Shown: positions 1 through 64,000 of the stretch, in pieces
Numbering within the stretch: position 1 is the first letter of the stretch
Layout of the letters: each line of letters opens with the position of its first letter
NCBI GenBank assembly: GCA_021463195.1
Contig: JAJTXZ010000007.1
Span: 1 to 64,000 of the forward strand
Source: Anaerolineae bacterium
GTDB taxonomy: Bacteria > Chloroflexota > Anaerolineae > UBA4142 > SHND01
Reading direction: 5' to 3'
Length of the DNA stretch: 64,000 nucleotides
Translations under genes and position numbers: made by a program
Notes under the pieces: model-generated
Database searches by the model: none
What the model saw: only the letters and a program-made list of their open reading frames with translations
Told to the model about the DNA's origin: nothing

Positions 1-11
1 CGAGCGGAGGC

Positions 12-49
12 GAGAAATCTCGACCTTGCGCGTCAAACGAGATTTCTCA
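12..49. repeat. 11-bp inverted repeat at the left edge
   Basis: GAGAAATCTCG at 12-22 is mirrored exactly by CGAGATTTCTC at 39-49. The left arm is itself part of a 12-bp palindrome starting at 11. It lies just beyond the 3' end of the transposase remnant and looks like an intergenic hairpin; no T-run follows, so I do not call it a terminator. Confidence 0.5.
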
Positions 50-94
50 TTGCATTCGAAATGACAATGGCTGCTCCCTGACTTTGTGCCAGCC

Positions 95-363
95 CTAGAG
101 GCGGACCGACCAGGGATAGCCCGCGGCTTCCCACACCGCTTTCAGCACGCCAATAACTTTGGCATTGTAGGCCGTGCCGCGCACCTTGCGACGTTGTTTC
201 TTTTGGCATTTGGATAACGGACCATTCAACTTGCGAATCGCATGTTTGCGATGACACTGACACACTTTGCGGAATTCATCCAGCAGTTGGGATTTCTCTG
301 CGTCCGAACGCGCGCGCTGATAGCGTGCGTGTATAATGCGAAAATATTCTTTCTTGCCATGTT
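95..363 (-). pseudogene. Remnant of an integrase-type transposase, N-terminal part
   Basis: Reading the minus strand in the frame ending with TAG at 97-95 gives about 88 residues beginning GKKEYFRIIHARYQ, with LLDEFRKVCQCHRKHAIRKL and later AVWEAAGYPWSVRL. This resembles the N-terminal helix-turn-helix region of DDE/integrase-core transposases, which are normally about 400 residues. The catalytic domain is absent. No in-frame start exists: TAA lies two codons before the reading frame, and the nearby ATG (363-361) is in another frame, so a frameshift is likely as well. I infer the decayed end of an insertion sequence. The family is assigned from remembered motifs, not from a search. Confidence 0.6.
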
Positions 364-415
364 AATCCTGTCGAAAAAGTTATTTCCAATAAGTTAGTGT
401 AAACTATTTGCGCAC

Positions 416-931
416 ATGTTTCCCCAAAAAGGTTTTCCCAGTCACTTGGACCTCTATCAGCTTGCCGAACGCCAAGACGGATATTTTTCTGCGCGGCAAA
501 CACAGCAAGTGGGATTCACCCGCCCACTCCTGAGCCATCATGTCAAGACGGGACGATTTATTCGCGTCAAACACGGCATCTATCGCCGCGCCCAATTCCC
601 GGAATCCGCGTACGCTGATCTTTTCGTGGCGGCGCTTGAACTCTACGGGCGTGGCGTTTTTTCTCACGAAACCGCGCTTGCCCTGTTTGAATTGTCCGAC
701 ACTCTCCCATCTCGGATTCACCTTACCGTCCCACCTCAAATTTCACGACGTCATCCCGATCTGAAATTGCATACGAGTCGTCTGGCGAGAAATGAAATCA
801 CGCAACGTCATGGGCTCGCTGTGACAACAGTTCAGCGTACCCTTGCGAACCTCATTGCAAATGGCATGGCAGAGGAACAAGTGCGCCTCAACGCGATAAA
901 TCGAGGGTTGCAGAGCGCGAATGCGCTTTAA
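416..931 (+). CDS. AbiEi-type antitoxin / transcriptional regulator (orphan)
   Basis: The 171-residue protein has an N-terminal winged-helix region (about residues 10-55, with DLYQLAERQDGYFSARQ) followed by the core typical of type IV antitoxins of the AbiEi family (SHETALALFELSDTLPSRIHLTVP, split around residues 80-103). In AbiE systems the antitoxin represses its own promoter and counteracts an AbiEii nucleotidyltransferase toxin. No AbiEii gene follows; the next gene is an unrelated DUF4342 protein. I see no Shine-Dalgarno sequence before the ATG, and a TAAACT box ends about ten bases upstream, so a leaderless transcript is possible. It sits beside a transposase remnant, which fits a mobile origin. 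Confidence 0.7.
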   Translation: MFPQKGFPSHLDLYQLAERQDGYFSARQTQQVGFTRPLLSHHVKTGRFIRVKHGIYRRAQFPESAYADLFVAALELYGRGVFSHETALALFELSDTLPSRIHLTVPPQISRRHPDLKLHTSRLARNEITQRHGLAVTTVQRTLANLIANGMAEEQVRLNAINRGLQSANAL

Positions 932-1048
932 CATTAGCGCGCGGACGCGATAAATGGATACCGCGCGCGGGAATTCTGGCGCGGATGCTGAAACCGCGCG
1001 CGTGTTTTTGCGTATGTATTCCAGAATCATTTGGAAGGAGAACCCAAA

Positions 1049-1342
1049 ATGGCGGACCCGTTTCGGACAGAAGAATTTCGCGTGGATGGCGATAAAGTGG
1101 TGGGCAAAATAAAGGAACTGTTGAATGAAGGCAATGTGCGGCGCATCATTTTGCGGACCGAAGAGGGCAAGACTTTAATCGAAGTACCGCTGACGCTTGG
1201 CGTTGGTGTCGTCGGCGTCGGTTTGATTTTTGCGCCAGTGCTTGCCGCGATTGGCGCGCTCGCCGCGATTATCACGCGCGTCAGTATCGTCGTCGAGCGT
1301 CAAGACAAACCCCCGCCGCCGCCCACGAAAACCGACAATTAA
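1049..1342 (+). CDS. DUF4342 family protein
   Basis: This small protein of 97 residues starts at the ATG served by GGAAGGAG at 1033-1040; an upstream TTG at 1031 would lie inside that ribosome binding site. It has a charged N-terminal half with a helix (VVGKIKELLNEGNVRRIIL), a segment LIEVPLTLGVGVVGVGLIF, and a hydrophobic alanine-rich stretch (about residues 60-80) that could be a membrane helix, ending in a proline-rich tail. The pattern matches DUF4342, whose function is unknown. A strong terminator follows directly, so it is probably monocistronic or the end of a unit with the upstream regulator. Confidence 0.75.
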   Translation: MADPFRTEEFRVDGDKVVGKIKELLNEGNVRRIILRTEEGKTLIEVPLTLGVGVVGVGLIFAPVLAAIGALAAIITRVSIVVERQDKPPPPPTKTDN

Positions 1343-1358
1343 ATATGCCGTGAATAAA

Positions 1359-1384
1359 GGCAGCGCACAAGCGCTGCCTTTTTT
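1359..1384 (+). terminator. Rho-independent terminator after the DUF4342 gene
   Basis: An 8-bp perfect stem (GGCAGCGC / GCGCTGCC) with an ACAA loop is followed by six T residues at 1379-1384, 16 bases after the stop codon. Confidence 0.9.
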
Positions 1385-1570
1385 GGGCGTGACGTTTGCA
1401 AATCTATTGACAGGATGATTGTCCTTGCGCGCGCAATGAAAAAGTCCAGACCCTAAGGGTTTGGCGATGAACTTTATCGTCGCGTTCCGCGCAATGGCGC
1501 GTGGGCCGCGCTCTCGACTTGGCAGTTACTGTGTTGTCAGAAAGAGTGTGCGTCCAAATTTTGGGAATCC

Positions 1571-1701
1571 CATCAAGCGATTAGAAATCGCGGTAACCAG
1601 AACAAAGTCTGCGGCGAATCAAGAACATTCACAATCGCAGCTCAGCGGAAACGTCCGCAGGAACGTTTCGCGTATTTGTTGCGAGCGAATTCGATTCGCC
1701 C
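1571..1701 (-). repeat. Dispersed intergenic repeat, copy A
   Basis: The gap 1385-1810 holds no convincing gene. Read on the minus strand, 1701-1571 carries the same ordered landmarks as copies at 26291-26440 and 58451-58600: a GCGAAT..ATTCGC palindrome, CAACAAATACGCGAAACG, the stem ACGTTCCTGCGGACGT, TTGATTCGCCGCAGACT and then an AAACGCTT-like motif. The open reading frame across it (1461-1805) lacks the codon bias of neighbouring genes. A half-copy of the AGACCCTAAGGG palindrome lies at 1449-1460. Confidence 0.7.
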
Positions 1702-1810
1702 AAAAGCGTGACGCGCACCTCGCCAGACAATGCCTATTGAAGATTCGGACAGTTCCAATTACAATGCGCAGGCGAATTATTTTTACCTCAGGGTTCAAGG
1801 AGTAGTCGCG

Positions 1811-3499
1811 ATGTCCAAACGTTGGATTGGAATGATTATAATTTTAATGTTGGCTGGCGCGTGTGTTTTGAGCGGCTGCGGCGCGACAGAGCCGCTCCCC
1901 ACGTTGCCAACAGGCGAACAAATTGAGGTTACACAAGGGGCGGCGGTTATGCTGCGCGGCAAGCCAATTTTTTATGTTCGTTCGCGCAGCGACACGCTCG
2001 CGCCGTCAGAGCGCGCCGAGATTATTTCGCGGCGGTTAGCCGCCATCGCCAACAATCCTTTTCGCGCGAATTTAGATGTGCATTTGATCGAAACCGATTA
2101 TGGGACCGATATCCTGATTGATAAAGATTTGATTCTGACTGTGACGGACCAGGACGCCGCCGCCTACGGCATCGCGCGCGCGGAGCTGGCGCAGCGCGCG
2201 GCGGAACTTTTGCAGCAAGAGTTGCTGGCGGCGCATGTCGAGAGCGGCGCAGAGCATCAACTGCGCGGCTGGATTCAAACTTTTATTTTGTTGTGCGTGT
2301 TGGCGCTGCTGCTTTGGTTGGTGAATCGGTTGTATCACCGCCTAGTGCGCTCTATCAACGCCGAATTTACGAGACGTTTCGAGCGTCAGGGCGCGGATGA
2401 ATCGCTGCGTTATATGAGTCAACCGCTGCGATTGATAATGCTGCTTTTGATGCGCGTCGCGCTGGTCGTGGTCTGGCTCACGCTGCTGCTGGCGCTGCTG
2501 CCCCTCGCGCTCAGTTTCTTTCCCGCGACGCGGGGTTATTACGAACAAATTCTCGAGTTGGTTCGTGAACCGCTAATTGTAATGTGGGAAGGATTCGCGC
2601 AATTCTTGCCCAATCTCTTTTTTATTAGCGTCATGGCGTTTGTGGCATGGCTGGTTATTCGCGCCGAGCGCGCGTTCTTTGATCAAATCGAAAAGGGCGC
2701 GATTCGGGTGCGCGGTTTTGAAGCGGAATGGGCGGCGTTGACTAAAAATTTGGTCATGCTCTTGCTCATGGTCCTCACCGTGGTTATCGTATTTCCGTAC
2801 CTGCCGTTCGCGGACGCGCCGGCGTTTCAAGGTCTCTCTATCTTTATCGGACTGTTAATCACCTTGTCGTCCAGCTCTGCTATTTCCAACATGATTGCGG
2901 GCGTGCTATTGACGTACAACGGCGCATTCCGCGTGGGCGATTTGGTGGAAATTGACCGCACGCTCGGCACGGTGGTCGAAAAGCGTTTGTTCACGACCAG
3001 CATTCACACCTTCAAGAACGAACAAGTCTCGGTGCCCAATTCGGTCGTCATTGCCGCGTCCATTCGCAATTATTCGGCGTTGGCCAAAGACAAGGGTTTG
3101 ATTTTGCATTATCAAGTTACGATTGGTTATGATACGCCGTGGCGGCAGGTGCATGAATTATTGTTGAAAGCGGCGCAAGCGACGCAGGGCTTGTTGACCG
3201 AACCGCCGCCGTTTATTTTGCAGCGCGCGTTAAATGATTGGAATGTAACGTATGAAATCAATGCGTACACGCAAGAGGCGTCGCGAATGCCGCGTATTCT
3301 GTCCGAACTCATCGCCAATATTCAGGACACGTTCAACGCGGCGGGCGTGGAAATTATGTCGCCATCTTTTTACGCGCTGCGCGATGGAAACACAATCACG
3401 ATTCCCGAGGCGCAGCGCGCGAGCGATTATCAAGCGCCATGGTTCCACGTCGGCATCGAAGCGCCTGCCGCGCCAATAGAAGCAGCGCCGCCGCGATAA
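1811..3499 (+). CDS. MscS-family mechanosensitive ion channel with lipoprotein-type signal
   Basis: The protein of 562 residues starts at ATG 1811, preceded by AAGGAG at 1797-1802. Residues 1-23 form a lipoprotein-type signal with lipobox LSGC (Cys23). A soluble region up to about residue 155 follows, then about four membrane segments and the conserved MscS core (SSSSAISNMIAGVLL, then VGDLVEIDRTLGTVVEKRLF, then the beta domain with VPNSVV). MscS channels release solutes during osmotic downshift. The long lipidated N-terminal domain makes it larger than the basic MscS (about 286 residues). The gene stands alone, with hairpins downstream. Confidence 0.88.
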   Translation: MSKRWIGMIIILMLAGACVLSGCGATEPLPTLPTGEQIEVTQGAAVMLRGKPIFYVRSRSDTLAPSERAEIISRRLAAIANNPFRANLDVHLIETDYGTDILIDKDLILTVTDQDAAAYGIARAELAQRAAELLQQELLAAHVESGAEHQLRGWIQTFILLCVLALLLWLVNRLYHRLVRSINAEFTRRFERQGADESLRYMSQPLRLIMLLLMRVALVVVWLTLLLALLPLALSFFPATRGYYEQILELVREPLIVMWEGFAQFLPNLFFISVMAFVAWLVIRAERAFFDQIEKGAIRVRGFEAEWAALTKNLVMLLLMVLTVVIVFPYLPFADAPAFQGLSIFIGLLITLSSSSAISNMIAGVLLTYNGAFRVGDLVEIDRTLGTVVEKRLFTTSIHTFKNEQVSVPNSVVIAASIRNYSALAKDKGLILHYQVTIGYDTPWRQVHELLLKAAQATQGLLTEPPPFILQRALNDWNVTYEINAYTQEASRMPRILSELIANIQDTFNAAGVEIMSPSFYALRDGNTITIPEAQRASDYQAPWFHVGIEAPAAPIEAAPPR

Positions 3500-3565
3500 A
3501 AATTTTTTCCGCGCTTGCCGTGGAAACGCGTCGGCGCGCGTTTGTTTCTGAATACCCGATGTTAC

Positions 3566-3604
3566 GCATTGGTAGGACAAATTTGAAATTTGTCCTACCA
3601 ATGC
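3566..3604. repeat. 39-bp perfect palindrome of the CAAATTT-N-AAATTTG family
   Basis: Two 19-base arms (3566-3584 and 3586-3604) flank one central G. The core CAAATTT-G-AAATTTG recurs at 32812-32838 with different but still complementary outer arms (TAGGA here, TACGG there). The hairpin lies 66 bases after the MscS gene; no T-run follows. Confidence 0.8.
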
Positions 3605-3647
3605 GCGCTATTTTTGGACGAATGCGCGTAACGCGAGTGAATAAAAA

Positions 3648-3674
3648 AACTCTGCGCCGGTTGAGCGCAGAGTT
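3648..3674 (-). terminator. Hairpin with A-tract on its left side
   Basis: A 10-bp stem AACTCTGCGC / GCGCAGAGTT with a 7-base loop is preceded by seven A residues (3643-3649). Read on the minus strand this has the form of an intrinsic terminator, but no minus-strand gene that it could serve was found, so the role is uncertain. Confidence 0.45.
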
Positions 3675-3800
3675 ACAAGGCGTCAAACAACTTTTGAAAT
3701 GGCATAGAGGCGCGGGAAGATTTCTGAATAAAAAAATCGCGGCGCCGCGCGTAAAAAAAAGATTGTGCCTGATGGATTCGTGATATTACATTCACGGTTT

Positions 3801-3851
3801 TGAGCTGTCTGAAATTTCAGATGGCACCCCGTTATATAGCGGGGCAGCTCA
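3801..3851 (+). other. Three-stem structured element of unknown role
   Basis: TGAGCTG (3801-3807) pairs with CAGCTCA (3845-3851), enclosing two hairpins: TCTGA..TCAGA (3808-3821) and CCCCG..CGGGG (3827-3844). The nested arrangement resembles a compact three-way junction of an RNA. It overlaps the possible start of the uncertain reading frame at 3821. It matches no riboswitch or ncRNA class I can name. Confidence 0.4.
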
Positions 3852-4183
3852 GTAAGATTCCATCAAACACAATCGAGAGTGAGAGCTTGGCCATTGTCTT
3901 GACCTTGGATCTTGCGTCGCAGTTCTGTTTCCAGAAGCTGTCTGACGCTGAAGGGTCGGTGAGCGTTGGAACAGTCGGAGGACAAGCCCTCGTGTATCCG
4001 TCCAAACAGTCACCTGGCGATCTTGCCGCGATGGCACGCAAGGCGCTTGCGCGTAAGCTTGCCTGCAATCGAAATTGGCGCTGCTTGCTCTCGATTATTA
4101 CTCTAGGCGCGCCAGGTCAAAATTTGGTTCGCGTGGCGTTGAAATCGCATTCAAAATTCGCGAAAGTCCCTCGTCAACAATGA
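3821..4183 (+). CDS. Uncertain reading frame, no recognised family
   Basis: An open frame of 120 residues starts at ATG 3821 (MAPRYIAGQLSKIPSN). Its base composition is closer to even than the GCG-rich genes around it, and I find no ribosome binding site or family motif. It may be a small foreign gene, a decayed gene or chance, and its first bases fold into the structured element at 3801-3851. The rest of the 3500-4259 gap holds only hairpins and the promoter of the next gene. Confidence 0.2.
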   Translation: MAPRYIAGQLSKIPSNTIESESLAIVLTLDLASQFCFQKLSDAEGSVSVGTVGGQALVYPSKQSPGDLAAMARKALARKLACNRNWRCLLSIITLGAPGQNLVRVALKSHSKFAKVPRQQ

Positions 4184-4214
4184 CAGGTGACTCTATAAAA
4201 ATCCCAAGATTCTT

Positions 4215-4223
4215 TGGTATACT
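4215..4223 (+). promoter_or_regulatory. Extended -10 promoter of the PhoB-type regulator
   Basis: TGGTATACT is a good extended -10 element (TGn then TATACT at 4218-4223), 36 bases before the start codon of the response regulator. The -35 region is poor, as expected for an extended -10 promoter. Confidence 0.5.
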
Positions 4224-4259
4224 TGACGCGCCGAAAAGAAACCCGCAGGAGGCGAGCGC

Positions 4260-4955
4260 ATGGCAACGCAGGGCACGGTGCTGATCATAGATGACGATAA
4301 AACTCTTTTACGCTTGTTGCAAGAGGCATTGACTAAAGCTGGCTATCAGGTTATTCTAACCTCGAATGGCATTGATGGTTTGCAGGAAATGTACGCGCGT
4401 CAACCCGATTTGGTGTTGCTCGATGTAATGATGCCGCGCATGGACGGCTGGGAAACTTTATCGCGCATTCGCCAAATTTCGCGCGTGCCTGTTATCATGT
4501 TGACCGCCAAAGACGGCGAACAGGAAAAGGTGCGCGGTTTTAATTTAGGGGTGGACGATTATGTGACCAAACCCTTTAGCTTTGCCGAATTGGTCGCGCG
4601 CGCCGGAGCCGTGTTGCGGCGCGCGCGCACGACTGCGCCAACGACCAAAAATAAACGGTACAGCAGCGGCGATCTGGTGTTGGATGTGGACGCGCATCGT
4701 GTCACCAAAGGCGGCAAATTGGTCGAACTCACGCCCACCGAATTTCGCCTGCTTGAAACTTTGGCGGAACATGCCGGGCGCGTTTTGACGCACGAACAGC
4801 TGCTCGAAAAAGTATGGGGCTATGACGCGGGCGAAGACACAGGTTATATCAAACGCTATATTTGGTATTTGCGTCAAAAACTTGAGGATGATCCGACCAA
4901 TCCGCAGCATATCTTGACCGAGCGCGGCTTCGGCTATTCTTTCGCCGCCGACTAG
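4260..4955 (+). CDS. OmpR/PhoB-family response regulator
   Basis: The protein of 231 residues starts at the ATG behind CAGGAGG. Residues 5-120 form a receiver domain with the acidic pair Asp11-Asp12, phospho-acceptor Asp55 (LLDVMMPRMDGW) and the conserved Lys in DDYVTKPF. Residues 135-230 form a winged-helix DNA-binding domain (LTPTEFRLLETLAEHAGRVL and the YIKRYIWYLRQKLEDD helix). A phosphorylated receiver of this class drives dimer binding at promoters. No sensor kinase is adjacent, so it is an orphan regulator in this window. Confidence 0.92.
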   Translation: MATQGTVLIIDDDKTLLRLLQEALTKAGYQVILTSNGIDGLQEMYARQPDLVLLDVMMPRMDGWETLSRIRQISRVPVIMLTAKDGEQEKVRGFNLGVDDYVTKPFSFAELVARAGAVLRRARTTAPTTKNKRYSSGDLVLDVDAHRVTKGGKLVELTPTEFRLLETLAEHAGRVLTHEQLLEKVWGYDAGEDTGYIKRYIWYLRQKLEDDPTNPQHILTERGFGYSFAAD

Positions 4956-5130
4956 CGCGCGAACGCGCGGCGAATTTGAATTTACGCTTTAAAGGCGTAA
5001 CGCGTGTTGGTCAAATTTCATAAAGCCAAGCTTAAAATTCGCCAAGCTTTCACCAAAGCGCTATCGAATCGTAACCGAATTATGACGCCGCGCGCGGATA
5101 GTAAAACAAAATTTCGAGGTGGAGGATTGT

Positions 5131-5580
5131 ATGAAACGCCAACTTGTACGCGACTGGATGACACCCCAGCCGATTACCATTGACCCAAAAACGACTTTGC
5201 CCGACGCGCATCGTCTGATGCAGGACAGCCGCATTCGCCGCGTGCCGGTCGTCGCCGATGGCCACGTGGTTGGCATTGTCACGTTGGGCGATATTCGCGA
5301 AGCGGGACCTTCGCAAGCCAGCACGTTGAGCATTTATGAAGTGCATTATTTGTTGAGCAAGTTGACCGTCGAATCTATTATGACGCGCAATCCCGTCACC
5401 ATCGCGCCGAATGCCACGATTCGCGATGCGGCGCGCGCAATGTTGGAACATAAAATCGGCGGGCTGCCTGTCGTGGAAACTACGGATGGCAAATTGGTCG
5501 GCATCATTACCGAGTCCGATATTTTCCGTTTGCTCGCCCAAGATCCGCAAGATGGCGCCGAAAACAATTCGACCGCATAA
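5131..5580 (+). CDS. Tandem CBS-domain protein
   Basis: This protein of 149 residues starts at ATG 5131 behind GGAGG at 5121-5125; the upstream in-frame start at 5119 would place the ribosome binding site inside the gene. It is made of two CBS domains: residues 4-60 (VRDWMTPQPITIDPKTTLPD, then RRVPVVADGHVVGIVTLGDI) and about 80-140 (VESIMTRNPVTIAPNATIRD, then GLPVVETTDGKLVGIIT). CBS pairs bind adenine nucleotides and act as energy sensors. As there is no attached enzyme domain, the target is unknown. The NifU-domain gene follows 103 bases downstream. Confidence 0.9.
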   Translation: MKRQLVRDWMTPQPITIDPKTTLPDAHRLMQDSRIRRVPVVADGHVVGIVTLGDIREAGPSQASTLSIYEVHYLLSKLTVESIMTRNPVTIAPNATIRDAARAMLEHKIGGLPVVETTDGKLVGIITESDIFRLLAQDPQDGAENNSTA

Positions 5581-5683
5581 TGTCGCCACCAATGAAAATG
5601 AATCGTTCCGCTGCCCGTTGACGCGCGCCGCCGGTAATCATCGCGCCGCGCGGAAACGAGTTGGCTAATTTTCGAGGTGTGAA

Positions 5684-5986
5684 ATGAACAAACCGAATAA
5701 TCCGATGGCTGTGTCTATGCGCGCTGACCCGGAAGACGCGCAAACTGAACGCGCGGACAGCGAACAAGAACGGATGCGTTCGCTGATTGATACGTTGAGC
5801 GCGTATATCGAATATTATCACGGCGGCGCGGTGGAGATGGTTTCGTTCGACGGCGAACAGTTGGAGATTCGCATGAAAGGCGCGTGTCTCGGTTGTCCGC
5901 TTTCGCCGCATACCCTGCACGGCTGGGTGGAAGGCACCGCGCGTCAATTCTTTCCGCGTTTGCAAACCGTGCGCGCGGTCGAGTGA
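5684..5986 (+). CDS. NifU-like (Fe-S scaffold C-terminal domain) protein
   Basis: The protein has 100 residues, with GAGGTG as its ribosome binding site. After a charged N-terminus the fold of the NifU C-terminal domain is visible: IEYYHGGAVEMVSFDGEQLEIRM, then GACLGCPLSPHTL, which carries the CxxC pair that binds a cluster in Nfu-type scaffolds. Its role is inferred as transient Fe-S cluster carrier in the cytosol. No other isc or suf gene is present in the window. Its 3' end faces the convergent minus-strand unit across a shared hairpin at 6031-6073. Confidence 0.85.
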   Translation: MNKPNNPMAVSMRADPEDAQTERADSEQERMRSLIDTLSAYIEYYHGGAVEMVSFDGEQLEIRMKGACLGCPLSPHTLHGWVEGTARQFFPRLQTVRAVE

Positions 5987-6022
5987 TGTCGCGCGCGGGA
6001 AATTTCTGACGACGCCCTCCGT

Positions 6023-6073
6023 AAAAAAAAAAGCCCCAACCTTTTGACGCGATGCGTCAGAAGGTTGGGGCTT
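6023..6073 (-). terminator. Terminator of the minus-strand unit ending at 6118
   Basis: The 13-bp stem AAGCCCCAACCTT / AAGGTTGGGGCTT encloses an inner TGACGC/GCGTCA stem. The A-tract at 6023-6032 becomes a T-run on the minus strand. It lies between convergent genes, so it may also slow plus-strand read-through. Confidence 0.85.
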
Positions 6074-6117
6074 GGCGTTTGCGCGGCGCGCGCGTCCGTC
6101 AAGTTTTTGCGGCGCGC

Positions 6118-6360
6118 TCAATCGCCTTTGTTCGCCAAATCAAAACGTTGCAGCAGTTCATTCCATTCAAGCAAAGTGGCGCGCGTTACGGGGCGTCCTT
6201 GCCACCAGGGCAGTTGTGAACAAACGACAACTCCATCGGGCGCGAATTCATAACAAGGGTCATCGCTGGTCCCGCACGCGCACGCGTCGCACGTCAAACA
6301 TTTTTGCGCGCGGGCGACAAACTGTCGCAGCTCTTGGATGGTAGGTTGAATCGCAGTCAT
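6118..6360 (-). CDS. Small Cys-rich protein of unknown function
   Basis: The start at 6360 is chosen because AAGGAG lies about ten bases upstream; longer versions have no ribosome binding site. The 80-residue product has six cysteines in 27 residues (Cys21, 24, 27, 29, 36, 47) in the pattern CLTCDACACG, suggesting metal or Fe-S binding. A tryptophan-containing segment (LPWWQGRP) follows. I do not recognise the family. It lies downstream of a multicopper oxidase fragment and a receiver protein on the same strand, and a strong terminator closes the unit. Confidence 0.6.
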   Translation of the reverse strand: MTAIQPTIQELRQFVARAQKCLTCDACACGTSDDPCYEFAPDGVVVCSQLPWWQGRPVTRATLLEWNELLQRFDLANKGD

Positions 6361-6485
6361 TTTCTCGTCTCCTTGCGTCATTGCCGGATCCGTCAATCTG
6401 CGCGCCGCAATTCTAGCGCTTGGGTCGCGCGCGCTTGTGAATGCGTCGCGTTCAACCCGCGCCGAACGCGGCGCGGCGAATGGCT

Positions 6486-6713
6486 TTACATTCCGTTCAC
6501 AATCAGCGCCGACGCCATTCCAAACATACCGTGCGGCGATTTGGCATGCGTCAAAATATGACAATGCAGCGCCCACACGCCGGGTTCGTTCGCTTCAATA
6601 ATGACATCATAGCGTTCGCCGGGCGCAATGTTCAACACGTCCGCTTTGTACGGCGAATCCAATTTGAAACCATCTTTGCGCGTGACCGTCATGTAATAGC
6701 CGTATGAGTGTGT
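6486..6713 (-). pseudogene. C-terminal fragment of a multicopper oxidase
   Basis: The last 75 residues of this frame read HSYGYYMTVTRKDG, then NIAPGERYDVIIEANEPG and WALHCHILTHAKSPHGMFG. The HCHILTH block is the C-terminal copper-binding signature of multicopper oxidases (type 1 and type 3 ligands). The other copper-binding blocks and roughly 80 percent of the protein are missing, and upstream sequence in the frame is low-complexity without homology. This is a gene remnant left by deletion. Confidence 0.75.
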
Positions 6714-6814
6714 CTGCCGCGCGGCTCTTTTGGCATTGCCCTTGCGCGCGATGCTTTTTCGCGGCGCCAAAACGCGCCGTCGCAAAAAAACCTCCGCGCA
6801 AGTCGCGCGTTAGA

Positions 6815-7201
6815 TTAATGTTTATCGGTGGCGTACCGCGCGGCGAGATGCAATTCTTCCACCAGCCGATACGACTCGATCCCTTTGTTCAAAATGGAAC
6901 GTACGCCCAATTTTTCGAGTTCGATTTTTTGGGCGGTATCGGTGAATGCGGTGAGAACGACAATCGCCGTGCGGGGGACATTGGCGCGGACTTGGCGAAT
7001 CGCGTCCAGCCCCATCCCGTCACCCATCATGGGGTCAATGAGCAAAATTTGTGGATGAGTCGCGTTGGCGCATGCGACGGTTGCCGCGCTATTGTCGGCG
7101 AGACCTACGATGGCAAAATCAGTTTCGCGCGCGAGTCGCGTCAAAATCTGATTTCGCACTTGAAGATGATCGTCGGCGATAAGAATGGGGATGCGTTCCA
7201 T
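6815..7201 (-). CDS. Stand-alone receiver-domain protein
   Basis: The start at ATG 7201 gives 128 residues that begin directly with the receiver fold (RIPILIADDHLQVR). The acidic pair and phospho-acceptor Asp56 (LLIDPMMGDGMGLD) are present, as is the conserved Thr/Ala strand (IVVLTAF) and a Lys in ILNKG. It has no output domain, unlike the full-length NarL-type regulator at 8785. It lies 117 bases downstream of the histidine kinase gene on the same strand and could be an alternative phosphate acceptor or sink. A TATACT box ends eight bases before the ATG and there is no ribosome binding site, so leaderless expression is possible. Confidence 0.8.
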   Translation of the reverse strand: MERIPILIADDHLQVRNQILTRLARETDFAIVGLADNSAATVACANATHPQILLIDPMMGDGMGLDAIRQVRANVPRTAIVVLTAFTDTAQKIELEKLGVRSILNKGIESYRLVEELHLAARYATDKH

Positions 7202-7209
7202 CGCCAACG

Positions 7210-7215
7210 AGTATA
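7210..7215 (-). promoter_or_regulatory. -10 element upstream of the lone receiver gene
   Basis: TATACT on the minus strand ends eight bases before ATG 7201. Transcription from it would begin almost at the start codon. The matching -35 region is weak. Confidence 0.35.
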
Positions 7216-7318
7216 GTGGAAACAAAATCAACCCTAAAGGGGCAGATGTCACCCAATGCAAAGGACATGCCCAAGCGGCGGCAGTGGGGCGCGCCGCCAA
7301 AAATTAAAAAGCTTGACA

Positions 7319-8698
7319 TCAGAACGCGAGCAAATGACGCGCGATCGGCACACGCAACACGACCCGCGTGCCGGTGTGTTCGCCGGGTTCAAGCACCAAT
7401 TCGCCGCCCGCCGCGCGCGCGCGTTCTTTCATATTGGGCAAACCGTTGCCGCCGAAACCGTCGGGCCGTCCCTTTGCCAGACCGATGCCATTGTCCTCAA
7501 TCATCAAGACCACCGCGTCAGCATCGCGAATCAGATCCAGTTCCACCGCGCTCGCGCGCGCGTGTTTGCGAACATTGGAGAGCGCTTCTTGCGCGACATG
7601 CAAAATCTCGACCGTCTGCTCGGGTGTCAACGCGTTTGGCTCTATATTGTCCGCCGTCACCGTCACATCCAAAAAGGTATTGGCGCGCAAATCGCGCGCC
7701 AATTCTTCAACTCCGCGCTTGAGGTCGCGCCCTTGAAAACGCTGCGGACGCAACTCTAAAATGTAATTGCGAATATCGCGAATTACATCATTCAATTCCA
7801 AAATCACGTGATGCACGCGCGCCGCCGCTGCGTCCGGGTCTTCGGTAATCCGCGCTTGGGCGTCTTCCAGCGCCAAACCGATGGCGTAAATGGATTGAAT
7901 AATGCCGTCGTGCAAATCCATGCCAAAGCGTTCGCGTTCCTGCAAAACGACGAGCTGCTGTTTTTGACGATACAGCTGCGCGTTTTCAATCGCGATGGCG
8001 GCTTGCGTCGCGAACATTTCCAACACCTCTTGGTCTTGGCGCGAAAAAATGGTTGGGCGCGTTTGAGCGTCCAGTTTATCGGTCATGTACAAATTGCCAA
8101 TGACGCGTCCTTTAAAGCGAATCGGCACGCCGAGCAAGGCGCGCATAGGCGGATGCTTGGGCGGAAAACCAACCGAACGTTCGTCCTGCGCGATATTCGG
8201 CACGCGCGCCAACGCGCCGTCGTGAATCAACGCGCCCAACAAGCCGTGACCGCGCGGCGGCGCGCCGATCTGCGCGCGTTCTTGCGGCAAGAGGCCCGAG
8301 GTGAGAAATTGTTCAATCGTTTTCTCGTCGGGCGCCATAATAGCTAGCGCGCCATATTTGGCGCTAACCAGTTCGCGCGCCAAATCCACCACCTTTTGCA
8401 TAACGGTGTTCAAATCCAATTCGGTGGTCAACGCAATCGCCGCGTCGTGCAGCAAAGCCAGTTGTTGCGAACGGCGACGGCTCTCTTCCTCTTGGCGGTC
8501 CACGATGCGAAAAATCCAAAAAGAAAAAAGCGTCGCGCCGATGCCGATGGTCAACAACGCAAAGATGTCGCCCGCCGGATTGCGTTCTTCGTGAAACAAC
8601 AACGAGCGCACGCCCAATACGCCGGCCCAAAAGAGAACCGGCGCGACAATCGCGAGGACGCGCAAAAAGCGCGTGCTGAGAGGCAGAAACGGATTCAT
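7319..8698 (-). CDS. Sensor histidine kinase, GAF + HisKA_3 + HATPase
   Basis: The protein of 459 residues has two membrane helices (about 12-33 and 43-65) followed by a coiled linker, a GAF domain (about 85-240, [19 protein letters not shown] through [10 protein letters not shown]), a HisKA_3 dimerisation domain with phospho-acceptor His263 in DLHDGIIQ, and a HATPase ([24 protein letters not shown]). This is the NarX/DegS class of kinases that pair with NarL-type regulators. It is transcribed divergently from such a regulator at 8785, its likely partner. The GAF domain rather than the short periplasmic loop probably senses the signal. Confidence 0.92.
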
Positions 8699-8700
8699 GC

Positions 8701-8731
8701 TATAATCGCGTGCAGAGCAATCACGATTATA
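8701..8731. promoter_or_regulatory. Divergent promoter/operator region of the kinase and regulator
   Basis: TATAATCGCGTG (8701-8712) and CACGATTATA (8722-8731) form an imperfect dyad. Each arm contains a perfect TATAAT, facing outward on opposite strands (plus at 8701-8706, minus at 8731-8726). The layout fits overlapping divergent promoters with a shared operator, but -35 elements are weak. Confidence 0.45.
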
Positions 8732-8784
8732 AACGATTTTTTCGGTTCACGACGGACCGACCGCCGGATCCGCTGAAGGATGCT

Positions 8785-9450
8785 ATGAGCAAAAGTTTAC
8801 AAATTGTGTTGGTGGACGACCACGAAGTCGTGCGGCTCGGACTCAAATCTTTGCTCGCGCGCAACGCGCAATTCAAAGTGGTCGCCGAAGCGAGCAATGC
8901 CAGCGAAGCGCTCGACCGAGTGGCGCGTTACAAACCCGATGTGGTGGTAATGGATATTCGCTTGCCGGGCAAGAACGGCATCGAAGCCACGCGCGAAATC
9001 GCGCAGCAATATCCGAATACCAAAGTCATCATGCTCACTTCGTACGCCGAAGACGAATTGTTGTTCGACGCGATCGCGGCGGGCGCCTCCGGCTATGTGC
9101 TGAAACAAATCGGCAGCAATGAATTGGTCAACGCGTTAGAAAAAATCGGACGCGGCGAATCGTTGGTGGACCCCGCGCTGATGCAAAAAGTTTTCGCCCG
9201 CGTGCGCGAAGCGTCGCGCAAAGCCGAAGACGAAGCGTTCGCCACCTTGAGCGACCAGGAATTGAAAATCCTCGCGCTCGTCGCCAAAGGCAAGACCAAC
9301 AAAGAAATCGCTGAAGCGGTTTTCCTCAGCGAAAAAACAGTCCGCAATTATGTCAGTTCCATCTTGAGCAAATTGAATTTGTCTACCCGCGCCGAAGCGG
9401 CTGCGTATGCGGTGGAACATCGCGTGAATGACCATTTGCCGACGGATTGA
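8785..9450 (+). CDS. NarL/FixJ-family response regulator
   Basis: The start at ATG 8785 follows GAAGGA and gives 221 residues. The receiver (3-120) contains Asp11-Asp12, phospho-acceptor Asp57 ([12 protein letters not shown]) and Lys in GYVLKQ. The C-terminal LuxR-type helix-turn-helix is complete ([20 protein letters not shown], then [17 protein letters not shown]). It is the probable output partner of the divergent HisKA_3 kinase. A clear terminator follows the stop codon, making it monocistronic. Confidence 0.93.
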
Positions 9451-9472
9451 TAAAAAATTCACGCGCGACGAT

Positions 9473-9499
9473 GGGCGACCCGCGTCGCCCTTTTTTTTT
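9473..9499 (+). terminator. Terminator after the NarL-type regulator
   Basis: GGGCGAC and GTCGCCC (7-bp stem, 4-base loop) are followed by nine T residues at 9491-9499. Confidence 0.9.
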
Positions 9500-9526
9500 G
9501 CGCGACAGCCAAGCGGACGCGCACGC

Positions 9527-9565
9527 AAAAAAAAAACGCGGGCGCCCGTTGTCGGACACCCGCGT
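9527..9565 (-). terminator. Terminator for the DoxX gene region
   Basis: ACGCGGG (9536-9542) pairs with CCCGCGT (9559-9565), with an inner CCG/CGG stem. An A-tract at 9527-9536 gives the T-run on the minus strand, about 100 bases beyond the DoxX stop codon. Confidence 0.7.
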
Positions 9566-9669
9566 AAAGGGGAGAGTATGTGGTTGTAAAAAGTTAGGTT
9601 GAGTCTTATCGTATGAAACCGTCAAGGGGCGGCGTCGGTGACGACAAGCGCTAGCGCGCGCTCGAACGT

Positions 9670-10269
9670 TTATGCTTTAAGCGGTTCAAGCTGCGGCGTT
9701 GGATTCGACTTGAGCGCGTAACCGACTTGCCACGGTGTGCCAAGCATTGGGAGCAGGTAGCGGTCCAAGCCATAATAGCCGGCGGTTTTCCATGCCAGAA
9801 TCAAGAAAATTGAAATCGCCAACAGCATCGGATTGGAACTGGCTGTGCCTGCCATGATAAAATTCCAGTTCATAAAAGCGCCAAAGAAAGCGGCGATGCC
9901 GACAAACGCGCCCAACGCCAACGCGATTCCAATCATGATTTCACCATACGCGACGAATTTGGCGAACCAGGTATACGCGTGCGTGTCGAGCAGGAATTGG
10001 ATAAATTGGCGATACCAGTCAAAATAAATCGCGGGTTGCGCGGGCGCTTCGGGAATGGCGGCGGCTTTGAGCCAAAATCCTTGCAGCGCTTCGCCAGTCT
10101 CGACCCATTTGGGATTGGTAATTTTACCCCAACCGGATTGCAGCCAGATTGACGCGACCCATAAACGCGCGACAAGCCACACCAACGAGAACGCGGTGTT
10201 GTTGAACAGAAACTGGGCAAACGGCGGGTCTTGCACTTGGATCTTGCGGGGGGCGAAAAATTCTTTCAT
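9670..10269 (-). CDS. DoxX/DoxD-like membrane protein
   Basis: The start at ATG 10269 is set by AGGAGATG just upstream and gives 199 residues. Four hydrophobic segments are visible. The motifs FSLVWLVARLWVASIWLQSG, GEIMIGIALALGAFVGIAAF and the final WKTAGYYGLDRYLLP match the DoxX / thiosulfate:quinone oxidoreductase small-subunit-like family. Members of this family act in membrane redox processes linked to thiols or quinones, but many are uncharacterised and I would not assign a substrate. It is divergent from the NnrS gene. Confidence 0.8.
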   Translation of the reverse strand: MKEFFAPRKIQVQDPPFAQFLFNNTAFSLVWLVARLWVASIWLQSGWGKITNPKWVETGEALQGFWLKAAAIPEAPAQPAIYFDWYRQFIQFLLDTHAYTWFAKFVAYGEIMIGIALALGAFVGIAAFFGAFMNWNFIMAGTASSNPMLLAISIFLILAWKTAGYYGLDRYLLPMLGTPWQVGYALKSNPTPQLEPLKA

Positions 10270-10499
10270 TCGATCATCTCCTCTTGAACTCGGGTTTCTG
10301 GCGATAGTATGCAATAATTAACGCGCCTTTTCATCTGACAAATGTCCTTTGTCGCGTCGGCAGTTACACAAATTTGGCGGGATAAGGCGCGTCGCGCGCG
10401 GGACAAATGTCATTCACAAAGGTCCAATCCAATTTCCAAACTCAAAACGCGACCGGTTTTCAAAACTTTGTCGCGGCAAAACCCAAGCTGCGATTTCTA

Positions 10500-12008
10500 A
10501 TGAATCAATCAAGACGTTCCGATATACCTCTGCAAAGCAAAACGCGCGCGCCCGCGCCCAATGTGTGGCAGCGCCGCATCCATGAGCCGTTTGTGCGCGC
10601 GGCGATTCTCGTCGCCTTGACCACCGGTTTTGGGTATGGCGCGATCTTGGTGGCAATGCTGGCCTTTGGCGTTGTGCCGGGCGCGTGGTATTCCGCGCTC
10701 GTGCAGTCGCACGGTCACGCGCAATTATTTGGCTGGCTCGGTTGTTTTATCTTGGGGATGGGTTTGTTTTTTCTGCCGCGTTTGCGCGGCGAAACGCTGC
10801 CCCACCCAGAACGTCTGCGTTATGTTTTATTTTTGGTGGTGGGGGGCATCGCGCTCCGAACCATCGCGCAGCCGTTGGCGGGGTGGTTCGAGAATGGCGC
10901 CGTCGCCAATCTCTGGCGCGCGACGGTGTTTGGCGCCACGTTGTTGGAGGCGGCGGGTTTATTCATGTTGCTTTCGCTCATCCTTCCGGCGGAACGCGCG
11001 CGCAAACCCTTGTCGCCGGATGCGCCCGCCTGGCCCGTGCTGCCGTTCATGCAAATCGGTTTTTTCTCTTTGGCGCTGGCGTTCATATTGAATCTTTTCG
11101 GCGCTTGGAACGCGTTCACCCAAGCGCGCAATATCATTCCCGCGCGCTATGATCAAAGCGTCATTACGTTAATGCTTTATGGCGTCGCCTTGCCGATGGC
11201 GATAGTATTCGCGATACGCAATCTGCCTTTGTTCATGCGCTTGGCTATGCCCGGACGGCGCGGCTGGCACGCGTTGGCGTGGATCTATGCGCTCGCGTTG
11301 AGCGCGCGCCTGCTGCCGCAACTCGTCGCGATTCTGGATGACGCGCTCATTTGGACCGGCAGCGTCGCGCGCGCGGATTATCTGAACGTGCTGGGTTTGA
11401 ATGCGCTGGCGACGCTGGGCATTTTGGGATTGAACGCGTGTATTTTATTTTTTATCTGGCGTTTGGATATTTTGCGTTTGCGTCCGCCGTGGATTGTGGA
11501 CCGCGCGCCCAACACGCGTCCGGATTTGGATTATTTGCGCCAACCGACGCGCGCCAATTATCCCGACAATGGCGAATACGGTCGTTTTGAACTATTGATT
11601 AATTCCGCGTTCGTGTGGCTGGGCATCGCGATGGCGTTGGATGTTTTGCGCGTGCTGCCGTGGGTGAACGATTTCATCGCCATTCCGCAGGATGGCGCGC
11701 GTCATGCGCTGATGGTGGGATTCATCACGCTGTTGATTTTTGGCATGGCCGCGCGGATGGCGCCGGGTTTTAGCGGCCGGCGCGGCGTCGCGCATCCGGA
11801 ATTGGTGGTCTGGTTATTTTATTTGGGCAACCTTGCCGCAATTTTGCGCGTCGTCCCCACCTTTTTTCCGCAATCCAAAATCGCGCTGATGCTGTGGGGC
11901 ATGTCCGGTTTCATCGGCTGGTGCGCGGTGTTGGTGTTGGCGGTGATTATGTGGGGCACCTTTCACCGAACCAGCGACGCCAAAAAAACGGCGGACGAAA
12001 AAAAATAA
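10500..12008 (+). CDS. NnrS-family heme/copper membrane protein
   Basis: The protein has about 502 residues with roughly twelve membrane helices. The motif SHGHAQLFGWLGCFILGMG with conserved histidines, and later DGARHALMVGFITLLIFGM and ARMAPGFSGR, are typical of NnrS, a heme- and copper-containing membrane protein linked to nitric oxide tolerance. I prefer ATG 10500 because the 93 bases before it, which also form an open frame from 10407, lack the local codon bias; neither start has a good ribosome binding site. No denitrification gene is adjacent. Confidence 0.82.
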   Translation: MNQSRRSDIPLQSKTRAPAPNVWQRRIHEPFVRAAILVALTTGFGYGAILVAMLAFGVVPGAWYSALVQSHGHAQLFGWLGCFILGMGLFFLPRLRGETLPHPERLRYVLFLVVGGIALRTIAQPLAGWFENGAVANLWRATVFGATLLEAAGLFMLLSLILPAERARKPLSPDAPAWPVLPFMQIGFFSLALAFILNLFGAWNAFTQARNIIPARYDQSVITLMLYGVALPMAIVFAIRNLPLFMRLAMPGRRGWHALAWIYALALSARLLPQLVAILDDALIWTGSVARADYLNVLGLNALATLGILGLNACILFFIWRLDILRLRPPWIVDRAPNTRPDLDYLRQPTRANYPDNGEYGRFELLINSAFVWLGIAMALDVLRVLPWVNDFIAIPQDGARHALMVGFITLLIFGMAARMAPGFSGRRGVAHPELVVWLFYLGNLAAILRVVPTFFPQSKIALMLWGMSGFIGWCAVLVLAVIMWGTFHRTSDAKKTADEKK

Positions 12009-12026
12009 ATCTTTATTCAAACAACG

Positions 12027-12074
12027 GTTCGATTATCTGACACAAAGCATGGTGAACGATATAGATTATCGAAC
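12027..12074. repeat. Imperfect 12-bp inverted repeat after nnrS-like gene
   Basis: GTTCGATTATCT (12027-12038) is mirrored with one mismatch by AGATTATCGAAC (12063-12074). No T-run follows; it could stabilise the transcript end. Confidence 0.4.
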
Positions 12075-12119
12075 GCCGCGATTTGCGGATACAGCTGTTT
12101 GTAGGTTTTCACGATTCGC

Positions 12120-12191
12120 GTAGAGACGAAGCATTTGCAAAAACAAGCGTGTCACTTGTGACGGTCGCGAATGCAAATGCTTTGTCTCTAC
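12120..12191. repeat. 72-bp inverted-repeat element
   Basis: GTAGAGACGAAGCATTTGCA (12120-12139) and its near-exact mirror at 12172-12191 (one mismatch) enclose a 32-base centre. Elements with GTAGAGAC-type ends occur between genes of many bacteria; it looks like a small non-coding palindromic repeat. Confidence 0.65.
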
Positions 12192-12250
12192 TTTGCGTCG
12201 TCTCGCTCTATTCTCAATGCCATTCAATTCGTCATCGGACGCAGATATCT

Positions 12251-12427
12251 CTAGTTCTTTTTCGCCGCAGCCGTTTTGGGGCGCGTCATTTTGCTTCCCA
12301 TCACGGTCCCATCGAGCGCAGAAATCTGTGCCTTGCGCTCGTCATAAATGGCATGGAAATGGGGACCGTGCAGTGCGTCAAAATACATTTGAATCACGAT
12401 TCCATAAAAGCGACTGATGGTTGGCAT
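12251..12427 (-). CDS. Short DUF4160 family protein
   Basis: The minus strand encodes 58 residues starting MPTISRFYGIVIQMYF, then HGPHFHAIYDERKAQISALD. This is the characteristic start of DUF4160, with the HFHA motif. ATG 12427 has GGGAGAA about seven bases upstream. Usual family members have about 80-90 residues; here the C-terminal helix is replaced by a lysine/alanine tail (TRPKTAAAKKN), so the protein may be truncated. DUF4160 genes often sit beside DUF2442 genes and are proposed toxin-antitoxin parts; no DUF2442 is present here. Confidence 0.7.
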   Translation of the reverse strand: MPTISRFYGIVIQMYFDALHGPHFHAIYDERKAQISALDGTVMGSKMTRPKTAAAKKN

Positions 12428-12495
12428 CGTCTATGTTCTCCCGCGCGAAAATTCTATCGCATTTCCCAAACAAAATCGCCGCGCATTTCACGCGG

Positions 12496-12530
12496 CAATC
12501 TCCAAGCTCTAATCTCTAATCGCCAAGCTC
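12496..12530 (-). repeat. Five heptamer units (GAGCTTG/GAGATTA type)
   Basis: On the minus strand five 7-base units read GAGCTTG, GCGATTA, GAGATTA, GAGCTTG, GAGATTG without gaps. The array ends six bases beyond the stop codon of the CoA-transferase and belongs to the heptamer family seen in the 30-36 kb cluster and at 63891-63918. Confidence 0.75.
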
Positions 12531-12536
12531 CATTTC

Positions 12537-13850
12537 TCACCACCACCGCTGTCCTCTCGCATACGCTTCCAATTCGTCGCGGAATTTTGGATGCGCGATA
12601 TTAATCAAGGCGCGCGCGCGTTCGCGAATCGTCTTGCCGTGCAAATGCGCGACGCCGTATTCGGTGACGACGTAATGCACATCGCCGCGCGAGGTGACGA
12701 CGCCCGCGCCCGGTTTCAACTGCGGCACAAGGCGCGAAATCTGGTCGTCCTTGGCTGTCGAAGGCAATGCAATAATCGGTTTGCCGCCGCGCGCGCGCGC
12801 CGCGCCGCGCACAAAATCCACCTGTCCGCCAATGCCGCTGTAAAAGTTTGGGCCCACCGAATCCGCGCACACCTGTCCCGTCAAATCCACTTCGAGCGCG
12901 GAATTAATCGCGATCATGTTATCGTTTTGCGCGATGATAAAAGGGTCATTCACGTAATCGGTCGGGTGCAGTTCAATCAGCGCGTTGTCATGCGCAAAAT
13001 CGTACAGCCGCTGCGAACCGAATAAAAAGCCCGCGACCATTTTGCCGGGATGCAGCGTCTTTTTGTCGTTGGTGATAACGCCTTGTTCCACCAAATCAAT
13101 CACGCCGTCCGAAAACAATTCGCTGTGAATGCCCAAATCGCGTTTGCCTTTTAAATGAAACAGCACCGCGTCGGGAATCGAACCGATGCCGAGTTGTAAC
13201 GTCGCGCCATCGGGAATCAATTCGGCGACATGTTGTCCGATGCAATCTTGCGCCGCGCCGAATTTGCCCATGCCGACATTCGGCAGGGGATAATCCGTTT
13301 CCACAATCGCGTCAATTTTATTCAAGTGAATGAATGAATCGCCCAACACGCGCGGCATTTGCAGATTCACTTCCGCAATCACGCGTTTAGCGGCTTGCGC
13401 GGCTGGTTTCGTCACGCCCACTTCGACGCCGAACGAACAAAAACCGTGTTCATCTGGCGGCGAGACCTGAATCATTGCCACATCGAGCGGCAGTGGCGCG
13501 GCGCCGCCAAATGAGGTGGCGCGAAATAAATCGGGAATTTCCGAAAGAAAAATCGGCATGAAATCCGCGCGGCCGTCTTTGACCGCCGCGCGCGCGTTTT
13601 CGCCCATAAAGAGCGCGCAGTGACGGAAATTGTCCGCGTATTCGCGCGCCATATAGCCGCCGCCCGCAAAAGTCAAAACATGCACCACTTGGACATTTCG
13701 CGCTTCAGGCGCGCGTTCCACGAGCGCCCGCTCCAGCGCCTGCGGCACGCCCGCGCCGCCGCCCAAATACACGCGCATGTTGGAGGTTATCTCGCGCATC
13801 GCGTCGGATGGCGTGACCAGTTTGTTTTTGTACAAAGCAGAGAACTTCAT
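12537..13850 (-). CDS. Acetyl-CoA hydrolase/transferase family CoA-transferase
   Basis: The protein of 437 residues shows the class I CoA-transferase layout of 4-hydroxybutyrate/butyrate CoA-transferases and acetyl-CoA hydrolases: an N-terminal glycine-rich block (VYLGGGAGVPQAL), then LQLGIGSIPDAVLFHL and HSELFSDG, whose Glu is the expected acyl-enzyme residue, and a C-terminal GGQVDFVRGA and VTEYGVAHLHGKT block. Such enzymes move CoA between acetate and short acyl groups. Its ATG overlaps the stop codon of the upstream alanine-dehydrogenase-like gene in ATGA (13847-13850), implying coupled translation and a joint role in amino or keto acid use. The exact substrate cannot be read from sequence. 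Confidence 0.88.
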   Translation of the reverse strand: MKFSALYKNKLVTPSDAMREITSNMRVYLGGGAGVPQALERALVERAPEARNVQVVHVLTFAGGGYMAREYADNFRHCALFMGENARAAVKDGRADFMPIFLSEIPDLFRATSFGGAAPLPLDVAMIQVSPPDEHGFCSFGVEVGVTKPAAQAAKRVIAEVNLQMPRVLGDSFIHLNKIDAIVETDYPLPNVGMGKFGAAQDCIGQHVAELIPDGATLQLGIGSIPDAVLFHLKGKRDLGIHSELFSDGVIDLVEQGVITNDKKTLHPGKMVAGFLFGSQRLYDFAHDNALIELHPTDYVNDPFIIAQNDNMIAINSALEVDLTGQVCADSVGPNFYSGIGGQVDFVRGAARARGGKPIIALPSTAKDDQISRLVPQLKPGAGVVTSRGDVHYVVTEYGVAHLHGKTIRERARALINIAHPKFRDELEAYARGQRWW

Positions 13851-14908
13851 TCTGTTACCGTCCCATTTAAAACTTGGGCTCCATGCCGCAGCGCCGCGTC
13901 CAACTCTAATGCTTCGGCTGTGCCGCGCGCGCCAATTTCCAAGAGATAGGGCAGCGCCGCGTTCGTCAACGCGTGGCTTGCGGTGCGCGCGATGCGCGCC
14001 GTCACATTCGGCACGCAATAATGAATTATGTTTTCGACCACATACGTCGGGCTATCGTGCGCGGTCGGGCGGCTCGTCTCGGCGCACCCGCCCTGATCAA
14101 TCGCGTAATCAATCAAGACCGCGCGCTTGCGCATCGTGCGCAACATTTCGCGCGTGATCAACACCGGCGCGCGCTGTCCCGGCACCAACACCGCGCCAAT
14201 CACCACATCCGCGAATTTCAGCACGCGCTGTAAATTGTACGGCGTCGAGAACAATGTCGTGATGCGTCCGTTAAATTGTTCGCACAACGCTTCGAGCCGG
14301 TCCGCGCGCGTATCGAGAATCGTCACTTGCGAACCCATGCCGACGAACGCGCGCAGCGCATTCGCGCCTAAACTGCCTGCGCCCAAAATGACGACTGCCG
14401 CCGGCGGCACGCCCGGAATGCTTGAAAGCAAAATGCCGCGTCCGCCGCGCGCGCTCTCTAACAATTCGCCGGCGATGACTGGCGCATGACGGCCCGCCAC
14501 TTGACTTAGCGGCGTCAACACCGGCAAATGTCCTTCCGCGGTCTGAATCATTTCATACGCGATGGCTGTGACTTGGGCGCTATGCAGCGCTTGCGGCAAA
14601 TCGCGCGAGGCGACGGCGAGATGTAAAAACGATAATACGGTTTGTCGGGAATGGAGCAGCGGATATTCACGCGGCGCAAGCCGCGAGACTTTGGCAATCA
14701 CATTGGCGCGTCCCCACACTTCTTCGGCGGAATAGACCACCTGCGCGCCGACAGCGCGATATTCATTGTCGTCAAAATTCGCCGCCGCGCCGGCGTCATG
14801 TTCCACAAACACCGTGTGCCCCGCTTGCGTCAAACCGTATACTCCCGCGGGCGTCAAACCCACGCGCAATTCAAATGGGCGTATTTCTTTTGGCACACCA
14901 AAATTCAT
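13847..14908 (-). CDS. Alanine dehydrogenase-like NAD-dependent enzyme
   Basis: The 353 residues align with L-alanine dehydrogenase: the N-terminal VPKEIRPFELRVGLTPAGV with the substrate Arg, AKVSRLAP with a Lys, FLHLAVA with the His, a Rossmann loop VVILGAGSLGANALRAF and LIDYAIDQGGC with the catalytic Asp. It departs from typical alanine dehydrogenases at the usual NMPGAVP loop, which reads NVTARIA here, so a related substrate is possible. The reaction would be oxidative deamination to a 2-keto acid plus ammonium and NADH. It is the first gene of a two-gene unit with the CoA-transferase. Confidence 0.82.
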   Translation of the reverse strand: MNFGVPKEIRPFELRVGLTPAGVYGLTQAGHTVFVEHDAGAAANFDDNEYRAVGAQVVYSAEEVWGRANVIAKVSRLAPREYPLLHSRQTVLSFLHLAVASRDLPQALHSAQVTAIAYEMIQTAEGHLPVLTPLSQVAGRHAPVIAGELLESARGGRGILLSSIPGVPPAAVVILGAGSLGANALRAFVGMGSQVTILDTRADRLEALCEQFNGRITTLFSTPYNLQRVLKFADVVIGAVLVPGQRAPVLITREMLRTMRKRAVLIDYAIDQGGCAETSRPTAHDSPTYVVENIIHYCVPNVTARIARTASHALTNAALPYLLEIGARGTAEALELDAALRHGAQVLNGTVTE

Positions 14909-15089
14909 GTCGAGATTTTACCAACACGCCCACACCCGCATAAAAACGAGTGTGGGCATGTGGAGAGGGGAGAAAATGAGCGAATTATTTTGTGACAAGA
15001 CCTTGGGATTTTCGCCGCAAAAATGTCCCAGCGAATAAATTGCCCAAACTCCAAAGGTCTTGCAAAAGCGCTGTGTTAAAGCTGCGTCA

Positions 15090-16010
15090 TCATTGCGACG
15101 ACGCGCCGGATTTGGGTTTGGCTTGCAAGCGCAGCGCGCGCAGCGCGAGCGAAAACCGATTTTCATTGCCGTCGCGCAAATAGACGAACCAATACACCGC
15201 CGCCACCATAATCGCGCCGCCGATAATATTGCCGAGCGTTACGGGAATGAGATTGTTAAAGACGAACCCTTGCCAAGTCAGCTGCGTGAGCTGCGCGGCG
15301 CTCTTGCCGGCGGCTTGCAAAACGGTCGGATCATCGCGCAGCAAGATGCCCAGCGGAATAAAATACATATTCGCGATGGAGTGTTCGAACCCCGCCGCGA
15401 CGAACGCCGCGATGGGCGGCACGATAGATAAAATTTTGTCCGTCGTCGTCCGCGCGCTAAAACACAACCACACCGCGAGGCACACCAGCGCGTTGCAAAA
15501 AATGCCCAGCGTTAACGCCGGTATAAAATCCAAACCCACTTTATGGTTGGCGATATTCAACATCGTCGCGCCCACCTGATAATTGTCGAACGTCCACTGC
15601 CGCGCAAGATAAATGCCGAACGCCGTCGCAAACGCGCCGATGAAATTGCCGAAATAGACCAGCGTCCAATTACGGAATAACATGCGCGTACGCACTTTGC
15701 GCGACGCCCACGCCATCACAATCAAATTGTTGCCGGTGAAAAGTTCCGCGCCGCCCGCAATCACCAGAATCAGACCGAGCGCAAAGACGACGCCGCCGAG
15801 CAAGCGCGACACGCCAAAACTCAAACCGTTGTCCGTCCACACAATCGTGGCGAAATTCGCGCCGAGCGCAATGAACGCGCCCGCGAGAATCGCCAGCGCC
15901 AGAGTCGTCGCCCAATCGAGATTCGCTTTTTTGACGCCGACATTCTCGACGCGCTGCGCCATTTCTTGCGGCGCATACGCGTCGAGCGCGGACAGATTAT
16001 TATCGCTCAT
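15090..16010 (-). CDS. Formate/nitrite transporter (FNT) family channel
   Basis: The start at ATG 16010, one base after the stop codon of the universal stress gene, gives 306 residues. Six membrane helices are visible, with FNT signatures GGAELFTGNN, GFEHSIANMYFIPLG and NLIPVTLGNIIGGA. These channels move formate, nitrite or related small anions across the inner membrane. The almost zero spacing to the universal stress gene indicates translational coupling. Formate versus nitrite cannot be decided. Confidence 0.92.
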   Translation of the reverse strand: MSDNNLSALDAYAPQEMAQRVENVGVKKANLDWATTLALAILAGAFIALGANFATIVWTDNGLSFGVSRLLGGVVFALGLILVIAGGAELFTGNNLIVMAWASRKVRTRMLFRNWTLVYFGNFIGAFATAFGIYLARQWTFDNYQVGATMLNIANHKVGLDFIPALTLGIFCNALVCLAVWLCFSARTTTDKILSIVPPIAAFVAAGFEHSIANMYFIPLGILLRDDPTVLQAAGKSAAQLTQLTWQGFVFNNLIPVTLGNIIGGAIMVAAVYWFVYLRDGNENRFSLALRALRLQAKPKSGASSQ

Positions 16011-16011
16011 G

Positions 16012-16467
16012 TCAAAGATCCTCTGGCCGCACCAATAACACGGGCAACTGCGCGCGCCGCACCACTTGGTCTGCCACGCTGCCAATCACCATGCGCGTTA
16101 AACCGCCGCGGCCGTGCGTGGACATGGCAATCAGGTCGGCGTTAATGGCGGCGGCGTAATCCAAAATCGTTTCCGCGACTGGCCCCGCGCACACCTCCGA
16201 TACCACATTATCGCGCGGCTCAAAATAGTCGAACGCGACGCGCTGTAAATATCCTTCCGCATGCGTGCGCGTCCCCGCCGTTTCCGGCGACGGTTTGGTG
16301 GGATTCAAGACTGTATCGCCAAAGACAGTTTCGTACATTGGTTGCGTTACCACGCGGAGCAAAACGATCTGCGCGCCCGCGCAATTCGCCAGCGCAATGA
16401 CATGTGGCAAGACCGCCTCGGACGTTTCAGAACCGTCCAGCGGGACCAGAATTTTCTTGTACATCAT
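16012..16467 (-). CDS. Universal stress protein (UspA family)
   Basis: The 151-residue protein starts YKKILVPLDGSETSEAVLPH, the common UspA opening, and ends with the ATP-binding loop STHGRGGLTRMVIGSVADQV and PVLLVRP. The G-x2-G-x9-G-S pattern suggests ATP binding. It is the middle gene of the unit USP, USP, FNT channel and is probably regulatory for that transport function or a general stress factor. Confidence 0.92.
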   Translation of the reverse strand: MMYKKILVPLDGSETSEAVLPHVIALANCAGAQIVLLRVVTQPMYETVFGDTVLNPTKPSPETAGTRTHAEGYLQRVAFDYFEPRDNVVSEVCAGPVAETILDYAAAINADLIAMSTHGRGGLTRMVIGSVADQVVRRAQLPVLLVRPEDL

Positions 16468-16531
16468 AACCTCCCTAAATTTTAACTCTGCGCGCTTGTG
16501 ACGCGCGGAACGTTTCGGATTCCGCGCTAGT

Positions 16532-17032
16532 TCAATTCAATACAGGTTCAATCGGCTTGTTCTGTTTGCGGATTTTCTCGTTCTCTACGCGCGGAATATT
16601 CGGACGCACTAATAACACCGGCACGGGCGCGTGGCGCACCACGTCGTCCGCGACGCTGCCAATGACCAGACGCGCGACGCCGCCGCGGCCATGCGTGGAC
16701 ATGACAATCAAATCCGCTTCGATTTGGCGCGCAACCTGAATAATCGTGTCCGGCACCGGCGCGCCCCATACCACCAAAGTCGAAACCGCCAAATTCATCA
16801 CGCGAAATTCGGACGCGATTTCGTCGAGATACACCTGCGCGGCGGTTTCGATATCGTGGCGCATTTCAACCGCGATATCGGGGTCGGGAACGAGATAACT
16901 ATAAACCGATTCGCCCGGCACGCGCAGCAAGACAACCTGCGCGCCCATGCAGCCCGCCAACTGGCTCACTTGCGGCAGCGCTTGTTCGGCGAGTTCAGAG
17001 CCATCCAGCGGCACGAGAATTTTTTTATACAT
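16532..17032 (-). CDS. Universal stress protein (UspA family)
   Basis: The start at ATG 17032 follows AAGGAACG and gives 166 residues. It opens with YKKILVPLDGSELAEQALP and has the ATP loop STHGRGGVARLVIGSVADDV. It is clearly a paralogue of the next gene, with a lysine- and glutamate-rich tail (ENEKIRKQNKP) that the neighbour lacks. The 64-base gap to the following gene contains no terminator, so it is probably co-transcribed with it and the FNT channel. Confidence 0.92.
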   Translation of the reverse strand: MYKKILVPLDGSELAEQALPQVSQLAGCMGAQVVLLRVPGESVYSYLVPDPDIAVEMRHDIETAAQVYLDEIASEFRVMNLAVSTLVVWGAPVPDTIIQVARQIEADLIVMSTHGRGGVARLVIGSVADDVVRHAPVPVLLVRPNIPRVENEKIRKQNKPIEPVLN

Positions 17033-17269
17033 GGCACACGTTCCTTTATATAGGTTCGCAGCATCGCGGCGCCCCAGCTTGGCGGCGGAATGTTGCTCTC
17101 CTATAGATGCCCATCGCACTATACCGTCACGCAGTGCGAGTTCGGTCTACAATGGGTCCAAGAATCGTATCTCGGTCCAGCTCCACAGGTTTCAATCGCA
17201 CTATCGCATATTCAAACGCAAAAATCATTTGTCGTTTGTCATTGCTTGCATGGGACAAAGCGACCGCAT

Positions 17270-17304
17270 AAAAAAAACGGACAGGATGATAAATCCTGTC
17301 CGTT
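17270..17304 (-). terminator. Terminator of the radical SAM gene
   Basis: The 12-bp stem AACGGACAGGAT / ATCCTGTCCGTT with a 5-base loop follows the stop codon at 17309 directly, and the A-tract at 17270-17277 gives the T-run on the minus strand. Confidence 0.9.
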
Positions 17305-17308
17305 CCCG

Positions 17309-18856
17309 CTATTTCGCTACGAAAAATCGTTTAGCGTCTTGGATGCGTTCGGGCAAATTGCGCCACGTATCCACGCTCGTCAGCCGTTTCCACAATCGTT
17401 TGGGGCGGAAATAAAAACGGCGGTACGCTTCATGCCATTTTTGCTCGACCAATTTATTGTCCATGCCGGGATAATCGAAATGCGCGTGATCGGATTGAAT
17501 CGCCAAGTCGCGCCAATCTTGCGCGTGCAATTTGCCTTGCCGCTGCACCGCGTCCCACAGCGCGGTCCCGGGATATGGCGACGCAATCATGAAATGCGCC
17601 AAGTCGGGATCGAGCTCTAACGCGAGCGCGGTCGTCCGATCCATTGTCTCGGCGGTCTCGCCGGGCATTCCGTAAATGAAAAAACCCATCGTTTGCAGGC
17701 GCGCCGCTTTGGCATTTTTGAACGCCGCGCGCACCTGCTCGAACGTCTGCGATTTTTTCACGACGTTTTTCAAAATGTGTTCGTCGCCGCTCTCTACGCC
17801 AAATCCAACGCGTTTACAGCCCGCGCGTTTCATCAGTTGAAACAATTCTGCGTCGGTGTGATTCACTTTCATTCCATGCACCGTCACCCATGGCACGTGA
17901 TTCAACTGGTTGTCAATCAACGCTTGACACAATTCTTTGGCGCGCTTGAGATTCAAATTCCAAATATCATCCGTCACGCCGATTTCCGTCGCGCGCAAAT
18001 CATGCACCAACATTTTCCATTCCTGAATCACATTCTCGACTGAACGCGCGCGCCAGGTGTCGCCTGTAATCGGTTTGGAGCAATAAGTGCATTTATACGG
18101 ACAACCGCGTGAAGTCACAATCGTGTACGAACGCGCGTGCGGGTCAAGTCCATCCGTCAACGGCTGTAAATTGGTATAACGATTAATCTTGAAAAGATGG
18201 TACGCGGGAAACGGCAGCGCGTCGAGGTCGGGACTCAACGCGCGGTCCAGATTGTGGCGCACTTTGCCTTGCGCGTCTTTCCACGAAAGTCCTTTGATGC
18301 GCGACCAGACTTCGCCCGCCGATCCCTGCTCCCACAAAGGGAGCGGAAGACTTGCGCTTGGCGCGGTGGGCGCGGCAACGGCGATGGCGGATTGTCCGCC
18401 ATTTCCGCCAAAAGCGAACTCGCGCGCGAACGATGGTGCCCCGCGCTCGTTGGGCGAGGGATGCGCGGCGCGCGCCTCGAGCGCTTGCAAAAATTCGATA
18501 ATCGTATATTCCGCTTCGCCGCGCGCGACAAAATCCACTTCCGGTTTTTGCATGGATTCGTCGGGCATGAGCGTCAAATGCGGGCCCCCCAAAATCGTCA
18601 CCGCGTTATGCTGTTTCGCGGCGCGCGCGTATTGCCATGCTTCGTGAATCAAAGGCGTCGGCGAAGAAATGCCCACGACATCGAATTTTTCGCGCGTCAA
18701 ACGCGCGTCGAGCGATTCATCTTCGACCGCGCCATCGTAAATATCCGTTTCGTATCCCGCCGCCAACAGCGCGCCCGCGAGATAGCCCAAGCCGTTATGA
18801 ATGTGCGTGCGCGAATTCCACACCCGCGCTTCGGGCGACACCAACAAAATTTTCAT
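17309..18856 (-). CDS. B12-binding-domain radical SAM protein with in-frame repeat insertion
   Basis: The protein of 515 residues has an N-terminal cobalamin-binding-like Rossmann domain (2-130: [38 protein letters not shown]) and a radical SAM barrel from about 245, with Cys252, Cys256 and Cys259 in GCPYKCTYC and the [10 protein letters not shown] and GMPGE motifs. The class includes methyltransferases and lipid- or cofactor-modifying enzymes; the substrate is unknown. Residues 131-185, between the two domains, are low-complexity, rich in Ala, Pro, Ser and Gly, and correspond to an inserted palindromic DNA repeat (18302-18466). It is flanked by its own terminator and appears monocistronic. 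Confidence 0.88.
18302..18466 (-). repeat. Repeat element inserted in frame in the radical SAM gene
   Basis: This stretch encodes residues 131-185, including [12 protein letters not shown] and [13 protein letters not shown], peptides typical of translated intergenic palindromic repeats. The DNA has a CTCCC..GGGAG stem (about 18329-18343). It spans 165 bases, exactly 55 codons, so the frame is kept. It falls in the linker between the B12-binding-like and radical SAM domains. Confidence 0.55.
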
Positions 18857-18890
18857 GCGTTCGTTTGATTCCTCCGCCCTGTATTTTACA

Positions 18891-20018
18891 CTATCCTGCT
18901 ATCGTCGTCCCAATTAACCTGCCGATAATGTGCGTGACCAATGCCGCGCCTAAACCGATTAGCGCCATCCGCAAACCGGAATGCCATACGCTGCGCCCGG
19001 TCATGAGCGTAATCGCCGCGCCAATTCCAAACAAACCGAGCGCGCTGACCGTTACGCTTGCGAGGATAGCCGTCGTCCCTTGCCAAAGCAAAAATGGAAA
19101 AAGCGGAATCAGCGCGCCGGTGGCAAACAACATAAAAGATGCCGTCGCGGCTTGGATTGCCGAGCCGCCGAGTTCCTGCGGGTCAATCCCCAATTCTTCG
19201 CGCGCCAGCGTATCCAGCGCGGTGGCTTGGTCTTGCATCACGCGCGCGGCGAAAATTTGCGCTTGCGGCGCGCTCAAACCCTTGGATTCATAAATCAACG
19301 CGAGCTCGGTCTGCTCTTCTTGCGGCGCGGATAGAATTTCGGCGCGTTCGATTTTAATTTGACGTTCGTACAATTCGCGCGACGATTGCACGGAAACCCA
19401 TTCGCCTAGCGCCATTGAACACGCGCCCGCGAGCAAGCCCGCCAATCCGGCAATCACAATCGCGTTGCCTTCGGGCGCGGCGCCCGCGACGCCCATGATG
19501 AGCGAAAGATTTGAAACCAAACCATCGTTCGCGCCCAGCACCGCCGCGCGCAGCGCGTTGCCGCCTGCCGCGCGATGCCGTCCTTCAAATTGCGCGATGG
19601 CGCTGCCGGTGAGACCGCCGCCTTGCGCCGCCAGCGCGCTCAAAATGCGCGCGTGCGAATTTTCTTGCGCGGGCAGCGCGGTGTTGGCGGATTCGGGCTG
19701 CGCGGCGTACCCTTGACTGTCGTCGTGTTCCGCGTCGCGCAGCGTCGCTAATACAAAATTCGCGCCCAGACGATGCGCCAACCATGCCAGCGTTCGCGCG
19801 CGCCACGTCGGCGCGCACTCGATCTCGGGCGCGTTCGCCGCGCGCAGTTGGTCGCGCCAAAATTGCGCGTGCTGCGTTTCAGTCGCCGCGAGTTGGCGAT
19901 ACACCTCCGCGAGCTGCGGCGATTTTTCTACGTCGGCAATCGCGCGATACAGATACGCGCTGTCAACTTCATCTTGTAGATTGACGCGATAGCGTTTCAA
20001 CGCTGGAGCGTTTGACAT
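18891..20018 (-). CDS. Ferritin-like/VIT1 fusion iron transporter (MbfA-like)
   Basis: The protein of 375 residues combines an N-terminal rubrerythrin/ferritin-like four-helix domain (about 10-140: [17 protein letters not shown] with Glu ligands, [13 protein letters not shown]) with a C-terminal VIT1/CCC1 membrane domain (about 160-375: [39 protein letters not shown], five membrane helices). In the MbfA group this fusion exports iron and protects against peroxide. The role here is inferred from that family. Start at ATG 20018. It diverges from the DsbA-VKOR unit. Confidence 0.87.
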
Positions 20019-20274
20019 GTCGGGTCGCCTTAAATAGCGCAACGTAAAATCCAAGCCAAGTCGGCGCCGGGACCTATTTTAAATTGGTCGCGCGCTTGCG
20101 CGCGATGGTTTAGGAAATGCGCGCAACATGGGTTATTATATGCGCGACCCGCGCTTGGCAAGGCATGGCAGTTGTCACGCGCGCCCGATGACACTTGACC
20201 TTTGGCGCAGCGGGTCGGTCTGCGTATAGTAAATAACGCATTCAATTCTGAATATTCTATGATGAGGTAAAATC

Positions 20275-20946
20275 ATGCCGAAACAGTCTACGCGCAAACG
20301 CGCGCAGCGAAAATCCAACAGCAGTCTCTGGATTATCGGCGGCGTCATTGCCGCCGCTGTCGTTGTATTGGGTCTGGTTCTGATTAATGTCACCGCGCCG
20401 CGCACGCCGCGTGTGCCAGCGCAAACGAGCGCGGGACGCATTTTGGGCGATGCCAACGCGCCTGTGACGATTGATATGTATTCCGATTTCCAATGTCCGG
20501 TCTGTCGCCGCGCCGATTTGGCGATTCAAGAGCTCGTCCCGAAATACGTTGACACGGGCAAAGCCAAAGTGGTGTATCACAATTTCGCTTTTATCGGCAG
20601 AGAATCTACCCAAGCGGCGATGGCGGCGGAATGCGCCAACGATCAGGGAAAATTCTGGGACTATGCTACGCATCTCTTTGACAATCAAGCGGGCGAAAAT
20701 GCCGGCGCGTTTTCGGACCCGAACCTGAAACGGTTCGCGCAAGAATTGAATCTTGATACTGCCGCGTTCAATGCGTGCTTTGACAGCGCCAAACATAGCG
20801 CGTTGATTCAACAAGAATTGGATGCGGGGCGCGCGCTCGGCATCAAGGCAACGCCATCCTTTTTTGTCAATGGACAATTTGTCGAAGGGTTGCTGCCCAC
20901 GCAGCAATTTGCCGCTATGATTGAATCGTACATTCCGAAACAATAA
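20275..20946 (+). CDS. Membrane-anchored DsbA-family thiol oxidoreductase
   Basis: The protein of 223 residues has a basic N-terminus, one membrane helix (about 18-40) and an external thioredoxin-fold domain with active site Cys74-Pro-Val-Cys77 and the cis-proline loop (KATPSFFVNG). It would introduce or shuttle disulfides in exported proteins. The ribosome binding site is GAGG in GATGAGGTAAAATC. The gene is separated by one base from the VKOR gene, whose product is the expected oxidant that regenerates it. Confidence 0.92.
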   Translation: MPKQSTRKRAQRKSNSSLWIIGGVIAAAVVVLGLVLINVTAPRTPRVPAQTSAGRILGDANAPVTIDMYSDFQCPVCRRADLAIQELVPKYVDTGKAKVVYHNFAFIGRESTQAAMAAECANDQGKFWDYATHLFDNQAGENAGAFSDPNLKRFAQELNLDTAAFNACFDSAKHSALIQQELDAGRALGIKATPSFFVNGQFVEGLLPTQQFAAMIESYIPKQ

Positions 20947-20947
20947 T

Positions 20948-21385
20948 ATGAAACTCTCGCGTCCATTGTACGTGGCGATTTTATCCGTCGCGGGTATCGC
21001 GGTTTCGTTTTATTTGCTCACCGTGCATTGGGGCTGGTGGAGCGCGGTGTGTCTGGGCGTTGGCGATTGCGAAGCGGTTAACACAAGCCGCTTTTCCGAA
21101 TTTCTAGGTTTGCCCGTCGCGTTGTGGGGCATCGGCGCATACGTGGCGCTATTGGCGGCGAGTCTCGCCGTGCTGCGGCAAAAATTCAGCCCGTGGGCGG
21201 CGCGCGGTCTATTTCTCATCGCGGCTGTCGGCGTCGCGTTTTCCATTTATCTGACGTACATTGAAGTTTTTGTCTTGCATGAAATCTGCCCGTGGTGCGT
21301 CCTCTCTGCCATTCTGGTCACGCTTATCGCGGTATTGAGCGCGTTGGAAATGCGCGCCGCTGAAATGGAAACGGATGGCGTTTGA
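20948..21385 (+). CDS. Vitamin K epoxide reductase (VKOR) family protein
   Basis: The start at ATG 20948, directly after the DsbA stop codon, gives 145 residues in four membrane helices. The loop pair Cys35 and Cys41 (CLGVGDCEAVNTS) and the CPWC redox centre Cys114-Cys117 are present. Bacterial VKOR proteins oxidise DsbA and pass electrons to quinone. Position and motifs together make a complete disulfide-forming pair. The following P-type ATPase gene begins 34 bases downstream, after a small GGGCAA/TTGCCC hairpin. Confidence 0.93.
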   Translation: MKLSRPLYVAILSVAGIAVSFYLLTVHWGWWSAVCLGVGDCEAVNTSRFSEFLGLPVALWGIGAYVALLAASLAVLRQKFSPWAARGLFLIAAVGVAFSIYLTYIEVFVLHEICPWCVLSAILVTLIAVLSALEMRAAEMETDGV

Positions 21386-21419
21386 GCGTGAGGGCAATCT
21401 TTTGCCCTTGTGATTTGCC

Positions 21420-23444
21420 ATGTTTAATTCAAATACCAAACCGCGTTTTGGCGCGTCCGCCAAACGCCAAACGCAAGAAGCGGTGGAGACGCCGCAGTAC
21501 GAATTCAATCGCGGTGAGGCGTTCCTCACCGCGTTTTGTTTGTTCTTTATGGTCGCGGGCATCCTCGCCGACAATCTGGGCGCGCCGCACTGGCTTGGCG
21601 TTGGTTTGTTCGTCGGCGCGTATTTGACGGGCGGTTATGTCGGCACGCGCACCGCGCTGCAGGCGTTGCGCGAAAAACGTTTGGACGTGAACGGGTTGAT
21701 GATTGTAGCAGCGGTCGGCGCGGCGAGCATTGGCTATTGGGCGGAAGGCGCGATGCTCTTGTTTTTGTTTTCGCTGTCCAATACATTGCAGGCGTTTGCG
21801 ATGGAACGTTCGCGCAACGCGATTCGCGCGTTGATGAAATTGCGCCCCAACGAGGCGCTGCGACGCGCGGCGGACGGCGCGGAAAAAATTGTGCCGATTG
21901 AAGAATTGCAAATCGGCGATCTGATTTTGGTCAAGCCGGGCGAACGAATCGCGATGGATGGGCGCATCGCGCAAGGCGCGAGCGCGATTGACCAATCCGC
22001 CATCACGGGCGAATCCATGCCGGTCGAACGCGCGCCGGGCGATGAGGTTTTCGCAGGCAGCGTAAACGGGCAGGGCGCATTGGAAATTCATGTGACGCGT
22101 TTGGCGCAGGACACCACGCTGGCGCGCGTGATTGAATTGGTGGAACAGGCGCAGGGGCGCAAGGCGCAGACACAACGCTTTCTCGACGAGTTTGAACCCA
22201 AGTACGCAATCGGCGTAATTGGCTTTTCGGCATTGATGTTAGTCGTCGCGTATTTTGGGTTGGGCATGTCGTGGGATGCGTCCTTTTATCGCGCCATGAC
22301 GCTGCTCGTCGTCGCGTCGCCGTGCGCGCTGGTCATTTCTACGCCCGCGTCCATTTTGTCCGCCATCGCGAATGCGGCGCGCAACGGCATTTTGTTCAAA
22401 GGCGGTTCGTATTTGGAGCAAGCCGCGTCGGTGGGCAGCATCGCGTTTGATAAAACGGGAACGCTGACTCTCGGCAAACCGCGCGTGACGGATGTTGTCG
22501 CCGCCGCCGATGTGTTGGGCGATAAATGGTTTGACGCGATATTTTTTCAACAACTCAATCCATTGGGGCCCAGCACGCCTGAACGCTGCACGGCGGAGGA
22601 ATTGCTCGTGTGGGCAGCGAGTGTCGAGAAACGTTCAGAGCATCCGCTCGGCAACGCGATTGTGCTAGAAGCGCAAAGACGAAATTTGGTTTTGGCGCAA
22701 GTGGATGATTTGTTCGCCATTCCGGGGCAGGGCGTCACCGGCACGGTGGATGGCGCGCTCGTGCAGATTGGCAACAAGCGGATGATGGCAGCGGCGAATC
22801 AGATATGGCCCGAACCGATGCGGCGGCGCGCGCGCGAATTGGAATTGGATGGCAAAACCGTTGTTGGCATCAGTCGCAATAATCACCCCATCGGCTTTAT
22901 CGCCGTTGCCGATACGCTGCGCCCGCAAGCGCGCGAGGCGTTGGACGCGCTGCGCGCGCGCGGCATCAAGCGTCTTATCATGCTCACAGGCGATACGCGG
23001 CGCGTCGCGGTGGCGGTCGCGCGTCAAGTGGGCGTGGACGAAGTTTACGCTGACCTATTGCCGCAAGACAAGGTGACTTTGGTGGAGCGGCTCGCGCAGC
23101 AGAACGCGACGGCGATGGTGGGCGACGGCGTGAACGACGCGCCCGCGCTGGCGGTGAGTCATCTCGGCGTAGCGATGGGCGCGATTGGCAGCGATGTCGC
23201 GTTGGAAACCGCCGATGTCGTATTGATGCGCGATGATTTAATGCGCTTGCCATACTTGATTGATTTGGCGCGGCGCGCGCGGCGCATTGTGTGGCAAAAT
23301 ATCGGTTTTTCATTGGCGGTCATTGCCGTATTGATTGTGTCGGTTTTTGTGGTGACGCTGCCGTTGCCCTTGGGCGTGGTCGGGCATGAGGGCAGCACAT
23401 TGATTGTGGTGCTGAACGGTTTGCGGCTGCTGCGCTCGAATTGA
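21420..23444 (+). CDS. Heavy-metal P1B-type ATPase (Zn/Cd/Pb-like)
   Basis: The protein of 674 residues lacks an N-terminal metal-binding domain. The actuator loop (DQSAITGESMPVE), the metal-site helix with Ser300-Pro-Cys302 (SPCALVISTPA), phosphorylation site Asp344 in DKTGTLT, the HP motif (EHPLGNAIV), TGD and GDGVNDAPAL are all present. The C-terminal HEGSTLIVVLNGLRLLR is typical of CadA/ZntA-type exporters. Serine replaces the first Cys of the usual CPC motif, a known variant whose metal preference I cannot assign. It is in line with the DsbA-VKOR genes. Confidence 0.93.
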   Translation: MFNSNTKPRFGASAKRQTQEAVETPQYEFNRGEAFLTAFCLFFMVAGILADNLGAPHWLGVGLFVGAYLTGGYVGTRTALQALREKRLDVNGLMIVAAVGAASIGYWAEGAMLLFLFSLSNTLQAFAMERSRNAIRALMKLRPNEALRRAADGAEKIVPIEELQIGDLILVKPGERIAMDGRIAQGASAIDQSAITGESMPVERAPGDEVFAGSVNGQGALEIHVTRLAQDTTLARVIELVEQAQGRKAQTQRFLDEFEPKYAIGVIGFSALMLVVAYFGLGMSWDASFYRAMTLLVVASPCALVISTPASILSAIANAARNGILFKGGSYLEQAASVGSIAFDKTGTLTLGKPRVTDVVAAADVLGDKWFDAIFFQQLNPLGPSTPERCTAEELLVWAASVEKRSEHPLGNAIVLEAQRRNLVLAQVDDLFAIPGQGVTGTVDGALVQIGNKRMMAAANQIWPEPMRRRARELELDGKTVVGISRNNHPIGFIAVADTLRPQAREALDALRARGIKRLIMLTGDTRRVAVAVARQVGVDEVYADLLPQDKVTLVERLAQQNATAMVGDGVNDAPALAVSHLGVAMGAIGSDVALETADVVLMRDDLMRLPYLIDLARRARRIVWQNIGFSLAVIAVLIVSVFVVTLPLPLGVVGHEGSTLIVVLNGLRLLRSN

Positions 23445-23475
23445 GTTATCCCCGATTTGTCGGGACATGTGACCC

Positions 23476-23504
23476 TTGAAGCGTCGCGTCGGATAAAATA
23501 TAGT
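23476..23504 (+). promoter_or_regulatory. Promoter of the small Cys-containing gene
   Basis: TTGAAG (23476-23481) and TATAGT (23499-23504) are spaced by 17 bases. The leader would begin with the hairpin AAGAAAC-act-GTTTCTT (23511-23527), 39 bases before the start codon. Confidence 0.6.
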
Positions 23505-23566
23505 GGCGCCAAGAAACACTGTTTCTTCGGACGTACGGAAATTGTTGTACGGGAGGAGATACAAAT

Positions 23567-23905
23567 ATGCGCGTCATTATCAATCGAAACTTGTGCGGGC
23601 ATCCAGCGTTTGCGTGCGAAAAATGTTTTGGCGAATTTTTGCGGTTGGGCGCGTACCCCGACCGCGGCTGCATGTTGGATGTGATTGACGACGGCAAACC
23701 CGAAGTCACTGCCGTTATTACTTCGGGACCCTATACGCGCGAGTTGGTCATAACCGATGAGATTCGGGAGCAGGTGATTTACGACGGCTATATGAAATTC
23801 GCGGATTTTCCATTTGAGGCGTTGGAGGTTCAACCGCCGCACGGCGAAGATATTCGCCGCATTATACGCGAATACTCGGAACAATCGCGCACGACAACTG
23901 AATGA
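23567..23905 (+). CDS. Small protein of unknown function with clustered Cys/His
   Basis: The protein of 112 residues has a strong ribosome binding site (GGGAGGAG). It carries Cys10, His12, Cys17, Cys20 and Cys35 in its first third (NLCGHPAFACEKCFGEFLRL, then GCMLDV), which could bind a metal or Fe-S centre, followed by an acidic mixed alpha/beta region without recognisable motifs. I do not know the family. It has its own promoter and terminator, and lies between a metal-exporting ATPase and OsmC, hinting at metal or redox stress. Confidence 0.65.
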   Translation: MRVIINRNLCGHPAFACEKCFGEFLRLGAYPDRGCMLDVIDDGKPEVTAVITSGPYTRELVITDEIREQVIYDGYMKFADFPFEALEVQPPHGEDIRRIIREYSEQSRTTTE

Positions 23906-23926
23906 GCGCGCGCGCGCCTTTCTTCA

Positions 23927-23961
23927 ATAGAGCATAGCAGAGTTCTATGCTCTATTTTTTT
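23927..23961 (+). terminator. Terminator before the osmC-like gene
   Basis: The 11-bp stem ATAGAGCATAG / CTATGCTCTAT with a 7-base loop runs into seven T residues (23955-23961). Confidence 0.93.
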
Positions 23962-24035
23962 GCGAACGCCGCGCGATGGGCTGGAAAAAATTTAGCGTAT
24001 CGGTTATGATGATTCAAATATAATGAGGAGCGTTC

Positions 24036-24497
24036 ATGTCCAGCCAAGAATTTACGCGCATGCTTTGGCGCGACAACATGACCTTTGACGGTACGACGAC
24101 CACCGGGCATTCGATTGTCATTGATACGCCGCCGCCCACCGGCAGCGATAACGGACCGAAACCGATTGAGCTGCTGCTCACAGCATTGGCGGGCTGCACC
24201 GCGATGGATGTTTTGACTATTTTGCAAAAGAAACGCGAACCCTTGCTCGGTTTGGAGGTTGTGGTTAACGGCGCGCGTCGGCAGGAACATCCGCGCATTT
24301 ACACTGATATTGAAATCGTTTATCATGTGCGCGGCAAGGTGAATCCGCACGCGGTCGCGCGCGCAATCGAACTCTCGGAAACAAAATACTGCGGCGTGAG
24401 CGCGATGCTCGCCCTCAGCGCCAAAATTCGGACGCGCTTTGAAATCGAGCCCGCGCCAGTTTTGCCCGATACCGCTGCGGCGGAACCGCAGTCGTAA
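24036..24497 (+). CDS. OsmC-family peroxide/thiol protein
   Basis: The protein of 153 residues follows GAGGAG. It has the OsmC core: PKPIELLLTALAGCTAMDVL with reactive Cys54 and ETKYCGVSAML with Cys119, the pair that reduces organic peroxides in OsmC/Ohr proteins. This sequence is nearer the general OsmC (YhfA-like) group than Ohr. The universal stress gene follows by 23 bases and is probably co-transcribed. Confidence 0.9.
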   Translation: MSSQEFTRMLWRDNMTFDGTTTTGHSIVIDTPPPTGSDNGPKPIELLLTALAGCTAMDVLTILQKKREPLLGLEVVVNGARRQEHPRIYTDIEIVYHVRGKVNPHAVARAIELSETKYCGVSAMLALSAKIRTRFEIEPAPVLPDTAAAEPQS

Positions 24498-24520
24498 TTC
24501 AATTCACAACGGAGTGAACC

Positions 24521-24940
24521 ATGTTTCAAAAAATTTTGCTCGCCTATGACGGTTCAGAGCACAGCCAACGCGCGGCGGCGATGGCGCAAGACCTCGCGTT
24601 AAAATACGGCAGCGCCATCCGAATTGTTTATGCGTTTAATCCCATCTCGCGTATCATTGGCAATCCGGCGCTGGAAGAACGCATGCAGCGCGAGACGACG
24701 CAGGGTAACGAGATTGTGGAACAAGCCGCGGCGCCGCTGCGCGCGGTCGGCCTCGACCCGCATCTCGAAGTTCTCGAAGGTCCGCCGGCGGACGCGATTT
24801 TGCGCGTCGCTCAAGTGCGCGAAGTGGATTTAATTATTATGGGTTCGCGCGGCTTGGGCAGCGCCATCGCGCTCTTTCTCGGCAGCGTCAGCAACAAGGT
24901 ATTGCAAGAAGCCCAGTGTCCGGTTTTGATTACGCGTTAA
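24521..24940 (+). CDS. Universal stress protein (UspA family)
   Basis: The protein of 139 residues has the UspA opening FQKILLAYDGSEHSQRAA and the ATP loop GSRGLGSAIALFLGSVSNKV, then CPVLITR. The loop keeps the spacing needed for ATP binding. It pairs with the OsmC-family gene in a small stress unit that ends at a bidirectional terminator. Confidence 0.92.
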   Translation: MFQKILLAYDGSEHSQRAAAMAQDLALKYGSAIRIVYAFNPISRIIGNPALEERMQRETTQGNEIVEQAAAPLRAVGLDPHLEVLEGPPADAILRVAQVREVDLIIMGSRGLGSAIALFLGSVSNKVLQEAQCPVLITR

Positions 24941-24973
24941 AAAAATCCGCGCCGTTCGGCGCGGATTTTTTTT
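24941..24973. terminator. Bidirectional terminator between convergent genes
   Basis: AAAAATCCGCGCC and GGCGCGGATTTTT form a 13-bp stem with a GTTC loop, ending in a T-run on each strand. It separates the universal stress gene from the convergent oxidoreductase gene. Confidence 0.95.
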
Positions 24974-25011
24974 CGTGCGCGCGGCGCTGTCATTGTCTTG
25001 CGCGGCGGTCG

Positions 25012-26001
25012 CTACAGAGTCACCCAATTTCCGCCGCGTCCGCTTGCCACAAGCGCCTCGATGACGCGCATGTTATTGACGCCATCTTGCAGCGGCGTCG
25101 GCACGGGCAAATCTTTTAGAATGGCGTACGACATCAAATCGCCTTGCACGGTGTACTGGTTGGTCGTCGGAATTTTGATTTCGCGCATTTTGCCTTGCGA
25201 CGCGTGCCACATTTTGCACGGTCGGTCGGACGGCGCGTTAAAAGGAATTTCGATTTCGACGCGTCCGCGCGTGCCAAAAATATTGACGCGTTGATACGAC
25301 GAGAGCTGCGTCGAACAGGTGAATGTCGCTGCGCCGTTTTCAAAATCCAGTATGCCCGACGCGAGATAGTCAATTCGCAGCTGTGGGTCGTATTCGACGA
25401 TGCCGATAACGCGCTGCGGTTCCTTGTCAAAGATAAAGCGCGACAAGGAAATATTGTAACAGCCAATGTCCATCAAGCCGCCGCCGCCAATCTCGGCTTG
25501 ATTGCGAATATTGTTCGGGTCGTCATTATAGTACGAAAAAAAAGATTGAATTGTTCGCAATTCGCCAAGCTTGCCATCATTCACCAATCGTTTTGCTTTT
25601 TGCCACTGCGGATGATGGCGATACATGAACGCTTCCATGATTTTTAAATGCGGATATTTTTTTGCCGCGTCCACCAACGTTTGCGCTTCGGCGCTCGATA
25701 ACGCCAAGGGTTTTTCGCACAAGACATGTTTGCCCGCTTCGAGCGCTTTGATTGACCATGGCACGTGCAAATGATTCGGCAGCGGATTGTAAATCGCGTC
25801 AATCTCCGGGTCCGCCAACAATTCCTCGTACGAGCCGTATGCTTTTGGAATACCCAACGTTTTTGCCGCTTTGCGCGCGCGCCTCAACTCGCGCGAAGCG
25901 ATGGCGTCCACTGCGCTGTATTTGCCGCGCTGCATGGCGGGCAGAACTTTATTAACGCCGATAGCGGCGACGCTGAGCTGACCCCATCGTACTTTACGCA
26001 T
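25012..26001 (-). CDS. Gfo/Idh/MocA-family oxidoreductase
   Basis: The start at ATG 26001 behind AAGGAAC gives 329 residues. An N-terminal NAD(P)-binding Rossmann domain (VRWGQLSVAAIGVNKVLPAM) is followed by the family hallmark EKPLALS and a C-terminal beta-sheet domain with GGGGLMDIGCYNI. Such enzymes oxidise or reduce sugars, inositols or related polyols, or act on dihydrodiols. The substrate is not evident. The start codon overlaps the 3' end of the DUF2277 gene by eight bases, so the two are translated in series. Confidence 0.9.
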   Translation of the reverse strand: MRKVRWGQLSVAAIGVNKVLPAMQRGKYSAVDAIASRELRRARKAAKTLGIPKAYGSYEELLADPEIDAIYNPLPNHLHVPWSIKALEAGKHVLCEKPLALSSAEAQTLVDAAKKYPHLKIMEAFMYRHHPQWQKAKRLVNDGKLGELRTIQSFFSYYNDDPNNIRNQAEIGGGGLMDIGCYNISLSRFIFDKEPQRVIGIVEYDPQLRIDYLASGILDFENGAATFTCSTQLSSYQRVNIFGTRGRVEIEIPFNAPSDRPCKMWHASQGKMREIKIPTTNQYTVQGDLMSYAILKDLPVPTPLQDGVNNMRVIEALVASGRGGNWVTL

Positions 26002-26236
26002 GTGATTGTTCCTTGTGCGAGAGGGGATTAACGCTCGGGGCTTCCGAAAATTCATCCAGCATTTTGCGCGTCGCGCGCGCAATCTCTTGAATCGTCTGTT
26101 CGAAAATTTCTTGATTCTTTTTCGACGGCGCGCGATAGCCGCTCACCTTGCGGACAAATTGACGCGCCGCGTCATAAATTTCCTGTTCAGTTGGTTGCGC
26201 GTCATGGCGGCGCAGTTGTTTAATGCTTCGGCACAT
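25994..26236 (-). CDS. DUF2277 family protein
   Basis: The start at ATG 26236 behind GAGGAG gives 80 residues. The opening MCRSIKQLRR and the segment YDAARQFVRKVSGYRAPSKK match DUF2277, a small conserved protein of unknown function common in Chloroflexota and Actinobacteria. It is translated first in a two-gene unit with the oxidoreductase. Confidence 0.85.
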   Translation of the reverse strand: MCRSIKQLRRHDAQPTEQEIYDAARQFVRKVSGYRAPSKKNQEIFEQTIQEIARATRKMLDEFSEAPSVNPLSHKEQSHA

Positions 26237-26290
26237 GTTTGTCTCCTCGCCGCAAGTATAGCGCAAAATGCGTTCGGGCGCGCCGTCAGT

Positions 26291-26440
26291 TGGCGGATGA
26301 ATCGAATGCGCGCCAACAAATACACGAAACGTCCTTGCGGACGTTTTCGCTAGACTGCGCTTGCGAATGCGCTGGATTCGCCGCAGACTTGCTTGTTGGC
26401 GCGCTTTCCAAACGCTTTTGAAACTCGCCCCGAAAGTGAA
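26291..26440 (+). repeat. Dispersed intergenic repeat, copy B
   Basis: The gap 26237-26594 holds this repeat, a 34-bp palindrome and a promoter. The repeat has the landmark order CAACAAATACACGAAACG, ACGTCCTTGCGGACGT stem, GCGCTTGCGAATGCGCTGGA, TTCGCCGCAGACT, then TTTCCAAACGCTTT, shared with copies A and C. Confidence 0.75.
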
Positions 26441-26482
26441 CTGCGCCCGCGCTCAAATCTTCTGGCGTTTGACCGGATTTCT

Positions 26483-26516
26483 AGACCCCAAGGGTTTTCG
26501 AAAACCCTTGGGGTCT
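26483..26516. repeat. 34-bp perfect palindrome, AGACCC family, copy 1
   Basis: AGACCCCAAGGGTTTTC and its exact mirror form a palindrome without a loop. Copies at 39989-40022 and 53468-53501 keep the symmetry while the bases differ (CCCCAAGGG, CCCTTGGGG, CCCTAAGG). The flank CGGATTTCT is shared with the 53-kb copy read in reverse. Confidence 0.85.
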
Positions 26517-26542
26517 GGAACGTAATCACCAGAAATCTTTGG

Positions 26543-26571
26543 TTGCAACTGTTCCGCGCGTTTGTTATAAT
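26543..26571 (+). promoter_or_regulatory. Sigma-70-type promoter of the phosphoesterase gene
   Basis: TTGCAA (26543-26548) and TATAAT (26566-26571) are 17 bases apart, and TGT before TATAAT makes an extended -10. AGGAG at 26581-26585 and the ATG at 26595 follow. Confidence 0.8.
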
Positions 26572-26594
26572 TTCGCGCCAAGGAGTTAACGCAT

Positions 26595-28262
26595 ATGAAA
26601 CACATCGCGTTCGTCTTTACGATCACGCTTTTATTTTTTCTCCTCTTGCTCGCGCCCGCGCCGCTCGCGCAAGCGCAGGGCAACAAGTTTGAAAAAATCA
26701 ATCATGTCATTATTCTTTATCTCGAAAATCACACGACGGACAATTTGTACAGTTTGCTGCCCGGCGTGAATGGCGTCAATTCGCCCGGCGGGGCGATTAC
26801 GCAGCTCGACCAAAACGGCAAGCCGTATGAAACACTGCCGCCTGTCGTCGTGAGCTTTCGCTACGACGGCTTTGGCAAACCGATTGATACTTTGCCCGGT
26901 TTGCCCGACCCGCGCTTTCCCGATAAATTTCCCAACAAACCGTTTTTGATTGACGACGTTGTGCCGAATAATGTTTTGCTTGGCACGCCGCTGCATCGTT
27001 TTTATCATCATCAGTTACAAATGAACTTGAACGCGCCCGCGCCGCCCGAAGCGCCGTGTCTCAAAGACGCGACGCCTTGCACCGGGGCGATGAATAAATT
27101 TGTCGCGTGGACGGATGTGGGCGCGCAGACGATGGGCTATTACGACACGACAAAATTGCCGTTGTTTCCCTATGCGCGCGATTACACCTTTGGGGATAAT
27201 TTTTTCACCGCCGCGTTCGGCGGCTCGTGGCTCAATCACATGTGGCTCGTGTGCGCTTGCACGCCGCGTTGGGAAAACGCGCCGAAAGAATTTATTGCCA
27301 CGCCTGTTTTTGACGCGCAGGGCAAGTTAAGCGGCGACACGAGCGGCGAAACGGGTCTCGTGACGCCCGATGGTTACGCGGTCAACACGGGCGTTGATTC
27401 TTTTTATCCGCCGCACACGAGTTTGCCCGATAATCAACGTTTGCCGCCGGTGGATGCGCCTACGATTGGCGACCGTTTGAGCGCGGCGGGAATTTCGTGG
27501 TACGAGTATTTGGGCGGCTGGCAAGATTACATTGACGGACGCGCCGAAAATCCTGTCCCATTCATCGCCGAACCGCCAATGTCATCGCATGTGTATTTCA
27601 AACCATACGGCCCGGGAATGCCCGGACGCGAACATTTACGCGATTCCGATTTCTTTGTGCCGGACTTGTTGAACGGCAATTTGCCCGCCGTTTCGATTAT
27701 CAAACCCGATCCCGCGTATGACGAACACCCCGGTTATTCCATCGTGGAACAAGCGGAACAGCACGCGCTGTTGTGGATTCAAGCGGTGCAGCTCAGCAAG
27801 TATTGGCAAGATACGGTCATCTTTATCACGTATGATGATTATGGCGGATGGTATGATCATGTGCCGCCGCCGAAAATTGACCGCTGGGGGCCCGGCGGAC
27901 GCGTGCCGCTTTTGGTGATTTCGCCGTGGGCAAAAAAGGGTTTTGTTGACCACACTTTTTACGACACCACGTCGCTTTTGAAATTTATCGAGACACGTTG
28001 GAATTTGTCATCGGTGGCGACGCGCGACGCGAACGCGAATGATTTGGCGAATGTGTTTGATTTTACGCAAACGTCCGCTTTGAATACCGCGCCCGATACC
28101 GCGTTGGGCCAAGACCAACCGCCGGCTGTGTTGGCATCGCCGAACGCGAATGAAAATGTTTTGATCGGACGAAACGCGTTGCTTGCGGTTGGCGCGGCGG
28201 TCGTTCTCGGCGCGTGCGGGTTCATTGCGCTGCGGCGCCGCGCAAAAAGAAAGCTGCGCTAA
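26595..28262 (+). CDS. Secreted phosphoesterase of the phospholipase C / acid phosphatase family
   Basis: The protein of 555 residues has a signal peptide (about 1-28) and a C-terminal membrane anchor (about 527-548, then RRRAKRKLR). The mature part has the family start FEKINHVIILYLENHTTDNL (Glu-Asn-His metal/nucleophile block), GDNFFTAAFGGSWLNH, and the late block FITYDDYGGWYDHVPPP followed by GRVPLLVISPWAKKGFVDH. This is the superfamily of bacterial phospholipase C and AcpA phosphatases. It should act on phosphate esters outside the membrane, perhaps to scavenge phosphate. It is transcribed from its own good promoter. Confidence 0.9.
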   Translation: MKHIAFVFTITLLFFLLLLAPAPLAQAQGNKFEKINHVIILYLENHTTDNLYSLLPGVNGVNSPGGAITQLDQNGKPYETLPPVVVSFRYDGFGKPIDTLPGLPDPRFPDKFPNKPFLIDDVVPNNVLLGTPLHRFYHHQLQMNLNAPAPPEAPCLKDATPCTGAMNKFVAWTDVGAQTMGYYDTTKLPLFPYARDYTFGDNFFTAAFGGSWLNHMWLVCACTPRWENAPKEFIATPVFDAQGKLSGDTSGETGLVTPDGYAVNTGVDSFYPPHTSLPDNQRLPPVDAPTIGDRLSAAGISWYEYLGGWQDYIDGRAENPVPFIAEPPMSSHVYFKPYGPGMPGREHLRDSDFFVPDLLNGNLPAVSIIKPDPAYDEHPGYSIVEQAEQHALLWIQAVQLSKYWQDTVIFITYDDYGGWYDHVPPPKIDRWGPGGRVPLLVISPWAKKGFVDHTFYDTTSLLKFIETRWNLSSVATRDANANDLANVFDFTQTSALNTAPDTALGQDQPPAVLASPNANENVLIGRNALLAVGAAVVLGACGFIALRRRAKRKLR

Positions 28263-28355
28263 ACATGGCGCAATGGTCGCGTAGAGCGGCGCCGCGCGAA
28301 AATATTTATGCCAGCAAAGCGCCGAGCTATTTCGCCCCCGCGCGCCCGAACCTAT

Positions 28356-28384
28356 TTGACGCAGGCGTAAATTTACGTTATGCT
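28356..28384 (+). promoter_or_regulatory. Promoter of the TetR-led catabolic unit
   Basis: TTGACG (28356-28361) and TATGCT (28379-28384) are 17 bases apart. The expected start of transcription falls at about 28391, on the first base of the palindromic operator. Confidence 0.7.
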
Positions 28385-28390
28385 GTCGCG

Positions 28391-28420
28391 CATAACATAC
28401 CGAACGTTCGGTATGTTATG
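28391..28420. promoter_or_regulatory. Perfect 30-bp palindromic operator for the TetR regulator
   Basis: CATAACATACCGAAC and its exact mirror form a 30-bp palindrome with centre ACCGAACGTTCGGT, the style of operator bound by many TetR-family repressors. It lies over the predicted start of transcription and ends 17 bases before the tetR start codon, so autorepression of the whole unit is expected. Confidence 0.88.
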
Positions 28421-28437
28421 CTGCGCTTGCGCTAACG

Positions 28438-29034
28438 ATGTCGAATTCCGACGCCACCATCGCGGCAATCCTCGCCGCCGCTGAAAAACTTTTCGTCGAA
28501 CGCAACTATGCGGATGTTTCGATGCGCGACCTTGGCGTCGCCGCGCGCGTTTCGACGGGCGCGCTCTATCATCATTTCCCCAGCAAAGAAAAATTATATT
28601 ACGCCATGTTCACGGCGTACATGGCGCGCGTAAAACAAACCACGCTCGACGCGCTCCCGCGCACCGGCTCGTGCCGCGAGCGGCTGCGCGCCTTGACGCG
28701 GGTCTATTTGGCGATGCGCCCCGCGCAGCGCAACGTGATGCGTCTCGTGCGCCGCGATTTAAACGCGTTCAACGGGCGCATGCGCGAAGGCATGGTGCGC
28801 GCGTACCAAGGCGCCGTTCCCGATTTGGCGGAACATGTTTTACGCGACGCGATCAAGAATCGGGAAATCAAGAATCAAGACGCGCGCTGGCTCGCGTGGG
28901 CATATGTGGCGATTGTGGAAACGACGCTCGGCGAATATGCGCGGCAAAATTTGGGGAACGAAGCGGCGCGCTTGGATGCGGCGCTGGATTTATTTTTAGA
29001 GGGCGCGCGCTGCGGTCAACAGCGTAGGGGCTGA
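28438..29034 (+). CDS. TetR-family transcriptional regulator
   Basis: The protein of 198 residues has a canonical TetR helix-turn-helix (about 8-55: ILAAAEKLFVERNYADVSMR, then VSTGALYHHFPSKEKLYYAM). The C-terminal ligand domain is less conserved. It is the first gene of the unit and sits behind a perfect operator, so it probably controls the anthraniloyl/kynurenine genes, with a CoA thioester or aromatic acid as possible effector (inference). Codons for the KNREIKNQD segment (28851-28879) consist of three 7-base units and one 8-base unit like those found between the later genes. Confidence 0.93.
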   Translation: MSNSDATIAAILAAAEKLFVERNYADVSMRDLGVAARVSTGALYHHFPSKEKLYYAMFTAYMARVKQTTLDALPRTGSCRERLRALTRVYLAMRPAQRNVMRLVRRDLNAFNGRMREGMVRAYQGAVPDLAEHVLRDAIKNREIKNQDARWLAWAYVAIVETTLGEYARQNLGNEAARLDAALDLFLEGARCGQQRRG

Positions 29035-29067
29035 ACGCGGTAACGTTCCGGGACGCGAGAAACCAAA

Positions 29068-30636
29068 ATGATGCGAATTAATATTTTAGGCGGCGGACCT
29101 GCAGGGCTGTATTTCGCGGCGCTGCTAAAAAAACAGAATGCCGCGCACGATATCACCGTCGTCGAACGTGATGGCCCCAATGATACCTTTGGTTGGGGCA
29201 TCGTTTTTTCTGATACGACGCTTGATAATTTCGCGCAGTGCGACAGAGAAACGTACGACGAATTCACGCGCGCGACGCAAAAACGCGACAAGGTGATTAT
29301 TGAACATAGGGGCGAAAAAATCGCCGTGCGCGGCAATCCCATTTCGGGCGTGGCGCGGCTCGCGTGGCTGCAAATTTTGCATAAACGCTGCCGCGAACTC
29401 GGCGTGAACTTGCGTTTTCACGAAAACGTCACGAATGTCAATGATTATTTGAATTGCGATTTGCTCGTCGGCGCGGATGGCGCGAACAGTTTGACGCGCA
29501 AAACGTACGAAGGATTTTTTCAGCCCTCCATCGAGATTCGGCAAAACAAATATATTTGGCTCGGCACGACGCAAGCGTTCGACGGCTTGACGATGATGTT
29601 TCGCGAAACGGACGCGGGCTTGTTCATCGCGCACGCGTATCAATTCAGCGAAACGCACAGCACGTTCGTCGTCGAGTGTCCGCCCGAAACGTGGCTCAAT
29701 GCGGGTCTCGACAAAATGAGCGACGACGAAACGGTCGCGTATCTCGCGGATATTTTCAAACACGAATTGAACGGACACGCGCTGCTGCACAATAATTTTG
29801 TGCGTTGGACTAATTTTCCCTTGATCAAGGTTCGCAAGTGGTATCATACGCCGCGCGGCGGCACGCCGATTGTGTTGTTGGGCGATGCGCTGCACACCGC
29901 GCATTTTTCCATCGGTTCCGGCACAAAACTTGCGATGGAAGATTCGATTGCGCTCGCGGATGTTTTCGCGCGCGATTCGGATATAGCGACCGCGCTGCCT
30001 GAATTTCAACGCGTGCGCAAGCCGGTGGTGTGGCGTTTTCAGACCGCCGCGCTGCGAAGTTTGGCGTGGCTCGAAGATGTGCAAAAATATCTGTCTCTCG
30101 CTCCGCTGCCGTTCGCGTACAAAGTGATGACGCGCAGTCAACGCGTCAGTTTTCAACGCGTCGAAATGGCGGACCCTGAATTCGCGCACGCGTATCAAGC
30201 GTGGAAAAAAGCGCAGCCAAAACGCAGCGCGATTCCCGATGATTTTTTGGACTTGTTCCAGAAAAAAGCGTACGGTCATCTTTCGACGCTGATGCCCGAT
30301 GGCACGCCGCATGTGACGAGCGTGTATGTGGATTGGGACGGCAAATATATCATCGTCAATTCGGCGCGCGGGCGCGTCAAGGATAAAAATATGCAAGAAC
30401 GTCCGCACGTCGCCTTGCAAATTCCCGACCCCGATAATTCGGACCGCTACATTTCGATTCGCGGCCGCGTCGTCGAAATCACGCAAGAGGGCGCGGAGGA
30501 ACATCTCAACAAATTGGCGCAGCGTTATATCGAAAAAGATGTGTATCCGCCGAGCATGCGTTTTCCCGGCGAAGTGCGCGCGCTGTATAAAATTTTGCCG
30601 GACAAGGTGATTGTGTGGAGTCCGTGGGGAGGATAA
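29068..30636 (+). CDS. Anthraniloyl-CoA-type FAD monooxygenase fused to a split-barrel F420/FMN domain
   Basis: The protein of 522 residues has two domains. Residues 1-385 are a flavoprotein monooxygenase of the salicylyl-CoA 5-hydroxylase / anthraniloyl-CoA monooxygenase type: ILGGGPAGLYFAALLKKQN, then ERDGPNDTFGWGIVFSD, GADGANSLTR, and GDALHTAHFSIGSGTKLAME. Residues 392-522 (FLDLFQKKAYGHLSTLMPDG, then VNSARGRVKDKNMQERPHVA) are a split-barrel domain of the pyridoxamine-phosphate-oxidase-like, F420-dependent class. The known anthraniloyl-CoA monooxygenase/reductase carries an old-yellow-enzyme reductase instead. I infer hydroxylation of anthraniloyl-CoA followed by ring reduction by the second domain, with FMN or F420; this is not proven. 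The genes around it fit the pathway. Confidence 0.88.
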   Translation: MMRINILGGGPAGLYFAALLKKQNAAHDITVVERDGPNDTFGWGIVFSDTTLDNFAQCDRETYDEFTRATQKRDKVIIEHRGEKIAVRGNPISGVARLAWLQILHKRCRELGVNLRFHENVTNVNDYLNCDLLVGADGANSLTRKTYEGFFQPSIEIRQNKYIWLGTTQAFDGLTMMFRETDAGLFIAHAYQFSETHSTFVVECPPETWLNAGLDKMSDDETVAYLADIFKHELNGHALLHNNFVRWTNFPLIKVRKWYHTPRGGTPIVLLGDALHTAHFSIGSGTKLAMEDSIALADVFARDSDIATALPEFQRVRKPVVWRFQTAALRSLAWLEDVQKYLSLAPLPFAYKVMTRSQRVSFQRVEMADPEFAHAYQAWKKAQPKRSAIPDDFLDLFQKKAYGHLSTLMPDGTPHVTSVYVDWDGKYIIVNSARGRVKDKNMQERPHVALQIPDPDNSDRYISIRGRVVEITQEGAEEHLNKLAQRYIEKDVYPPSMRFPGEVRALYKILPDKVIVWSPWGG

Positions 30637-30642
30637 CAAGCG

Positions 30643-30670
30643 CAAAGTTCAAAGTGAAAAGCTAAAAGTG
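30643..30670 (+). repeat. Heptamer array between monooxygenase and dehydrogenase genes
   Basis: Four gap-free 7-base units: CAAAGTT, CAAAGTG, AAAAGCT, AAAAGTG. It fills most of the 48-base intergenic gap; the SDR start codon follows 14 bases later. Confidence 0.7.
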
Positions 30671-30684
30671 ACGGTGAGAACACG

Positions 30685-31452
30685 ATGACAAAAGTCGCAT
30701 GGGTGACGGGCGCGGGCAAAGGAATTGGCGCGGCGATTGCGCGCGAGTTTGGGAAACGCGAAATGCGCGTGGCTCTATCGGCGCGCACCGCGTCAGATAT
30801 TGACCACGTTGCGGATGAAATTCGCGCGGGAGGGGGAGAAGCGTTGGCGGTAACGTGCGACGTAACGAAACCTGACGAAATTGCCAACGCGGTCGCGCGG
30901 ATTCAAACGCGCTTGGGCGCGCTAACGATTTTGGTGAATAACGCGGGCATGGCGGGTTCGCATAAATTTTTGGACCACGACGACGCGCTGTGGCATAAAA
31001 TTATCGCGACAAATTTGGATTCGGTGTATTACGTCACCAAAGCGGTCGCGCCAATGATGGTGGAACAAAATTGGGGGCGCATCATCAATATCGCGTCCAT
31101 CTCGTCCAAAGTCGGCGCCAAGTATATTGCCGCGTACACCGCATCCAAACATGGCGTGCTCGGGCTTACGCGCGCGCTCGCGGCAGAGTTTGTTTCCAAC
31201 AACATCACCGTCAACGCGATTTGTCCCGCCTATATGGATACGCCAATGACGGATGGCACGGTCGCGAATATGACGCAGCGCGCGAAAATGTCCGAAGCCG
31301 ACGCACGCGCGTATCTCGCCAAGCTCTCGCCGCAAAATCGGCTCATCACGCCCGCAGAGGTCGCGCACGTCGCGTTGATGCTCGTTGACGAAAACGCGCG
31401 CGGCATCACGGGGCAGGCAATCAATGTGGATGGCGGAATGGTGATGTTTTAG
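30685..31452 (+). CDS. Short-chain dehydrogenase/reductase (3-hydroxyacyl type)
   Basis: The protein of 255 residues is a classical SDR: cofactor loop Thr8-Gly-Ala-Gly-Lys-Gly-Ile-Gly15, NNAG motif, Ser in NIASISSK and the catalytic Tyr151-x3-Lys155 (YTASKHG). The C-terminal RGITGQAINVDGGMVMF closes the substrate pocket as usual. In this cluster it may reduce or oxidise a cyclic keto or hydroxy CoA thioester made from anthraniloyl-CoA; NAD versus NADP is not clear. It sits between two heptamer arrays. Confidence 0.9.
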   Translation: MTKVAWVTGAGKGIGAAIAREFGKREMRVALSARTASDIDHVADEIRAGGGEALAVTCDVTKPDEIANAVARIQTRLGALTILVNNAGMAGSHKFLDHDDALWHKIIATNLDSVYYVTKAVAPMMVEQNWGRIINIASISSKVGAKYIAAYTASKHGVLGLTRALAAEFVSNNITVNAICPAYMDTPMTDGTVANMTQRAKMSEADARAYLAKLSPQNRLITPAEVAHVALMLVDENARGITGQAINVDGGMVMF

Positions 31453-31456
31453 AAAA

Positions 31457-31491
31457 CGGAAGGCGGAATTCGGAAAATGGAGTTTGGAAAG
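31457..31491 (+). repeat. Heptamer array supplying the kynureninase ribosome binding site
   Basis: Five gap-free units: CGGAAGG, CGGAATT, CGGAAAA, TGGAGTT, TGGAAAG (31457-31491). The last unit contains GGAAAG, the only Shine-Dalgarno-like sequence before ATG 31496. Confidence 0.75.
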
Positions 31492-31495
31492 ATCC

Positions 31496-32758
31496 ATGCC
31501 GTCATTTGATTTACAATACGCGCGCGCGCTGGATGCGCGCGATCCGCTCGCAAAATTCCGCGACGAATTTGCGATTGACGACGCGGACGCAATTTACATG
31601 GACGGCAATTCGTTGGGGCGTTTGCCGAAACGGGCGATGGCGCGCGTGCGCGAGGTTGTCGAAAACGAATGGGGCAAGCGTCTCGTGCGCGGCTGGGGCG
31701 AAGGATGGATGGACGCGCCGGCGCGGCTCGGCGGAAAAATCGCGCAGCTGCTCGGCGCGCAGAGCGCTGAAGTGTTGGTCGCGGATTCTACGTCAGTCAA
31801 TTTTTATAAATTGGCGAACGCCGCGCTCGACGCGCGTCCGACGCGGAATCAGATTGTCACAGAAACGGTCAACTTTCCAACCGATTCGTACATTCTGCAA
31901 GGCATCGCGCGCACGCGCGGCAAAACGATTACGTACGCCGCGCCACAAAACGATGTCGCCATTTCAATGGATGCGATTGTTCACGCCATCGAAAAAAATA
32001 ATTGCGCGCTCGTGACGCTTACGCACACGGCGTTCAAAAGCGGCGCGGTGTATGACATGCGCGCGCTTACGCAAGCGGCGCATGACGCGGGCGCGTTGGT
32101 GTTGTGGGATTTGTCGCACTCGGTCGGTTCGATTCCGCTTTACTTGAACGATTGCAACGCGGATTTGGCGGTCGGCTGCACGTACAAATATCTCAACGGC
32201 GGACCGGGCGCGCCCGCGTTTTTGTACGTGCGGCGCGATTTGCAAAATGAATTGTTGAATCCGATTCAAGGATGGTTCGGACAGAAAAATCAGTTTGCGA
32301 TGGATTTCGATTACGCGCCCGCGCAGAGCATCACGCGTTTCGGTGTTGGCACGCCGCCGATGCTTTCGTTATTGGCGATGGAAACGGGTGTTGATTTATT
32401 GCTCGAAGCGGGCATGAAAAATTTGCGCGCGAAATCCATTCAGCAATCGGAATTTTTAATCGCGTTGTGGGAGGAATGGCTGAAACCGTTCGGCGTCACC
32501 TTGAATTCGCCGCGCGATGCAAATGTGCGCGGCTCGCACGTTTCGCTCGGGCATCCCGATGGTTTGCGGATTGACCGCGCGTTGATTGAAGAAATGAACG
32601 TGATTCCCGATTTTCGCCCGCCCGACAATATTCGTTTCGGCATCGCGCCAATTTATACGCGCTATGAAGATGTGCACCACGCGATGGAAAGAATGAGACG
32701 AGTGATGCAAGAACAGCTTTACGAAAAATATCCAATGGAACGTCCAACTGTCACCTAA
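31496..32758 (+). CDS. kynU: Kynureninase
   Basis: The start at ATG 31496 gives 420 residues, the normal length. It begins with the conserved YMDGNSLGRLPKRAM and has GWGEGWMDAP, DSTSVNFYKL, VLWDLSHSVGSIPL, and the PLP lysine Lys231 in CTYKYLNGGPGAPAF. Kynureninase splits kynurenine into anthranilate and alanine. Within this unit it would feed anthranilate into the anthraniloyl-CoA pathway. Neither tryptophan dioxygenase nor a typical kynurenine formamidase is in the window; the hydrolase at 34242 might serve, but that is speculation. Confidence 0.95.
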   Translation: MPSFDLQYARALDARDPLAKFRDEFAIDDADAIYMDGNSLGRLPKRAMARVREVVENEWGKRLVRGWGEGWMDAPARLGGKIAQLLGAQSAEVLVADSTSVNFYKLANAALDARPTRNQIVTETVNFPTDSYILQGIARTRGKTITYAAPQNDVAISMDAIVHAIEKNNCALVTLTHTAFKSGAVYDMRALTQAAHDAGALVLWDLSHSVGSIPLYLNDCNADLAVGCTYKYLNGGPGAPAFLYVRRDLQNELLNPIQGWFGQKNQFAMDFDYAPAQSITRFGVGTPPMLSLLAMETGVDLLLEAGMKNLRAKSIQQSEFLIALWEEWLKPFGVTLNSPRDANVRGSHVSLGHPDGLRIDRALIEEMNVIPDFRPPDNIRFGIAPIYTRYEDVHHAMERMRRVMQEQLYEKYPMERPTVT

Positions 32759-32767
32759 AATTTTGGA

Positions 32768-32911
32768 CACAGATTACACAGATGTCACGGCTTTCAATAC
32801 CTTCGCCAAACGTACGGCAAATTTCAAATTTGCCGTACCAAACATGCACAGTTTCTTGTATTGGCGAAGGTATTGAGATTTAAAACCAGATTGAAATCTG
32901 TGTAATCTGTG
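32768..32911. repeat. Triple-nested inverted repeat between kynureninase and crotonase genes
   Basis: Three nested pairs of perfect arms: 16 bp (CACAGATTACACAGAT, 32768-32783 with 32896-32911), 15 bp (CAATACCTTCGCCAA, 32795-32809 with 32861-32875) and 13 bp (GTACGGCAAATTT, 32812-32824 with 32826-32838). The outer arm shows 7-base periodicity and the inner pair belongs to the CAAATTT palindrome family also seen at 3566-3604. Confidence 0.85.
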
Positions 32912-32931
32912 CCATCTGCGTCCCGAAAAAA

Positions 32932-33723
32932 ATGGCATACGATTTTCTCTACGATATTCAAGACCACATCGCGACGATTACGCTAAATCGCCCCGACAAA
33001 CTGAATGCGATTACGTTGGAAATTTACGCGCAGTTGCGCGATTTGTTTGAAGAGCTGCGTTATGACGACAACGTGCGCGTTGTTTTGGTGACGGGGAATG
33101 GACGCGCGTTTTGCGCGGGCGGCGATGTTCACAAAATTATCGGCGTGACGCTCGACCGCGACATGCGCGAGCATTTGGAATTTTGCCGCATGACGGGACA
33201 TCTTGTACGGAATATGCGTTTATTGCCGAAACCGATTATCGCGGCGGTGAATGGCATGGCGGCGGGCGCGGGCGCGGTGGTTGCGTTAGCGTGCGATTTG
33301 CGCGTCGTCGCCGATAACGCCAAGTTCGCGTTTTTGTTCACGCGCGTGGGCTTGACGGGCGCGGACATGGGCGCGGGCTTTTTATTGCCGCGCGTGATTG
33401 GGCAAGGGCGCGCGATGGAATTGTTGATGTTGGGCGACGATATAGACGCGGCGACGGCGGAAAAATTTGGCTTGGCGAATCGCGTTGTGCCGCACGATCA
33501 AGTAATGCCCACCGCGCGTGAACTCGCGACGCGTTTGGCGCAGGGTCCGACGTATTCGCTCGGCATGACGAAATTGATGGTGAACAACGAATGGACGATG
33601 GACATTAACACGGCGCTGGAAGCGGAAGCGCAAGCGCAAGCGTTAATGATGATGGGCCAAGATCATCGCGCGTTTTTTGAAGCGTTCGTGGCAAAAGAGA
33701 AACCGACGTTCACGGGGAGATGA
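32932..33723 (+). CDS. Crotonase-fold protein lacking both usual catalytic glutamates
   Basis: The protein of 263 residues has the crotonase frame: ITLNRPDKLNAIT, GRAFCAGGDVHKI (first oxyanion segment), and AVNGMAAGAGAVVALACDLR. By my alignment to enoyl-CoA hydratase the two catalytic Glu positions are Val and Phe; an Asp in VGLTGADMGAGFLLPR lies close to the acidic residue of isomerase-like members such as PaaG. It may therefore be an isomerase, a ring-opening hydrolase or a deaminating hydratase acting on a cyclic CoA ester rather than a standard hydratase. No ribosome binding site is evident; the nested repeat precedes it. Confidence 0.88.
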   Translation: MAYDFLYDIQDHIATITLNRPDKLNAITLEIYAQLRDLFEELRYDDNVRVVLVTGNGRAFCAGGDVHKIIGVTLDRDMREHLEFCRMTGHLVRNMRLLPKPIIAAVNGMAAGAGAVVALACDLRVVADNAKFAFLFTRVGLTGADMGAGFLLPRVIGQGRAMELLMLGDDIDAATAEKFGLANRVVPHDQVMPTARELATRLAQGPTYSLGMTKLMVNNEWTMDINTALEAEAQAQALMMMGQDHRAFFEAFVAKEKPTFTGR

Positions 33724-33756
33724 CGAATGACGACGGACGACGGACGACGGATGACC
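33722..33756 (+). repeat. Heptamer array spanning a stop and a start codon
   Basis: Five units: GACGAAT, three times GACGACG, then GATGACC. The first overlaps the crotonase stop codon (33721-33723) and the fifth contains the likely RidA start codon (33751-33753). Confidence 0.8.
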
Positions 33757-34167
33757 AAAGAAATCATTAATCCTGCTTCACTTGCAAAACCGACCGGCTA
33801 TGCAAATGGCATTCTCACGCGTGGCGGAAAAATTTTGTTTCTCGCGGGTCAAACGGGGATGGACGCGACGGGGAAAATCGAGAACCCGTTTGATTTGATT
33901 GAGCAGTTTCAAAAAGCGTTGGAGAATATCAAAACGATCGTGAATGAAGCGGGCGGCGACTTGACCGATGTTGTTCGCATGACGATTTTTGTGACGGACA
34001 AGCGCGCGTACCACGCGCAGCGCGACCGTATCGGTCAAGTGTATCGCGCGTATTTCGGCAAATATTTTCCCGCGATGACATTGGTGGAAGTGAAAAGTTT
34101 GTACGACGCGAACGCGCTGATCGAAATTGAAGCGACGGCGGTGATTGGGGATACTGACAACGGATAG
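33751..34167 (+). CDS. RidA (YjgF/YER057c) family protein
   Basis: The protein of 138 residues from ATG 33751; an earlier in-frame ATG at 33727 would add eight residues encoded by the heptamer array. The RidA core is present: INPASLAKPTGYANGI, FLAGQTGMDATGKI, QKALENIKTIVNEAGGDLTD, VRMTIFVTD and a final EIEATAVIG. RidA proteins hydrolyse enamines or imines, and some are aminomuconate deaminases. In an anthraniloyl-CoA pathway it could release the amino group as ammonium from an enamine intermediate. Confidence 0.9.
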   Translation: MTKEIINPASLAKPTGYANGILTRGGKILFLAGQTGMDATGKIENPFDLIEQFQKALENIKTIVNEAGGDLTDVVRMTIFVTDKRAYHAQRDRIGQVYRAYFGKYFPAMTLVEVKSLYDANALIEIEATAVIGDTDNG

Positions 34168-34225
34168 GGAAAACGGATAAACGGATGCGCGCGTCATCAT
34201 CCGTTTATCTGTTTTGTATCCGTTG
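34158..34225. repeat. Inverted heptamer-type repeat between RidA and hydrolase genes
   Basis: CAACGGATA and ACGGATAAACGGAT on the left are mirrored by ATCCGTTTATCTGTT and TATCCGTTG on the right, ending at 34225. Units are about seven bases with some decay. The left arm starts inside the last codons of the RidA gene. Confidence 0.7.
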
Positions 34226-34241
34226 ACAACAGGGGGCAACC

Positions 34242-35003
34242 ATGTGTTACGACAACAACGCGCGTCCACCGGAACCGCCGGGCGAAAGACGCAACGCGAC
34301 AGGACGCGAGCTTGTTTTGACCGCGACGGATGGGATTCCATTCAACGCGTATCTTGCGGAACCGACGGATGGGTTCGACGCGCAAGTTTTGATTTATCCC
34401 GATATTCGCGGGCTGCATCAATTTTATAAAGAGCTCGCGCTGCGTTTCGCGGAAGTGGGCGTGCGCGCGTTGGCGCTGGATTATTTCGGGCGCACGGCGG
34501 GCTTGACTGCGCGCGATGATGAATTTGATTTTATGCCGCATGTGCAGCAAATGACGATGCCGACGTTTTATGCGGACGTTGACGCCGCGCTCGCGCATTT
34601 GCAAAACGGCAGCGCTGCGCCAACATTCATCGTCGGTTTTTGCCGCGGCGGCTCGCTCGCGCTTTACACGGGTTCGCAAAAGTACAAACTCGCGGGTTTG
34701 ATTCCATTTTACGCGGGTCTCGCGCGTCAAATCCCCGGCGCGGACGGGACCGCGTTGGAAGAGGCGCACAAAATTCATTATCCCGTGCTTGGACTTTTCG
34801 GCGGCGATGATCCGGGCATTCCCCACGAGCAAATTGTACAACTTGACGGCGAACTCGATAAAGCGAATGTCGAACACAAAATTGTGATTTACGAAAATGC
34901 GCCGCACAGTTTCTTTGACCGCAAGCAAACGGAATGGGCGGAAGCATCCGCGAACGCGTGGGAGAGAGTGTTGGGGTTTATAAAGCGAGAGACTGGAGAT
35001 TAG
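34242..35003 (+). CDS. Dienelactone hydrolase family protein
   Basis: The protein of 253 residues follows GGGGGC. It has an alpha/beta hydrolase fold with the cysteine nucleophile of dienelactone hydrolases in VGFCRGGSLAL, the acid in GGDDPGIP and the His in APHSFFDR; DIRGLHQFY forms the oxyanion region. It would hydrolyse an ester, lactone or thioester in the pathway. Its last codons and stop codon (RETGD) are encoded by the heptamer array at 34989. Confidence 0.88.
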   Translation: MCYDNNARPPEPPGERRNATGRELVLTATDGIPFNAYLAEPTDGFDAQVLIYPDIRGLHQFYKELALRFAEVGVRALALDYFGRTAGLTARDDEFDFMPHVQQMTMPTFYADVDAALAHLQNGSAAPTFIVGFCRGGSLALYTGSQKYKLAGLIPFYAGLARQIPGADGTALEEAHKIHYPVLGLFGGDDPGIPHEQIVQLDGELDKANVEHKIVIYENAPHSFFDRKQTEWAEASANAWERVLGFIKRETGD

Positions 35004-35023
35004 AGATTGGAGACTGGAGATTG
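34989..35023 (+). repeat. Heptamer array providing stop, ribosome binding site and start codon
   Basis: Five exact units: GAGACTG, GAGATTA, GAGATTG, GAGACTG, GAGATTG. The hydrolase stop codon TAG (35001-35003) spans units two and three, GGAG at 35009-35012 is the only ribosome binding site, and the last TTG (35021-35023) is the likely start of the acyl-CoA dehydrogenase. Confidence 0.85.
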
Positions 35024-36172
35024 AATTTCGCGCTCACTGACTCGCAACAAAAAATCCAACACCGCGCGCGCGACTTTGCCCAAACGCGCGTAGCGCCCAT
35101 CGCGCGCGAGATGGACGAACGCGGCGCGATGCCTCTCGAACTCGTGCGCGAAATGGGCGTATTGGGATTTCTCGGCGGACCTTTGCCGAGCGAGTACGGC
35201 GGCGAAGGGTGGGACGCGGTTTCGCTTGCGTTGTGTTATGAAGAATTGGGACGCGTGGATTCTTCGGTGCGCGGCTTAATGACTGTTCACACCTCGCTTG
35301 TGTCACAGTGCATTTTGAAATGGGGAACGGCGGAACAAAAGCAAAAATTTTTGCCCAAGCTCGCGCGCGGCGAATGGCTGGGCTGTTACGCGCTTACCGA
35401 ACCGAACGCGGGTTCCGACGCGGCGAGCATGGAAACTACCGCAACGCAGGACGACGACGAATTTGTTTTGAATGGCGAAAAAATTTGGATTACGAATGGC
35501 AATATCGCGGATGTGGCGATTGTGTTTGCGAATTCCAATCGCGCGCTGAAACACAAAGGCATCTGCGCGTTTTTGATTGAAACAAACCTTAAAGGATTTG
35601 CGCGCGAGAAAATGCGCGGACAGGAATTGGGGCATCGCGCGTCGGACCACGCGCACATTCGTTTTGAAAATATGCGCGTGCCGAAAACCGCGCTGTTGGG
35701 AAATGTCGGCGAAGGTTTCAAGGTGGCAATGTCCGCATTGGATCACGGACGGCTCGGCGTCGCGGCGGGCGCGTTGGGCGTGGCGCAAGCATGTTTGGAC
35801 GCGAGCGTCGAGTTTGCGCGCACGCGGCGGCAGTTCGGTCAGCGCATCGGCGATTTTGAAATGATTCAAAGCGTGATTGCGAACATGGCGGCGGATGTGG
35901 ATGCGGCGCGCATGTTGGTCTATCGCGCCGCGTGGTTAAAAGACGAGGGGCAACGCGCGACGCGCGAAACCTCCATCGCAAAATTATTCGCCACCGAAGC
36001 GGCGGTGCGCGCGGCATCGGAAGCGGTGTTGTTGCACGGCGGACGCGGTTATTCGAACGAATATCCGGTCGAACGTTATTATCGCGATATCAAAGGTCTG
36101 CAAATTTACGAAGGCACGTCACACATTCAGCGCATTGTGATTGCGCGCGATTTAATTGGAAAGGAAATGTAG
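35021..36172 (+). CDS. Acyl-CoA dehydrogenase
   Basis: The start is placed at TTG 35021 because homology begins at FALTDSQQKIQHRARDF and longer versions read through the repeat array. The protein of 383 residues has the ACAD signatures YALTEPNAGSDAASM and GEKIWITNG (flavin binding), RRQFGQRIGDFEMIQ and the catalytic Glu in IYEGTSHIQ. It would introduce a double bond in an acyl-CoA with FAD, passing electrons to an electron-transfer flavoprotein not found here. A second, clearly different ACAD follows. Confidence 0.9.
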   Translation: MNFALTDSQQKIQHRARDFAQTRVAPIAREMDERGAMPLELVREMGVLGFLGGPLPSEYGGEGWDAVSLALCYEELGRVDSSVRGLMTVHTSLVSQCILKWGTAEQKQKFLPKLARGEWLGCYALTEPNAGSDAASMETTATQDDDEFVLNGEKIWITNGNIADVAIVFANSNRALKHKGICAFLIETNLKGFAREKMRGQELGHRASDHAHIRFENMRVPKTALLGNVGEGFKVAMSALDHGRLGVAAGALGVAQACLDASVEFARTRRQFGQRIGDFEMIQSVIANMAADVDAARMLVYRAAWLKDEGQRATRETSIAKLFATEAAVRAASEAVLLHGGRGYSNEYPVERYYRDIKGLQIYEGTSHIQRIVIARDLIGKEM

Positions 36173-36175
36173 ATC

Positions 36176-36231
36176 GAGACTGGAGACTAGAGACTAGAGA
36201 CTCTAATCTCCAGTCTCTAGTCTCTAGTCTC
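36176..36231. repeat. Eight-heptamer hairpin touching the next start codon
   Basis: Exactly eight 7-base units fill 56 bases: four direct (GAGACTG, GAGACTA, GAGACTA, GAGACTC) and four reversed (TAATCTC, CAGTCTC, TAGTCTC, TAGTCTC). Bases 36183-36202 pair perfectly with 36212-36231 (20 bp, 9-base loop). The ATG of the second acyl-CoA dehydrogenase begins at the next base, 36232. Confidence 0.9.
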
Positions 36232-37440
36232 ATGGATTTCACTCTCACCGAAGAACACCTCAGCGCCCAAAGCATGGTGCGCGAGTTTTGCAAAAAAGAG
36301 GTCGCGCCGATTATTAAAGAGGCGGACCGCAAACAAGAAATGGATCCCAACATTTTGCCGCGCATGGGCGAACTCGGCATTTTGGGAATTTGCATTCCGC
36401 AAAAATACGGCGGACAAGGTTTCGATTACATCACGCTCGGCCTCGTGTGCGAAGAACTGGAAGCGCTGGATACGAGCTTGCGCGTCGTCATGTCCGTTCA
36501 CATGGGCCTTAATTCGCTCGCCATTTTGCAATGGGGCAACGAAGAACAAAAACAAAAATTTCTCGTCCCGCAAGCGCAAGGCAAAAAATACGCGATGTTT
36601 GGTCTCACCGAGCCGGGCGTCGGCAGCGACGTGGCGGGCATGGCATCCACCGCAAAACGCGACGGCGATGTGTATGTGTTGAACGGCGAAAAAATGTGGA
36701 TTTCGCTCGCGTCCAAAGCGCATCACATTCTTTGGGTCGCGCGCACGAATCCCGAACGTCCCGACCCGCACGACCAACTTTCGGCGTTCCTCATCGAAAC
36801 GGACCGCGAAGGCATTACGCGCGGCGACATTCACGGCAAGCTCGGCGTGCGCGCGGGTTCGACGGGCTGGGTGAATTGCAGTGACGTGCGCGTTCCCGTC
36901 GCCAATCGTTTGGGCGAAGAGGGCGAAGGTTTCAAAATCGCGATGTCGTGTTTGGACAACGGGCGTTACACTGTCGGCGCGGGCGCGGTAGGTTTGATTC
37001 GCGCGGCGTTGGAAGCGAGCGTCAGTTATGCGAACACGCGCAAAACATTCGGCAAGGAAATCGGCAAGCATCAACTCGTCCAGCAAAAAATCGCGCGGAT
37101 GGTGCGCGATTACGAGTACGGCAGATTGATGTTACTCAAAGTCGGCTGGATGAAAAATCAGGGGATTCGCAACACGAAAGAAACTTCGCTGTTGAAATGG
37201 TTTGCCACCGACCAATCGTTCGACGCCGCGAACGAAGCGATTCAAATTCACGGCGCGTACGGTTTCAGCGACGAGTACGATGTGGAACGCTATTTGCGAA
37301 ATTCGCGCGGCGCGATCATTTACGAAGGCACGAGCGAAATTCATCAAATCATGCAAGCGGGTTACGCGCTCGGCTATCGCGCGGACGGCGCATTGCGCTG
37401 CGAATTGCCAAAGTACGACGCGGCGGAATGGCAGGCGTAG
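36232..37440 (+). CDS. Acyl-CoA dehydrogenase (second)
   Basis: Homology begins at ATG 36232 (MDFTLTEEHLSAQSMVREFC), giving 402 residues. Signatures: FGLTEPGVGSDVAGM, GEKMWISLASKAH, RKTFGKEIGKHQLVQ and catalytic Glu in IYEGTSEIHQIM. It differs from the first ACAD throughout, so the two probably act on different intermediates. There is no Shine-Dalgarno sequence; the start codon directly abuts a 20-bp hairpin. A terminator follows at 37509. Confidence 0.9.
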   Translation: MDFTLTEEHLSAQSMVREFCKKEVAPIIKEADRKQEMDPNILPRMGELGILGICIPQKYGGQGFDYITLGLVCEELEALDTSLRVVMSVHMGLNSLAILQWGNEEQKQKFLVPQAQGKKYAMFGLTEPGVGSDVAGMASTAKRDGDVYVLNGEKMWISLASKAHHILWVARTNPERPDPHDQLSAFLIETDREGITRGDIHGKLGVRAGSTGWVNCSDVRVPVANRLGEEGEGFKIAMSCLDNGRYTVGAGAVGLIRAALEASVSYANTRKTFGKEIGKHQLVQQKIARMVRDYEYGRLMLLKVGWMKNQGIRNTKETSLLKWFATDQSFDAANEAIQIHGAYGFSDEYDVERYLRNSRGAIIYEGTSEIHQIMQAGYALGYRADGALRCELPKYDAAEWQA

Positions 37441-37508
37441 GGCCAAAGTATCCGCATTGATCGTCGTCACACGGTTTTCGCGCGTGTTTATCTGGTGATT
37501 ACACAATA

Positions 37509-37542
37509 AAAAAATCGCGGTGACACACTGCGATTTTTTTTG
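37509..37542. terminator. Bidirectional terminator inside the catabolic cluster
   Basis: AAAAAATCGCGGTG pairs with CACTGCGATTTTTT around an ACA loop (one G-T wobble), with a T-run on the right and an A-run on the left. It separates the TetR-led unit from the two hydroxyacyl-CoA dehydrogenase genes. Confidence 0.85.
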
Positions 37543-37607
37543 AACGTCGCGCGTGTCGGTGGAACAAAGAACTTTGTAGACCGCGCGACGCGGACGGACA
37601 AAAAAAA

Positions 37608-38453
37608 ATGGAAACTATTTCGGTCATTGGCGCGGGGACGATGGGCGGCGGCATCGCGCACGCGGCGGCGTTGGGCGGGTACCGCGTTATGTTGTATGAT
37701 GTCGCGCCGGAATTCACGCAGCGCGGCGTGGAACGCATTCACCAAAATTTGGCGGCAAGTGTCGCGCGCCAAAAATTGGAGGCGGATTTGGCGGACGCAG
37801 CGCGACAGCGTATTCGAACGACACAGGCGCTTGCCGACGTCGCGCAGTGCGATCTCATTCTCGAAGCAGCGCCAGAACAACTCGAGCTCAAGCGCCAACT
37901 GTTCGCGCAGCTCGACGCGCTCGCGCCCGCGCGCTGTATCTTTGCCAGCAATACGTCGTCGCTCAGCGTCAATGTTCTGGCGAGCGCGACAAAGCGCGCG
38001 GATAAATTTATTGGCATGCACTTTTTCAATCCCGCGCATTTGATGCCGCTTGTCGAAGTGATTCGCGGCGCGGCGACGAGCGTTGAAACGACGAACGCGG
38101 CGTTAGCGTTTGTGGCGCGTTTGAACAAAACGGCGGCGCTGTGTCGGGATACGCCTGGGTTCATTGTGAATCGCGTCGCGCGACCCTTTTATGGCGAGGC
38201 GCTGCGGTTGTTGGGTGAAGGCGCGGCGGAGGTGGAAACGATTGACGCGCTGATGGAAACGCTCGGTTTCAAAATGGGCCCATTTCGTTTGATTGACTTG
38301 GTGGGATGCGATATAAATTTCGCCGTCACGCAATCGGTATATAACGCGTTTTTCCAAGACCCCAAATATCGTCCGCATCCGCTGCAGCAGCAGATGGTGG
38401 AAAGCGGAAAGCTCGGACGCAAAACGGGGCGCGGATTTTATTCCTACGAATGA
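37608..38453 (+). CDS. 3-hydroxyacyl-CoA dehydrogenase
   Basis: The protein of 281 residues is the full single-unit form: Rossmann loop GAGTMGGGIAHAAALGG (from residue 8), EAAPEQLELKRQLF, SNTSSLSV and GMHFFNPAHLMPLVEVI with the catalytic His, and the C-terminal domain DTPGFIVNRVARPFYGEALR. It oxidises 3-hydroxyacyl-CoA with NAD, a beta-oxidation step. It overlaps the next gene by four bases (ATGA). No ribosome binding site is visible before ATG 37608, where an A-rich run stands. Confidence 0.93.
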   Translation: METISVIGAGTMGGGIAHAAALGGYRVMLYDVAPEFTQRGVERIHQNLAASVARQKLEADLADAARQRIRTTQALADVAQCDLILEAAPEQLELKRQLFAQLDALAPARCIFASNTSSLSVNVLASATKRADKFIGMHFFNPAHLMPLVEVIRGAATSVETTNAALAFVARLNKTAALCRDTPGFIVNRVARPFYGEALRLLGEGAAEVETIDALMETLGFKMGPFRLIDLVGCDINFAVTQSVYNAFFQDPKYRPHPLQQQMVESGKLGRKTGRGFYSYE

Positions 38454-39148
38454 ATATTCTCCTTGTCGGCGTCGCGCCGTTTACGAATCCGCTCGCCGCG
38501 CTGTTTGAACGCGGTGGACATACCTGTACGCGCTATACCCCATCTGATTTTCTCGCGGCGCGCGCATTGCCCGCGTGTGAAATTTTTGTCGAAGCCGAAA
38601 ATACCGCGCTCGAGACCAAGCGCGCCATTTTGGAACGCGCGCCGCGCGCGGCGTTGCTGCTCAGCTGCGCGTTGAACGCGAGCGCGACCCTTGCCGCGAG
38701 TTGGACGCGCGCGCCGGAACGCGTGGTCGGCTTTGGCGTGCTGCCGCCGATTCCTGAAACGGGAACGATTGAACTGGCGCGCGGTTTGCAAACGAATGAC
38801 GCGGCGTGGGCGCAGGCGTACGATTTGTGGCGCGCGTTGGGACAAAAAGTTGTCGCGGTCGGCGACAACGCGGGGTTGACGCGCGCGCGGATTGTATGCG
38901 CGATAATTAATGAAGCGTTCAGCGCGCTGCAAGAGCGGGTCGCGTCGCCGCGCGAAATAGATTTGGCGATGAAATTAGGGACGAATTATCCGCGCGGCCC
39001 CTTCGAGTGGGGCGAATTGATTGGGCTCGAGACGGTGTTGGGGGTGATGGATGGCTTGTACGCGGAATGGCGCCAAGACCGTTACCGTCCCGCGCCGCTG
39101 CTCGTCAAATATGTCGCCGCGAAAATGACGCCGCGCGCGGACGCATAA
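38450..39148 (+). CDS. Degenerate 3-hydroxyacyl-CoA dehydrogenase homologue
   Basis: The protein of 232 residues starts in the ATGA overlap with the intact dehydrogenase. Its C-terminal half is a normal dimerisation domain (GLTRARIVCAIINEAFSALQ, then PREIDLAMKLGTNYPRGPFE). Its N-terminal half is shortened and lacks the NAD loop: the position of GxGxxG reads GVAPFTNP. It probably cannot bind NAD alone and could be a structural partner, as in gene-duplicated dehydrogenases where one half has lost activity. Confidence 0.85.
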   Translation: MNILLVGVAPFTNPLAALFERGGHTCTRYTPSDFLAARALPACEIFVEAENTALETKRAILERAPRAALLLSCALNASATLAASWTRAPERVVGFGVLPPIPETGTIELARGLQTNDAAWAQAYDLWRALGQKVVAVGDNAGLTRARIVCAIINEAFSALQERVASPREIDLAMKLGTNYPRGPFEWGELIGLETVLGVMDGLYAEWRQDRYRPAPLLVKYVAAKMTPRADA

Positions 39149-39228
39149 TTTTTTGTTATACCAGAGGAAATCGAAAAAACTTGCGCGCTGCGCGCAAACT
39201 AAAATTTTTCACAGAGGAGCTTTATCGC

Positions 39229-39960
39229 GTGAGCAAGAAATCTAAAAAACGCCAAGCCGCCGCGCAAGGCGCGCAATCGAATTCACCGCGGCCGCCCGAC
39301 AAAACAAAATCGCAGAACAGCGCCGCCACACCTTTGTCCAAAACCGGCGCGAATTCGCGCACAAACAAAAATATCGCGCCGTTAAGTTTTTTTCAACGTC
39401 TCGGCGGCGTCGGCGCTTTGCGCGCGCCGGTGTATCGTGAAGTGGCGCACGCGGCTGACGCGACAAAGCAAGCCGCGCTCGTTGTCGGCGTCGTCGCGTT
39501 GATTGTCGGCGCGGTGAATTATTTTTTCAGCACGCAGCTGCCCGGACTGCCGGACCAAGCCGGCGCTTTGGGCAAACCATTGGCGCGCGCAATCGTGATG
39601 GTCATTCAAGAACTTGCGCTGTGGGGCGCGGGCGCATTCGTAATGGCGGCGGTCGCCAAGAATTTATTTCATGGCAGCACAAACACTGGCGAAATGCTGC
39701 GCGTGTTTGGCTTTACGCGCGTCTTTCAAATTTTGGTGGTGTTGGGTGTATTTGGCAGCGGTCTCGCTGCCATTGTCTCTATCGCGGGCTTGGTTTTGAG
39801 TATCATCGGCAGCGTCATTGGCATTCGCGAAGCGACTGGCTTTACCACCGGCAAAGCCGCGATTGTCGGCGTCTTTGCGATTACACTCGTTGTTGCCTTG
39901 CTTGGATTCTTTGTCGCGTTCGCGCTGAATCCGTTCATCGCGGGGTTGCCGCTAAACTAG
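39229..39960 (+). CDS. Yip1-like multi-pass membrane protein
   Basis: The start at GTG 39229 follows GAGGAG and gives 243 residues. The N-terminal 50 residues are basic and low-complexity (KKSKKRQAAAQGAQ), followed by about five membrane helices of the Yip1 type (VVGVVALIVGAVNYFF, ELALWGAGAFVMAAVAK, then MLRVFGFTRVFQILVVLGV). The function of bacterial Yip1-like proteins is unknown. It is separated from the dehydrogenases by a hairpin-containing 80-base gap. Confidence 0.7.
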   Translation: MSKKSKKRQAAAQGAQSNSPRPPDKTKSQNSAATPLSKTGANSRTNKNIAPLSFFQRLGGVGALRAPVYREVAHAADATKQAALVVGVVALIVGAVNYFFSTQLPGLPDQAGALGKPLARAIVMVIQELALWGAGAFVMAAVAKNLFHGSTNTGEMLRVFGFTRVFQILVVLGVFGSGLAAIVSIAGLVLSIIGSVIGIREATGFTTGKAAIVGVFAITLVVALLGFFVAFALNPFIAGLPLN

Positions 39961-39988
39961 AGCGAATTCCTGTTTGATCTAGGGTAAA

Positions 39989-40022
39989 AGACCCTTGGGG
40001 TTTCCGAAAACCCCAAGGGTCT
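39989..40022. repeat. 34-bp palindrome, AGACCC family, copy 2
   Basis: AGACCCTTGGGG..CCCCAAGGGTCT with one mismatch near the centre (TTTCC against GAAAA). Compared with copy 1 the central triplets are exchanged on both arms, so pairing is kept. Confidence 0.85.
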
Positions 40023-40080
40023 GTCTCCTAAATCAAATCGAAAGCCGGTCTAGGCGCGACGCGGCGCGGGAGAAAATTTT

Positions 40081-41619
40081 ATGCTTGCCAAAGTCGCTTC
40101 TTGCGCGGTCATTGGTTTGGATGGACAACTGATTGATGTGGAAGTGGACATTGGGAGCGGGCAGGTGATGTTTACGGTGGTGGGGCTGCCCGATACCGCG
40201 GTGCAAGAATCGCGCGAACGAGTTCGTTCCGCGATAAAAAATTCCGGCTTGAGTTTTCCGCTGAAACGCGTCACTGTCAATCTTGCGCCCGCCGATTTAC
40301 GCAAAGAGGGCCCCGCCTATGATTTGCCGATTGCGGTCGGCTTGCTCGCGGCATCGGAACAAATTACGGCGGATGTCTCCGAAGCGTTGATTGTGGGCGA
40401 ACTTTCTTTGGATGGGACGGTGCGCCATACGAATGGCGTTTTATCCATCGCGTTAATGGCGCGCGAGCGCGGCATTAAAACATTATTTCTCCCTGCGGCG
40501 GATGCGCCCGAAGCCGCGTTAATTCCCGGACTGGATGTGATTCCGATTGAATCGCTCTTTGCGTTGTACGCGCATCTGCAAGGTTTGCAGCCCATTGTTC
40601 CATTCCAAGCGACCTTGCAATATGACGCGACCGAAGCGCCGCCTTATCCGGTGGATTATGCTGAAATTCGCGGCCAAGAGCATGTCAAGCGCGCGTTGGA
40701 AATCGCGGCGAGCGGACAGCACAATATTATCATGACGGGACCGCCGGGCGCGGGGAAAACGCTTTTGGCGCGTTCGCTGCCTTCCATCTTGCCGCGTCTC
40801 GTTCTCGCGGAAGCGTTAGAAATCAGCCGCATCTACAGCGTGAATGATTTGCTGTCATCCGAATCGCCCTTGGTGCGCCATCGTCCATTTCGCGCGCCGC
40901 ATCATACGATTTCGTTTGCGGGCCTGATCGGCGGCGGTCGCTGGCCCCATCCCGGTGAAATTTCGCTGGCGCATCGCGGTGTTTTGTTTTTAGATGAATT
41001 ACCGGAATTTGATTCGCGCAGTTTGGAAGGATTGCGGCAGCCGCTCGAAGATAAAATTATCACGGTCTCGCGCGTAAGCGGCTCGCTTACGTTTCCCGCC
41101 AATTTTATGCTTGTCGCCGCGCTCAATCCGTGCCCGTGCGGTTATTATGGCGACCCGCTCAAAGAGTGCGCTTGTTCACCGGCGTTGATTACGCGTTATC
41201 AAAAACGGATTTCGGGCCCGCTGCTCGACCGCATTGATATTCATATCAACGTGCCGCGCGTCGAGTTTGAAAAATTGTCGAACGACCGTCTAGGCGAACC
41301 CTCGGAAAAAATTCGCCAACGCGTCGAACGCGCGCGCGCGCGTCAGCGCGAACGATTTGCGCGCTATAACAATAGCGCGCAAATGGCGTGTCAAGTGAAT
41401 GCGGATATGGGGCCCGCCGAAGTGCGTCAATTTTGCGAGTTGGACGATGCGGGCAAACAGTTGATGCGCGCGGCGATGAAACAGCTGAACATGAGCGCGC
41501 GCGCGTTTCATCGGATTTTGAAATTGGCGCGGACGATCGCGGATTTAGCCGAGAGCGAAAAAATCGAGACGCACCATTTGGCGGAGGCGGTGCAGTATCG
41601 GGCGCGAAGCAATGAATAA
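40081..41619 (+). CDS. comM: ComM/YifB-family Mg-chelatase-like AAA ATPase
   Basis: The protein of 512 residues has the ComM layout: N-terminal ChlI-like domain (VASCAVIGLDGQLIDVEVDI, then VVGLPDTAVQESRERVRSAI), Walker A GPPGAGKTLLARSLPSILP at about residue 221, FRAPHHTISFAGLIGGG, Walker B LFLDELPEF and a zinc-like cluster NPCPCGYYGDPLKECAC. ComM is a branch-migration helicase that helps integrate DNA taken up by transformation. The AddB gene begins eight bases later, so the three recombination genes are probably one unit. Confidence 0.93.
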   Translation: MLAKVASCAVIGLDGQLIDVEVDIGSGQVMFTVVGLPDTAVQESRERVRSAIKNSGLSFPLKRVTVNLAPADLRKEGPAYDLPIAVGLLAASEQITADVSEALIVGELSLDGTVRHTNGVLSIALMARERGIKTLFLPAADAPEAALIPGLDVIPIESLFALYAHLQGLQPIVPFQATLQYDATEAPPYPVDYAEIRGQEHVKRALEIAASGQHNIIMTGPPGAGKTLLARSLPSILPRLVLAEALEISRIYSVNDLLSSESPLVRHRPFRAPHHTISFAGLIGGGRWPHPGEISLAHRGVLFLDELPEFDSRSLEGLRQPLEDKIITVSRVSGSLTFPANFMLVAALNPCPCGYYGDPLKECACSPALITRYQKRISGPLLDRIDIHINVPRVEFEKLSNDRLGEPSEKIRQRVERARARQRERFARYNNSAQMACQVNADMGPAEVRQFCELDDAGKQLMRAAMKQLNMSARAFHRILKLARTIADLAESEKIETHHLAEAVQYRARSNE

Positions 41620-41627
41620 AAATTAAA

Positions 41628-44600
41628 ATGGCTCTGTATCTCGTCACTTCTCCCGCCGGCGCGGGCAAAACACAATACGTCATTGAACAAATTCAAACGC
41701 TTTGCGCGGCAAAACCCTTGCCGCGCATTTTGATTCTTTTGCCGACGCGCGCGCAAACCAGCGCATTCCGCGAACGCTTGGGCAAATTGCCGCGTCCCGT
41801 GTTTGGCGTGACCCTCGCCGATTTTCATGCGCTCTATCATTCTATTCTTGACAGCGCCGAGGCGCTGCCGCGTTGGATGCCCGAAGCCACGCGCTATCGC
41901 GTGCTGCGCGCGCTATTGCAAAAACTGGTTTGCGCCAACGAGTTGGCTTATTTGGCGCCGATTGCGGATAAACCCGGTCTCATCAATGTCGTCGCGGAAA
42001 TTATCGCAGAGCTCAAAGAGGGTGGCGTTCCGCCCGAGCGTTTGTCCGAATTGGCGACGACGCCGCGCGTGCGCGACCTCGCGCGCATCTATGCCGCGTA
42101 TCAAGAATTTTTGCGCGCGCATAAATTGGCGGACAATCAAGGGCTTGGGTGGCTTGCGCGCGCCGCGCTTGCAGCGCATCCGCAGTTGTACGCTGATTAC
42201 GATTATGTCGCTGCCGACGGTTTTGATGAATTGAATTTCACGCAGCTCCAAGTATTGAATTCGCTCGCCGCGCGATTGACGCGTCTCGATGTGACGCTCA
42301 CGTTTGATCCCAACCGCCGCGCGCACGCGCGTTTCGCCGAAACGTTCGCGCGCTTGAATGCGTCGGCGAACGCGTTGGAAAAATTCGCGCCGCCGCGCGC
42401 GGCGCCGCTCGAACATTTGGAACATTTTTTGTTCGAGCCCAACGCGCCGCAAAAAAACGCGGACGGTCACATCACAATCACCGCCGCGCCCGACCGCGTG
42501 CGCGAAGTGCGCGCGATGGCGCGCCGCGTGAAACAACTGCTGCTGGATAATGTTCCGCCCGCGCAGATTGGCGTATTATTTCGCGCGCTGTCGCCGTATG
42601 CGGACATTGCGCGCCAAGTGTTTGACGAATATGGCATTCCGTATCGGATATTGCGCGAATTGCCGCTCGCATCGAATCCGCTCGTTGCCGCGCTGCTCAA
42701 TCTCGCCGCATTGAGCGCGCGCGATTTTCCGTGGCGCGAAACGTTTGACGCGCTGCGCTCGCCCTATTTTACTTGGCGCGCATTGGATGAACAAGCCAAA
42801 GCCGAAATCGCGCGCGTCGCGCGCGATGCGCTTGTGCTACGCGGTCGCGATGCGTGGCTTGCCGCGTTCGCGAAACCGCTGGCGGCGGTGGATCGCGATA
42901 AATTCAAAACGCGTTGGGTGGATGAAGCGAGCGCGACGGAAATCGCCGCGCGCCGCGCGCAAATCGAAGATTTTTTCACGCGCGTCACGCCACCCGCGCG
43001 CGCCCCGTTGGCGGAATATGTCACGTTTCTCCAAAACCTTATTGGCCCCGACCCGCGCGCCCAAGTCTGGCTGCGCGAACATTCCGCGTCAGAGGTTGTC
43101 GCGGATACCACAAGCTTGCGCGTAATTGAAAATGCGCGAAATGACGCTGCCGAGCTCGCCGCGCGCGATCTTGCCGCGCTTGACGCGTTCAATAATATTT
43201 TGCGCGGGATGTTGCAAGCCGCCGAGCTGCTGCAAGAAACCGAAAGCGCGTGGGTTGATTTTGTGGCGGACCTTGCGGATGCGGTGAACGCGGCGACATA
43301 TGATTTGCATCCCATGTCGGATGGACGCGTTCTGCTTGCAAGCGTGACGCAGGCGCGCGGCGCGCCCAAACGATATATTTTTCTCGGCGGTTTGGTAGAG
43401 AGCGAATTTCCGCGGCGCGCGCCCCAAGACCCCTTGCTTACTGTCGCCGAACGCGCGCGCTTGCGCGCGGCAGACATTCCGCTTCGAGACTTGCAAGCGC
43501 GCGACGAAGCGACCTTGTTTTATGAAGCGGTCGCGCTTGCGCGCGAGCGTCTCGAACTTTATTATCCGTATCTCGACGACGATGGGAATCCGCAATATCC
43601 ATCGCCCTATCTCGAGTTGACGCAACAACTTTTGCCGGACGTCAAAACGCGGCGCCTCCGCGTCAACGCGAGCCCCGAAATTGAAACTGCCGCGTCAGAA
43701 TCCGAACTCGCTCTCGCGCTGACGTTTGCGCCCGACGCGCCGCGCGCCCAAGCCATCGAACGCGCGTTATGGCAAACCTCGCGCGCGTGGCGGCACAGCC
43801 GCGCGGCGTTGGCGATTGAGGCGCGGCGCGAATCGCGCGCCGCGTGCGACGAGTACAGCGGCGTGATGCGCGATGAAAATTTAAAGCGCGGCTTTGCCCA
43901 ACAATTCGCGCCTACGTACGCGTGGAGCGCGACGCAGTTGAATGAATGGGGCGCGTGCGGCTTTCGTTTTTTCGCGCGGCGTGTGTTGAATTTGCGAGAA
44001 TGGGCTGAACCGCTCGAAGGGATGGAGCGCACGCAGTTGGGCGCGGTGTTTCACCGTATTTTGCAAAACGCCTTTGAAGCGTACGCCGCGCAAAATTTTA
44101 GCGTCACCAGCGCGAACTTGGAACGCGCGCGCGTGATCTTGCGCGAATGCGCCGCGCGCGTGTTGGAGGATGCGCCGCGCCGCTTTGCCTTTCGCGCGAC
44201 GGCATGGTGGGAGCAAGAGCGCCAAGAAATCACGCGCCGTCTGGAACAATTTCTCCGCGACGAAGCGAAACGCAATGATAAAAATCCGACGCAACCTTTT
44301 AGCATCGAAATGCCGTTTGACGCGCGCGTGCGATTGGATGATGAATGGCTACGTCTGCGTGGCGTGTTTGACCGCGTGGACCGCGCGGCGGATGGGTATG
44401 TGTTGATTGATTATAAAACGGGGACGACAAAAATCTCCAAACATGACGTGCGCGAAGGATGGCATTTGCAACTGCCGGTGTATTTTTTCGCGGCAGAGGC
44501 AATGGGCTATGCCATCGCCGACGCGTTTTTTCTGCATATCGGCGATGGCAAAGCAAGCCGCGCGCTGCCGCCGGAAGAGCGCGCGGAATTGCTCTCTCTC

Positions 44601-44786
44601 GCGCGCGCGCATATTTTGAATTATGTCGCGATGGCGCGGCGCGGCGAGTTTGCGGTGAAACCGACGCGCAAGAATGACGCGGTGTGCCTGACGTATTGCG
44701 AATTCGCGGCGCTGTGTCGCGTGGGCCGTTGGAGCGCGCGCAAGGGCATTGAGCTTGGCGACAAGGCAGCTGCCTATGGCGAATGA
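41628..44786 (+). CDS. addB: AddB-type helicase/nuclease subunit with C-terminal PD-(D/E)XK domain
   Basis: The protein of 1052 residues begins with a UvrD-like nucleotide-binding loop (VTSPAGAGKTQYVIEQI). The C-terminal nuclease has GVFDRVDRAADGYVLIDYKTG and LQLPVYFFAAEAMG. Four cysteines expected for the AddB Fe-S cluster are present: one in WGACGFRFF and three in CLTYCEFAALC (Cys-x3-Cys-x5-Cys). AddAB processes double-strand breaks for RecA-dependent repair. It overlaps addA by 11 bases from ATG 44776. Confidence 0.88.
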   Translation: MALYLVTSPAGAGKTQYVIEQIQTLCAAKPLPRILILLPTRAQTSAFRERLGKLPRPVFGVTLADFHALYHSILDSAEALPRWMPEATRYRVLRALLQKLVCANELAYLAPIADKPGLINVVAEIIAELKEGGVPPERLSELATTPRVRDLARIYAAYQEFLRAHKLADNQGLGWLARAALAAHPQLYADYDYVAADGFDELNFTQLQVLNSLAARLTRLDVTLTFDPNRRAHARFAETFARLNASANALEKFAPPRAAPLEHLEHFLFEPNAPQKNADGHITITAAPDRVREVRAMARRVKQLLLDNVPPAQIGVLFRALSPYADIARQVFDEYGIPYRILRELPLASNPLVAALLNLAALSARDFPWRETFDALRSPYFTWRALDEQAKAEIARVARDALVLRGRDAWLAAFAKPLAAVDRDKFKTRWVDEASATEIAARRAQIEDFFTRVTPPARAPLAEYVTFLQNLIGPDPRAQVWLREHSASEVVADTTSLRVIENARNDAAELAARDLAALDAFNNILRGMLQAAELLQETESAWVDFVADLADAVNAATYDLHPMSDGRVLLASVTQARGAPKRYIFLGGLVESEFPRRAPQDPLLTVAERARLRAADIPLRDLQARDEATLFYEAVALARERLELYYPYLDDDGNPQYPSPYLELTQQLLPDVKTRRLRVNASPEIETAASESELALALTFAPDAPRAQAIERALWQTSRAWRHSRAALAIEARRESRAACDEYSGVMRDENLKRGFAQQFAPTYAWSATQLNEWGACGFRFFARRVLNLREWAEPLEGMERTQLGAVFHRILQNAFEAYAAQNFSVTSANLERARVILRECAARVLEDAPRRFAFRATAWWEQERQEITRRLEQFLRDEAKRNDKNPTQPFSIEMPFDARVRLDDEWLRLRGVFDRVDRAADGYVLIDYKTGTTKISKHDVREGWHLQLPVYFFAAEAMGYAIADAFFLHIGDGKASRALPPEERAELLSLARAHILNYVAMARRGEFAVKPTRKNDAVCLTYCEFAALCRVGRWSARKGIELGDKAAAYGE

Positions 44787-47700
44787 TGCGTTGCGCGGCA
44801 ATCAGACGCGCGCGGTCACGGCGCGCGGCAACAATCTTGTCGTCGTTGCGGGCGCGGGGACGGGCAAGACGCGCGTCCTCGTCGAACGTTTTCTCTCGCT
44901 CCTCGAGGAAGGCATCGCGCTGCCCGCGTTGGTCGCGATTACGTTCACCGAAAAAGCGGCGGGCGAAATGCGAACGCGCGTGCGCGACGCGATTAGCGCG
45001 CGCGCGGAAAATACAGCGAATGGCGAACGCGCGAAATGGGAGCGCGCGCTGCGCGCGATGGACGCGGCGCGCATCGGCACAATTCATTCGTTGTGCGCGA
45101 CTCTTTTACGCGCGAATCCGGTCGAAGCGCAAGTAGACCCGCGTTTTGGCGTGTTGGATGAAACGGACGCGACAATCTGGCAAGCCGACGCGTTGGACGC
45201 GGCGATGACCGAGCTGACGGAACGCGGCGGCGCGGCATTGGAATTGTTTCGCGAATACAAAATCAGAGATGTACGAGAAACGAGCGCGCAGCTTTTAAAA
45301 CTGGGAAATCTTGCCCAAGCCGCGTTTGACCAGCTTCCCGCGACGCGCGAGGAATTGATGGCGCAGTGGCGCGCGCAAAGCGCGCGCGCGCAGGGAGTTG
45401 CGCTCGCGCAATTACGCCAAGACGCGGTGTGGCGCGATGCTTTGACCTGGCTTCAAACTAACGCGGCGACGGACAGCGCGGACAAGCTTGAGGCGACGCG
45501 CGCGGCGATGGAACGCGCGGCGCCGCAAATTCATTCCGCGTCCATTCAAACCGCGCTGCGCGCGCTGCGCGAAATCGCGGCGCAAACATTGACGGGCGGG
45601 AGCGCAAAGAATTGGACTGATTTGGATGTCGCCAAAGCAACGCTCAGAACGCTGCGCGAGCGCGCCAAACAGTTTTTGCAAACATACGATTTTGTTTTTG
45701 ACGCGCGCGACGACCGCGCGGCGGAAATGATTTTTTGCTGGCGCGAGTTTTGGGAACGCGCCCAAGCGCAGTATGCGCGGCGCAAAGACGCGGCGCGCGT
45801 TTTAGATTTCAATGATTTGGAGACGCGCGCGCGCGCGTTATTGCAAAATCACGCGGCGGTGCGCGAACGCTATCGCTCTGAAATCGCGTCGCTGTTGGTG
45901 GATGAATTTCAAGATACCAATGGCGCGCAGCGAGATTTGCTCTATGCGCTCGCGGACCTCGCCGCGCCAAATCGGCTTTTTGTGGTCGGCGATGGCAAAC
46001 AATCCATTTATGGTTTTCGCGGCGCTGATGTGACGGTGTTTCAACAAACGCTCGGCGAGATTACCCAACGTTGGGGCGCCGACGCGCATATTTTGTTGGA
46101 CGAATCGTTTCGCGCGCATGTCGCGCTGGTCGAGTGTTTTAACGCTGTGTTTACGCATGTTTTCGCTGTGTCCGGCGAGCGCGCGTTGTATCAAACGTCG
46201 TATGATGCGCTGCGCGGATTGCGCGCGTCGTTCGCGCGCGCCGCGCTGCTGGAAGTGATTCAGATTCCGAAAACTGTCGTCGTCCAAGCTAAAGAACAAA
46301 AACTCGACGCCGATGCGGTTCGCGCATGGGAAGCGCAAGAACTCGCCGCGCGCATAAATGAACTCATCGCGCAAAGATTTCAAGTGTGGGATAAAAAAGC
46401 GCAAGCGTATCGCCCTGCGCGCTTTGGCGATGTGACGCTGTTGTTTCGCGTTGGCTCGTCCATGCCGATTTATGAAGAGGCGTTCAAACAGGCGAATATT
46501 CCATACCTCACGTACGCGGGGACAGGCTATTTTGACCGACCCGAAGTGCGCGATTTGATTCAACTGCTGCGCGCGTTGGACAATCCCGCCGACGATCTCG
46601 CGTTGGCGACGATTTTGCATTCGCCCTTGTACGCGTTGAGCAGTGAAACGTTATATCGCTTGCGGCGCGCGCAGCCAACTTTGCGCGATGCGTTGTTCAA
46701 ATTACCCGACGATTTGACGGGCGCGGAACGGACGCGCGCGGAATTCGCGGCGGCGTCATTGCAAAGTTTATGGGCGCGCGTTGGACGCGTGGCGATTTTG
46801 GATTTGCTGCGGCAGGCATTGGCGGAAACGGGGTATCTCGCCGCCATCAGCGGTTTGAGCAATGGGCTGCGGCGACGCGCCAATGTGGAAAAATTGCTCG
46901 CGCGCGCGCGGCGCGCGGATTCGGCGCGTTTGAGTGAATTCAACGCCTATTTGGCGGATCTCACCACGCGCGAAGCGCGTGAAGGCGACGCGTTGACCGA
47001 AGCGGAAGACGCGGCGCAGCTGATGACGATTCATCGCGCCAAAGGGTTGGAATTCCCGATTGTCGTGATTCCCGACGCGGGGCGCGCGCCGTCTCCGCCG
47101 CATGAATTAATGGCGGTGAATCGCGCGCGCGGCATCGGCGTCAAGGTGCATGATGAGAATGGCGAACGCGTGACGACGGTGGGATTTCGTTTGCTCGAAC
47201 AAGAAGCGGACGCGCGCGACGCGCAAGAAGAGAAACGTTTGTTGTATGTGGCAATGACGCGCGCGCAAGAGTATTTGATTATTTCGGGGAGCGCGACGCC
47301 GCACGCGGAATCGTATTTGCGGCAATTACTCGATGCGCGCGCCGCGTTGGTGGATACGGAGGCAGAGTGGATTGCGCTGGTCGCGCCGCGCACGCGCTTT
47401 CAAGATTTGGAACGCGCGCCCCGCGCGCCGCAAACTATTTCTTGGCGCGCCGCGCCCGCGCCGGAAATGCCAAGCGTGGAATTGCCGCGTTTGGTTGCGC
47501 CGTTGGCTCAACCCGCTGTCTCTCAAATTGAGTTGTGGACGCCGACAGGTTTGGAAGCGTTCGTCCGCGACCGCGCGGAATTTGAGCAGCGCGTTTTGGA
47601 AGGCGCGCCCGAACGCATTATTCCGGTGCGGCGCGATGTTCAAAACGCGCGCGCGCCCGCGTACATTGTCGGCGAAATCGCTCATCGCGCCTTGCAGCGT

Positions 47701-48198
47701 TGGCGTTTTCCGCGCAACACGCCGAATCTCGATACGATTTTGGAACGTTATGCACGCGAGCGCGGGTTGAGTGACGAAAGCGAAATTGATGACGCAGTGC
47801 GTCAAGCGCGCGGCATTCTCGCGCGTTTTGCGCGGAGCGAATTATTTGAGGAAATGGCGCGCGCGCCGACGCGTTATCACGAATTGCCCTTTATGATTTC
47901 ATGGCAAGGCCGCAGCGTGCATGGCGCGATGGATGCGGTGTTTACAGACGCGGATGGACAATGGCGCGTGGTGGATTTCAAGACGGACCGATTACGCGGC
48001 GAACAAGCCGAGATATACACGCTCAAACGCTATGCGGTTCAGATGGCGCTCTATCAAGAAGCGATGCGCGCGCAATTTGACGCGCCGTGCCAAGTGCGCG
48101 TGTGCTATATTCGCGATAATCGGACGGTGGTATTTTCGCAAGATCAACTGGCGACTGAATTGACAAAGGCAATCGAGCGCGCAGGGCTTGATTTTTGA
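44776..48198 (+). CDS. addA: AddA-type UvrD helicase with C-terminal nuclease
   Basis: ATG 44776 gives 1140 residues and overlaps the addB stop codon; a TTG at 44749 is less likely. Helicase motifs: VVAGAGTGKTRVLVERF, ITFTEKAAGEMRTRV, SLLVDEFQDTNGAQRDLL, GDGKQSIYGFRGADV, and TIHRAKGLEFPIVVIPDA. The C-terminal nuclease has WRVVDFKTDRL and AVQMALYQEAM. Together with AddB it should form the complete break-resection complex (RecBCD counterpart). It converges on the RDD gene with only seven bases between stops. Confidence 0.92.
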   Translation: MANDALRGNQTRAVTARGNNLVVVAGAGTGKTRVLVERFLSLLEEGIALPALVAITFTEKAAGEMRTRVRDAISARAENTANGERAKWERALRAMDAARIGTIHSLCATLLRANPVEAQVDPRFGVLDETDATIWQADALDAAMTELTERGGAALELFREYKIRDVRETSAQLLKLGNLAQAAFDQLPATREELMAQWRAQSARAQGVALAQLRQDAVWRDALTWLQTNAATDSADKLEATRAAMERAAPQIHSASIQTALRALREIAAQTLTGGSAKNWTDLDVAKATLRTLRERAKQFLQTYDFVFDARDDRAAEMIFCWREFWERAQAQYARRKDAARVLDFNDLETRARALLQNHAAVRERYRSEIASLLVDEFQDTNGAQRDLLYALADLAAPNRLFVVGDGKQSIYGFRGADVTVFQQTLGEITQRWGADAHILLDESFRAHVALVECFNAVFTHVFAVSGERALYQTSYDALRGLRASFARAALLEVIQIPKTVVVQAKEQKLDADAVRAWEAQELAARINELIAQRFQVWDKKAQAYRPARFGDVTLLFRVGSSMPIYEEAFKQANIPYLTYAGTGYFDRPEVRDLIQLLRALDNPADDLALATILHSPLYALSSETLYRLRRAQPTLRDALFKLPDDLTGAERTRAEFAAASLQSLWARVGRVAILDLLRQALAETGYLAAISGLSNGLRRRANVEKLLARARRADSARLSEFNAYLADLTTREAREGDALTEAEDAAQLMTIHRAKGLEFPIVVIPDAGRAPSPPHELMAVNRARGIGVKVHDENGERVTTVGFRLLEQEADARDAQEEKRLLYVAMTRAQEYLIISGSATPHAESYLRQLLDARAALVDTEAEWIALVAPRTRFQDLERAPRAPQTISWRAAPAPEMPSVELPRLVAPLAQPAVSQIELWTPTGLEAFVRDRAEFEQRVLEGAPERIIPVRRDVQNARAPAYIVGEIAHRALQRWRFPRNTPNLDTILERYARERGLSDESEIDDAVRQARGILARFARSELFEEMARAPTRYHELPFMISWQGRSVHGAMDAVFTDADGQWRVVDFKTDRLRGEQAEIYTLKRYAVQMALYQEAMRAQFDAPCQVRVCYIRDNRTVVFSQDQLATELTKAIERAGLDF

Positions 48199-48205
48199 GC
48201 GGTTA

Positions 48206-48775
48206 TCAAGAATCCAGCTTGGACGCAGGGGCGCGTGATTTCTTTTTGCGCGTCAGCCATGTTTGAACGTGTTCAATCGTTTCAAGATCTTGATTACCGC
48301 GCCACGCGTAAATGACATAGGTGCGGGCGATGGTGTCGTGCAAACCTTGGCGTTGATTATCCACAAAGATAAACGCAAAGCCGATGCCCAATGTGAGAAA
48401 ACAAACGATATAGCCGAAAAGTCGCCGAAGACTGCGCTGGAGGGTCATTGATTCGCCATCAACGCGGACGACGCGGATGCCCAGAATCGCGTTGCCGATT
48501 GTCTGTCCACTGGCGGTCCAAAAGAAAAGCATATAGACAGGCAGGATGAGAATGGCGAACGCCGCTAGCCCAAATCGAGCGCTAAGGCAGATAACGTCGC
48601 CGATCGAATCGAGTTCGGCGGGGCAACGTTGCAGATAAATGCCCAAGAGGCCGAACGACGCTGTAATCAACCACGTCACCACTGCCAGCGTGGTCACGAT
48701 GATTATCATGTCAATCGCCCATGCGATGCCGCGCGTGATACCACCCGCGTATTGTCCAAGCAAGTAAGGTTTCAT
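48206..48775 (-). CDS. RDD-family membrane protein
   Basis: The protein of 189 residues has RDD features: GGITRGIAWAIDMIIIV (the R and D positions), GNAILGIRVVRVDGE and LRRLFGYIVCFLTLGIGFAF, with about three membrane helices. RDD proteins are proposed ion or small-molecule transporters, mostly unproven. Its ATG lies in an ATGA overlap with the stop codon of the 22-residue repeat protein, so the two are translationally coupled and may act together at the membrane. Confidence 0.85.
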   Translation of the reverse strand: MKPYLLGQYAGGITRGIAWAIDMIIIVTTLAVVTWLITASFGLLGIYLQRCPAELDSIGDVICLSARFGLAAFAILILPVYMLFFWTASGQTIGNAILGIRVVRVDGESMTLQRSLRRLFGYIVCFLTLGIGFAFIFVDNQRQGLHDTIARTYVIYAWRGNQDLETIEHVQTWLTRKKKSRAPASKLDS

Positions 48776-50358
48776 GGGTCGTCTCGCTTTGATTTGCGTC
48801 CATAAATTGTCGCGTAACGTTCCGCCAACGCTTGCACTTGTTCGGACGGTTCCGCTAATTCATTCCGCGGCTCGCGGCGGAACAAGCGACGCGCAAAGAT
48901 TTCCAGGACTGTATCCGAAGTCGCCGCGCGTTCACGCACATCTTCCATGACCACTTGCGCCATGCTCAGACTTTGCCCGCGAATCAATTCTTGCACCGCA
49001 TCGGGATTTTCGTTCAAATAATTAATGTACTCGTCGCCCAGTTGACGCACCAATCCATTCAACTGCGTGGGATTGTTTTGAATGTGCGTCAAATAGCGCG
49101 CGGCAATTCCCTGCACCAGCGTTTCCACTTGAGCGGGATTTTCCTGTAGCTGCTCAAGATAGCGTTCCGCTTGCGCGCGCACGAGCGCCTCGACGAGCGC
49201 GGGGTCGTTTTGTAAATAAACCAAATACGCGCCCGCTTGCGCGCGAATCAAATCTTGCGCTTGCGCGGGGTTTTCATTTAAATAGGCAATGTAATTGTTC
49301 GCTTCTTGCTGAATCAGCGCCTGCACTTGTTCGGGATGCGCGCCCAGATGCGCGAGATAACGCCCCGCAACCGTTTGGACTAGCTCTTCCACTTGCTCCG
49401 GTTCCACGCGCAGTAAATCTAAATAGGCGCTCGCTTGTTCGCGAATCAACTGCTGCACCTGCGCGGGATTTGCGGACAAATACGCGATGTAGCGATTCGC
49501 CACTTGTTGCGCCAATGCGTCAAGTTTCTGCGGCTGGGTTTCCAAATGTTGAATATACGCGCCCACTTCGTCCTGAATCAAGATTCGCACCGGTTCTGGA
49601 TGCGCGCGCAAATAGGCGAGATATGAACCCGCGACTTGTTGCGCCAGCGCATCCACGCGCGCAGTATCGGTCAACAAATGGTCAAGATAGCGATTGGCAA
49701 CTGTTTGCACTAACGGGTCGAGTTTTTCTGGACGCGCGGTTAATTCGTCGAGATATTGTTCCGCTTGCGCGCGAATCAATTCCGCTAACGCGGGGTCAGA
49801 AGTAAGCCCTTGTAAAATGCGCGCGGTTTCGGCGCGTATCAAGCGCTCGACGGCGGGGCTGTCCTGAATATAATCGCCGACCTGTTCCACTACGCTATCG
49901 AGCAGCGAACCAGCTAGCCCGCGCTGACGTGTTGGCGCCTTTTTGCGCGGGGCGCGTGGTGAAACGCGCACATGAATATCGTCATCCTCTTTTGGGGGCG
50001 CGACTTTCGGCGCGTGGTCGGTCTCGGCTGTCGCGCGCGGCGTTACAATCTTGAATGCGATCTCATCTGTTTCCGCGTCCGCCAAAGGCGCGCGTTCGAT
50101 GGATTCCGGCGCGACGGTTTGGGCGCGCTCGGACGGCTCGGCAACGTCAACATTTTCGACGGCTTGCGCTGCGGTATCGTCAACGCTTCCGTCCGCCGCG
50201 CGGCGTTTGCCGAACAAGCCGAACACAGCGCTGGCGGTATTTGCCGCGCCCGCAATCACAGAACCCGCGACAACTGCCGCGAGATTGGCATTTTGTTCAT
50301 CGGGCAGGCGCAAATCATCATCGAGCGTGGGCAAGCCGTCAGTTTCATTTTTCATCAT
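48772..50358 (-). CDS. Protein with thirteen exact 22-residue tandem repeats
   Basis: The protein of 528 residues has an acidic N-terminus, one hydrophobic alanine/glycine-rich segment (about 24-50), a charged linker, then thirteen 22-residue repeats at 171-456 (consensus LVxxxAxxYLxxLxxxPxxV) and a C-terminal domain (MAQVVMEDVRERAATSD). Twelve repeats have a Pro near position 19, giving helix-Pro punctuation with an amphipathic pattern like the 22-mers of exchangeable apolipoproteins. I know of no function. It is the first gene of a unit with an RDD membrane protein and is divergent from polyphosphate kinase. Membrane or lipid association is an inference from the repeat pattern. Confidence 0.8.
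   Translation of the reverse strand: MMKNETDGLPTLDDDLRLPDEQNANLAAVVAGSVIAGAANTASAVFGLFGKRRAADGSVDDTAAQAVENVDVAEPSERAQTVAPESIERAPLADAETDEIAFKIVTPRATAETDHAPKVAPPKEDDDIHVRVSPRAPRKKAPTRQRGLAGSLLDSVVEQVGDYIQDSPAVERLIRAETARILQGLTSDPALAELIRAQAEQYLDELTARPEKLDPLVQTVANRYLDHLLTDTARVDALAQQVAGSYLAYLRAHPEPVRILIQDEVGAYIQHLETQPQKLDALAQQVANRYIAYLSANPAQVQQLIREQASAYLDLLRVEPEQVEELVQTVAGRYLAHLGAHPEQVQALIQQEANNYIAYLNENPAQAQDLIRAQAGAYLVYLQNDPALVEALVRAQAERYLEQLQENPAQVETLVQGIAARYLTHIQNNPTQLNGLVRQLGDEYINYLNENPDAVQELIRGQSLSMAQVVMEDVRERAATSDTVLEIFARRLFRREPRNELAEPSEQVQALAERYATIYGRKSKRDDP
48991..49848 (-). repeat. Thirteen tandem 66-bp coding repeats
   Basis: Residues 171-456 of the encoded protein divide into thirteen units of exactly 22 residues without insertions. 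Units 4, 6 and 9, for example, begin DALAQQVAGSY, DALAQQVANRY and QALIQQEANNY. A fourteenth, decayed unit (QELIRGQSLSM) follows. Confidence 0.9.
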
Positions 50359-50512
50359 AGAGTTTTCATTTCCGTTTGCGTGGATATAAAAAAAAGTTCT
50401 ATCGGCAGAGTGTATGCTGTATCGAGATGCGTGTCAATGCGCGCGCTATTTCAATATTCCACTGCATCCCAAGATCTTGGCGGATGCGCCGCGCGCGGGG
50501 TCAATTCGGATA

Positions 50513-50518
50513 TATAAT
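50513..50518 (+). promoter_or_regulatory. -10 element of the polyphosphate kinase gene
   Basis: A perfect TATAAT lies 22 bases before ATG 50541; a consensus -35 is not visible. Confidence 0.4.
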
Positions 50519-50540
50519 CGGCATAATAGATGAGGATAGC

Positions 50541-52658
50541 ATGACGAAACTAAAAAAGAAGCGCACATTAAACGGACGCATGAATCCGCCGAAAGCGCAA
50601 GACGCCGAATTGTACGTGAATCGCGAGTTGGCGCTGCTGTCATTTTTTTGGCGCGTGCTGGAAGAGGCGCAAGATGACACGAATCCGCTGTTGGAACGTT
50701 TGAAATTTCTCGCCATTGTCGGCTCGATTTTGGCAGAATTTTTTATGACGCGCGTTTCGGCGTTGAAACAACAAATCGAAGCGGGCATCGTCGAGCGTTC
50801 GGTGGACGGCTTGACGCCGATGGAACAGTTGGAATTGGCGCGTGAGGAGGCGCAGCGGCTCATGCGCGATTCGCGCGCTTGTTTATATGAATTGATGCCG
50901 CAGTTGGAACGCGCGGGCATTTACATTTGCGATTATAACGAACTCGACGACGCGCAGCGCGAGTATGCGCGTGAATATTTCGCGCGCGTCGTATTTCCTG
51001 TCCTGACGCCGCTAGCGTATGACCCCGCGCGCCCGTTTCCGCACATTTCCAACATGAGTCTGAATCTGGCTGTGATTATTCGCGATGGACGCGGGCGCGA
51101 ACGTTTTGCGCGCGTCAAGGTGCCGAATACACTGCCGCGTCTCGTGCCGGTTCCGCCGCCGCCCGACGCGCCCGCCAAGAGTCAATGTTTTGTCTGGCTT
51201 GACCAACTCATCACGCAGCATTTGGACACGCTGTTTCCCGGCATGCAAGTTGTGGACGCGCATCCGTTCCGCGTGACGCGCGATGCCGAGTATGTGATTC
51301 AAGAATTGGAAGCCGACGATTTGTTGGAAACGATTGAGCGCGGCGTGCGCCAGCGTCGTTTTGGCGAAGTGGTGCGGTTGACCATCAGTCCCGCTATGCC
51401 GGATAAAATCCGCGCGATTCTGGTGGATAATCTGAAACTTGAACCCGAAGATATTTATGTGCTGGAAGCGCCGCTGGGCATGAGCGATCTGTTTGGCGTG
51501 TACAGCATGATTGAACGCCCCGATTTAAAATATCCGCCGTTTGCGGCGCATTACCCGCGTCTGCTGGCAAACACCGATGATACCTTTGTGGCGGTGCGCC
51601 AGCGCGATATTTTATTGCATCATCCGTACGATTCATTCAAACCGGTGATCGAGTTTTTGCAAGAAGCCGCGCGCGATTCGCATGTGCTGGCTATTAAAAT
51701 GACGCTGTATCGGGTCGGCAAAAACGCGCCGGTGGTGCAAGCGCTGCTCGACGCGGTGCGTAACAGCAAACAGGTCACGGTGCTGGTGGAACTCAAAGCG
51801 CGGTTTGATGAAGAGAGCAATATCGAGTGGGCAAAACAACTTGAAGCCGAAGGCGTGCATGTGGTGTACGGTTTGCTTGGTCTGAAAACGCATTCTAAAA
51901 TCGCGTTGGTGGTGCGCGATGACGGCGACGAGATTCGGCGCTATTTGCATCTGGCGACGGGCAATTACAACGCGGTGACGGCGCAGCAATATACCGACAT
52001 CGGTTTGCTGACGTGCGATGAAGAGATGGGCGCGGACGCGTCGGACTTGTTCAATTATTTGACCGGCTATTCCGCCAAAACCGAATATCGTAAATTTTTG
52101 GTCGCGCCGCTCAATATGCGCGCGCATCTGGAAGCGTTGGTGGAGCGCGAAATCGAATGCGCGCGGCGCGGCGCGGCTGCGCACATTATCATGAAGATGA
52201 ATTCGCTCGTGGACCAAGAGATGATTCGGTTGTTTTATAAAGCGTCGCAGCAAGGCGTGAAGCTGGATTTGATTGTGCGCGGGATGTGCTGTCTGCGCCC
52301 CGGATTGCCCGGCGTCAGCGACAACATTCGCGTGTTGAGTATCGTCGGCCGTTTTTTGGAACACAGCCGCATCTATTATTTTCGCAACGACGGCGCGGAC
52401 GAGGTATATCTCGGCAGCGCGGATGTGCGCTCGCGCAATCTCGACCGTCGCGTCGAAATTTTATTTCCGATCGAAGACCAGCGACTTGTGCAGTATATTC
52501 GCGACGATATTTTAAAGGTGTATTTATCCGATAATGTCAAAGCGCGCGAAATGCATGCTGACGGTTCGTACACGCGCCGCCGCGCCGCCGCCGGTCAAGA
52601 ACGCATCAGCGCGCAAGAATGGCTGATTGCGTATCGCGGCAAAAATCATTCGCAGTAA
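50541..52658 (+). CDS. ppk1: Polyphosphate kinase 1
   Basis: The start at ATG 50541 follows GAGGA and gives 705 residues, the usual PPK1 length. Visible are the N-terminal YVNRELALLSFFWRVLEEA, HHPYDSFKPVIEF, AIKMTLYRVGKNAPVVQAL, LLGLKTHSKIALVVRDD with the expected autophosphorylated His, and GSADVRSRNLDRRVEILFPI. PPK1 makes polyphosphate reversibly from ATP at the membrane. It is divergent from the repeat-protein/RDD unit, with 182 bases between starts. No exopolyphosphatase gene is near. Confidence 0.96.
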   Translation: MTKLKKKRTLNGRMNPPKAQDAELYVNRELALLSFFWRVLEEAQDDTNPLLERLKFLAIVGSILAEFFMTRVSALKQQIEAGIVERSVDGLTPMEQLELAREEAQRLMRDSRACLYELMPQLERAGIYICDYNELDDAQREYAREYFARVVFPVLTPLAYDPARPFPHISNMSLNLAVIIRDGRGRERFARVKVPNTLPRLVPVPPPPDAPAKSQCFVWLDQLITQHLDTLFPGMQVVDAHPFRVTRDAEYVIQELEADDLLETIERGVRQRRFGEVVRLTISPAMPDKIRAILVDNLKLEPEDIYVLEAPLGMSDLFGVYSMIERPDLKYPPFAAHYPRLLANTDDTFVAVRQRDILLHHPYDSFKPVIEFLQEAARDSHVLAIKMTLYRVGKNAPVVQALLDAVRNSKQVTVLVELKARFDEESNIEWAKQLEAEGVHVVYGLLGLKTHSKIALVVRDDGDEIRRYLHLATGNYNAVTAQQYTDIGLLTCDEEMGADASDLFNYLTGYSAKTEYRKFLVAPLNMRAHLEALVEREIECARRGAAAHIIMKMNSLVDQEMIRLFYKASQQGVKLDLIVRGMCCLRPGLPGVSDNIRVLSIVGRFLEHSRIYYFRNDGADEVYLGSADVRSRNLDRRVEILFPIEDQRLVQYIRDDILKVYLSDNVKAREMHADGSYTRRRAAAGQERISAQEWLIAYRGKNHSQ

Positions 52659-52684
52659 AAAAAATCGCCGCGCCAATTTAAAAG

Positions 52685-52732
52685 AATAAAACGCCGCGCG
52701 CATTGACGCATGCGCGCACGGCGTTTTATTTT
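52685..52732. terminator. Bidirectional terminator after ppk1
   Basis: AATAAAACGCCG pairs with CGGCGTTTTATT, enclosing an inner CGCGCAT/ATGCGCG stem, and ends in T-rich sequence on both strands. It separates ppk1 from the convergent HXXEE gene. Confidence 0.85.
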
Positions 52733-52760
52733 GCGGTCGGACAGCGCGAGCTTGCGTATT

Positions 52761-53408
52761 TCACTTTTTTCGCGACGCGGGCGGCAGGCAGCGCGGTGGA
52801 AAGATGTACGGCGTGCGCTTATCTTTTTGCCAATCAATCATTTTGAAAATGCCAAGATAAGTCAGCGCCAAGCCCAACCCGATTCCGCCAAGCCAATCGA
52901 ACCACGCCGCCGTTTGATTTTGCCAGAGGAGCAAAAAGAAATACAGCGCGAGCGGCAAAAATAAAAGCAGCGCGGTCGCCATACCGGGGTTGTACACTGT
53001 TTTTCCTTTGAGATTAAAGAGGAACGTATGCGCGAGAACATTGCCGCATGAAACAAATATCGCCGCGATGCCCAGCCAAATGAATTGCGCGCCGAATACC
53101 GCCGCCAACCAATAGATCGCCCAGCCCAGCGCCACATTGATTAACAGCGCGCTGTTTGGGTTGAGCGGATAGCGGTCAGGCGCTTGACTCGCAAACATGA
53201 CCGTATTTATCATGCCGGGAAAATAGCCGGGATAGCGGTATTCTTCAAATTGATGCAAAAAGAGCGCGATGAGATTGAGCCAGAGGACAAGCGCCAAAGG
53301 ACTCGATGGCGTCACGCACAAATAAATACTCGACGCGAGCGCAAGCCCCAATCCAAGCTCGAACCAATGTTGACGCAGCCAGCTCATAATTTTATTCAGT
53401 CGAGTCAT
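52761..53408 (-). CDS. HXXEE-domain membrane protein
   Basis: The protein of 215 residues has about six membrane helices and the name-giving motif in FLHQFEEYRYPGYF, with further conserved polar residues in SCGNVLAHTFLFN. The HXXEE family is of unknown function; the His and Glu residues could hold a metal in the membrane. The gene follows the HAD gene on the same strand, separated by 110 bases that carry a 34-bp palindrome. Confidence 0.8.
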   Translation of the reverse strand: MTRLNKIMSWLRQHWFELGLGLALASSIYLCVTPSSPLALVLWLNLIALFLHQFEEYRYPGYFPGMINTVMFASQAPDRYPLNPNSALLINVALGWAIYWLAAVFGAQFIWLGIAAIFVSCGNVLAHTFLFNLKGKTVYNPGMATALLLFLPLALYFFLLLWQNQTAAWFDWLGGIGLGLALTYLGIFKMIDWQKDKRTPYIFPPRCLPPASRKK

Positions 53409-53467
53409 TGTATTCGATGGTCACAGCTCTAGTGATTACGCATATCTCGAAAACGTAGCGGACTTTC

Positions 53468-53501
53468 AGACCCTAAGGATTTTCGAAAACCCTTAGGGTC
53501 T
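53468..53501. repeat. 34-bp palindrome, AGACCC family, copy 3
   Basis: AGACCCTAAGG..CCTTAGGGTCT with one mismatch. Read in reverse, its flanks (CGGATTTCTAGACCC) match copy 1, and GTGATTAC/CGTAATCA lie at its outer ends. Confidence 0.85.
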
Positions 53502-53518
53502 AGAAATCCGCGTAATCA

Positions 53519-54223
53519 TCAGTCACAGCTATTGCGCGCGTAAAGAACTTGGCGCCCGCGCGCCGCCGCCAACAATTTCTCTGCATCGTATTCTAATAAA
53601 TCGCCGATGCGCTCCAGCGTCACATCGGCAGGCAGATAGCCCTCGATTTGTTTGACGTCATGCGCGTAATGGCCTTGCCGCACCCAAACGGTGGTGACGC
53701 GCGCGCCCCAGATTTTTTTTAACGCGTCCAAAATCCGCAGCTTGTCGTCAAACACCACATAATGATCGGCGGGAAAATGTTCTTCCACCGCGTCCGTTTC
53801 CAATTCTTTGTGAATAAAAATCAAGACGTTGCCGCCGAACGCTTCCCACAGCCCCGCGTTTTCGATTTTGAACGGTTGAAACACCACATCGCCGTCGGAC
53901 AGAACCGCGACGGCGCCGAATGGTTTGACATGTTCAATCGCGTCGAGCGAACCGGGGAACAGCCGATTGGCAAAATGATAATTCAAAAGATATAACGAAA
54001 CGTGCATGATTTCGGTGTGATGCGGATGCGCGAGCCGATACGATTGCAGCGCGCCTAAATAATCCGCGTAACCGAGTTCGCGGCGGAGTTGTTCAAAGAG
54101 GGCAAAATAAAGTTGCTGCGCGTCGGCGCCGATTTGTTGCGTGAGAAACTGATGCAAATCCATCGTCACGCGGTCGGTGTCGAGCAGCGTATTGTCAACG
54201 TCAAAGAGGAAAACGAGTCGCAT
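53519..54223 (-). CDS. HAD-family hydrolase
   Basis: The start at ATG 54223 gives 234 residues; a TTG 18 bases upstream is possible. HAD motifs are FDVDNTLLDTD (nucleophile and acid Asp), the Ser/Thr motif in AVLSDGD and the late DDK of VVFDDKLRILDAL. The long alpha-helical cap (about 20-90) suggests a phosphatase acting on a small phosphorylated metabolite. It follows phosphoglucomutase by 23 bases, so a sugar phosphate is a reasonable guess only. Confidence 0.85.
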   Translation of the reverse strand: MRLVFLFDVDNTLLDTDRVTMDLHQFLTQQIGADAQQLYFALFEQLRRELGYADYLGALQSYRLAHPHHTEIMHVSLYLLNYHFANRLFPGSLDAIEHVKPFGAVAVLSDGDVVFQPFKIENAGLWEAFGGNVLIFIHKELETDAVEEHFPADHYVVFDDKLRILDALKKIWGARVTTVWVRQGHYAHDVKQIEGYLPADVTLERIGDLLEYDAEKLLAAARGRQVLYARNSCD

Positions 54224-54246
54224 TGTCGTGTTTAGACGCAAGCGCG

Positions 54247-55890
54247 CTATTTCGTTAACGCGCGCGCGACAATCGTTTGCGCTTGTTCCACAATCGCTTG
54301 CAAATGTTGCGCGCTGATAAAGCTCTCGGCGTAAATTTTATAAATGTCTTCGGTGCCCGACGGACGCGCGGCGAACCAACCGTGTTCCGTCACCACCTTT
54401 AATCCGCCAATCGGTTCATTATCGCCCGGCGCGCGCGTCAATTTCGCCAAAATTTTTTCGCCTGCCAATTCCGTCGCGCTGACATCCGTGGGCGCTAATT
54501 TGGCGAGTTTCGCTTTTTGCGCCGCGTTCGCGGGCGCGTCCTGCCGCGTATAATAGGGCGCGCCGAAACGCGCGGTCATGCTCTGATAATGTTCGCCGGG
54601 GTCGCGTCCCGTCACCGCGGTAATTTCCGCCGCGAGCAAGCCGAGCAGCGGACCGTCCTTGTCTGTCGTCCACACCGTGCCGTCGCGCCGCAAAAAACTC
54701 GCGCCCGCGCTTTCTTCGCCGCCGAAACAAAAGGAACTGTCAAACAAGCCCGGCGCGAGATATTTGAAACCCACCGGCGTTTCGACGAGTTTGCGATTCA
54801 ATGCGCCGACAACGCGGTCAATCATGCTGCTGCTCACGAGCGTTTTGCCGACGCCGGAGGTCGCGCGCCACTGCGGCCGATGTGTCAACAAATATTCAAT
54901 CGCCACCGCCAGATAATGATTTGGATTCATCAAACCGCTTGAACGCGTGACGATGCCGTGGCGATCGGCGTCGGGATCATTGCCCCACGCAATATCAAAA
55001 TCATCTTTTAATTTGACGAGCCCCGCCATGGCGTACGGACTGGAACAATCCATGCGAATTTTGCCATCGTGGTCAACGGTCATAAAGGCAAAGGTCGCGT
55101 CCAGTTTTGGATTGGTGACGGTCAGATGCAAACCATATTTTTCCGCAATCGGCTGCCAATACGCTAGCGCTGCGCCGCCCAATGGGTCCACGCCGATTTT
55201 GATGCCGCTCGCGCGCACCGCATCGAAATCAATCACGTTCGCCAAATCGTCCACATAGCCCACAACGTAATCTTGCGTGTGCGTGGTCGACGCGCGCCGC
55301 GCCGTTTCGTACGCGACGCGTTTCACGCCTGCGTTGCCGCCGCGCAGCAATTCATTCGCGCGATTTTGAATCCATTGCGTCGTCGCGCTGTCGGCGGGCC
55401 CGCCTTCGGGCGGATTGTATTTAAAGCCGCCATCGCGCGGCGGATTGTGCGATGGCGTAATCACGATTCCGTCCGCGCACGCGCGCGGATGTTTGCGATT
55501 CCATGCCAAAATCGCGCGCGAAATCGCCGGCGTCGGCGTGAATCCTTCCGCGCTTTGAATTACCGTTTCGACGCCGTTCGCCGCTAGAACCTGAAGCGCG
55601 GTGTGTTCCGCAGGCGTGGATACGGCGTGCGTATCTTTGCCCATAAACAGCGGACCCGAAAAATTTTTTGTCTTGCGAAAATCGCAAATCGCTTGGGTAA
55701 TCGCCAAGATATGCGCTTGATTAAAATTACCGTCCAAGGGCGAGCCGCGGTGCCCGCTGGTGCCAAACGCGACGCGCTGCGCGGGATTGTTGGGGTCGGG
55801 TTTGAGTTCGAAATACGCGCGCTCCAACGCCGCGAGATCAATCAAAAGGTTTGGCGGCGCAGGTTTCCCGGCAAGTGGAGAAAGGGTCAT
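54247..55890 (-). CDS. pgm: Phosphoglucomutase (alpha-D-glucose type)
   Basis: The start at ATG 55890 behind GAGG gives 547 residues, the normal length of this group. Motifs: [16 protein letters not shown], the catalytic serine loop [20 protein letters not shown], metal loop [12 protein letters not shown], sugar loop [11 protein letters not shown] and phosphate loop [13 protein letters not shown]. It interconverts glucose 1-phosphate and glucose 6-phosphate in glycogen or cell-wall precursor metabolism. Confidence 0.96.
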
Positions 55891-55933
55891 GGCATATACC
55901 TCAAGAAAAAAGCGCAAGCTGTCGCGCGCGAGT

Positions 55934-56647
55934 TTAAAGCGGCGCGCCGAGCCAGACGCCCAACGCATAGCGCCCCAATGCCAGCGCATTCAACAGCAGC
56001 AGCGCAATCAGTCCGCCCGCCGCGAAACGCGGCAACAAATCGCGCGGCTGGGTTGCGGCGCGAAAAAAACTTGCGGCGAGCGCCGTCCAGATACTCGCGT
56101 TCAATCCCAGAATCGCGACGAGCATCAGCGCGCTGAGCGGATACAGCAGCCATTCCATTTGGCTGTTGATGAGAACGACGAGTCCCAGCGCGAGCGCGCA
56201 CAAAAACAAAAAATCCGCGACGTTTTCAAAAAGCGGCTTGGAACGCGGTTCGCGATATAAATTGCTGTTGAGCATCGCGAATAATAAACTGCCGAGCGAG
56301 ACACCCATTAGCGCGCCGGTGAGCAAACGCAGCAAGTTTTGCGGTTCGTACAAAAACGGTTGACCCCGCAGTTCGGACGCGAACGAATTCACGCCGTCGC
56401 CTGCCCACAAAAAAAAGAAAATAATCAGCGCGACCAGATACGGCGTTTTAGGCAGCTGCGCCGCGCGCGGTTTGCGGACCGCCAAATACACGAGCGTCAA
56501 CAATCCGCCGAGATACATGCCGGAGCAGCGCGCGCATAAACACAATGGCGTCCCCGCGATAAAGTACGAATGCGAATCCCATTGATGACATACCGCCGAC
56601 CCGAACCAATTCGCCGCGCTCAATAACCAATCCATCGCGTTATTCAT
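55934..56647 (-). CDS. DUF2085 membrane protein
   Basis: The protein of 237 residues has about six membrane helices. The N-terminal Cys/His cluster ([12 protein letters not shown], then [13 protein letters not shown]) is the DUF2085 signature. The family is uncharacterised; the cysteines suggest a metal or redox centre near the membrane surface. It is upstream of pgm on the same strand with 43 bases between, probably one unit. Confidence 0.82.
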
Positions 56648-56699
56648 TCATCCATTATACAAAAGAATTGGCGCGCGCCGCGCCGAAAGCTTGACGCGT

Positions 56700-57029
56700 T
56701 CACATGTAATCGCCTTCAAAAAACCATGTCGCATACGGCAATTCCACCGCGCCGCCGCCGCTCGGATTATTTTCGTTGATTACGCGCCCGTCGCGCAGCT
56801 CAAATTGTTTGATTTCGACGACGAGCGTCAAATCATTGATCGCGTCAATGATAACTTTGCCTTCGGTGTACACTTTGGGCAAAATCCGCAGCTGCGTTCG
56901 CGTTGCGCCATTCTCAAACACAAATTCCATTCCTTGTTTGGTCAAATGCGCGATTTGGAGTTTTGCGCCTTGCGCCAAGCCGACGAGTTGCCCGAATTGC
57001 AAGGCGAGTTGATTGTAATCGGTTTTCAC
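56700..57029 (-). CDS. Conserved-looking small protein of unknown function
   Basis: The protein of 109 residues starts at GTG 57029 with GGGAG upstream. It has a helix (YNQLALQFGQLVGLAQGAKL) followed by predicted beta strands and a hydrophilic tail. I recognise no family or catalytic motif. It lies 24 bases downstream of the MFS gene on the same strand and is probably co-expressed. Confidence 0.6.
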   Translation of the reverse strand: MKTDYNQLALQFGQLVGLAQGAKLQIAHLTKQGMEFVFENGATRTQLRILPKVYTEGKVIIDAINDLTLVVEIKQFELRDGRVINENNPSGGGAVELPYATWFFEGDYM

Positions 57030-57053
57030 GCTATTTTTCTCCCTGACCTATTT

Positions 57054-58307
57054 TTACGCGGCGGCCTGCGCCAGCGCGCGCACGCGTCGCAAAACATAAC
57101 CAAACAGCGCGAGCGCTAACGTAATTCCCGCGAGAGCGATGCCGACATAGCCGATTTGTTCAAAGAAAAAACCGCCGAGCAGACTGCCGGTCGCGGCGAC
57201 GAGTCCGACCAACAAATCATTCGACCCTTGAATATGTCCGCGTTCGTTGACGCGAATGGAATCAGTCAACAGCGACGAGCCCGCGACATAGCAAAAATTC
57301 CAACCCGCGCCCAAGACAAAAAGCGCGAATGCCAGACGCGGCGTTTCGTTCGCAAAGGGCGCGAGCAGACACGCCATAATCAATAACGCCGCGCCCAGCA
57401 AAATAGTTTTCGCGTGCCCAACGCGGTCGGCGATGCGTCCGGTAAAAAATGAGGTGAGATACATGCCGGTGACATGCGCCGCAATCACGATGGAAACATC
57501 GTCGAGCGTATGATGCAAATGTTCTGTCATGTGCAGCGGCGTCATGACCATCACAGTCGTCATGACCACTTGGCCCAAAATCATCGCGGCGACGGCGGTT
57601 TGCGTCTTGGTTCCGCGCAGCGCTTGGCGAAAAGAGCGCGCGGGCAATTCGTCCGTCGCGTCTTTGGGCGCGGCGATTGCCAGCGCGCGCGCAATGTCGC
57701 GCGGGTCGGGCCGCAGCAAAGTGAAAAGCAGGAGACTGCCTAACGCAAAGATGAATGTGCCAATCAAATATGGGCCTGCCAACGTGTCCAAACCGAGCAG
57801 CGTCGCAAAATGGCTGGCGGGACTGACCGCGAGCGGACCTAGAATGCCGCCCGCGGCGCCGCCAAGCACGACCCAACTCACTGCGCGCGCGCGCTGTTCC
57901 TGCGTCACCATATCCGCGGCGGCAAAGCGCCCTTGATCGAGCGCGCCGCGCGAAATGCCCATGAACGCGTGCGCGAAAAATAACGCGAACGGCGCAAACG
58001 CGATGAATGCCAATACGCCGAGCCCCGCGCCAAGCACGCCCACCAAAAAGCCGAGAGTCAGACCCGTGCGGCGTCCAAAGCGGTCCATCAATTTTCCGGC
58101 GGGAAAGGCGCCAAGCGCGGTGCCCAATACATACATTGTCGTTGGCGCTCCGGCAAAACTGGTCGAACCGGTCAGATGCGCTGCCGCAATCGAACCAACC
58201 GTAACCGCGGCGGTCATGCCCAGCGACGCGATACTTTGGCCTGCAAAGAGAACAGTGGTCAAGCGGCGAATAATGTTTGGCGCGGGGAGAACAAGAGAGC
58301 TCGACAT
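57054..58307 (-). CDS. Major facilitator superfamily transporter
   Basis: The start at ATG 58307 behind AAGGAAATTC gives 417 residues with about twelve membrane helices. MFS motif A occurs in GKLMDRFGRRTGLTLGF and again in the second half (GRIADRVGHAKTI), and the drug-export-like GGAAGGILGPLAV is present. A proton-coupled drug or metabolite exporter is likely; the substrate is unknown. Confidence 0.88.
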   Translation of the reverse strand: MSSSLVLPAPNIIRRLTTVLFAGQSIASLGMTAAVTVGSIAAAHLTGSTSFAGAPTTMYVLGTALGAFPAGKLMDRFGRRTGLTLGFLVGVLGAGLGVLAFIAFAPFALFFAHAFMGISRGALDQGRFAAADMVTQEQRARAVSWVVLGGAAGGILGPLAVSPASHFATLLGLDTLAGPYLIGTFIFALGSLLLFTLLRPDPRDIARALAIAAPKDATDELPARSFRQALRGTKTQTAVAAMILGQVVMTTVMVMTPLHMTEHLHHTLDDVSIVIAAHVTGMYLTSFFTGRIADRVGHAKTILLGAALLIMACLLAPFANETPRLAFALFVLGAGWNFCYVAGSSLLTDSIRVNERGHIQGSNDLLVGLVAATGSLLGGFFFEQIGYVGIALAGITLALALFGYVLRRVRALAQAAA

Positions 58308-58370
58308 GAATTTCCTTAAAGAGAATGTTCGGATTGTATCGCCATGTATCAGGCGCGTCAATCAGCGCAG

Positions 58371-58424
58371 GCGAATTTAATTCGCGTCAACAAAAGCGTG
58401 AAACGTCTCTGCAGACGTTTTCGC
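58371..58424 (+). repeat. Dispersed intergenic repeat, partial copy C1
   Basis: GCGAATTTAATTCGCGTCAA followed by the GAAACGTCTCTGCAGACGTTTTCGC stem region. It repeats the beginning of copy C2, 80 bases away, almost base for base. Confidence 0.8.
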
Positions 58425-58450
58425 GCATTTCACCTTTGGGGTCAGTTTGC

Positions 58451-58600
58451 GGGCGAATTTAATTCGCGTCAACAAAAGCGCGAAACGTCTCTGCAGACGT
58501 TTTCGCATGCCGGTCTGCGCTTGCGAATGCGCTTGATTCGCCGCAGACTGACGTTCTCGTTGCCGCGTTTTCCAAACGCTTGTCGGACTCACCCTCCAAG
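58451..58600 (+). repeat. Dispersed intergenic repeat, copy C2
   Basis: The gap 58308-58704 is filled by this repeat and C1. C2 has all landmarks of copies A and B: GCGAAT..ATTCGC, CAACAAAAGCGCGAAACG, ACGTCTCTGCAGACGT, GCGCTTGCGAATGCGCTTGA, TTCGCCGCAGACT and TTTCCAAACGCTT. Confidence 0.85.
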
Positions 58601-58704
58601 TAAATTGCGTCCAATGACGCATGACGCGAAAATGCTTGACAAGCTCCGCAAAGAGAGGCATAGTATAACTATCCGCGAAAATTAGAAAAACTACGCCCCA
58701 AAAA

Positions 58705-60339
58705 ATGCCTGTTTCCGCAAAACATTTAAAGCGCTTTGCTTTTTTTAGCGCCGTGCCTGCGACCGCGCTCAAGCGTCTGGCTGCGAATGCGACGCGCCTG
58801 ACGCTCGAGCCGAACGCGTGGGTCTTTTATCAAGGCGACCCCGGCGACGCGTTTTATATGCTCGAGGCAGGCGAGGTGGAGATTTTCGGCGCGACGGATG
58901 AAACGCAGTTGAATCTTTTGCGCGCGGGAGAATGGTTTGGCGATTTTGCGTTGTTGGACAACGCGCCGCGTTCGGCGTCCGTGCGGACGCGCGCTCATAC
59001 GCGTTTGATTGTCATGTCGCGCGCGGATTTTCTCTGGCTCGTGACGACTTATCCCATCGTTTTGTATGTCCTCGCCACGAGCAGCCATCGCCAGCTGTTG
59101 GAGCGTGACCGCGCTTATCTCGCCGAAGTGGAAGCGCGCGCGCGCCAATTGGAAGAGCTCTATTTTACCGCGCTGGATATTACGCGACACCTTGACCGCG
59201 ATCGCGCGTTGGAAGCAATCCGCGCGCGCGCGGTGGAATTGCTTCATAGCGCCGGCGGCGACCTCTTTTTGTTTGATATCGCAACCAAACGCTTGGTGAC
59301 GCAATCATCCACGCTGCCCAAACGGCCTAATTTTCGCCACGGTGAATCGTGCGCGGACATCGCTTTTGCGACCGGCGCGACGCGTGTGGGAAAGCCGACG
59401 CGCCGCGTGCCGCGTCACGAATTGGCGGCGCCGATTCAGTTGACCGAACTGGATGGCAAGGAACGGCAACTGGGCGCGTTGCGCGTTTATCGCGAGACGA
59501 ATGGCTTGCCATACACCGATGCGGATGGCAAGCTGCTCGAATTGTTTGCGAGTCAAGCCGCCATCGTCATTGAAAATGCCGCCTTGATTCAAGCGCGCGT
59601 GCTGCGGGGGCAGCTGGAAAATGAGCTGCAAAATGCGCGGCGCGTGCAGCGACAATTAATTCCGCTGGCGCCGCCGCGGCTGCGCGGTTATCAAGTGGCG
59701 GCGTTGTGGCATCCCGCCAAAGAGGTCAGCGGCGATTATTATGATTTTATTTCGCTGACGGATGGGCGGGCGGCGTTTGTGATTGCGGATGTGGCAGGCA
59801 AAGGTCTCGACGCCGCAATGTTTATGGCGAACGCGCGCGCTACCCTGCGCGCCAGCGCGGCGGCTGGCGATGACCCTGCCGATATTATCGCGCGCGTCAA
59901 TGTGACACTTGCCCAAGACGCGCTCATTGGCATGTTCGTGACCGCGTTCTTTGGAATTCTGGAACCGTCCAGCGGCGTTTTCACGTACTGCAACGCCGGA
60001 CATAATCTGCCGTTGGTTTGGCGCGCGCGCGCGCGCCAACTTGAGCTGTTGGCGGGAGGCAATCTGGCGCTTGCGATCGCGGCGGATTATTCGTACAAGA
60101 CCTCCGCGCTCGTTTTGGAACGCGGCGATTTGTTGCTCTTGTATACGGATGGCGTGACCGAAGCGATGGACGCGCGGGGACAACTTTTTGAAATGGAACG
60201 CTTGCAAGCCGCGCTTTGCGAGAACGCGCCCGACAGCGCGCGAAAAGTGATACGCCAGATTGACGCGCGCGTGCGCGCCTTTACCGGCGCAGTTCCGCAG
60301 AGCGATGATATTACGGTTGTCGCTTTGCGCCGCACGTAA
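58705..60339 (+). CDS. cNMP-binding + GAF + SpoIIE-type PP2C phosphatase
   Basis: The protein of 544 residues has three domains. Residues 5-115 form a cyclic-nucleotide-binding fold (FYQGDPGDAFYMLEAGEVEI, then GEWFGDFALLDNAPRSASV). Residues about 160-300 form a GAF domain. Residues about 325-544 form a SpoIIE-type phosphatase with metal-binding Asp in GDYYDF, ADVAGKGLDAAMFM and SDDITVVAL. It probably dephosphorylates an anti-sigma-factor antagonist or similar regulator in response to a ligand. The VWA gene follows by six bases. Confidence 0.92.
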   Translation: MPVSAKHLKRFAFFSAVPATALKRLAANATRLTLEPNAWVFYQGDPGDAFYMLEAGEVEIFGATDETQLNLLRAGEWFGDFALLDNAPRSASVRTRAHTRLIVMSRADFLWLVTTYPIVLYVLATSSHRQLLERDRAYLAEVEARARQLEELYFTALDITRHLDRDRALEAIRARAVELLHSAGGDLFLFDIATKRLVTQSSTLPKRPNFRHGESCADIAFATGATRVGKPTRRVPRHELAAPIQLTELDGKERQLGALRVYRETNGLPYTDADGKLLELFASQAAIVIENAALIQARVLRGQLENELQNARRVQRQLIPLAPPRLRGYQVAALWHPAKEVSGDYYDFISLTDGRAAFVIADVAGKGLDAAMFMANARATLRASAAAGDDPADIIARVNVTLAQDALIGMFVTAFFGILEPSSGVFTYCNAGHNLPLVWRARARQLELLAGGNLALAIAADYSYKTSALVLERGDLLLLYTDGVTEAMDARGQLFEMERLQAALCENAPDSARKVIRQIDARVRAFTGAVPQSDDITVVALRRT

Positions 60340-60345
60340 CTGCGT

Positions 60346-61314
60346 GTGCCAATTTCTTTTGAATTGCCGCAGCTGGCGGCATTGTTTGTTCTCTGGTTGG
60401 TAGTGGTCGCAGGTTATGCGATTGTCCAGCGGCGCCGTCACCAATTCGCGCTGCGTTACGCCAGCGTGTCTCTCGCGCATTCACCGCGGCGCGGACGCGC
60501 ATGGCGGCGACATCTTCCCGCGTTTTTATTTTTAGCAAGTTTGGCGTTGCTGCTCGCGGGATTGATGAAACCCACTGTCTGGACGCGCGAGCCGTCCGAC
60601 GAAGCGATGGTGATTGTGGCGTTGGACGTTTCGGCAAGCATGTGGGCGACGGATTTATATCCGAATCGCATGGAAGCGGCTAAAGCGGCAGCGCAATTAT
60701 TTGTTCAAACGCTGCCGGAAAAAATGCGCATCGGCGTCGTCTCGTTCAGCGAAACATCGTATCTCAATCAAGTTCCGACCACGAACCGCGACGATATTCA
60801 AAAAGCGCTTGCGAAACTACAGCCGCGTTCCGGCACCGCGATTGGAAACGGATTGCTCACTTCGCTCGACGCGTTGTACGGCGGAATGGGCGGCGAGCTG
60901 CCTCTCACCTCGCGCGGCGAATACGCGCCCGCTGTCATTGTTCTCTTGACTGATGGCGAGAATACCGACGGGCCGCCTCCACTCGAAATTGTTCCGCAAG
61001 CGGTAGAACATGGCGTTCGAGTGTATACGATTGGCGTCGGCACACCGAACGCGACAACCGTCCAAGTCGGCTCTGCGATGCTGCGCGCGCGACTTGACGA
61101 AGAAACGCTTAAAGAGATCGCGCGCGTCACGGATGCTAAATACTATAACGCTTCGAACGAACAAGATTTGCGCGCGGTGTATGAAAAGCTCACGACGCAG
61201 CTTGTGACGCGGCTGCAACCGCAAGATATTTCGTTCCTCTTTACCGCCGCCGCGTTTTTTTTCGGCGTGCTGGCGATGATGCTTTCAGTTGTGTGGTCGA
61301 ATCGGCTGCCGTAA
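60346..61314 (+). CDS. Von Willebrand A domain membrane protein (BatA-like)
   Basis: GTG 60346, six bases after the phosphatase stop codon, gives 322 residues. Membrane helices lie at about 10-26, 58-74 and 296-318, with the VWA domain between. Its MIDAS is complete: Asp94-x-Ser96-x-Ser98 in ALDVSASM and LLTDGENTDG. BatA-type proteins anchor to the membrane and bind partners with a divalent metal. A MoxR ATPase, the usual partner, is not in the window. Confidence 0.88.
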   Translation: MPISFELPQLAALFVLWLVVVAGYAIVQRRRHQFALRYASVSLAHSPRRGRAWRRHLPAFLFLASLALLLAGLMKPTVWTREPSDEAMVIVALDVSASMWATDLYPNRMEAAKAAAQLFVQTLPEKMRIGVVSFSETSYLNQVPTTNRDDIQKALAKLQPRSGTAIGNGLLTSLDALYGGMGGELPLTSRGEYAPAVIVLLTDGENTDGPPPLEIVPQAVEHGVRVYTIGVGTPNATTVQVGSAMLRARLDEETLKEIARVTDAKYYNASNEQDLRAVYEKLTTQLVTRLQPQDISFLFTAAAFFFGVLAMMLSVVWSNRLP

Positions 61315-61341
61315 AAAAAAAAGCACGGAGCGAATGCTCCG
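61313..61341 (-). terminator. Terminator of the guaB-region minus-strand unit
   Basis: CGGAGC-GAAT-GCTCCG stem (61326-61341) with an A-tract at 61313-61322, a T-run on the minus strand. Confidence 0.75.
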
Positions 61342-61347
61342 CGTCGG

Positions 61348-61755
61348 TCAACTTGCGTTCTGTTTGCGTATTCGTTCCAATTCGGCGCGCAAACGCGCGT
61401 TTTCTTCTTCGGCGGCGCGCCTCGTTTCCGTCTCGCGCGCGAGCTGTGCGTCCAATTCTTCCACGCGTTCGTCTAATTCTTCTACGCGTTCCGTCAACTC
61501 GGGTGGAGTCAACAAGTATTCGCCGCGCTGGGACTCGAAAAGCCGCAGCTCTGTCCCCTCGACGCGTAACTCTAAATCCAACGCCTCGCTAAACATTGTC
61601 AAACCATCGGCGGTTTGATACGTTCCGTTGACCAAACGATGCCCGCGCAGCGGCGGGTCGAGATATTCGCGCTGCGGGTCGAAAATGTAATATTCCGCGA
61701 TGCCCAATTCTTCATCCTCAGCGCCATGAGGATGCCACCTGCGCGCGGCTGTCAA
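61348..61755 (-). pseudogene. N-terminally truncated Uma2-family protein
   Basis: The frame encodes 135 residues. Its core LGIAEYYIFDPQREYL and PPLRGHRLVNGTYQ is the C-terminal half of Uma2 (DUF820) endonuclease-like proteins, followed by a long coiled coil (ELTERVEELDERVEELDAQ, RAAEEENARLRAELER). The N-terminal half with the first catalytic residues is missing; the preceding residues AARRWHPHGAEDEE show no homology. Its start touches the end of guaB. I regard it as a remnant that may still make a coiled-coil peptide. Confidence 0.65.
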
Positions 61756-63192
61756 TCACAACACCTCAACATCGTGCGGCATACTCTCTTTCAAACCCGC
61801 GCCGGTCATTTTTACAAAAATCGCTTTTTCGTGAAATTCTTGCAGTGTGTGCGCGCCGCTGTAACTCATCCCCGATTGAATGCCGCCGACGAGCTGCGTC
61901 AACACTTCGCGCGCTTTGCCGCGATATGGCACTGCCGCTTCGACGCCCTCCGCGACATATTCGTCCAAATCTTCTTGGGCGACGCGTTCGCCGTCGCGCG
62001 TTTTGCGGTCCCGATTCGCGGCGGTGGATGCCATCCCGCGTGAGACTTTGTACTTGTGCCCTTTGCGTATCATCGAAAGTCCGGGACTTTCGTCCGTTCC
62101 CGCGAGCAGTGAACCAATCATCACCGTATCCGCGCCCGCCGCCAACGCTTTTGCCGTATCGCCCGGATGGCGAATGCCGCCGTCGGCGATGATTGGAATA
62201 TTGTACTCTTTGGCGACGCCGACGCATGCGATCACGGCAGTCAACTGTGGCACGCCTGAACCCGCGACGAGACGTGTCACGCAAATCGAACCCGGTCCGA
62301 CGCCCACTTTGACCGCATCCGCGCCCGCGTCAATCAAGCGGCGCGTCCCATCCGCCGACGCGACATTGCCGCCAATAATCTGCGTGTCGGGAAAATGTTT
62401 GCGAATGTTTTGAATCATCAAAATTTCTTGTTCCGAATTGCCGTGCGCGATGTCAACGACGATACAGTCCGCGCCCGCTTTTAACACGCATTCGACGCGT
62501 TCCAAATCGCGTTCTTTGACGCCCACCGCCGCGCCCACCGCCAAACGCCCGCGCGCGTCTTTTGTCGCCTTTGGATATTGTTCCAATTTCATTATATCTT
62601 TGAGCGTGATCAGTCCCGTGACGCGCCCTTGCTCATCCACCAACGGCAATTTTTCGATGCGGTGTTCGTGCAAAATTTTTTCGGCTTGACGCAATGTGGT
62701 GTCGGCAGGCGCGGTTACGACCTTGTGTTGCATCACCAGCGTAATGGGTTTGCCGTCATCGTGTTCAAACAACAAATCGCGCGTCGTCACAATCCCGACG
62801 AGCTGCGTGCCGCCGTTGAGAATCAAAATGCCGCCGGTGCCTGTTTCGTCCACGAGTCGCCGCGCTTCGCCGACCGTGTTATTGACCGTCAATGTGATCG
62901 GGTCGCTGACGACGAACGATTCCGCTTTTTTCACGCGCGCGATTTCATTCGCCTGCTGTTCAATCGTCATGAAACGATGAATGATGCCGATGCCGCCTTC
63001 GCGCGCCATCGCAATCGCCATCGCGCTCTCGGTGACGGTATCCATGTTCGACGACACGATTGGAATCTGCAATTCGATTTTGTTTGTCAACCGCGCTTGA
63101 GTGGACAATTTTTTGCGCGATGAAACGTTCGAATACTGCGGGACGAGGAGTACGTCGTCGTACGTTAATGCGGTTTCAGGAAGAATGGTCAT
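61756..63192 (-). CDS. guaB: Inosine-5'-monophosphate dehydrogenase
   Basis: The protein of 478 residues has an IMPDH barrel interrupted by two CBS domains (about 92-200, [12 protein letters not shown] and [20 protein letters not shown]). The start [20 protein letters not shown], the catalytic Cys loop [26 protein letters not shown] and [12 protein letters not shown] are conserved. It converts IMP to XMP, the first committed step to GMP. It follows xpt with a 90-base gap holding a heptamer-type inverted repeat. Confidence 0.96.
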
Positions 63193-63207
63193 ATTGCAAA
63201 TCTGATT

Positions 63208-63277
63208 TGGACGCGGATTAACGCAGATGAACGCGGAAAATTTTTATCCGCGAAAACCCGCGTTTATCCGCGTCCAA
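63208..63277. repeat. Heptamer-type inverted repeat between xpt and guaB
   Basis: TTGGACGCGGATTAACGC on the left is mirrored with one mismatch by GCGTTTATCCGCGTCCAA on the right; between lie related units (GCAGATGAACGCGG, TTATCCGCG). Periodicity is about seven bases. Confidence 0.8.
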
Positions 63278-63282
63278 TAAAG

Positions 63283-63879
63283 TTATTCCGCGAATACAAT
63301 TTTATCACCATCAAACTTTTCAATCACGGCCAGCGATTCGACTTGGACATTCAAATCGCGCAGCGCGCCGCGTCCGCCTTCGAACGCTTTTTCGATGACG
63401 GCGCCGATACCGACCAGGGGCGCGCCGCTTTGACGCACAATTTCCGCGAGGGCGCGAATCGTCAGCGCCGACGCGAGAAAATCGTCAATGATCAAGATGC
63501 GGTCTTCAGGCGACAAAAATTCGTGCGATACCATGAGCGTCACTTCGCCGCCTTTGGTGTGCGAAGGCGCGGTCGCTTGATACGGTTCCGTGTTCAGCGT
63601 CAACGGTTTCGTTTTGCGCGCGAACACGACCGGCACTTGGAGCATCATGCCCGTTGCCAACGCGGGCGCAATGCCGGAAATTTCCGCCGTCAAAATTTTG
63701 CTCGGATGCTGCGCGCGAAAACGCCGCGCGAATTCATAGCCGATGCCTTGCATGAGCAGCGGGTCCACCTGATGATTCATAAAGACATCCACTTTCAAGA
63801 TGCCGTTGCCGAGATAACGTCCTTCGCTTTGAATGCGTTCGCGCAGCCAGTGCATGTACATGCCGTCGCGGTCGTTCAT
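63283..63879 (-). CDS. xpt: Xanthine phosphoribosyltransferase
   Basis: The protein of 198 residues follows CAGGAG. Typical Xpt blocks: LKVDVFMNHQVDPLLMQGIG, ILTAEISGIAPALATG, VVFARKTKPLTL and the PRPP loop LIIDDFLASALTIRALAEI, then GIGAVIEKAFEGG. It makes XMP from xanthine and PRPP. With guaB downstream on the same strand, both routes to XMP are encoded together. I see no purine riboswitch in the 120 bases available upstream. Confidence 0.94.
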   Translation of the reverse strand: MNDRDGMYMHWLRERIQSEGRYLGNGILKVDVFMNHQVDPLLMQGIGYEFARRFRAQHPSKILTAEISGIAPALATGMMLQVPVVFARKTKPLTLNTEPYQATAPSHTKGGEVTLMVSHEFLSPEDRILIIDDFLASALTIRALAEIVRQSGAPLVGIGAVIEKAFEGGRGALRDLNVQVESLAVIEKFDGDKIVFAE

Positions 63880-63890
63880 TGTGGCTCCTG

Positions 63891-63918
63891 GAGATTAGAG
63901 ATTAGAGACTGGAGATTG
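63891..63918 (+). repeat. Four heptamer units before xpt
   Basis: GAGATTA, GAGATTA, GAGACTG, GAGATTG without gaps, ending (on the minus strand) directly upstream of the xpt ribosome binding site. Same family as 34989-35023 and 12496-12530. Confidence 0.8.
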
Positions 63919-64000
63919 GCGCAATAGAGAATAGCATGGTGATTATCGCATAGGATTGAGAGGAGGGGAAAATCTGTTGACGAGAGTTACTAGTGTAGTT

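Follow-up and report, generated by a model that had tools for sequence, protein, structure and literature searches.

A conserved fusion of an anthraniloyl-CoA-type monooxygenase half with an F420-class split barrel in Chloroflexota

Gene content of the locus and architecture of the fusion protein

The window studied here, a stretch of 64,000 nucleotides from an Anaerolineae bacterium (contig JAJTXZ010000007.1), carries at 29068-30636 (+) an open reading frame for 522 amino acids, which lies second in an operon whose genes are all on the forward strand. The operon begins with a TetR-family regulator of 198 aa (28438-29034; best match to the NCBIfam TetR models 64.7 bits; orthologues of 73-85% identity in G403 and G404) and continues, after the fusion gene, with an SDR of 255 aa (30685-31452), a kynureninase (31484-32758; TIGR01814, 286.6 bits against a cut-off of 246.4) whose true start is probably slightly downstream of 31484, an enoyl-CoA hydratase family protein (32932-33723; PRK08258, 385.5 bits against a cut-off of 330), a RidA-like enamine/imine deaminase (33727-34167; Pfam Ribonuc_L-PSP, 1.3e-23) and a dienelactone-hydrolase family protein (34242-35003; Pfam DLH, 5e-34). 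It is completed by two acyl-CoA dehydrogenases, the first at 34934-36172 with homology from residue 30, the second at 35932-37440 with homology only from near residue 101, so that its gene would start at about 36232, and by a 3-hydroxyacyl-CoA dehydrogenase (37608-38453) and a second, N-terminally short protein like it (38450-39148).

A preliminary description of this DNA had read the N-terminal 385 or so residues as the monooxygenase half of an anthraniloyl-CoA-type enzyme and residues 392-522 as a split barrel of the F420 class, with the old-yellow-enzyme (OYE) half missing. Domain searches bear this out. The FAD-dependent monooxygenase half (29068-30216, +, residues 1-383) displays GGGPAG, GADG and GDALHTAHFSIGSGTK motifs and matches Pfam FAD_binding_3 at residues 4-302 (1.8e-12), and its residues 2-383 align with positions 1-387 of NF006101/PRK08255 (448 bits, 5e-134), the 768-position NCBIfam model of salicylyl-CoA 5-hydroxylase/oxidoreductase. 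The whole-protein cut-off of that model is 1078 bits, and the fusion stays below it, matching only the monooxygenase half; no Oxidored_FMN (OYE half) was found in the protein with Pfam. The second half (30238-30609, +, residues 391-514, the gene ending at 30636) is an FDOR-B/TIGR03618 domain, matched by Pfam PNPOx_N at residues 391-495 (2.7e-12) and by TIGR03618 (Rv1155_F420), where residues 394-514 cover positions 2-125 of 127 with about 86-90 bits against a cut-off of 79.05.

Among solved structures, the nearest by sequence is VioD (3c4a, 192 bits) to the N-terminal half and MSMEG_3380 (3f7e) to the C-terminal one. VioD-type flavin monooxygenases thus provide the closest solved structure to the hydroxylase, but VioD, unlike the fusion, is a single-domain biosynthetic hydroxylase with no CoA-thioester context. 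The whole-protein prediction, built on a three-sequence alignment, reached a pLDDT of 37, and the usable model is that of the C-terminal domain only (residues 385-522, four sequences, pLDDT 75). This model presents a split barrel whose top solved match is again 3f7e (Z 12.9 over 121 residues), followed by Rv2074 with F420 (5jab, Z 11.3) and, at Z 10-11, by barrels that bind FMN, FAD or haem. As judged from profile and predicted model, the C-terminal part belongs to the Rv1155/FDOR-B class as a complete split barrel and falls inside the split-barrel superfamily.

Distribution of the fusion

The search for the same two-domain arrangement showed that nine further genomes carry it. The ten genomes comprise six of the window's own genus, three of another family of the order and one more of the class. 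The five other members of the genus encode full-length fusions with 75-88% identity to the window protein, those of the other family full-length fusions with 58-60% identity, and G318, from the same class, a fusion with 69% identity whose halves lie on two contigs. This broad search took in Chloroflexota only, with 400 genomes from the phylum and 396 from the class, and the other matches to the N-terminal half were mostly in frames of about 590-1240 residues. Other phyla, where the fusion may also occur, were covered only by an exact-peptide scan and by plasmids. A contig scan across genomes disclosed two fusions (L003 and L004), which are on the same contigs as those of G404 and G400 and are counted once each in the total. 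Among the plasmid matches listed, only the N-terminal half was matched, by proteins annotated as salicylyl-CoA 5-hydroxylase/oxidoreductase or FAD monooxygenase, and the sole plasmid record with more than 80% cover (Variovorax) was a stand-alone monooxygenase; the viral contigs yielded no match to the fusion. Published descriptions of this architecture were not found in the open-licence literature, in keeping with the earlier remark that no example was known, and the fusion thus appears to be a real and conserved arrangement that is undescribed in the literature searched.

Operon partners shared with OYE-fused enzymes

The known 2-aminobenzoyl-CoA monooxygenase/reductase converts anthraniloyl-CoA into 2-amino-5-oxocyclohex-1-ene-carboxyl-CoA (PMC4539516) and yields 5-hydroxyanthraniloyl-CoA under NADH limitation (PMC3534580); it is reported to have two distinct loci, one for oxygenation and one for hydrogenation (work cited in PMC6221969). 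The fusion has the same FAD monooxygenase half as this enzyme of Azoarcus evansii and the PRK08255 salicylyl-CoA 5-hydroxylase/oxidoreductase, with 44-48% identity to OYE-fused Chloroflexota enzymes, but, unlike the PRK08255-type proteins, its second half is an FDOR-B split barrel of about 125 residues and not an OYE TIM barrel of about 340.

The operon partners are also those of six OYE-fused enzymes of other Chloroflexota. Beside these six we found orthologues of the SDR (55-58% identity), the enoyl-CoA hydratase (64-68%), RidA (45-48%) and the first acyl-CoA dehydrogenase (66-70%). Other fusion clusters add a tryptophan 2,3-dioxygenase (G400, G402 and G403, TIGR03036 being over its cut-off in G400) and a gene of the benzoate-CoA-ligase family (G400, G409, G417, G418 and G318). 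No orthologue of this ligase was found in the window's own genome, which holds only a 49% paralogue. On their gene content, the fusion clusters are read here as a route from tryptophan through kynurenine and anthranilate to anthraniloyl-CoA. Since the same cluster surrounds both kinds of protein, with kynureninase beside the fusion, the fusion most likely does the same job as the OYE version, hydroxylating and then reducing anthraniloyl-CoA. In G400 (L004 5083-8643, the same contig as L085) the fusion gene overlaps the tryptophan 2,3-dioxygenase gene, and a DUF4932 protein is encoded between the latter and kynureninase.

The same assignment, which had been put forward from the window alone, is supported within the protein by residues H276, K287 and E291 of the hydroxylase half, which the fusion has in common with the OYE-fused enzymes: they are invariant in 9 of 9 fusions and 32 of 32 OYE-fused proteins, but most stand-alone relatives have R, R and Q there.

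Relationship to OYE-fused and stand-alone hydroxylases

The tree of hydroxylase halves was rooted with a single distant VioD sequence, and 32 proteins with 215-440 residues after the hydroxylase, beginning OYE-like, were counted in it as the OYE type; L018, whose gene is cut off by the contig end, was for that reason alone classed there as stand-alone. The OYE-fused proteins formed one clade (100/99), to which the fusions were sister with a support of only 97/60. The N-terminal domains of the fusions constituted one clade as well (100/99), and so did their C-terminal domains among the free-standing Chloroflexota FDORs (100/98); the split barrel was fused in all ten members. A recent replacement of an OYE half by a split barrel is unsupported, because the OYE-fused enzymes form a single clade that excludes the fusion. 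The description of the split barrel as standing instead of an OYE half therefore holds as to what is absent and what is present, but not as to a recent swap. The simplest reading, on a tree with one distant outgroup, is that the hydroxylase was fused twice, independently, to unrelated ene-reductases.

The hydroxylases that G217, G073 and a Variovorax plasmid encode as stand-alone proteins fell outside the grouping of fusions and OYE-fused enzymes, in a separate clade, and a CoA ligase gene is close to those of G217 and Variovorax. Two stand-alone relatives near AMP-forming CoA ligases, at L141 2223-5111 (a Chloroflexota genome) and L152 843-4137 (the Variovorax plasmid), look like salicylyl-CoA-type hydroxylases.

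Proposed reaction

We infer the substrate, the product, the order of steps and the cofactor of the fusion as follows. Anthranilate would be produced by kynureninase and converted by a CoA ligase into its CoA thioester, which the FAD half, with O2 and NAD(P)H, would hydroxylate at ring position 5. The split barrel would then hydrogenate the hydroxylated, enone-like tautomer to 2-amino-5-oxocyclohex-1-ene-carboxyl-CoA, the hydride donor being a reduced (deaza)flavin, most probably F420H2 that npdG/Fno would regenerate from NADPH. The enamine product would be passed on to RidA and to the beta-oxidation-type enzymes of the operon. RidA, which is encoded in all these clusters, acts on enamines and is not known to act on aromatic amines, and ring reduction should therefore precede it; most clusters showed no ene-reductase candidate besides the fusion. 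On these grounds we lean, by a little, towards a bifunctional 2-aminobenzoyl(anthraniloyl)-CoA monooxygenase/reductase whose ene-reductase half is the FDOR-B split barrel.

By analogy, an FDOR half in the place of an OYE half would preserve the chemistry. OxyS is the flavin hydroxylation partner of OxyR. In the OxyS/OxyR pair, as proposed for the fusion, double-bond reduction follows flavin hydroxylation (OxyR: PMC8498797), and FDOR-B1 enzymes of the OxyR type use F420H2 to hydrogenate dehydrotetracyclines (PMC8498797). In reducing activated alkenes, FDORs transfer a hydride directly from F420H2, a mechanism that has been called equivalent to that of old yellow enzymes (PMC5449967). The C-terminal domain has the family and fold of the FDOR-B1/TIGR03618 F420-dependent PPOX-class proteins (MSMEG_3380, the OxyR/CtcR tetracycline synthases), but the known members are small and single-domain, whereas that of the fusion is joined to a hydroxylase and belongs to a catabolic operon.

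Cofactor of the split barrel

The preliminary description had also proposed F420 as a possible cofactor, to be checked against the fbi and cof genes. The window's own genome contains a cluster of npdG, cofE, an FbiB C-terminal-like gene, GxxExxY, cofD, cofC and an LLM reductase (G000:C133, about 66311-72100; L036 16312-17601, L035 and the start of L037), in which npdG (196.7 bits against a cut-off of 149.8), cofE (273 against 180.65), cofD (319 against 257.45) and cofC (147.5 against 105) all score above threshold. For the proposal, then, stand these maturation genes, observed directly as a cluster; against it, profile searches gave no match to CofG or CofH in that genome, nor to CofH in any of six genomes of the genus, and three fusion carriers from family f92 in the same order, G409, G417 and G418, have npdG and cofE but no cofD. 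In G318 a single-domain FDOR with 45% identity to the fused domain lies between cofE and the FbiB-like gene of an F420 cluster (G318:C16, L136 7608-8003, -).

Similar Lys and Arg residues bind FMN in PNPOx-type folds, including its phosphate. The cationic residues that contact F420 in MSMEG_3380 are, by simulation, Lys53, Arg54, Arg23 and Arg205 (PMC5623714), the numbering of Lys53 being ambiguous against the chain. In our alignment K438 and R460 occupy F420-contact positions and are unchanged in all ten fusions, K440 is a K/R position with Leu in G418, and Arg23 is aligned with M409, so that one of the four named contacts is lost.

F420 is a plausible cofactor, and we put forward, tentatively and with somewhat less than even confidence, that a single F420H2-dependent polypeptide performs both the FAD/O2 hydroxylation of anthraniloyl-CoA and the subsequent F420H2 hydrogenation of the ring, in hosts that obtain FO without a known FO synthase. 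The same bifunctional hydroxylase/reductase could instead hold FMN (or FAD) reduced by NAD(P)H and use no F420. The missing FO synthase and the three carriers devoid of cofD are on the side of this flavin-dependent version, and the fold alone does not settle the cofactor because FMN-, FAD- and haem-binding barrels match nearly as well as the F420 enzymes do. We nevertheless consider it unlikely, given that the TIGR03618 assignment and the nearest fold are those of F420 enzymes, that K438 and R460 are retained throughout, and that npdG and cofE persist in both lineages tested. The explanations that may account for the gene content are FO salvage, a novel FO synthase or an FMN-dependent domain.

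Separate OYE genes in the carriers

It might also be that the split barrel does not reduce the ring, which would be reduced by another enzyme such as a separate OYE, or not at all, and that the domain has an accessory task, e.g. the reduction of a quinone-imine by-product or the supply of reduced flavin. In G318 (G318:C73, L038 6030-7541, -) a stand-alone OYE-type protein of 504 aa, with a C-terminal extension past the OYE domain, is encoded directly between the fusion and the SDR, and could reduce the ring in that genome; the window's own genome has one OYE-type protein of 686 aa on another contig; and, as noted above, close relatives include hydroxylases that stand alone beside a CoA ligase. 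However, the G318 protein is only 27-30% identical to the OYE halves of the known-type fusions and is for this reason not a split-off piece of such a half, no OYE was matched in the whole assemblies of G402 and G409, and RidA and the other common neighbours suggest that the ring-reduced intermediate is the same. An accessory role therefore seems to us improbable, slightly more so than the flavin-dependent version. In G404, G417 and G418 there are proteins of 477-556 aa (L126, L127 and L128) matched by the OYE profile in its middle only, at about 56-231 of 342.

Finally, a chance joining, frameshift or mis-assembly of two neighbouring genes is ruled out for practical purposes, since the frame is conserved across the independent assemblies of ten genomes (the nine others at 58-88% identity, eight of them full length and one over two contigs) and dN/dS of the window gene against six relatives lies at 0.06-0.29, well below 1, in both halves, which on these values are under purifying selection.

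Significance of the bifunctional reading

The anthraniloyl-CoA pathway belongs to the odd aerobic routes that couple hydroxylation to ring reduction within a single protein. Under the preferred reading of the fusion as a monooxygenase/reductase, a reductase half from an unrelated fold would perform an equivalent ene-reduction, and the coupling therefore seems to have arisen two times, through separate fusions. F420 is a rare cofactor, and the reason for its production in Chloroflexota was listed as unanswered in a 2021 review (PMC8498797). Were F420 the cofactor of the fusion, it would gain in this phylum a specific substrate and pathway and a catabolic role in central metabolism, and an FDOR would be at hand whose physiological substrate can be predicted. 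The presence of intact cofC, cofD, cofE and npdG genes with no FO synthase raises the question of whether FO is salvaged or made by a novel enzyme.

Palindromes near the operon

A perfect 32-bp palindrome, read from the sequence as GCATAACATACCGAAC followed by GTTCGGTATGTTATGC, is located at 28390-28421, a short distance before the TetR gene. A TetR neighbour was also seen in two other clusters, L078 (G404) and L080 (G403), and in both of them the core ACATACCGAACGTTCGGTATGT is again found close to the TetR gene. On its position and recurrence, the palindrome is a likely candidate for an operator. Another perfect palindrome, of 34 bp (AGACCCCAAGGGTTTTCGAAAACCCTTGGGGTCT, 26483-26516), precedes a gene for an acid phosphatase/phospholipase C-like protein at 26595 and could be a terminator stem.

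Follow-up and report, generated by a model that had tools for sequence, protein, structure and literature searches.

A conserved cap–RDD gene pair of Chloroflexota with a variable helix–proline stalk and a possible link to neutral lipids

A protein carrying a 22-residue repeat array was examined in a 64,000-nucleotide stretch of an Anaerolineae contig (the window, by which the whole stretch is meant). The conserved entity was found to be a gene pair rather than the array: a cap protein whose length-adjustable helix–Pro stalk holds 0–13 units of 22, 21 or 13 residues, and an RDD-family membrane protein. The pair is firm, and the cap family is apparently undescribed, in Chloroflexota. The cap protein may be a membrane-tethered helical scaffold that works with the RDD protein at sites of neutral-lipid handling; we give this reading a probability of roughly 0.4, its lipid part being drawn from genomic associations. 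It would suggest how Chloroflexota that make wax esters or triacylglycerol might organise stored lipid, a task to which searches of the open-access literature on these bacteria assigned no protein, and it provides a role hypothesis for part of the RDD family together with the name of a conserved partner.

Gene pair and protein architecture

The features of the locus are given in Table 1. The overlap of the two genes in an ATGA, proposed by the first-pass annotation, is present in the sequence, and so is the proposed hydrophobic segment near the N-terminus, though its maximal 19-residue Kyte–Doolittle mean of 1.58 makes it borderline for a transmembrane helix. The repeat/cap protein occurs in one copy in its own genome, and an ortholog in an Anaerolineae MAG is 71% identical and likewise carries 13 repeats. 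The C-terminal region has the consensus ..YL.ENPE.VQ.LVQGQS..MA.E..DEVRERTVTAD...E...R.LLRR. RDD is a very large, broad and mostly uncharacterised family, and the partner protein is a clear member of it (PF06271, E=2.4e-24, 86.6 bits vs a cut-off of 24.1). Convergent with the RDD gene lie two large overlapping genes (41628–48198) which by eye resemble an AddB/AddA-type helicase–nuclease pair.

Table 1. Features of the cap–RDD locus, in window positions; amino acid (aa) numbers are those of the repeat/cap protein.
Feature	Position	Strand	Remarks
Repeat/cap protein gene	48772–50358	−	ATG start, 528 aa
13 gap-free 22-residue repeats	48940–49797	−	aa 188–473
Family-defining C-terminal region	48835–49053	−	aa ~436–508, last repeats plus cap; alignment, profile search E=1.2e-34
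Hydrophobic Ala/Gly/Val segment	50221–50277	−	aa 28–46; borderline membrane helix
Linker with VRVSPRAPR motif	49924–50211	−	aa 50–145; motif common to short paralogs in the genus
RDD-family membrane protein gene (partner)	48206–48775	−	189 aa; overlap of 4 bases (ATGA, 48772–48775)
Polyphosphate kinase (PPK1) gene (context)	50541–52658	+	divergent; neighbour of a cap gene only within the genus

Cap family and RDD pairing

A cap profile built from an alignment of 11 sequences matched 46 of 396 genomes of the class, a count that includes one borderline match (G030) and one partial match (G368), neither of them among the fetched loci. In a draw of 400 genomes from the phylum, 14 matches were reduced to 12 cap-bearing genomes after G455 and G616 had been read by eye and dropped as unrelated proteins. 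Both sets are samples with many incomplete genomes, and members of one genus are not independent observations. The locus set comprised 57 cap loci, the window included; wherever there was room (53 of 53 loci), the RDD gene came next in the same orientation, its start falling between −321 and +158 bp relative to where the cap ORF ends, and the remaining four stop at contig edges with 2–106 bases left (L030, whose weak cap match is a short paralog, was excluded from this count). A survey of the pair across genomes, which the first-pass annotation had called for, found the pairing kept at every locus with room. No RDD protein with a dedicated cap or repeat partner was found described in the open-access literature. 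RDD proteins of Actinobacteria may be fused to similar N-terminal regions, which we take only as a lead.

The partners in L022, L023, L079, L082 and L093 carry a long C-terminal extension, alike by eye, for which no Pfam match was found in L082. In L109 (5851–6357) and L110 (8387–8884) the gene after RDD encodes a DUF1269 protein. Among the pattern matches in IMG/VR (14 in total) no relative was confirmed, and tblastn searches of plasmids gave no match for the full-length protein or for a relative that carries 13-mers, the low-complexity filter of BLAST being able to hide repeats.

The family is defined by a C-terminal cap that is conserved; the repeats form an insert that varies between members. 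Scanned with a 22-column matrix built from the window repeats, the window protein and its ortholog gave 13 units each, a congener 11 and proteins of other lineages 12, 11, 7, 5 and 4, and 31 of the 57 cap loci had none. The units that precede the cap are 21 residues long in L022 and L079, and 13-residue repeats (SPALDQVITQVAQ type) take this place in six of the nine cap proteins from outside the class (L118–L122 and L124). The array is real, and the window shows one of the longest forms of the stalk, yet it is not the defining part: relatives paired with RDD have no repeats or 13-residue units. Because the stalk can expand and its unit length is not conserved, a function tied to the 22-residue geometry of apolipoproteins is disfavoured; the expansion of helix units of different length at one site of a protein in different lineages offers a clean natural experiment on how repeats evolve. 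Some 22-mers of the L098 cap protein are identical at the protein level (maximum pairwise identity 1.0), which points to recent tandem duplication or conversion.

The 22-residue array and its likeness to apolipoproteins

The claim of thirteen gap-free repeats was borne out by two calculations: identity autocorrelation over aa 171–470 was 0.331 for lag 22 and 0.363 for lag 44, values that compare with at most 0.18 for any lag of 5–59 in 2000 shuffles, and the matrix recovered 13/13 repeats at a spacing of 22 above a shuffle-derived 99% threshold. Eleven of the 13 repeats open with Pro at position 1 (the first repeat has D-P and the third T), so that the presence of Pro in most repeats holds, the earlier placement at position 19 being a matter of register. 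Columns 4, 7, 8, 15, 16 and 19 are hydrophobic, with Leu7 in every repeat and Tyr15 in 12. AlphaFold2 models of the full protein and the ortholog (mean pLDDT 35) and of a six-repeat block (pLDDT 62, pTM 0.37) were too poor for a fold claim or a verdict between compact and extended; in these low-confidence models helices are broken at most Pro positions.

The first-pass annotation had likened the repeats to those of exchangeable apolipoproteins (PF01442; A1/A4/E), and the likeness stands in so far as both have tandem 22-residue helices, a Pro opening most repeats and moderate amphipathicity. It fails in other respects. PF01442 gave no match to the window protein and matched one of 52 relatives, at E=0.006. 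The amphipathic 11/3 helix of apolipoproteins has a periodicity of ~98–100 degrees, whereas the hydrophobic moment of the averaged repeat peaked at 93 degrees in six of seven arrays and at 94 in the seventh; the averaged moment of the window array at 100 degrees gave p=0.03 vs shuffles. The window array is net acidic (−20) with almost no Lys (2), and the protein comes from a bacterium, carries a hydrophobic segment and has an RDD gene as its constant partner. Class A helices place basic residues at the interface and acidic residues at the centre of the polar face; a trend of this kind was seen at marginal significance, with p=0.03 at 96 degrees and 0.11 at 100 degrees for the window array and p of 0.04–0.43 for the six other arrays. 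With a HeliQuest-type discriminant, the window repeats scored −0.62 to 0.68; these values do not exceed the lower limit for lipid binders, and the repeats are not predicted to bind lipid.

The nearest functional precedent, likened by description, is the TadA/MLDS/HBHA group of actinobacterial lipid-body proteins, which are reported to be helical, to resemble apolipoprotein domains and to affect neutral-lipid inclusions; the same paper reports HBHA-related proteins only from actinobacteria (PMC6176652). The C-terminal domain of HBHA-related proteins is reported to be rich in Lys (PMC8467707). The cap family differs from this description in having its own cap and an RDD partner.

Most Pfam and NCBIfam matches to the repeats (B domain, TcaA, acylphosphatase, Csd1) were rejected. 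A defence system was rejected as well, the sole PADLOC matches being Cas8c models over short stretches of repeats.

Association with neutral-lipid genes

Wax-ester/triacylglycerol synthase (WS/DGAT; PF03007, over cut-off) was found in 40 of 46 cap-positive vs 58 of 350 cap-negative genomes of the class (Fisher 1e-21, with genomes as units and without a species tree). Counted by genus, the figures were 24/28 for cap-positive vs 29/194 for other genera, and for genomes of at least 3.5 Mb among the first 98 relatives, with G030 left out, 9/9 vs 7/51. In seven of 57 loci (two genera) the RDD gene is immediately followed by WS/DGAT, each time with an HHxxxDG motif. In four more loci, from three genera, squalene/phytoene synthase adjoins the pair (L028, L113, L114 and, divergently, L117; assigned by Pfam for L028 and L113 and by phmmer for L114 and L117), and an ABC1/UbiB-type kinase adjoins it in the first three. 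These four loci cover two of the six class genomes that are cap-positive and lack WS/DGAT (G236 and G263, one genus) and one of the six such genomes outside the class (G477). The remaining 46 of the 57 loci, the window included, have neither enzyme nearby; the single WS/DGAT match of the own genome (HHSMADG motif; G000:C2:834-2399, L032) lies on another contig. This gene adjoins a cytochrome P450 gene.

Outside the class only 3/9 cap-positive genomes have WS/DGAT. Cytochrome P450, used as a control family, was also enriched, in 34 of 43 cap-positive vs 12 of 37 cap-negative genomes (odds 7.9 vs 34 for WS/DGAT); the 43 are the 46 without G002, G030 and G368, and the 37, all of at least 3.5 Mb, happened to omit the WS/DGAT-positive, cap-negative genomes G033, G040, G067 and G069. 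The co-occurrence with WS/DGAT is therefore in part a matter of lifestyle or ancestry. Chloroflexi MAGs are reported to hold a triacylglycerol-synthase gene (PMC9942424), and Roseiflexus/Chloroflexus mats to contain wax esters (PMC4400912). No paper linking RDD with wax ester, lipid droplets or Chloroflexi lipid was found in the open-access literature.

Proposed function and alternative explanations

A neutral-lipid role is favoured because of the co-occurrence with WS/DGAT and the presence of WS/DGAT or squalene/phytoene synthase at 11 loci; it is weakened by the count outside the class, the P450 enrichment, the acidic repeats and the HeliQuest-type scores. On this genomic evidence a putative role in the organisation of neutral lipid is the best-supported single idea. 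The N-terminal hydrophobic segment or segments and the RDD partner would hold the cap protein at the cytoplasmic membrane, and the stalk of Pro-punctuated helices would set its reach or surface area. The pair might then organise or retain lipid of the neutral or isoprenoid kind (wax ester, triacylglycerol, squalene/phytoene products), or else its biosynthetic enzymes, acting not as a soluble apolipoprotein would but as scaffolding for lipid bodies or for membrane sites rich in lipid. Of the membrane or storage-body coat that had first been suggested, the hydrophobic segment, the RDD coupling and indirect genomic evidence for storage lipid are in favour, and the notion of a true apolipoprotein is not supported. 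It is conceivable, though unlikely, that Chloroflexota evolved a neutral-lipid-body organiser of their own, independent of TadA and phasins, in which RDD would recruit the cap protein and the adjustable stalk would coat or corral deposits of wax ester and triacylglycerol or isoprenoids made by WS/DGAT or squalene/phytoene synthase, the 22-, 21- and 13-residue units having arisen separately.

The RDD pairing, as the strongest single fact, also fits an accessory subunit that regulates or assembles an RDD cation/proton antiporter, the lipid link then being a by-product of lifestyle. The one characterised RDD protein found, from Halobacillus andaensis, is reported to be a Na+(Li+,K+)/H+ antiporter with essential Arg/Asp residues (PMC5996927), but a single member from a halophile says little about the present subgroup of so broad a family. 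Genes for ion transport or salt stress did not recur, by eye, in the listed neighbourhoods, and the WS/DGAT co-occurrence is not predicted by such a subunit, which we consider rather unlikely. The 22-mers could instead build a protein-binding alpha-solenoid or helical rod that has nothing to do with lipid. Two models match the repeat region above their Pfam cut-offs, Arm_2 (24.4 bits, cut-off 20.4) and DUF445 (PF04286; 42.3 bits, cut-off 33.8), the best stretch of the latter, aa 280–470, corresponding to profile positions 140–308 of 368, and the stripe of hydrophobic residues, at about 93 degrees, hints that the helices pack through more than one face. The DUF445 match is confined to the repeats, and 8 of the 52 members scanned share it (E<=0.01). 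The odd/even alternation expected of two-helix repeats gave no signal in six arrays (p 0.38–0.997), for which reason a two-helix (A/B) repeat was rejected although lag 44 slightly exceeds lag 22; and Foldseek with the low-confidence six-repeat model returned no PDB match at E<=0.001. As the association with lipid genes would also be left unexplained, a purely protein-binding scaffold appears doubtful.

Polyphosphate and polyhydroxyalkanoate

A link to polyphosphate granules had been suggested by the divergent neighbour, which is indeed a real PPK1. The site divergent from ppk is taken by the cap protein in the window or by a short paralog that corresponds to its N-terminal part and ends in a basic tail, in 4/4 genomes in which both genes were seen; this regularity is what a granule protein tied to ppk would have in its favour. 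The short paralogs are divergent from ppk in three congeners (G003, G004 and G005; L029–L031), which makes the linkage a synteny within one genus, and since a block of phosphoglucomutase, HAD hydrolase and ppk genes recurs there, ordinary inheritance suffices as its explanation. None of the 56 other cap loci has a ppk match (~6 kb on each side where the contig allows), and an acidic array is unlikely to bind a polyanion. A polyphosphate-granule protein is accordingly very improbable.

A phasin-like coat of polyhydroxyalkanoate granules is scarcely credible, even though PHA synthase (PF07167) was matched in seven of the nine cap-positive genomes from outside the class, three of them strongly. 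Within the class it was found in 1/45 cap-positive and 2/80 cap-negative genomes (the 80 include the borderline G030), and phasin models gave no match among 52 family members (E<=0.01). The own genome gave no PhaC_N (PF07167) match, which largely refutes the phasin reading there.

The short paralogs (L029, 2215–2706; L030, 6259–6888; L031, 6152–6619) all conserve a VRVS.RAPR motif and have a basic tail. The ppk, HAD hydrolase and phosphoglucomutase genes, at 50541–55989 in the window and 490–6004 in L031, are possibly a cluster for polyphosphate/glycogen metabolism; in L030 and L031 a glucokinase/ROK-like gene (by eye) accompanies the block.
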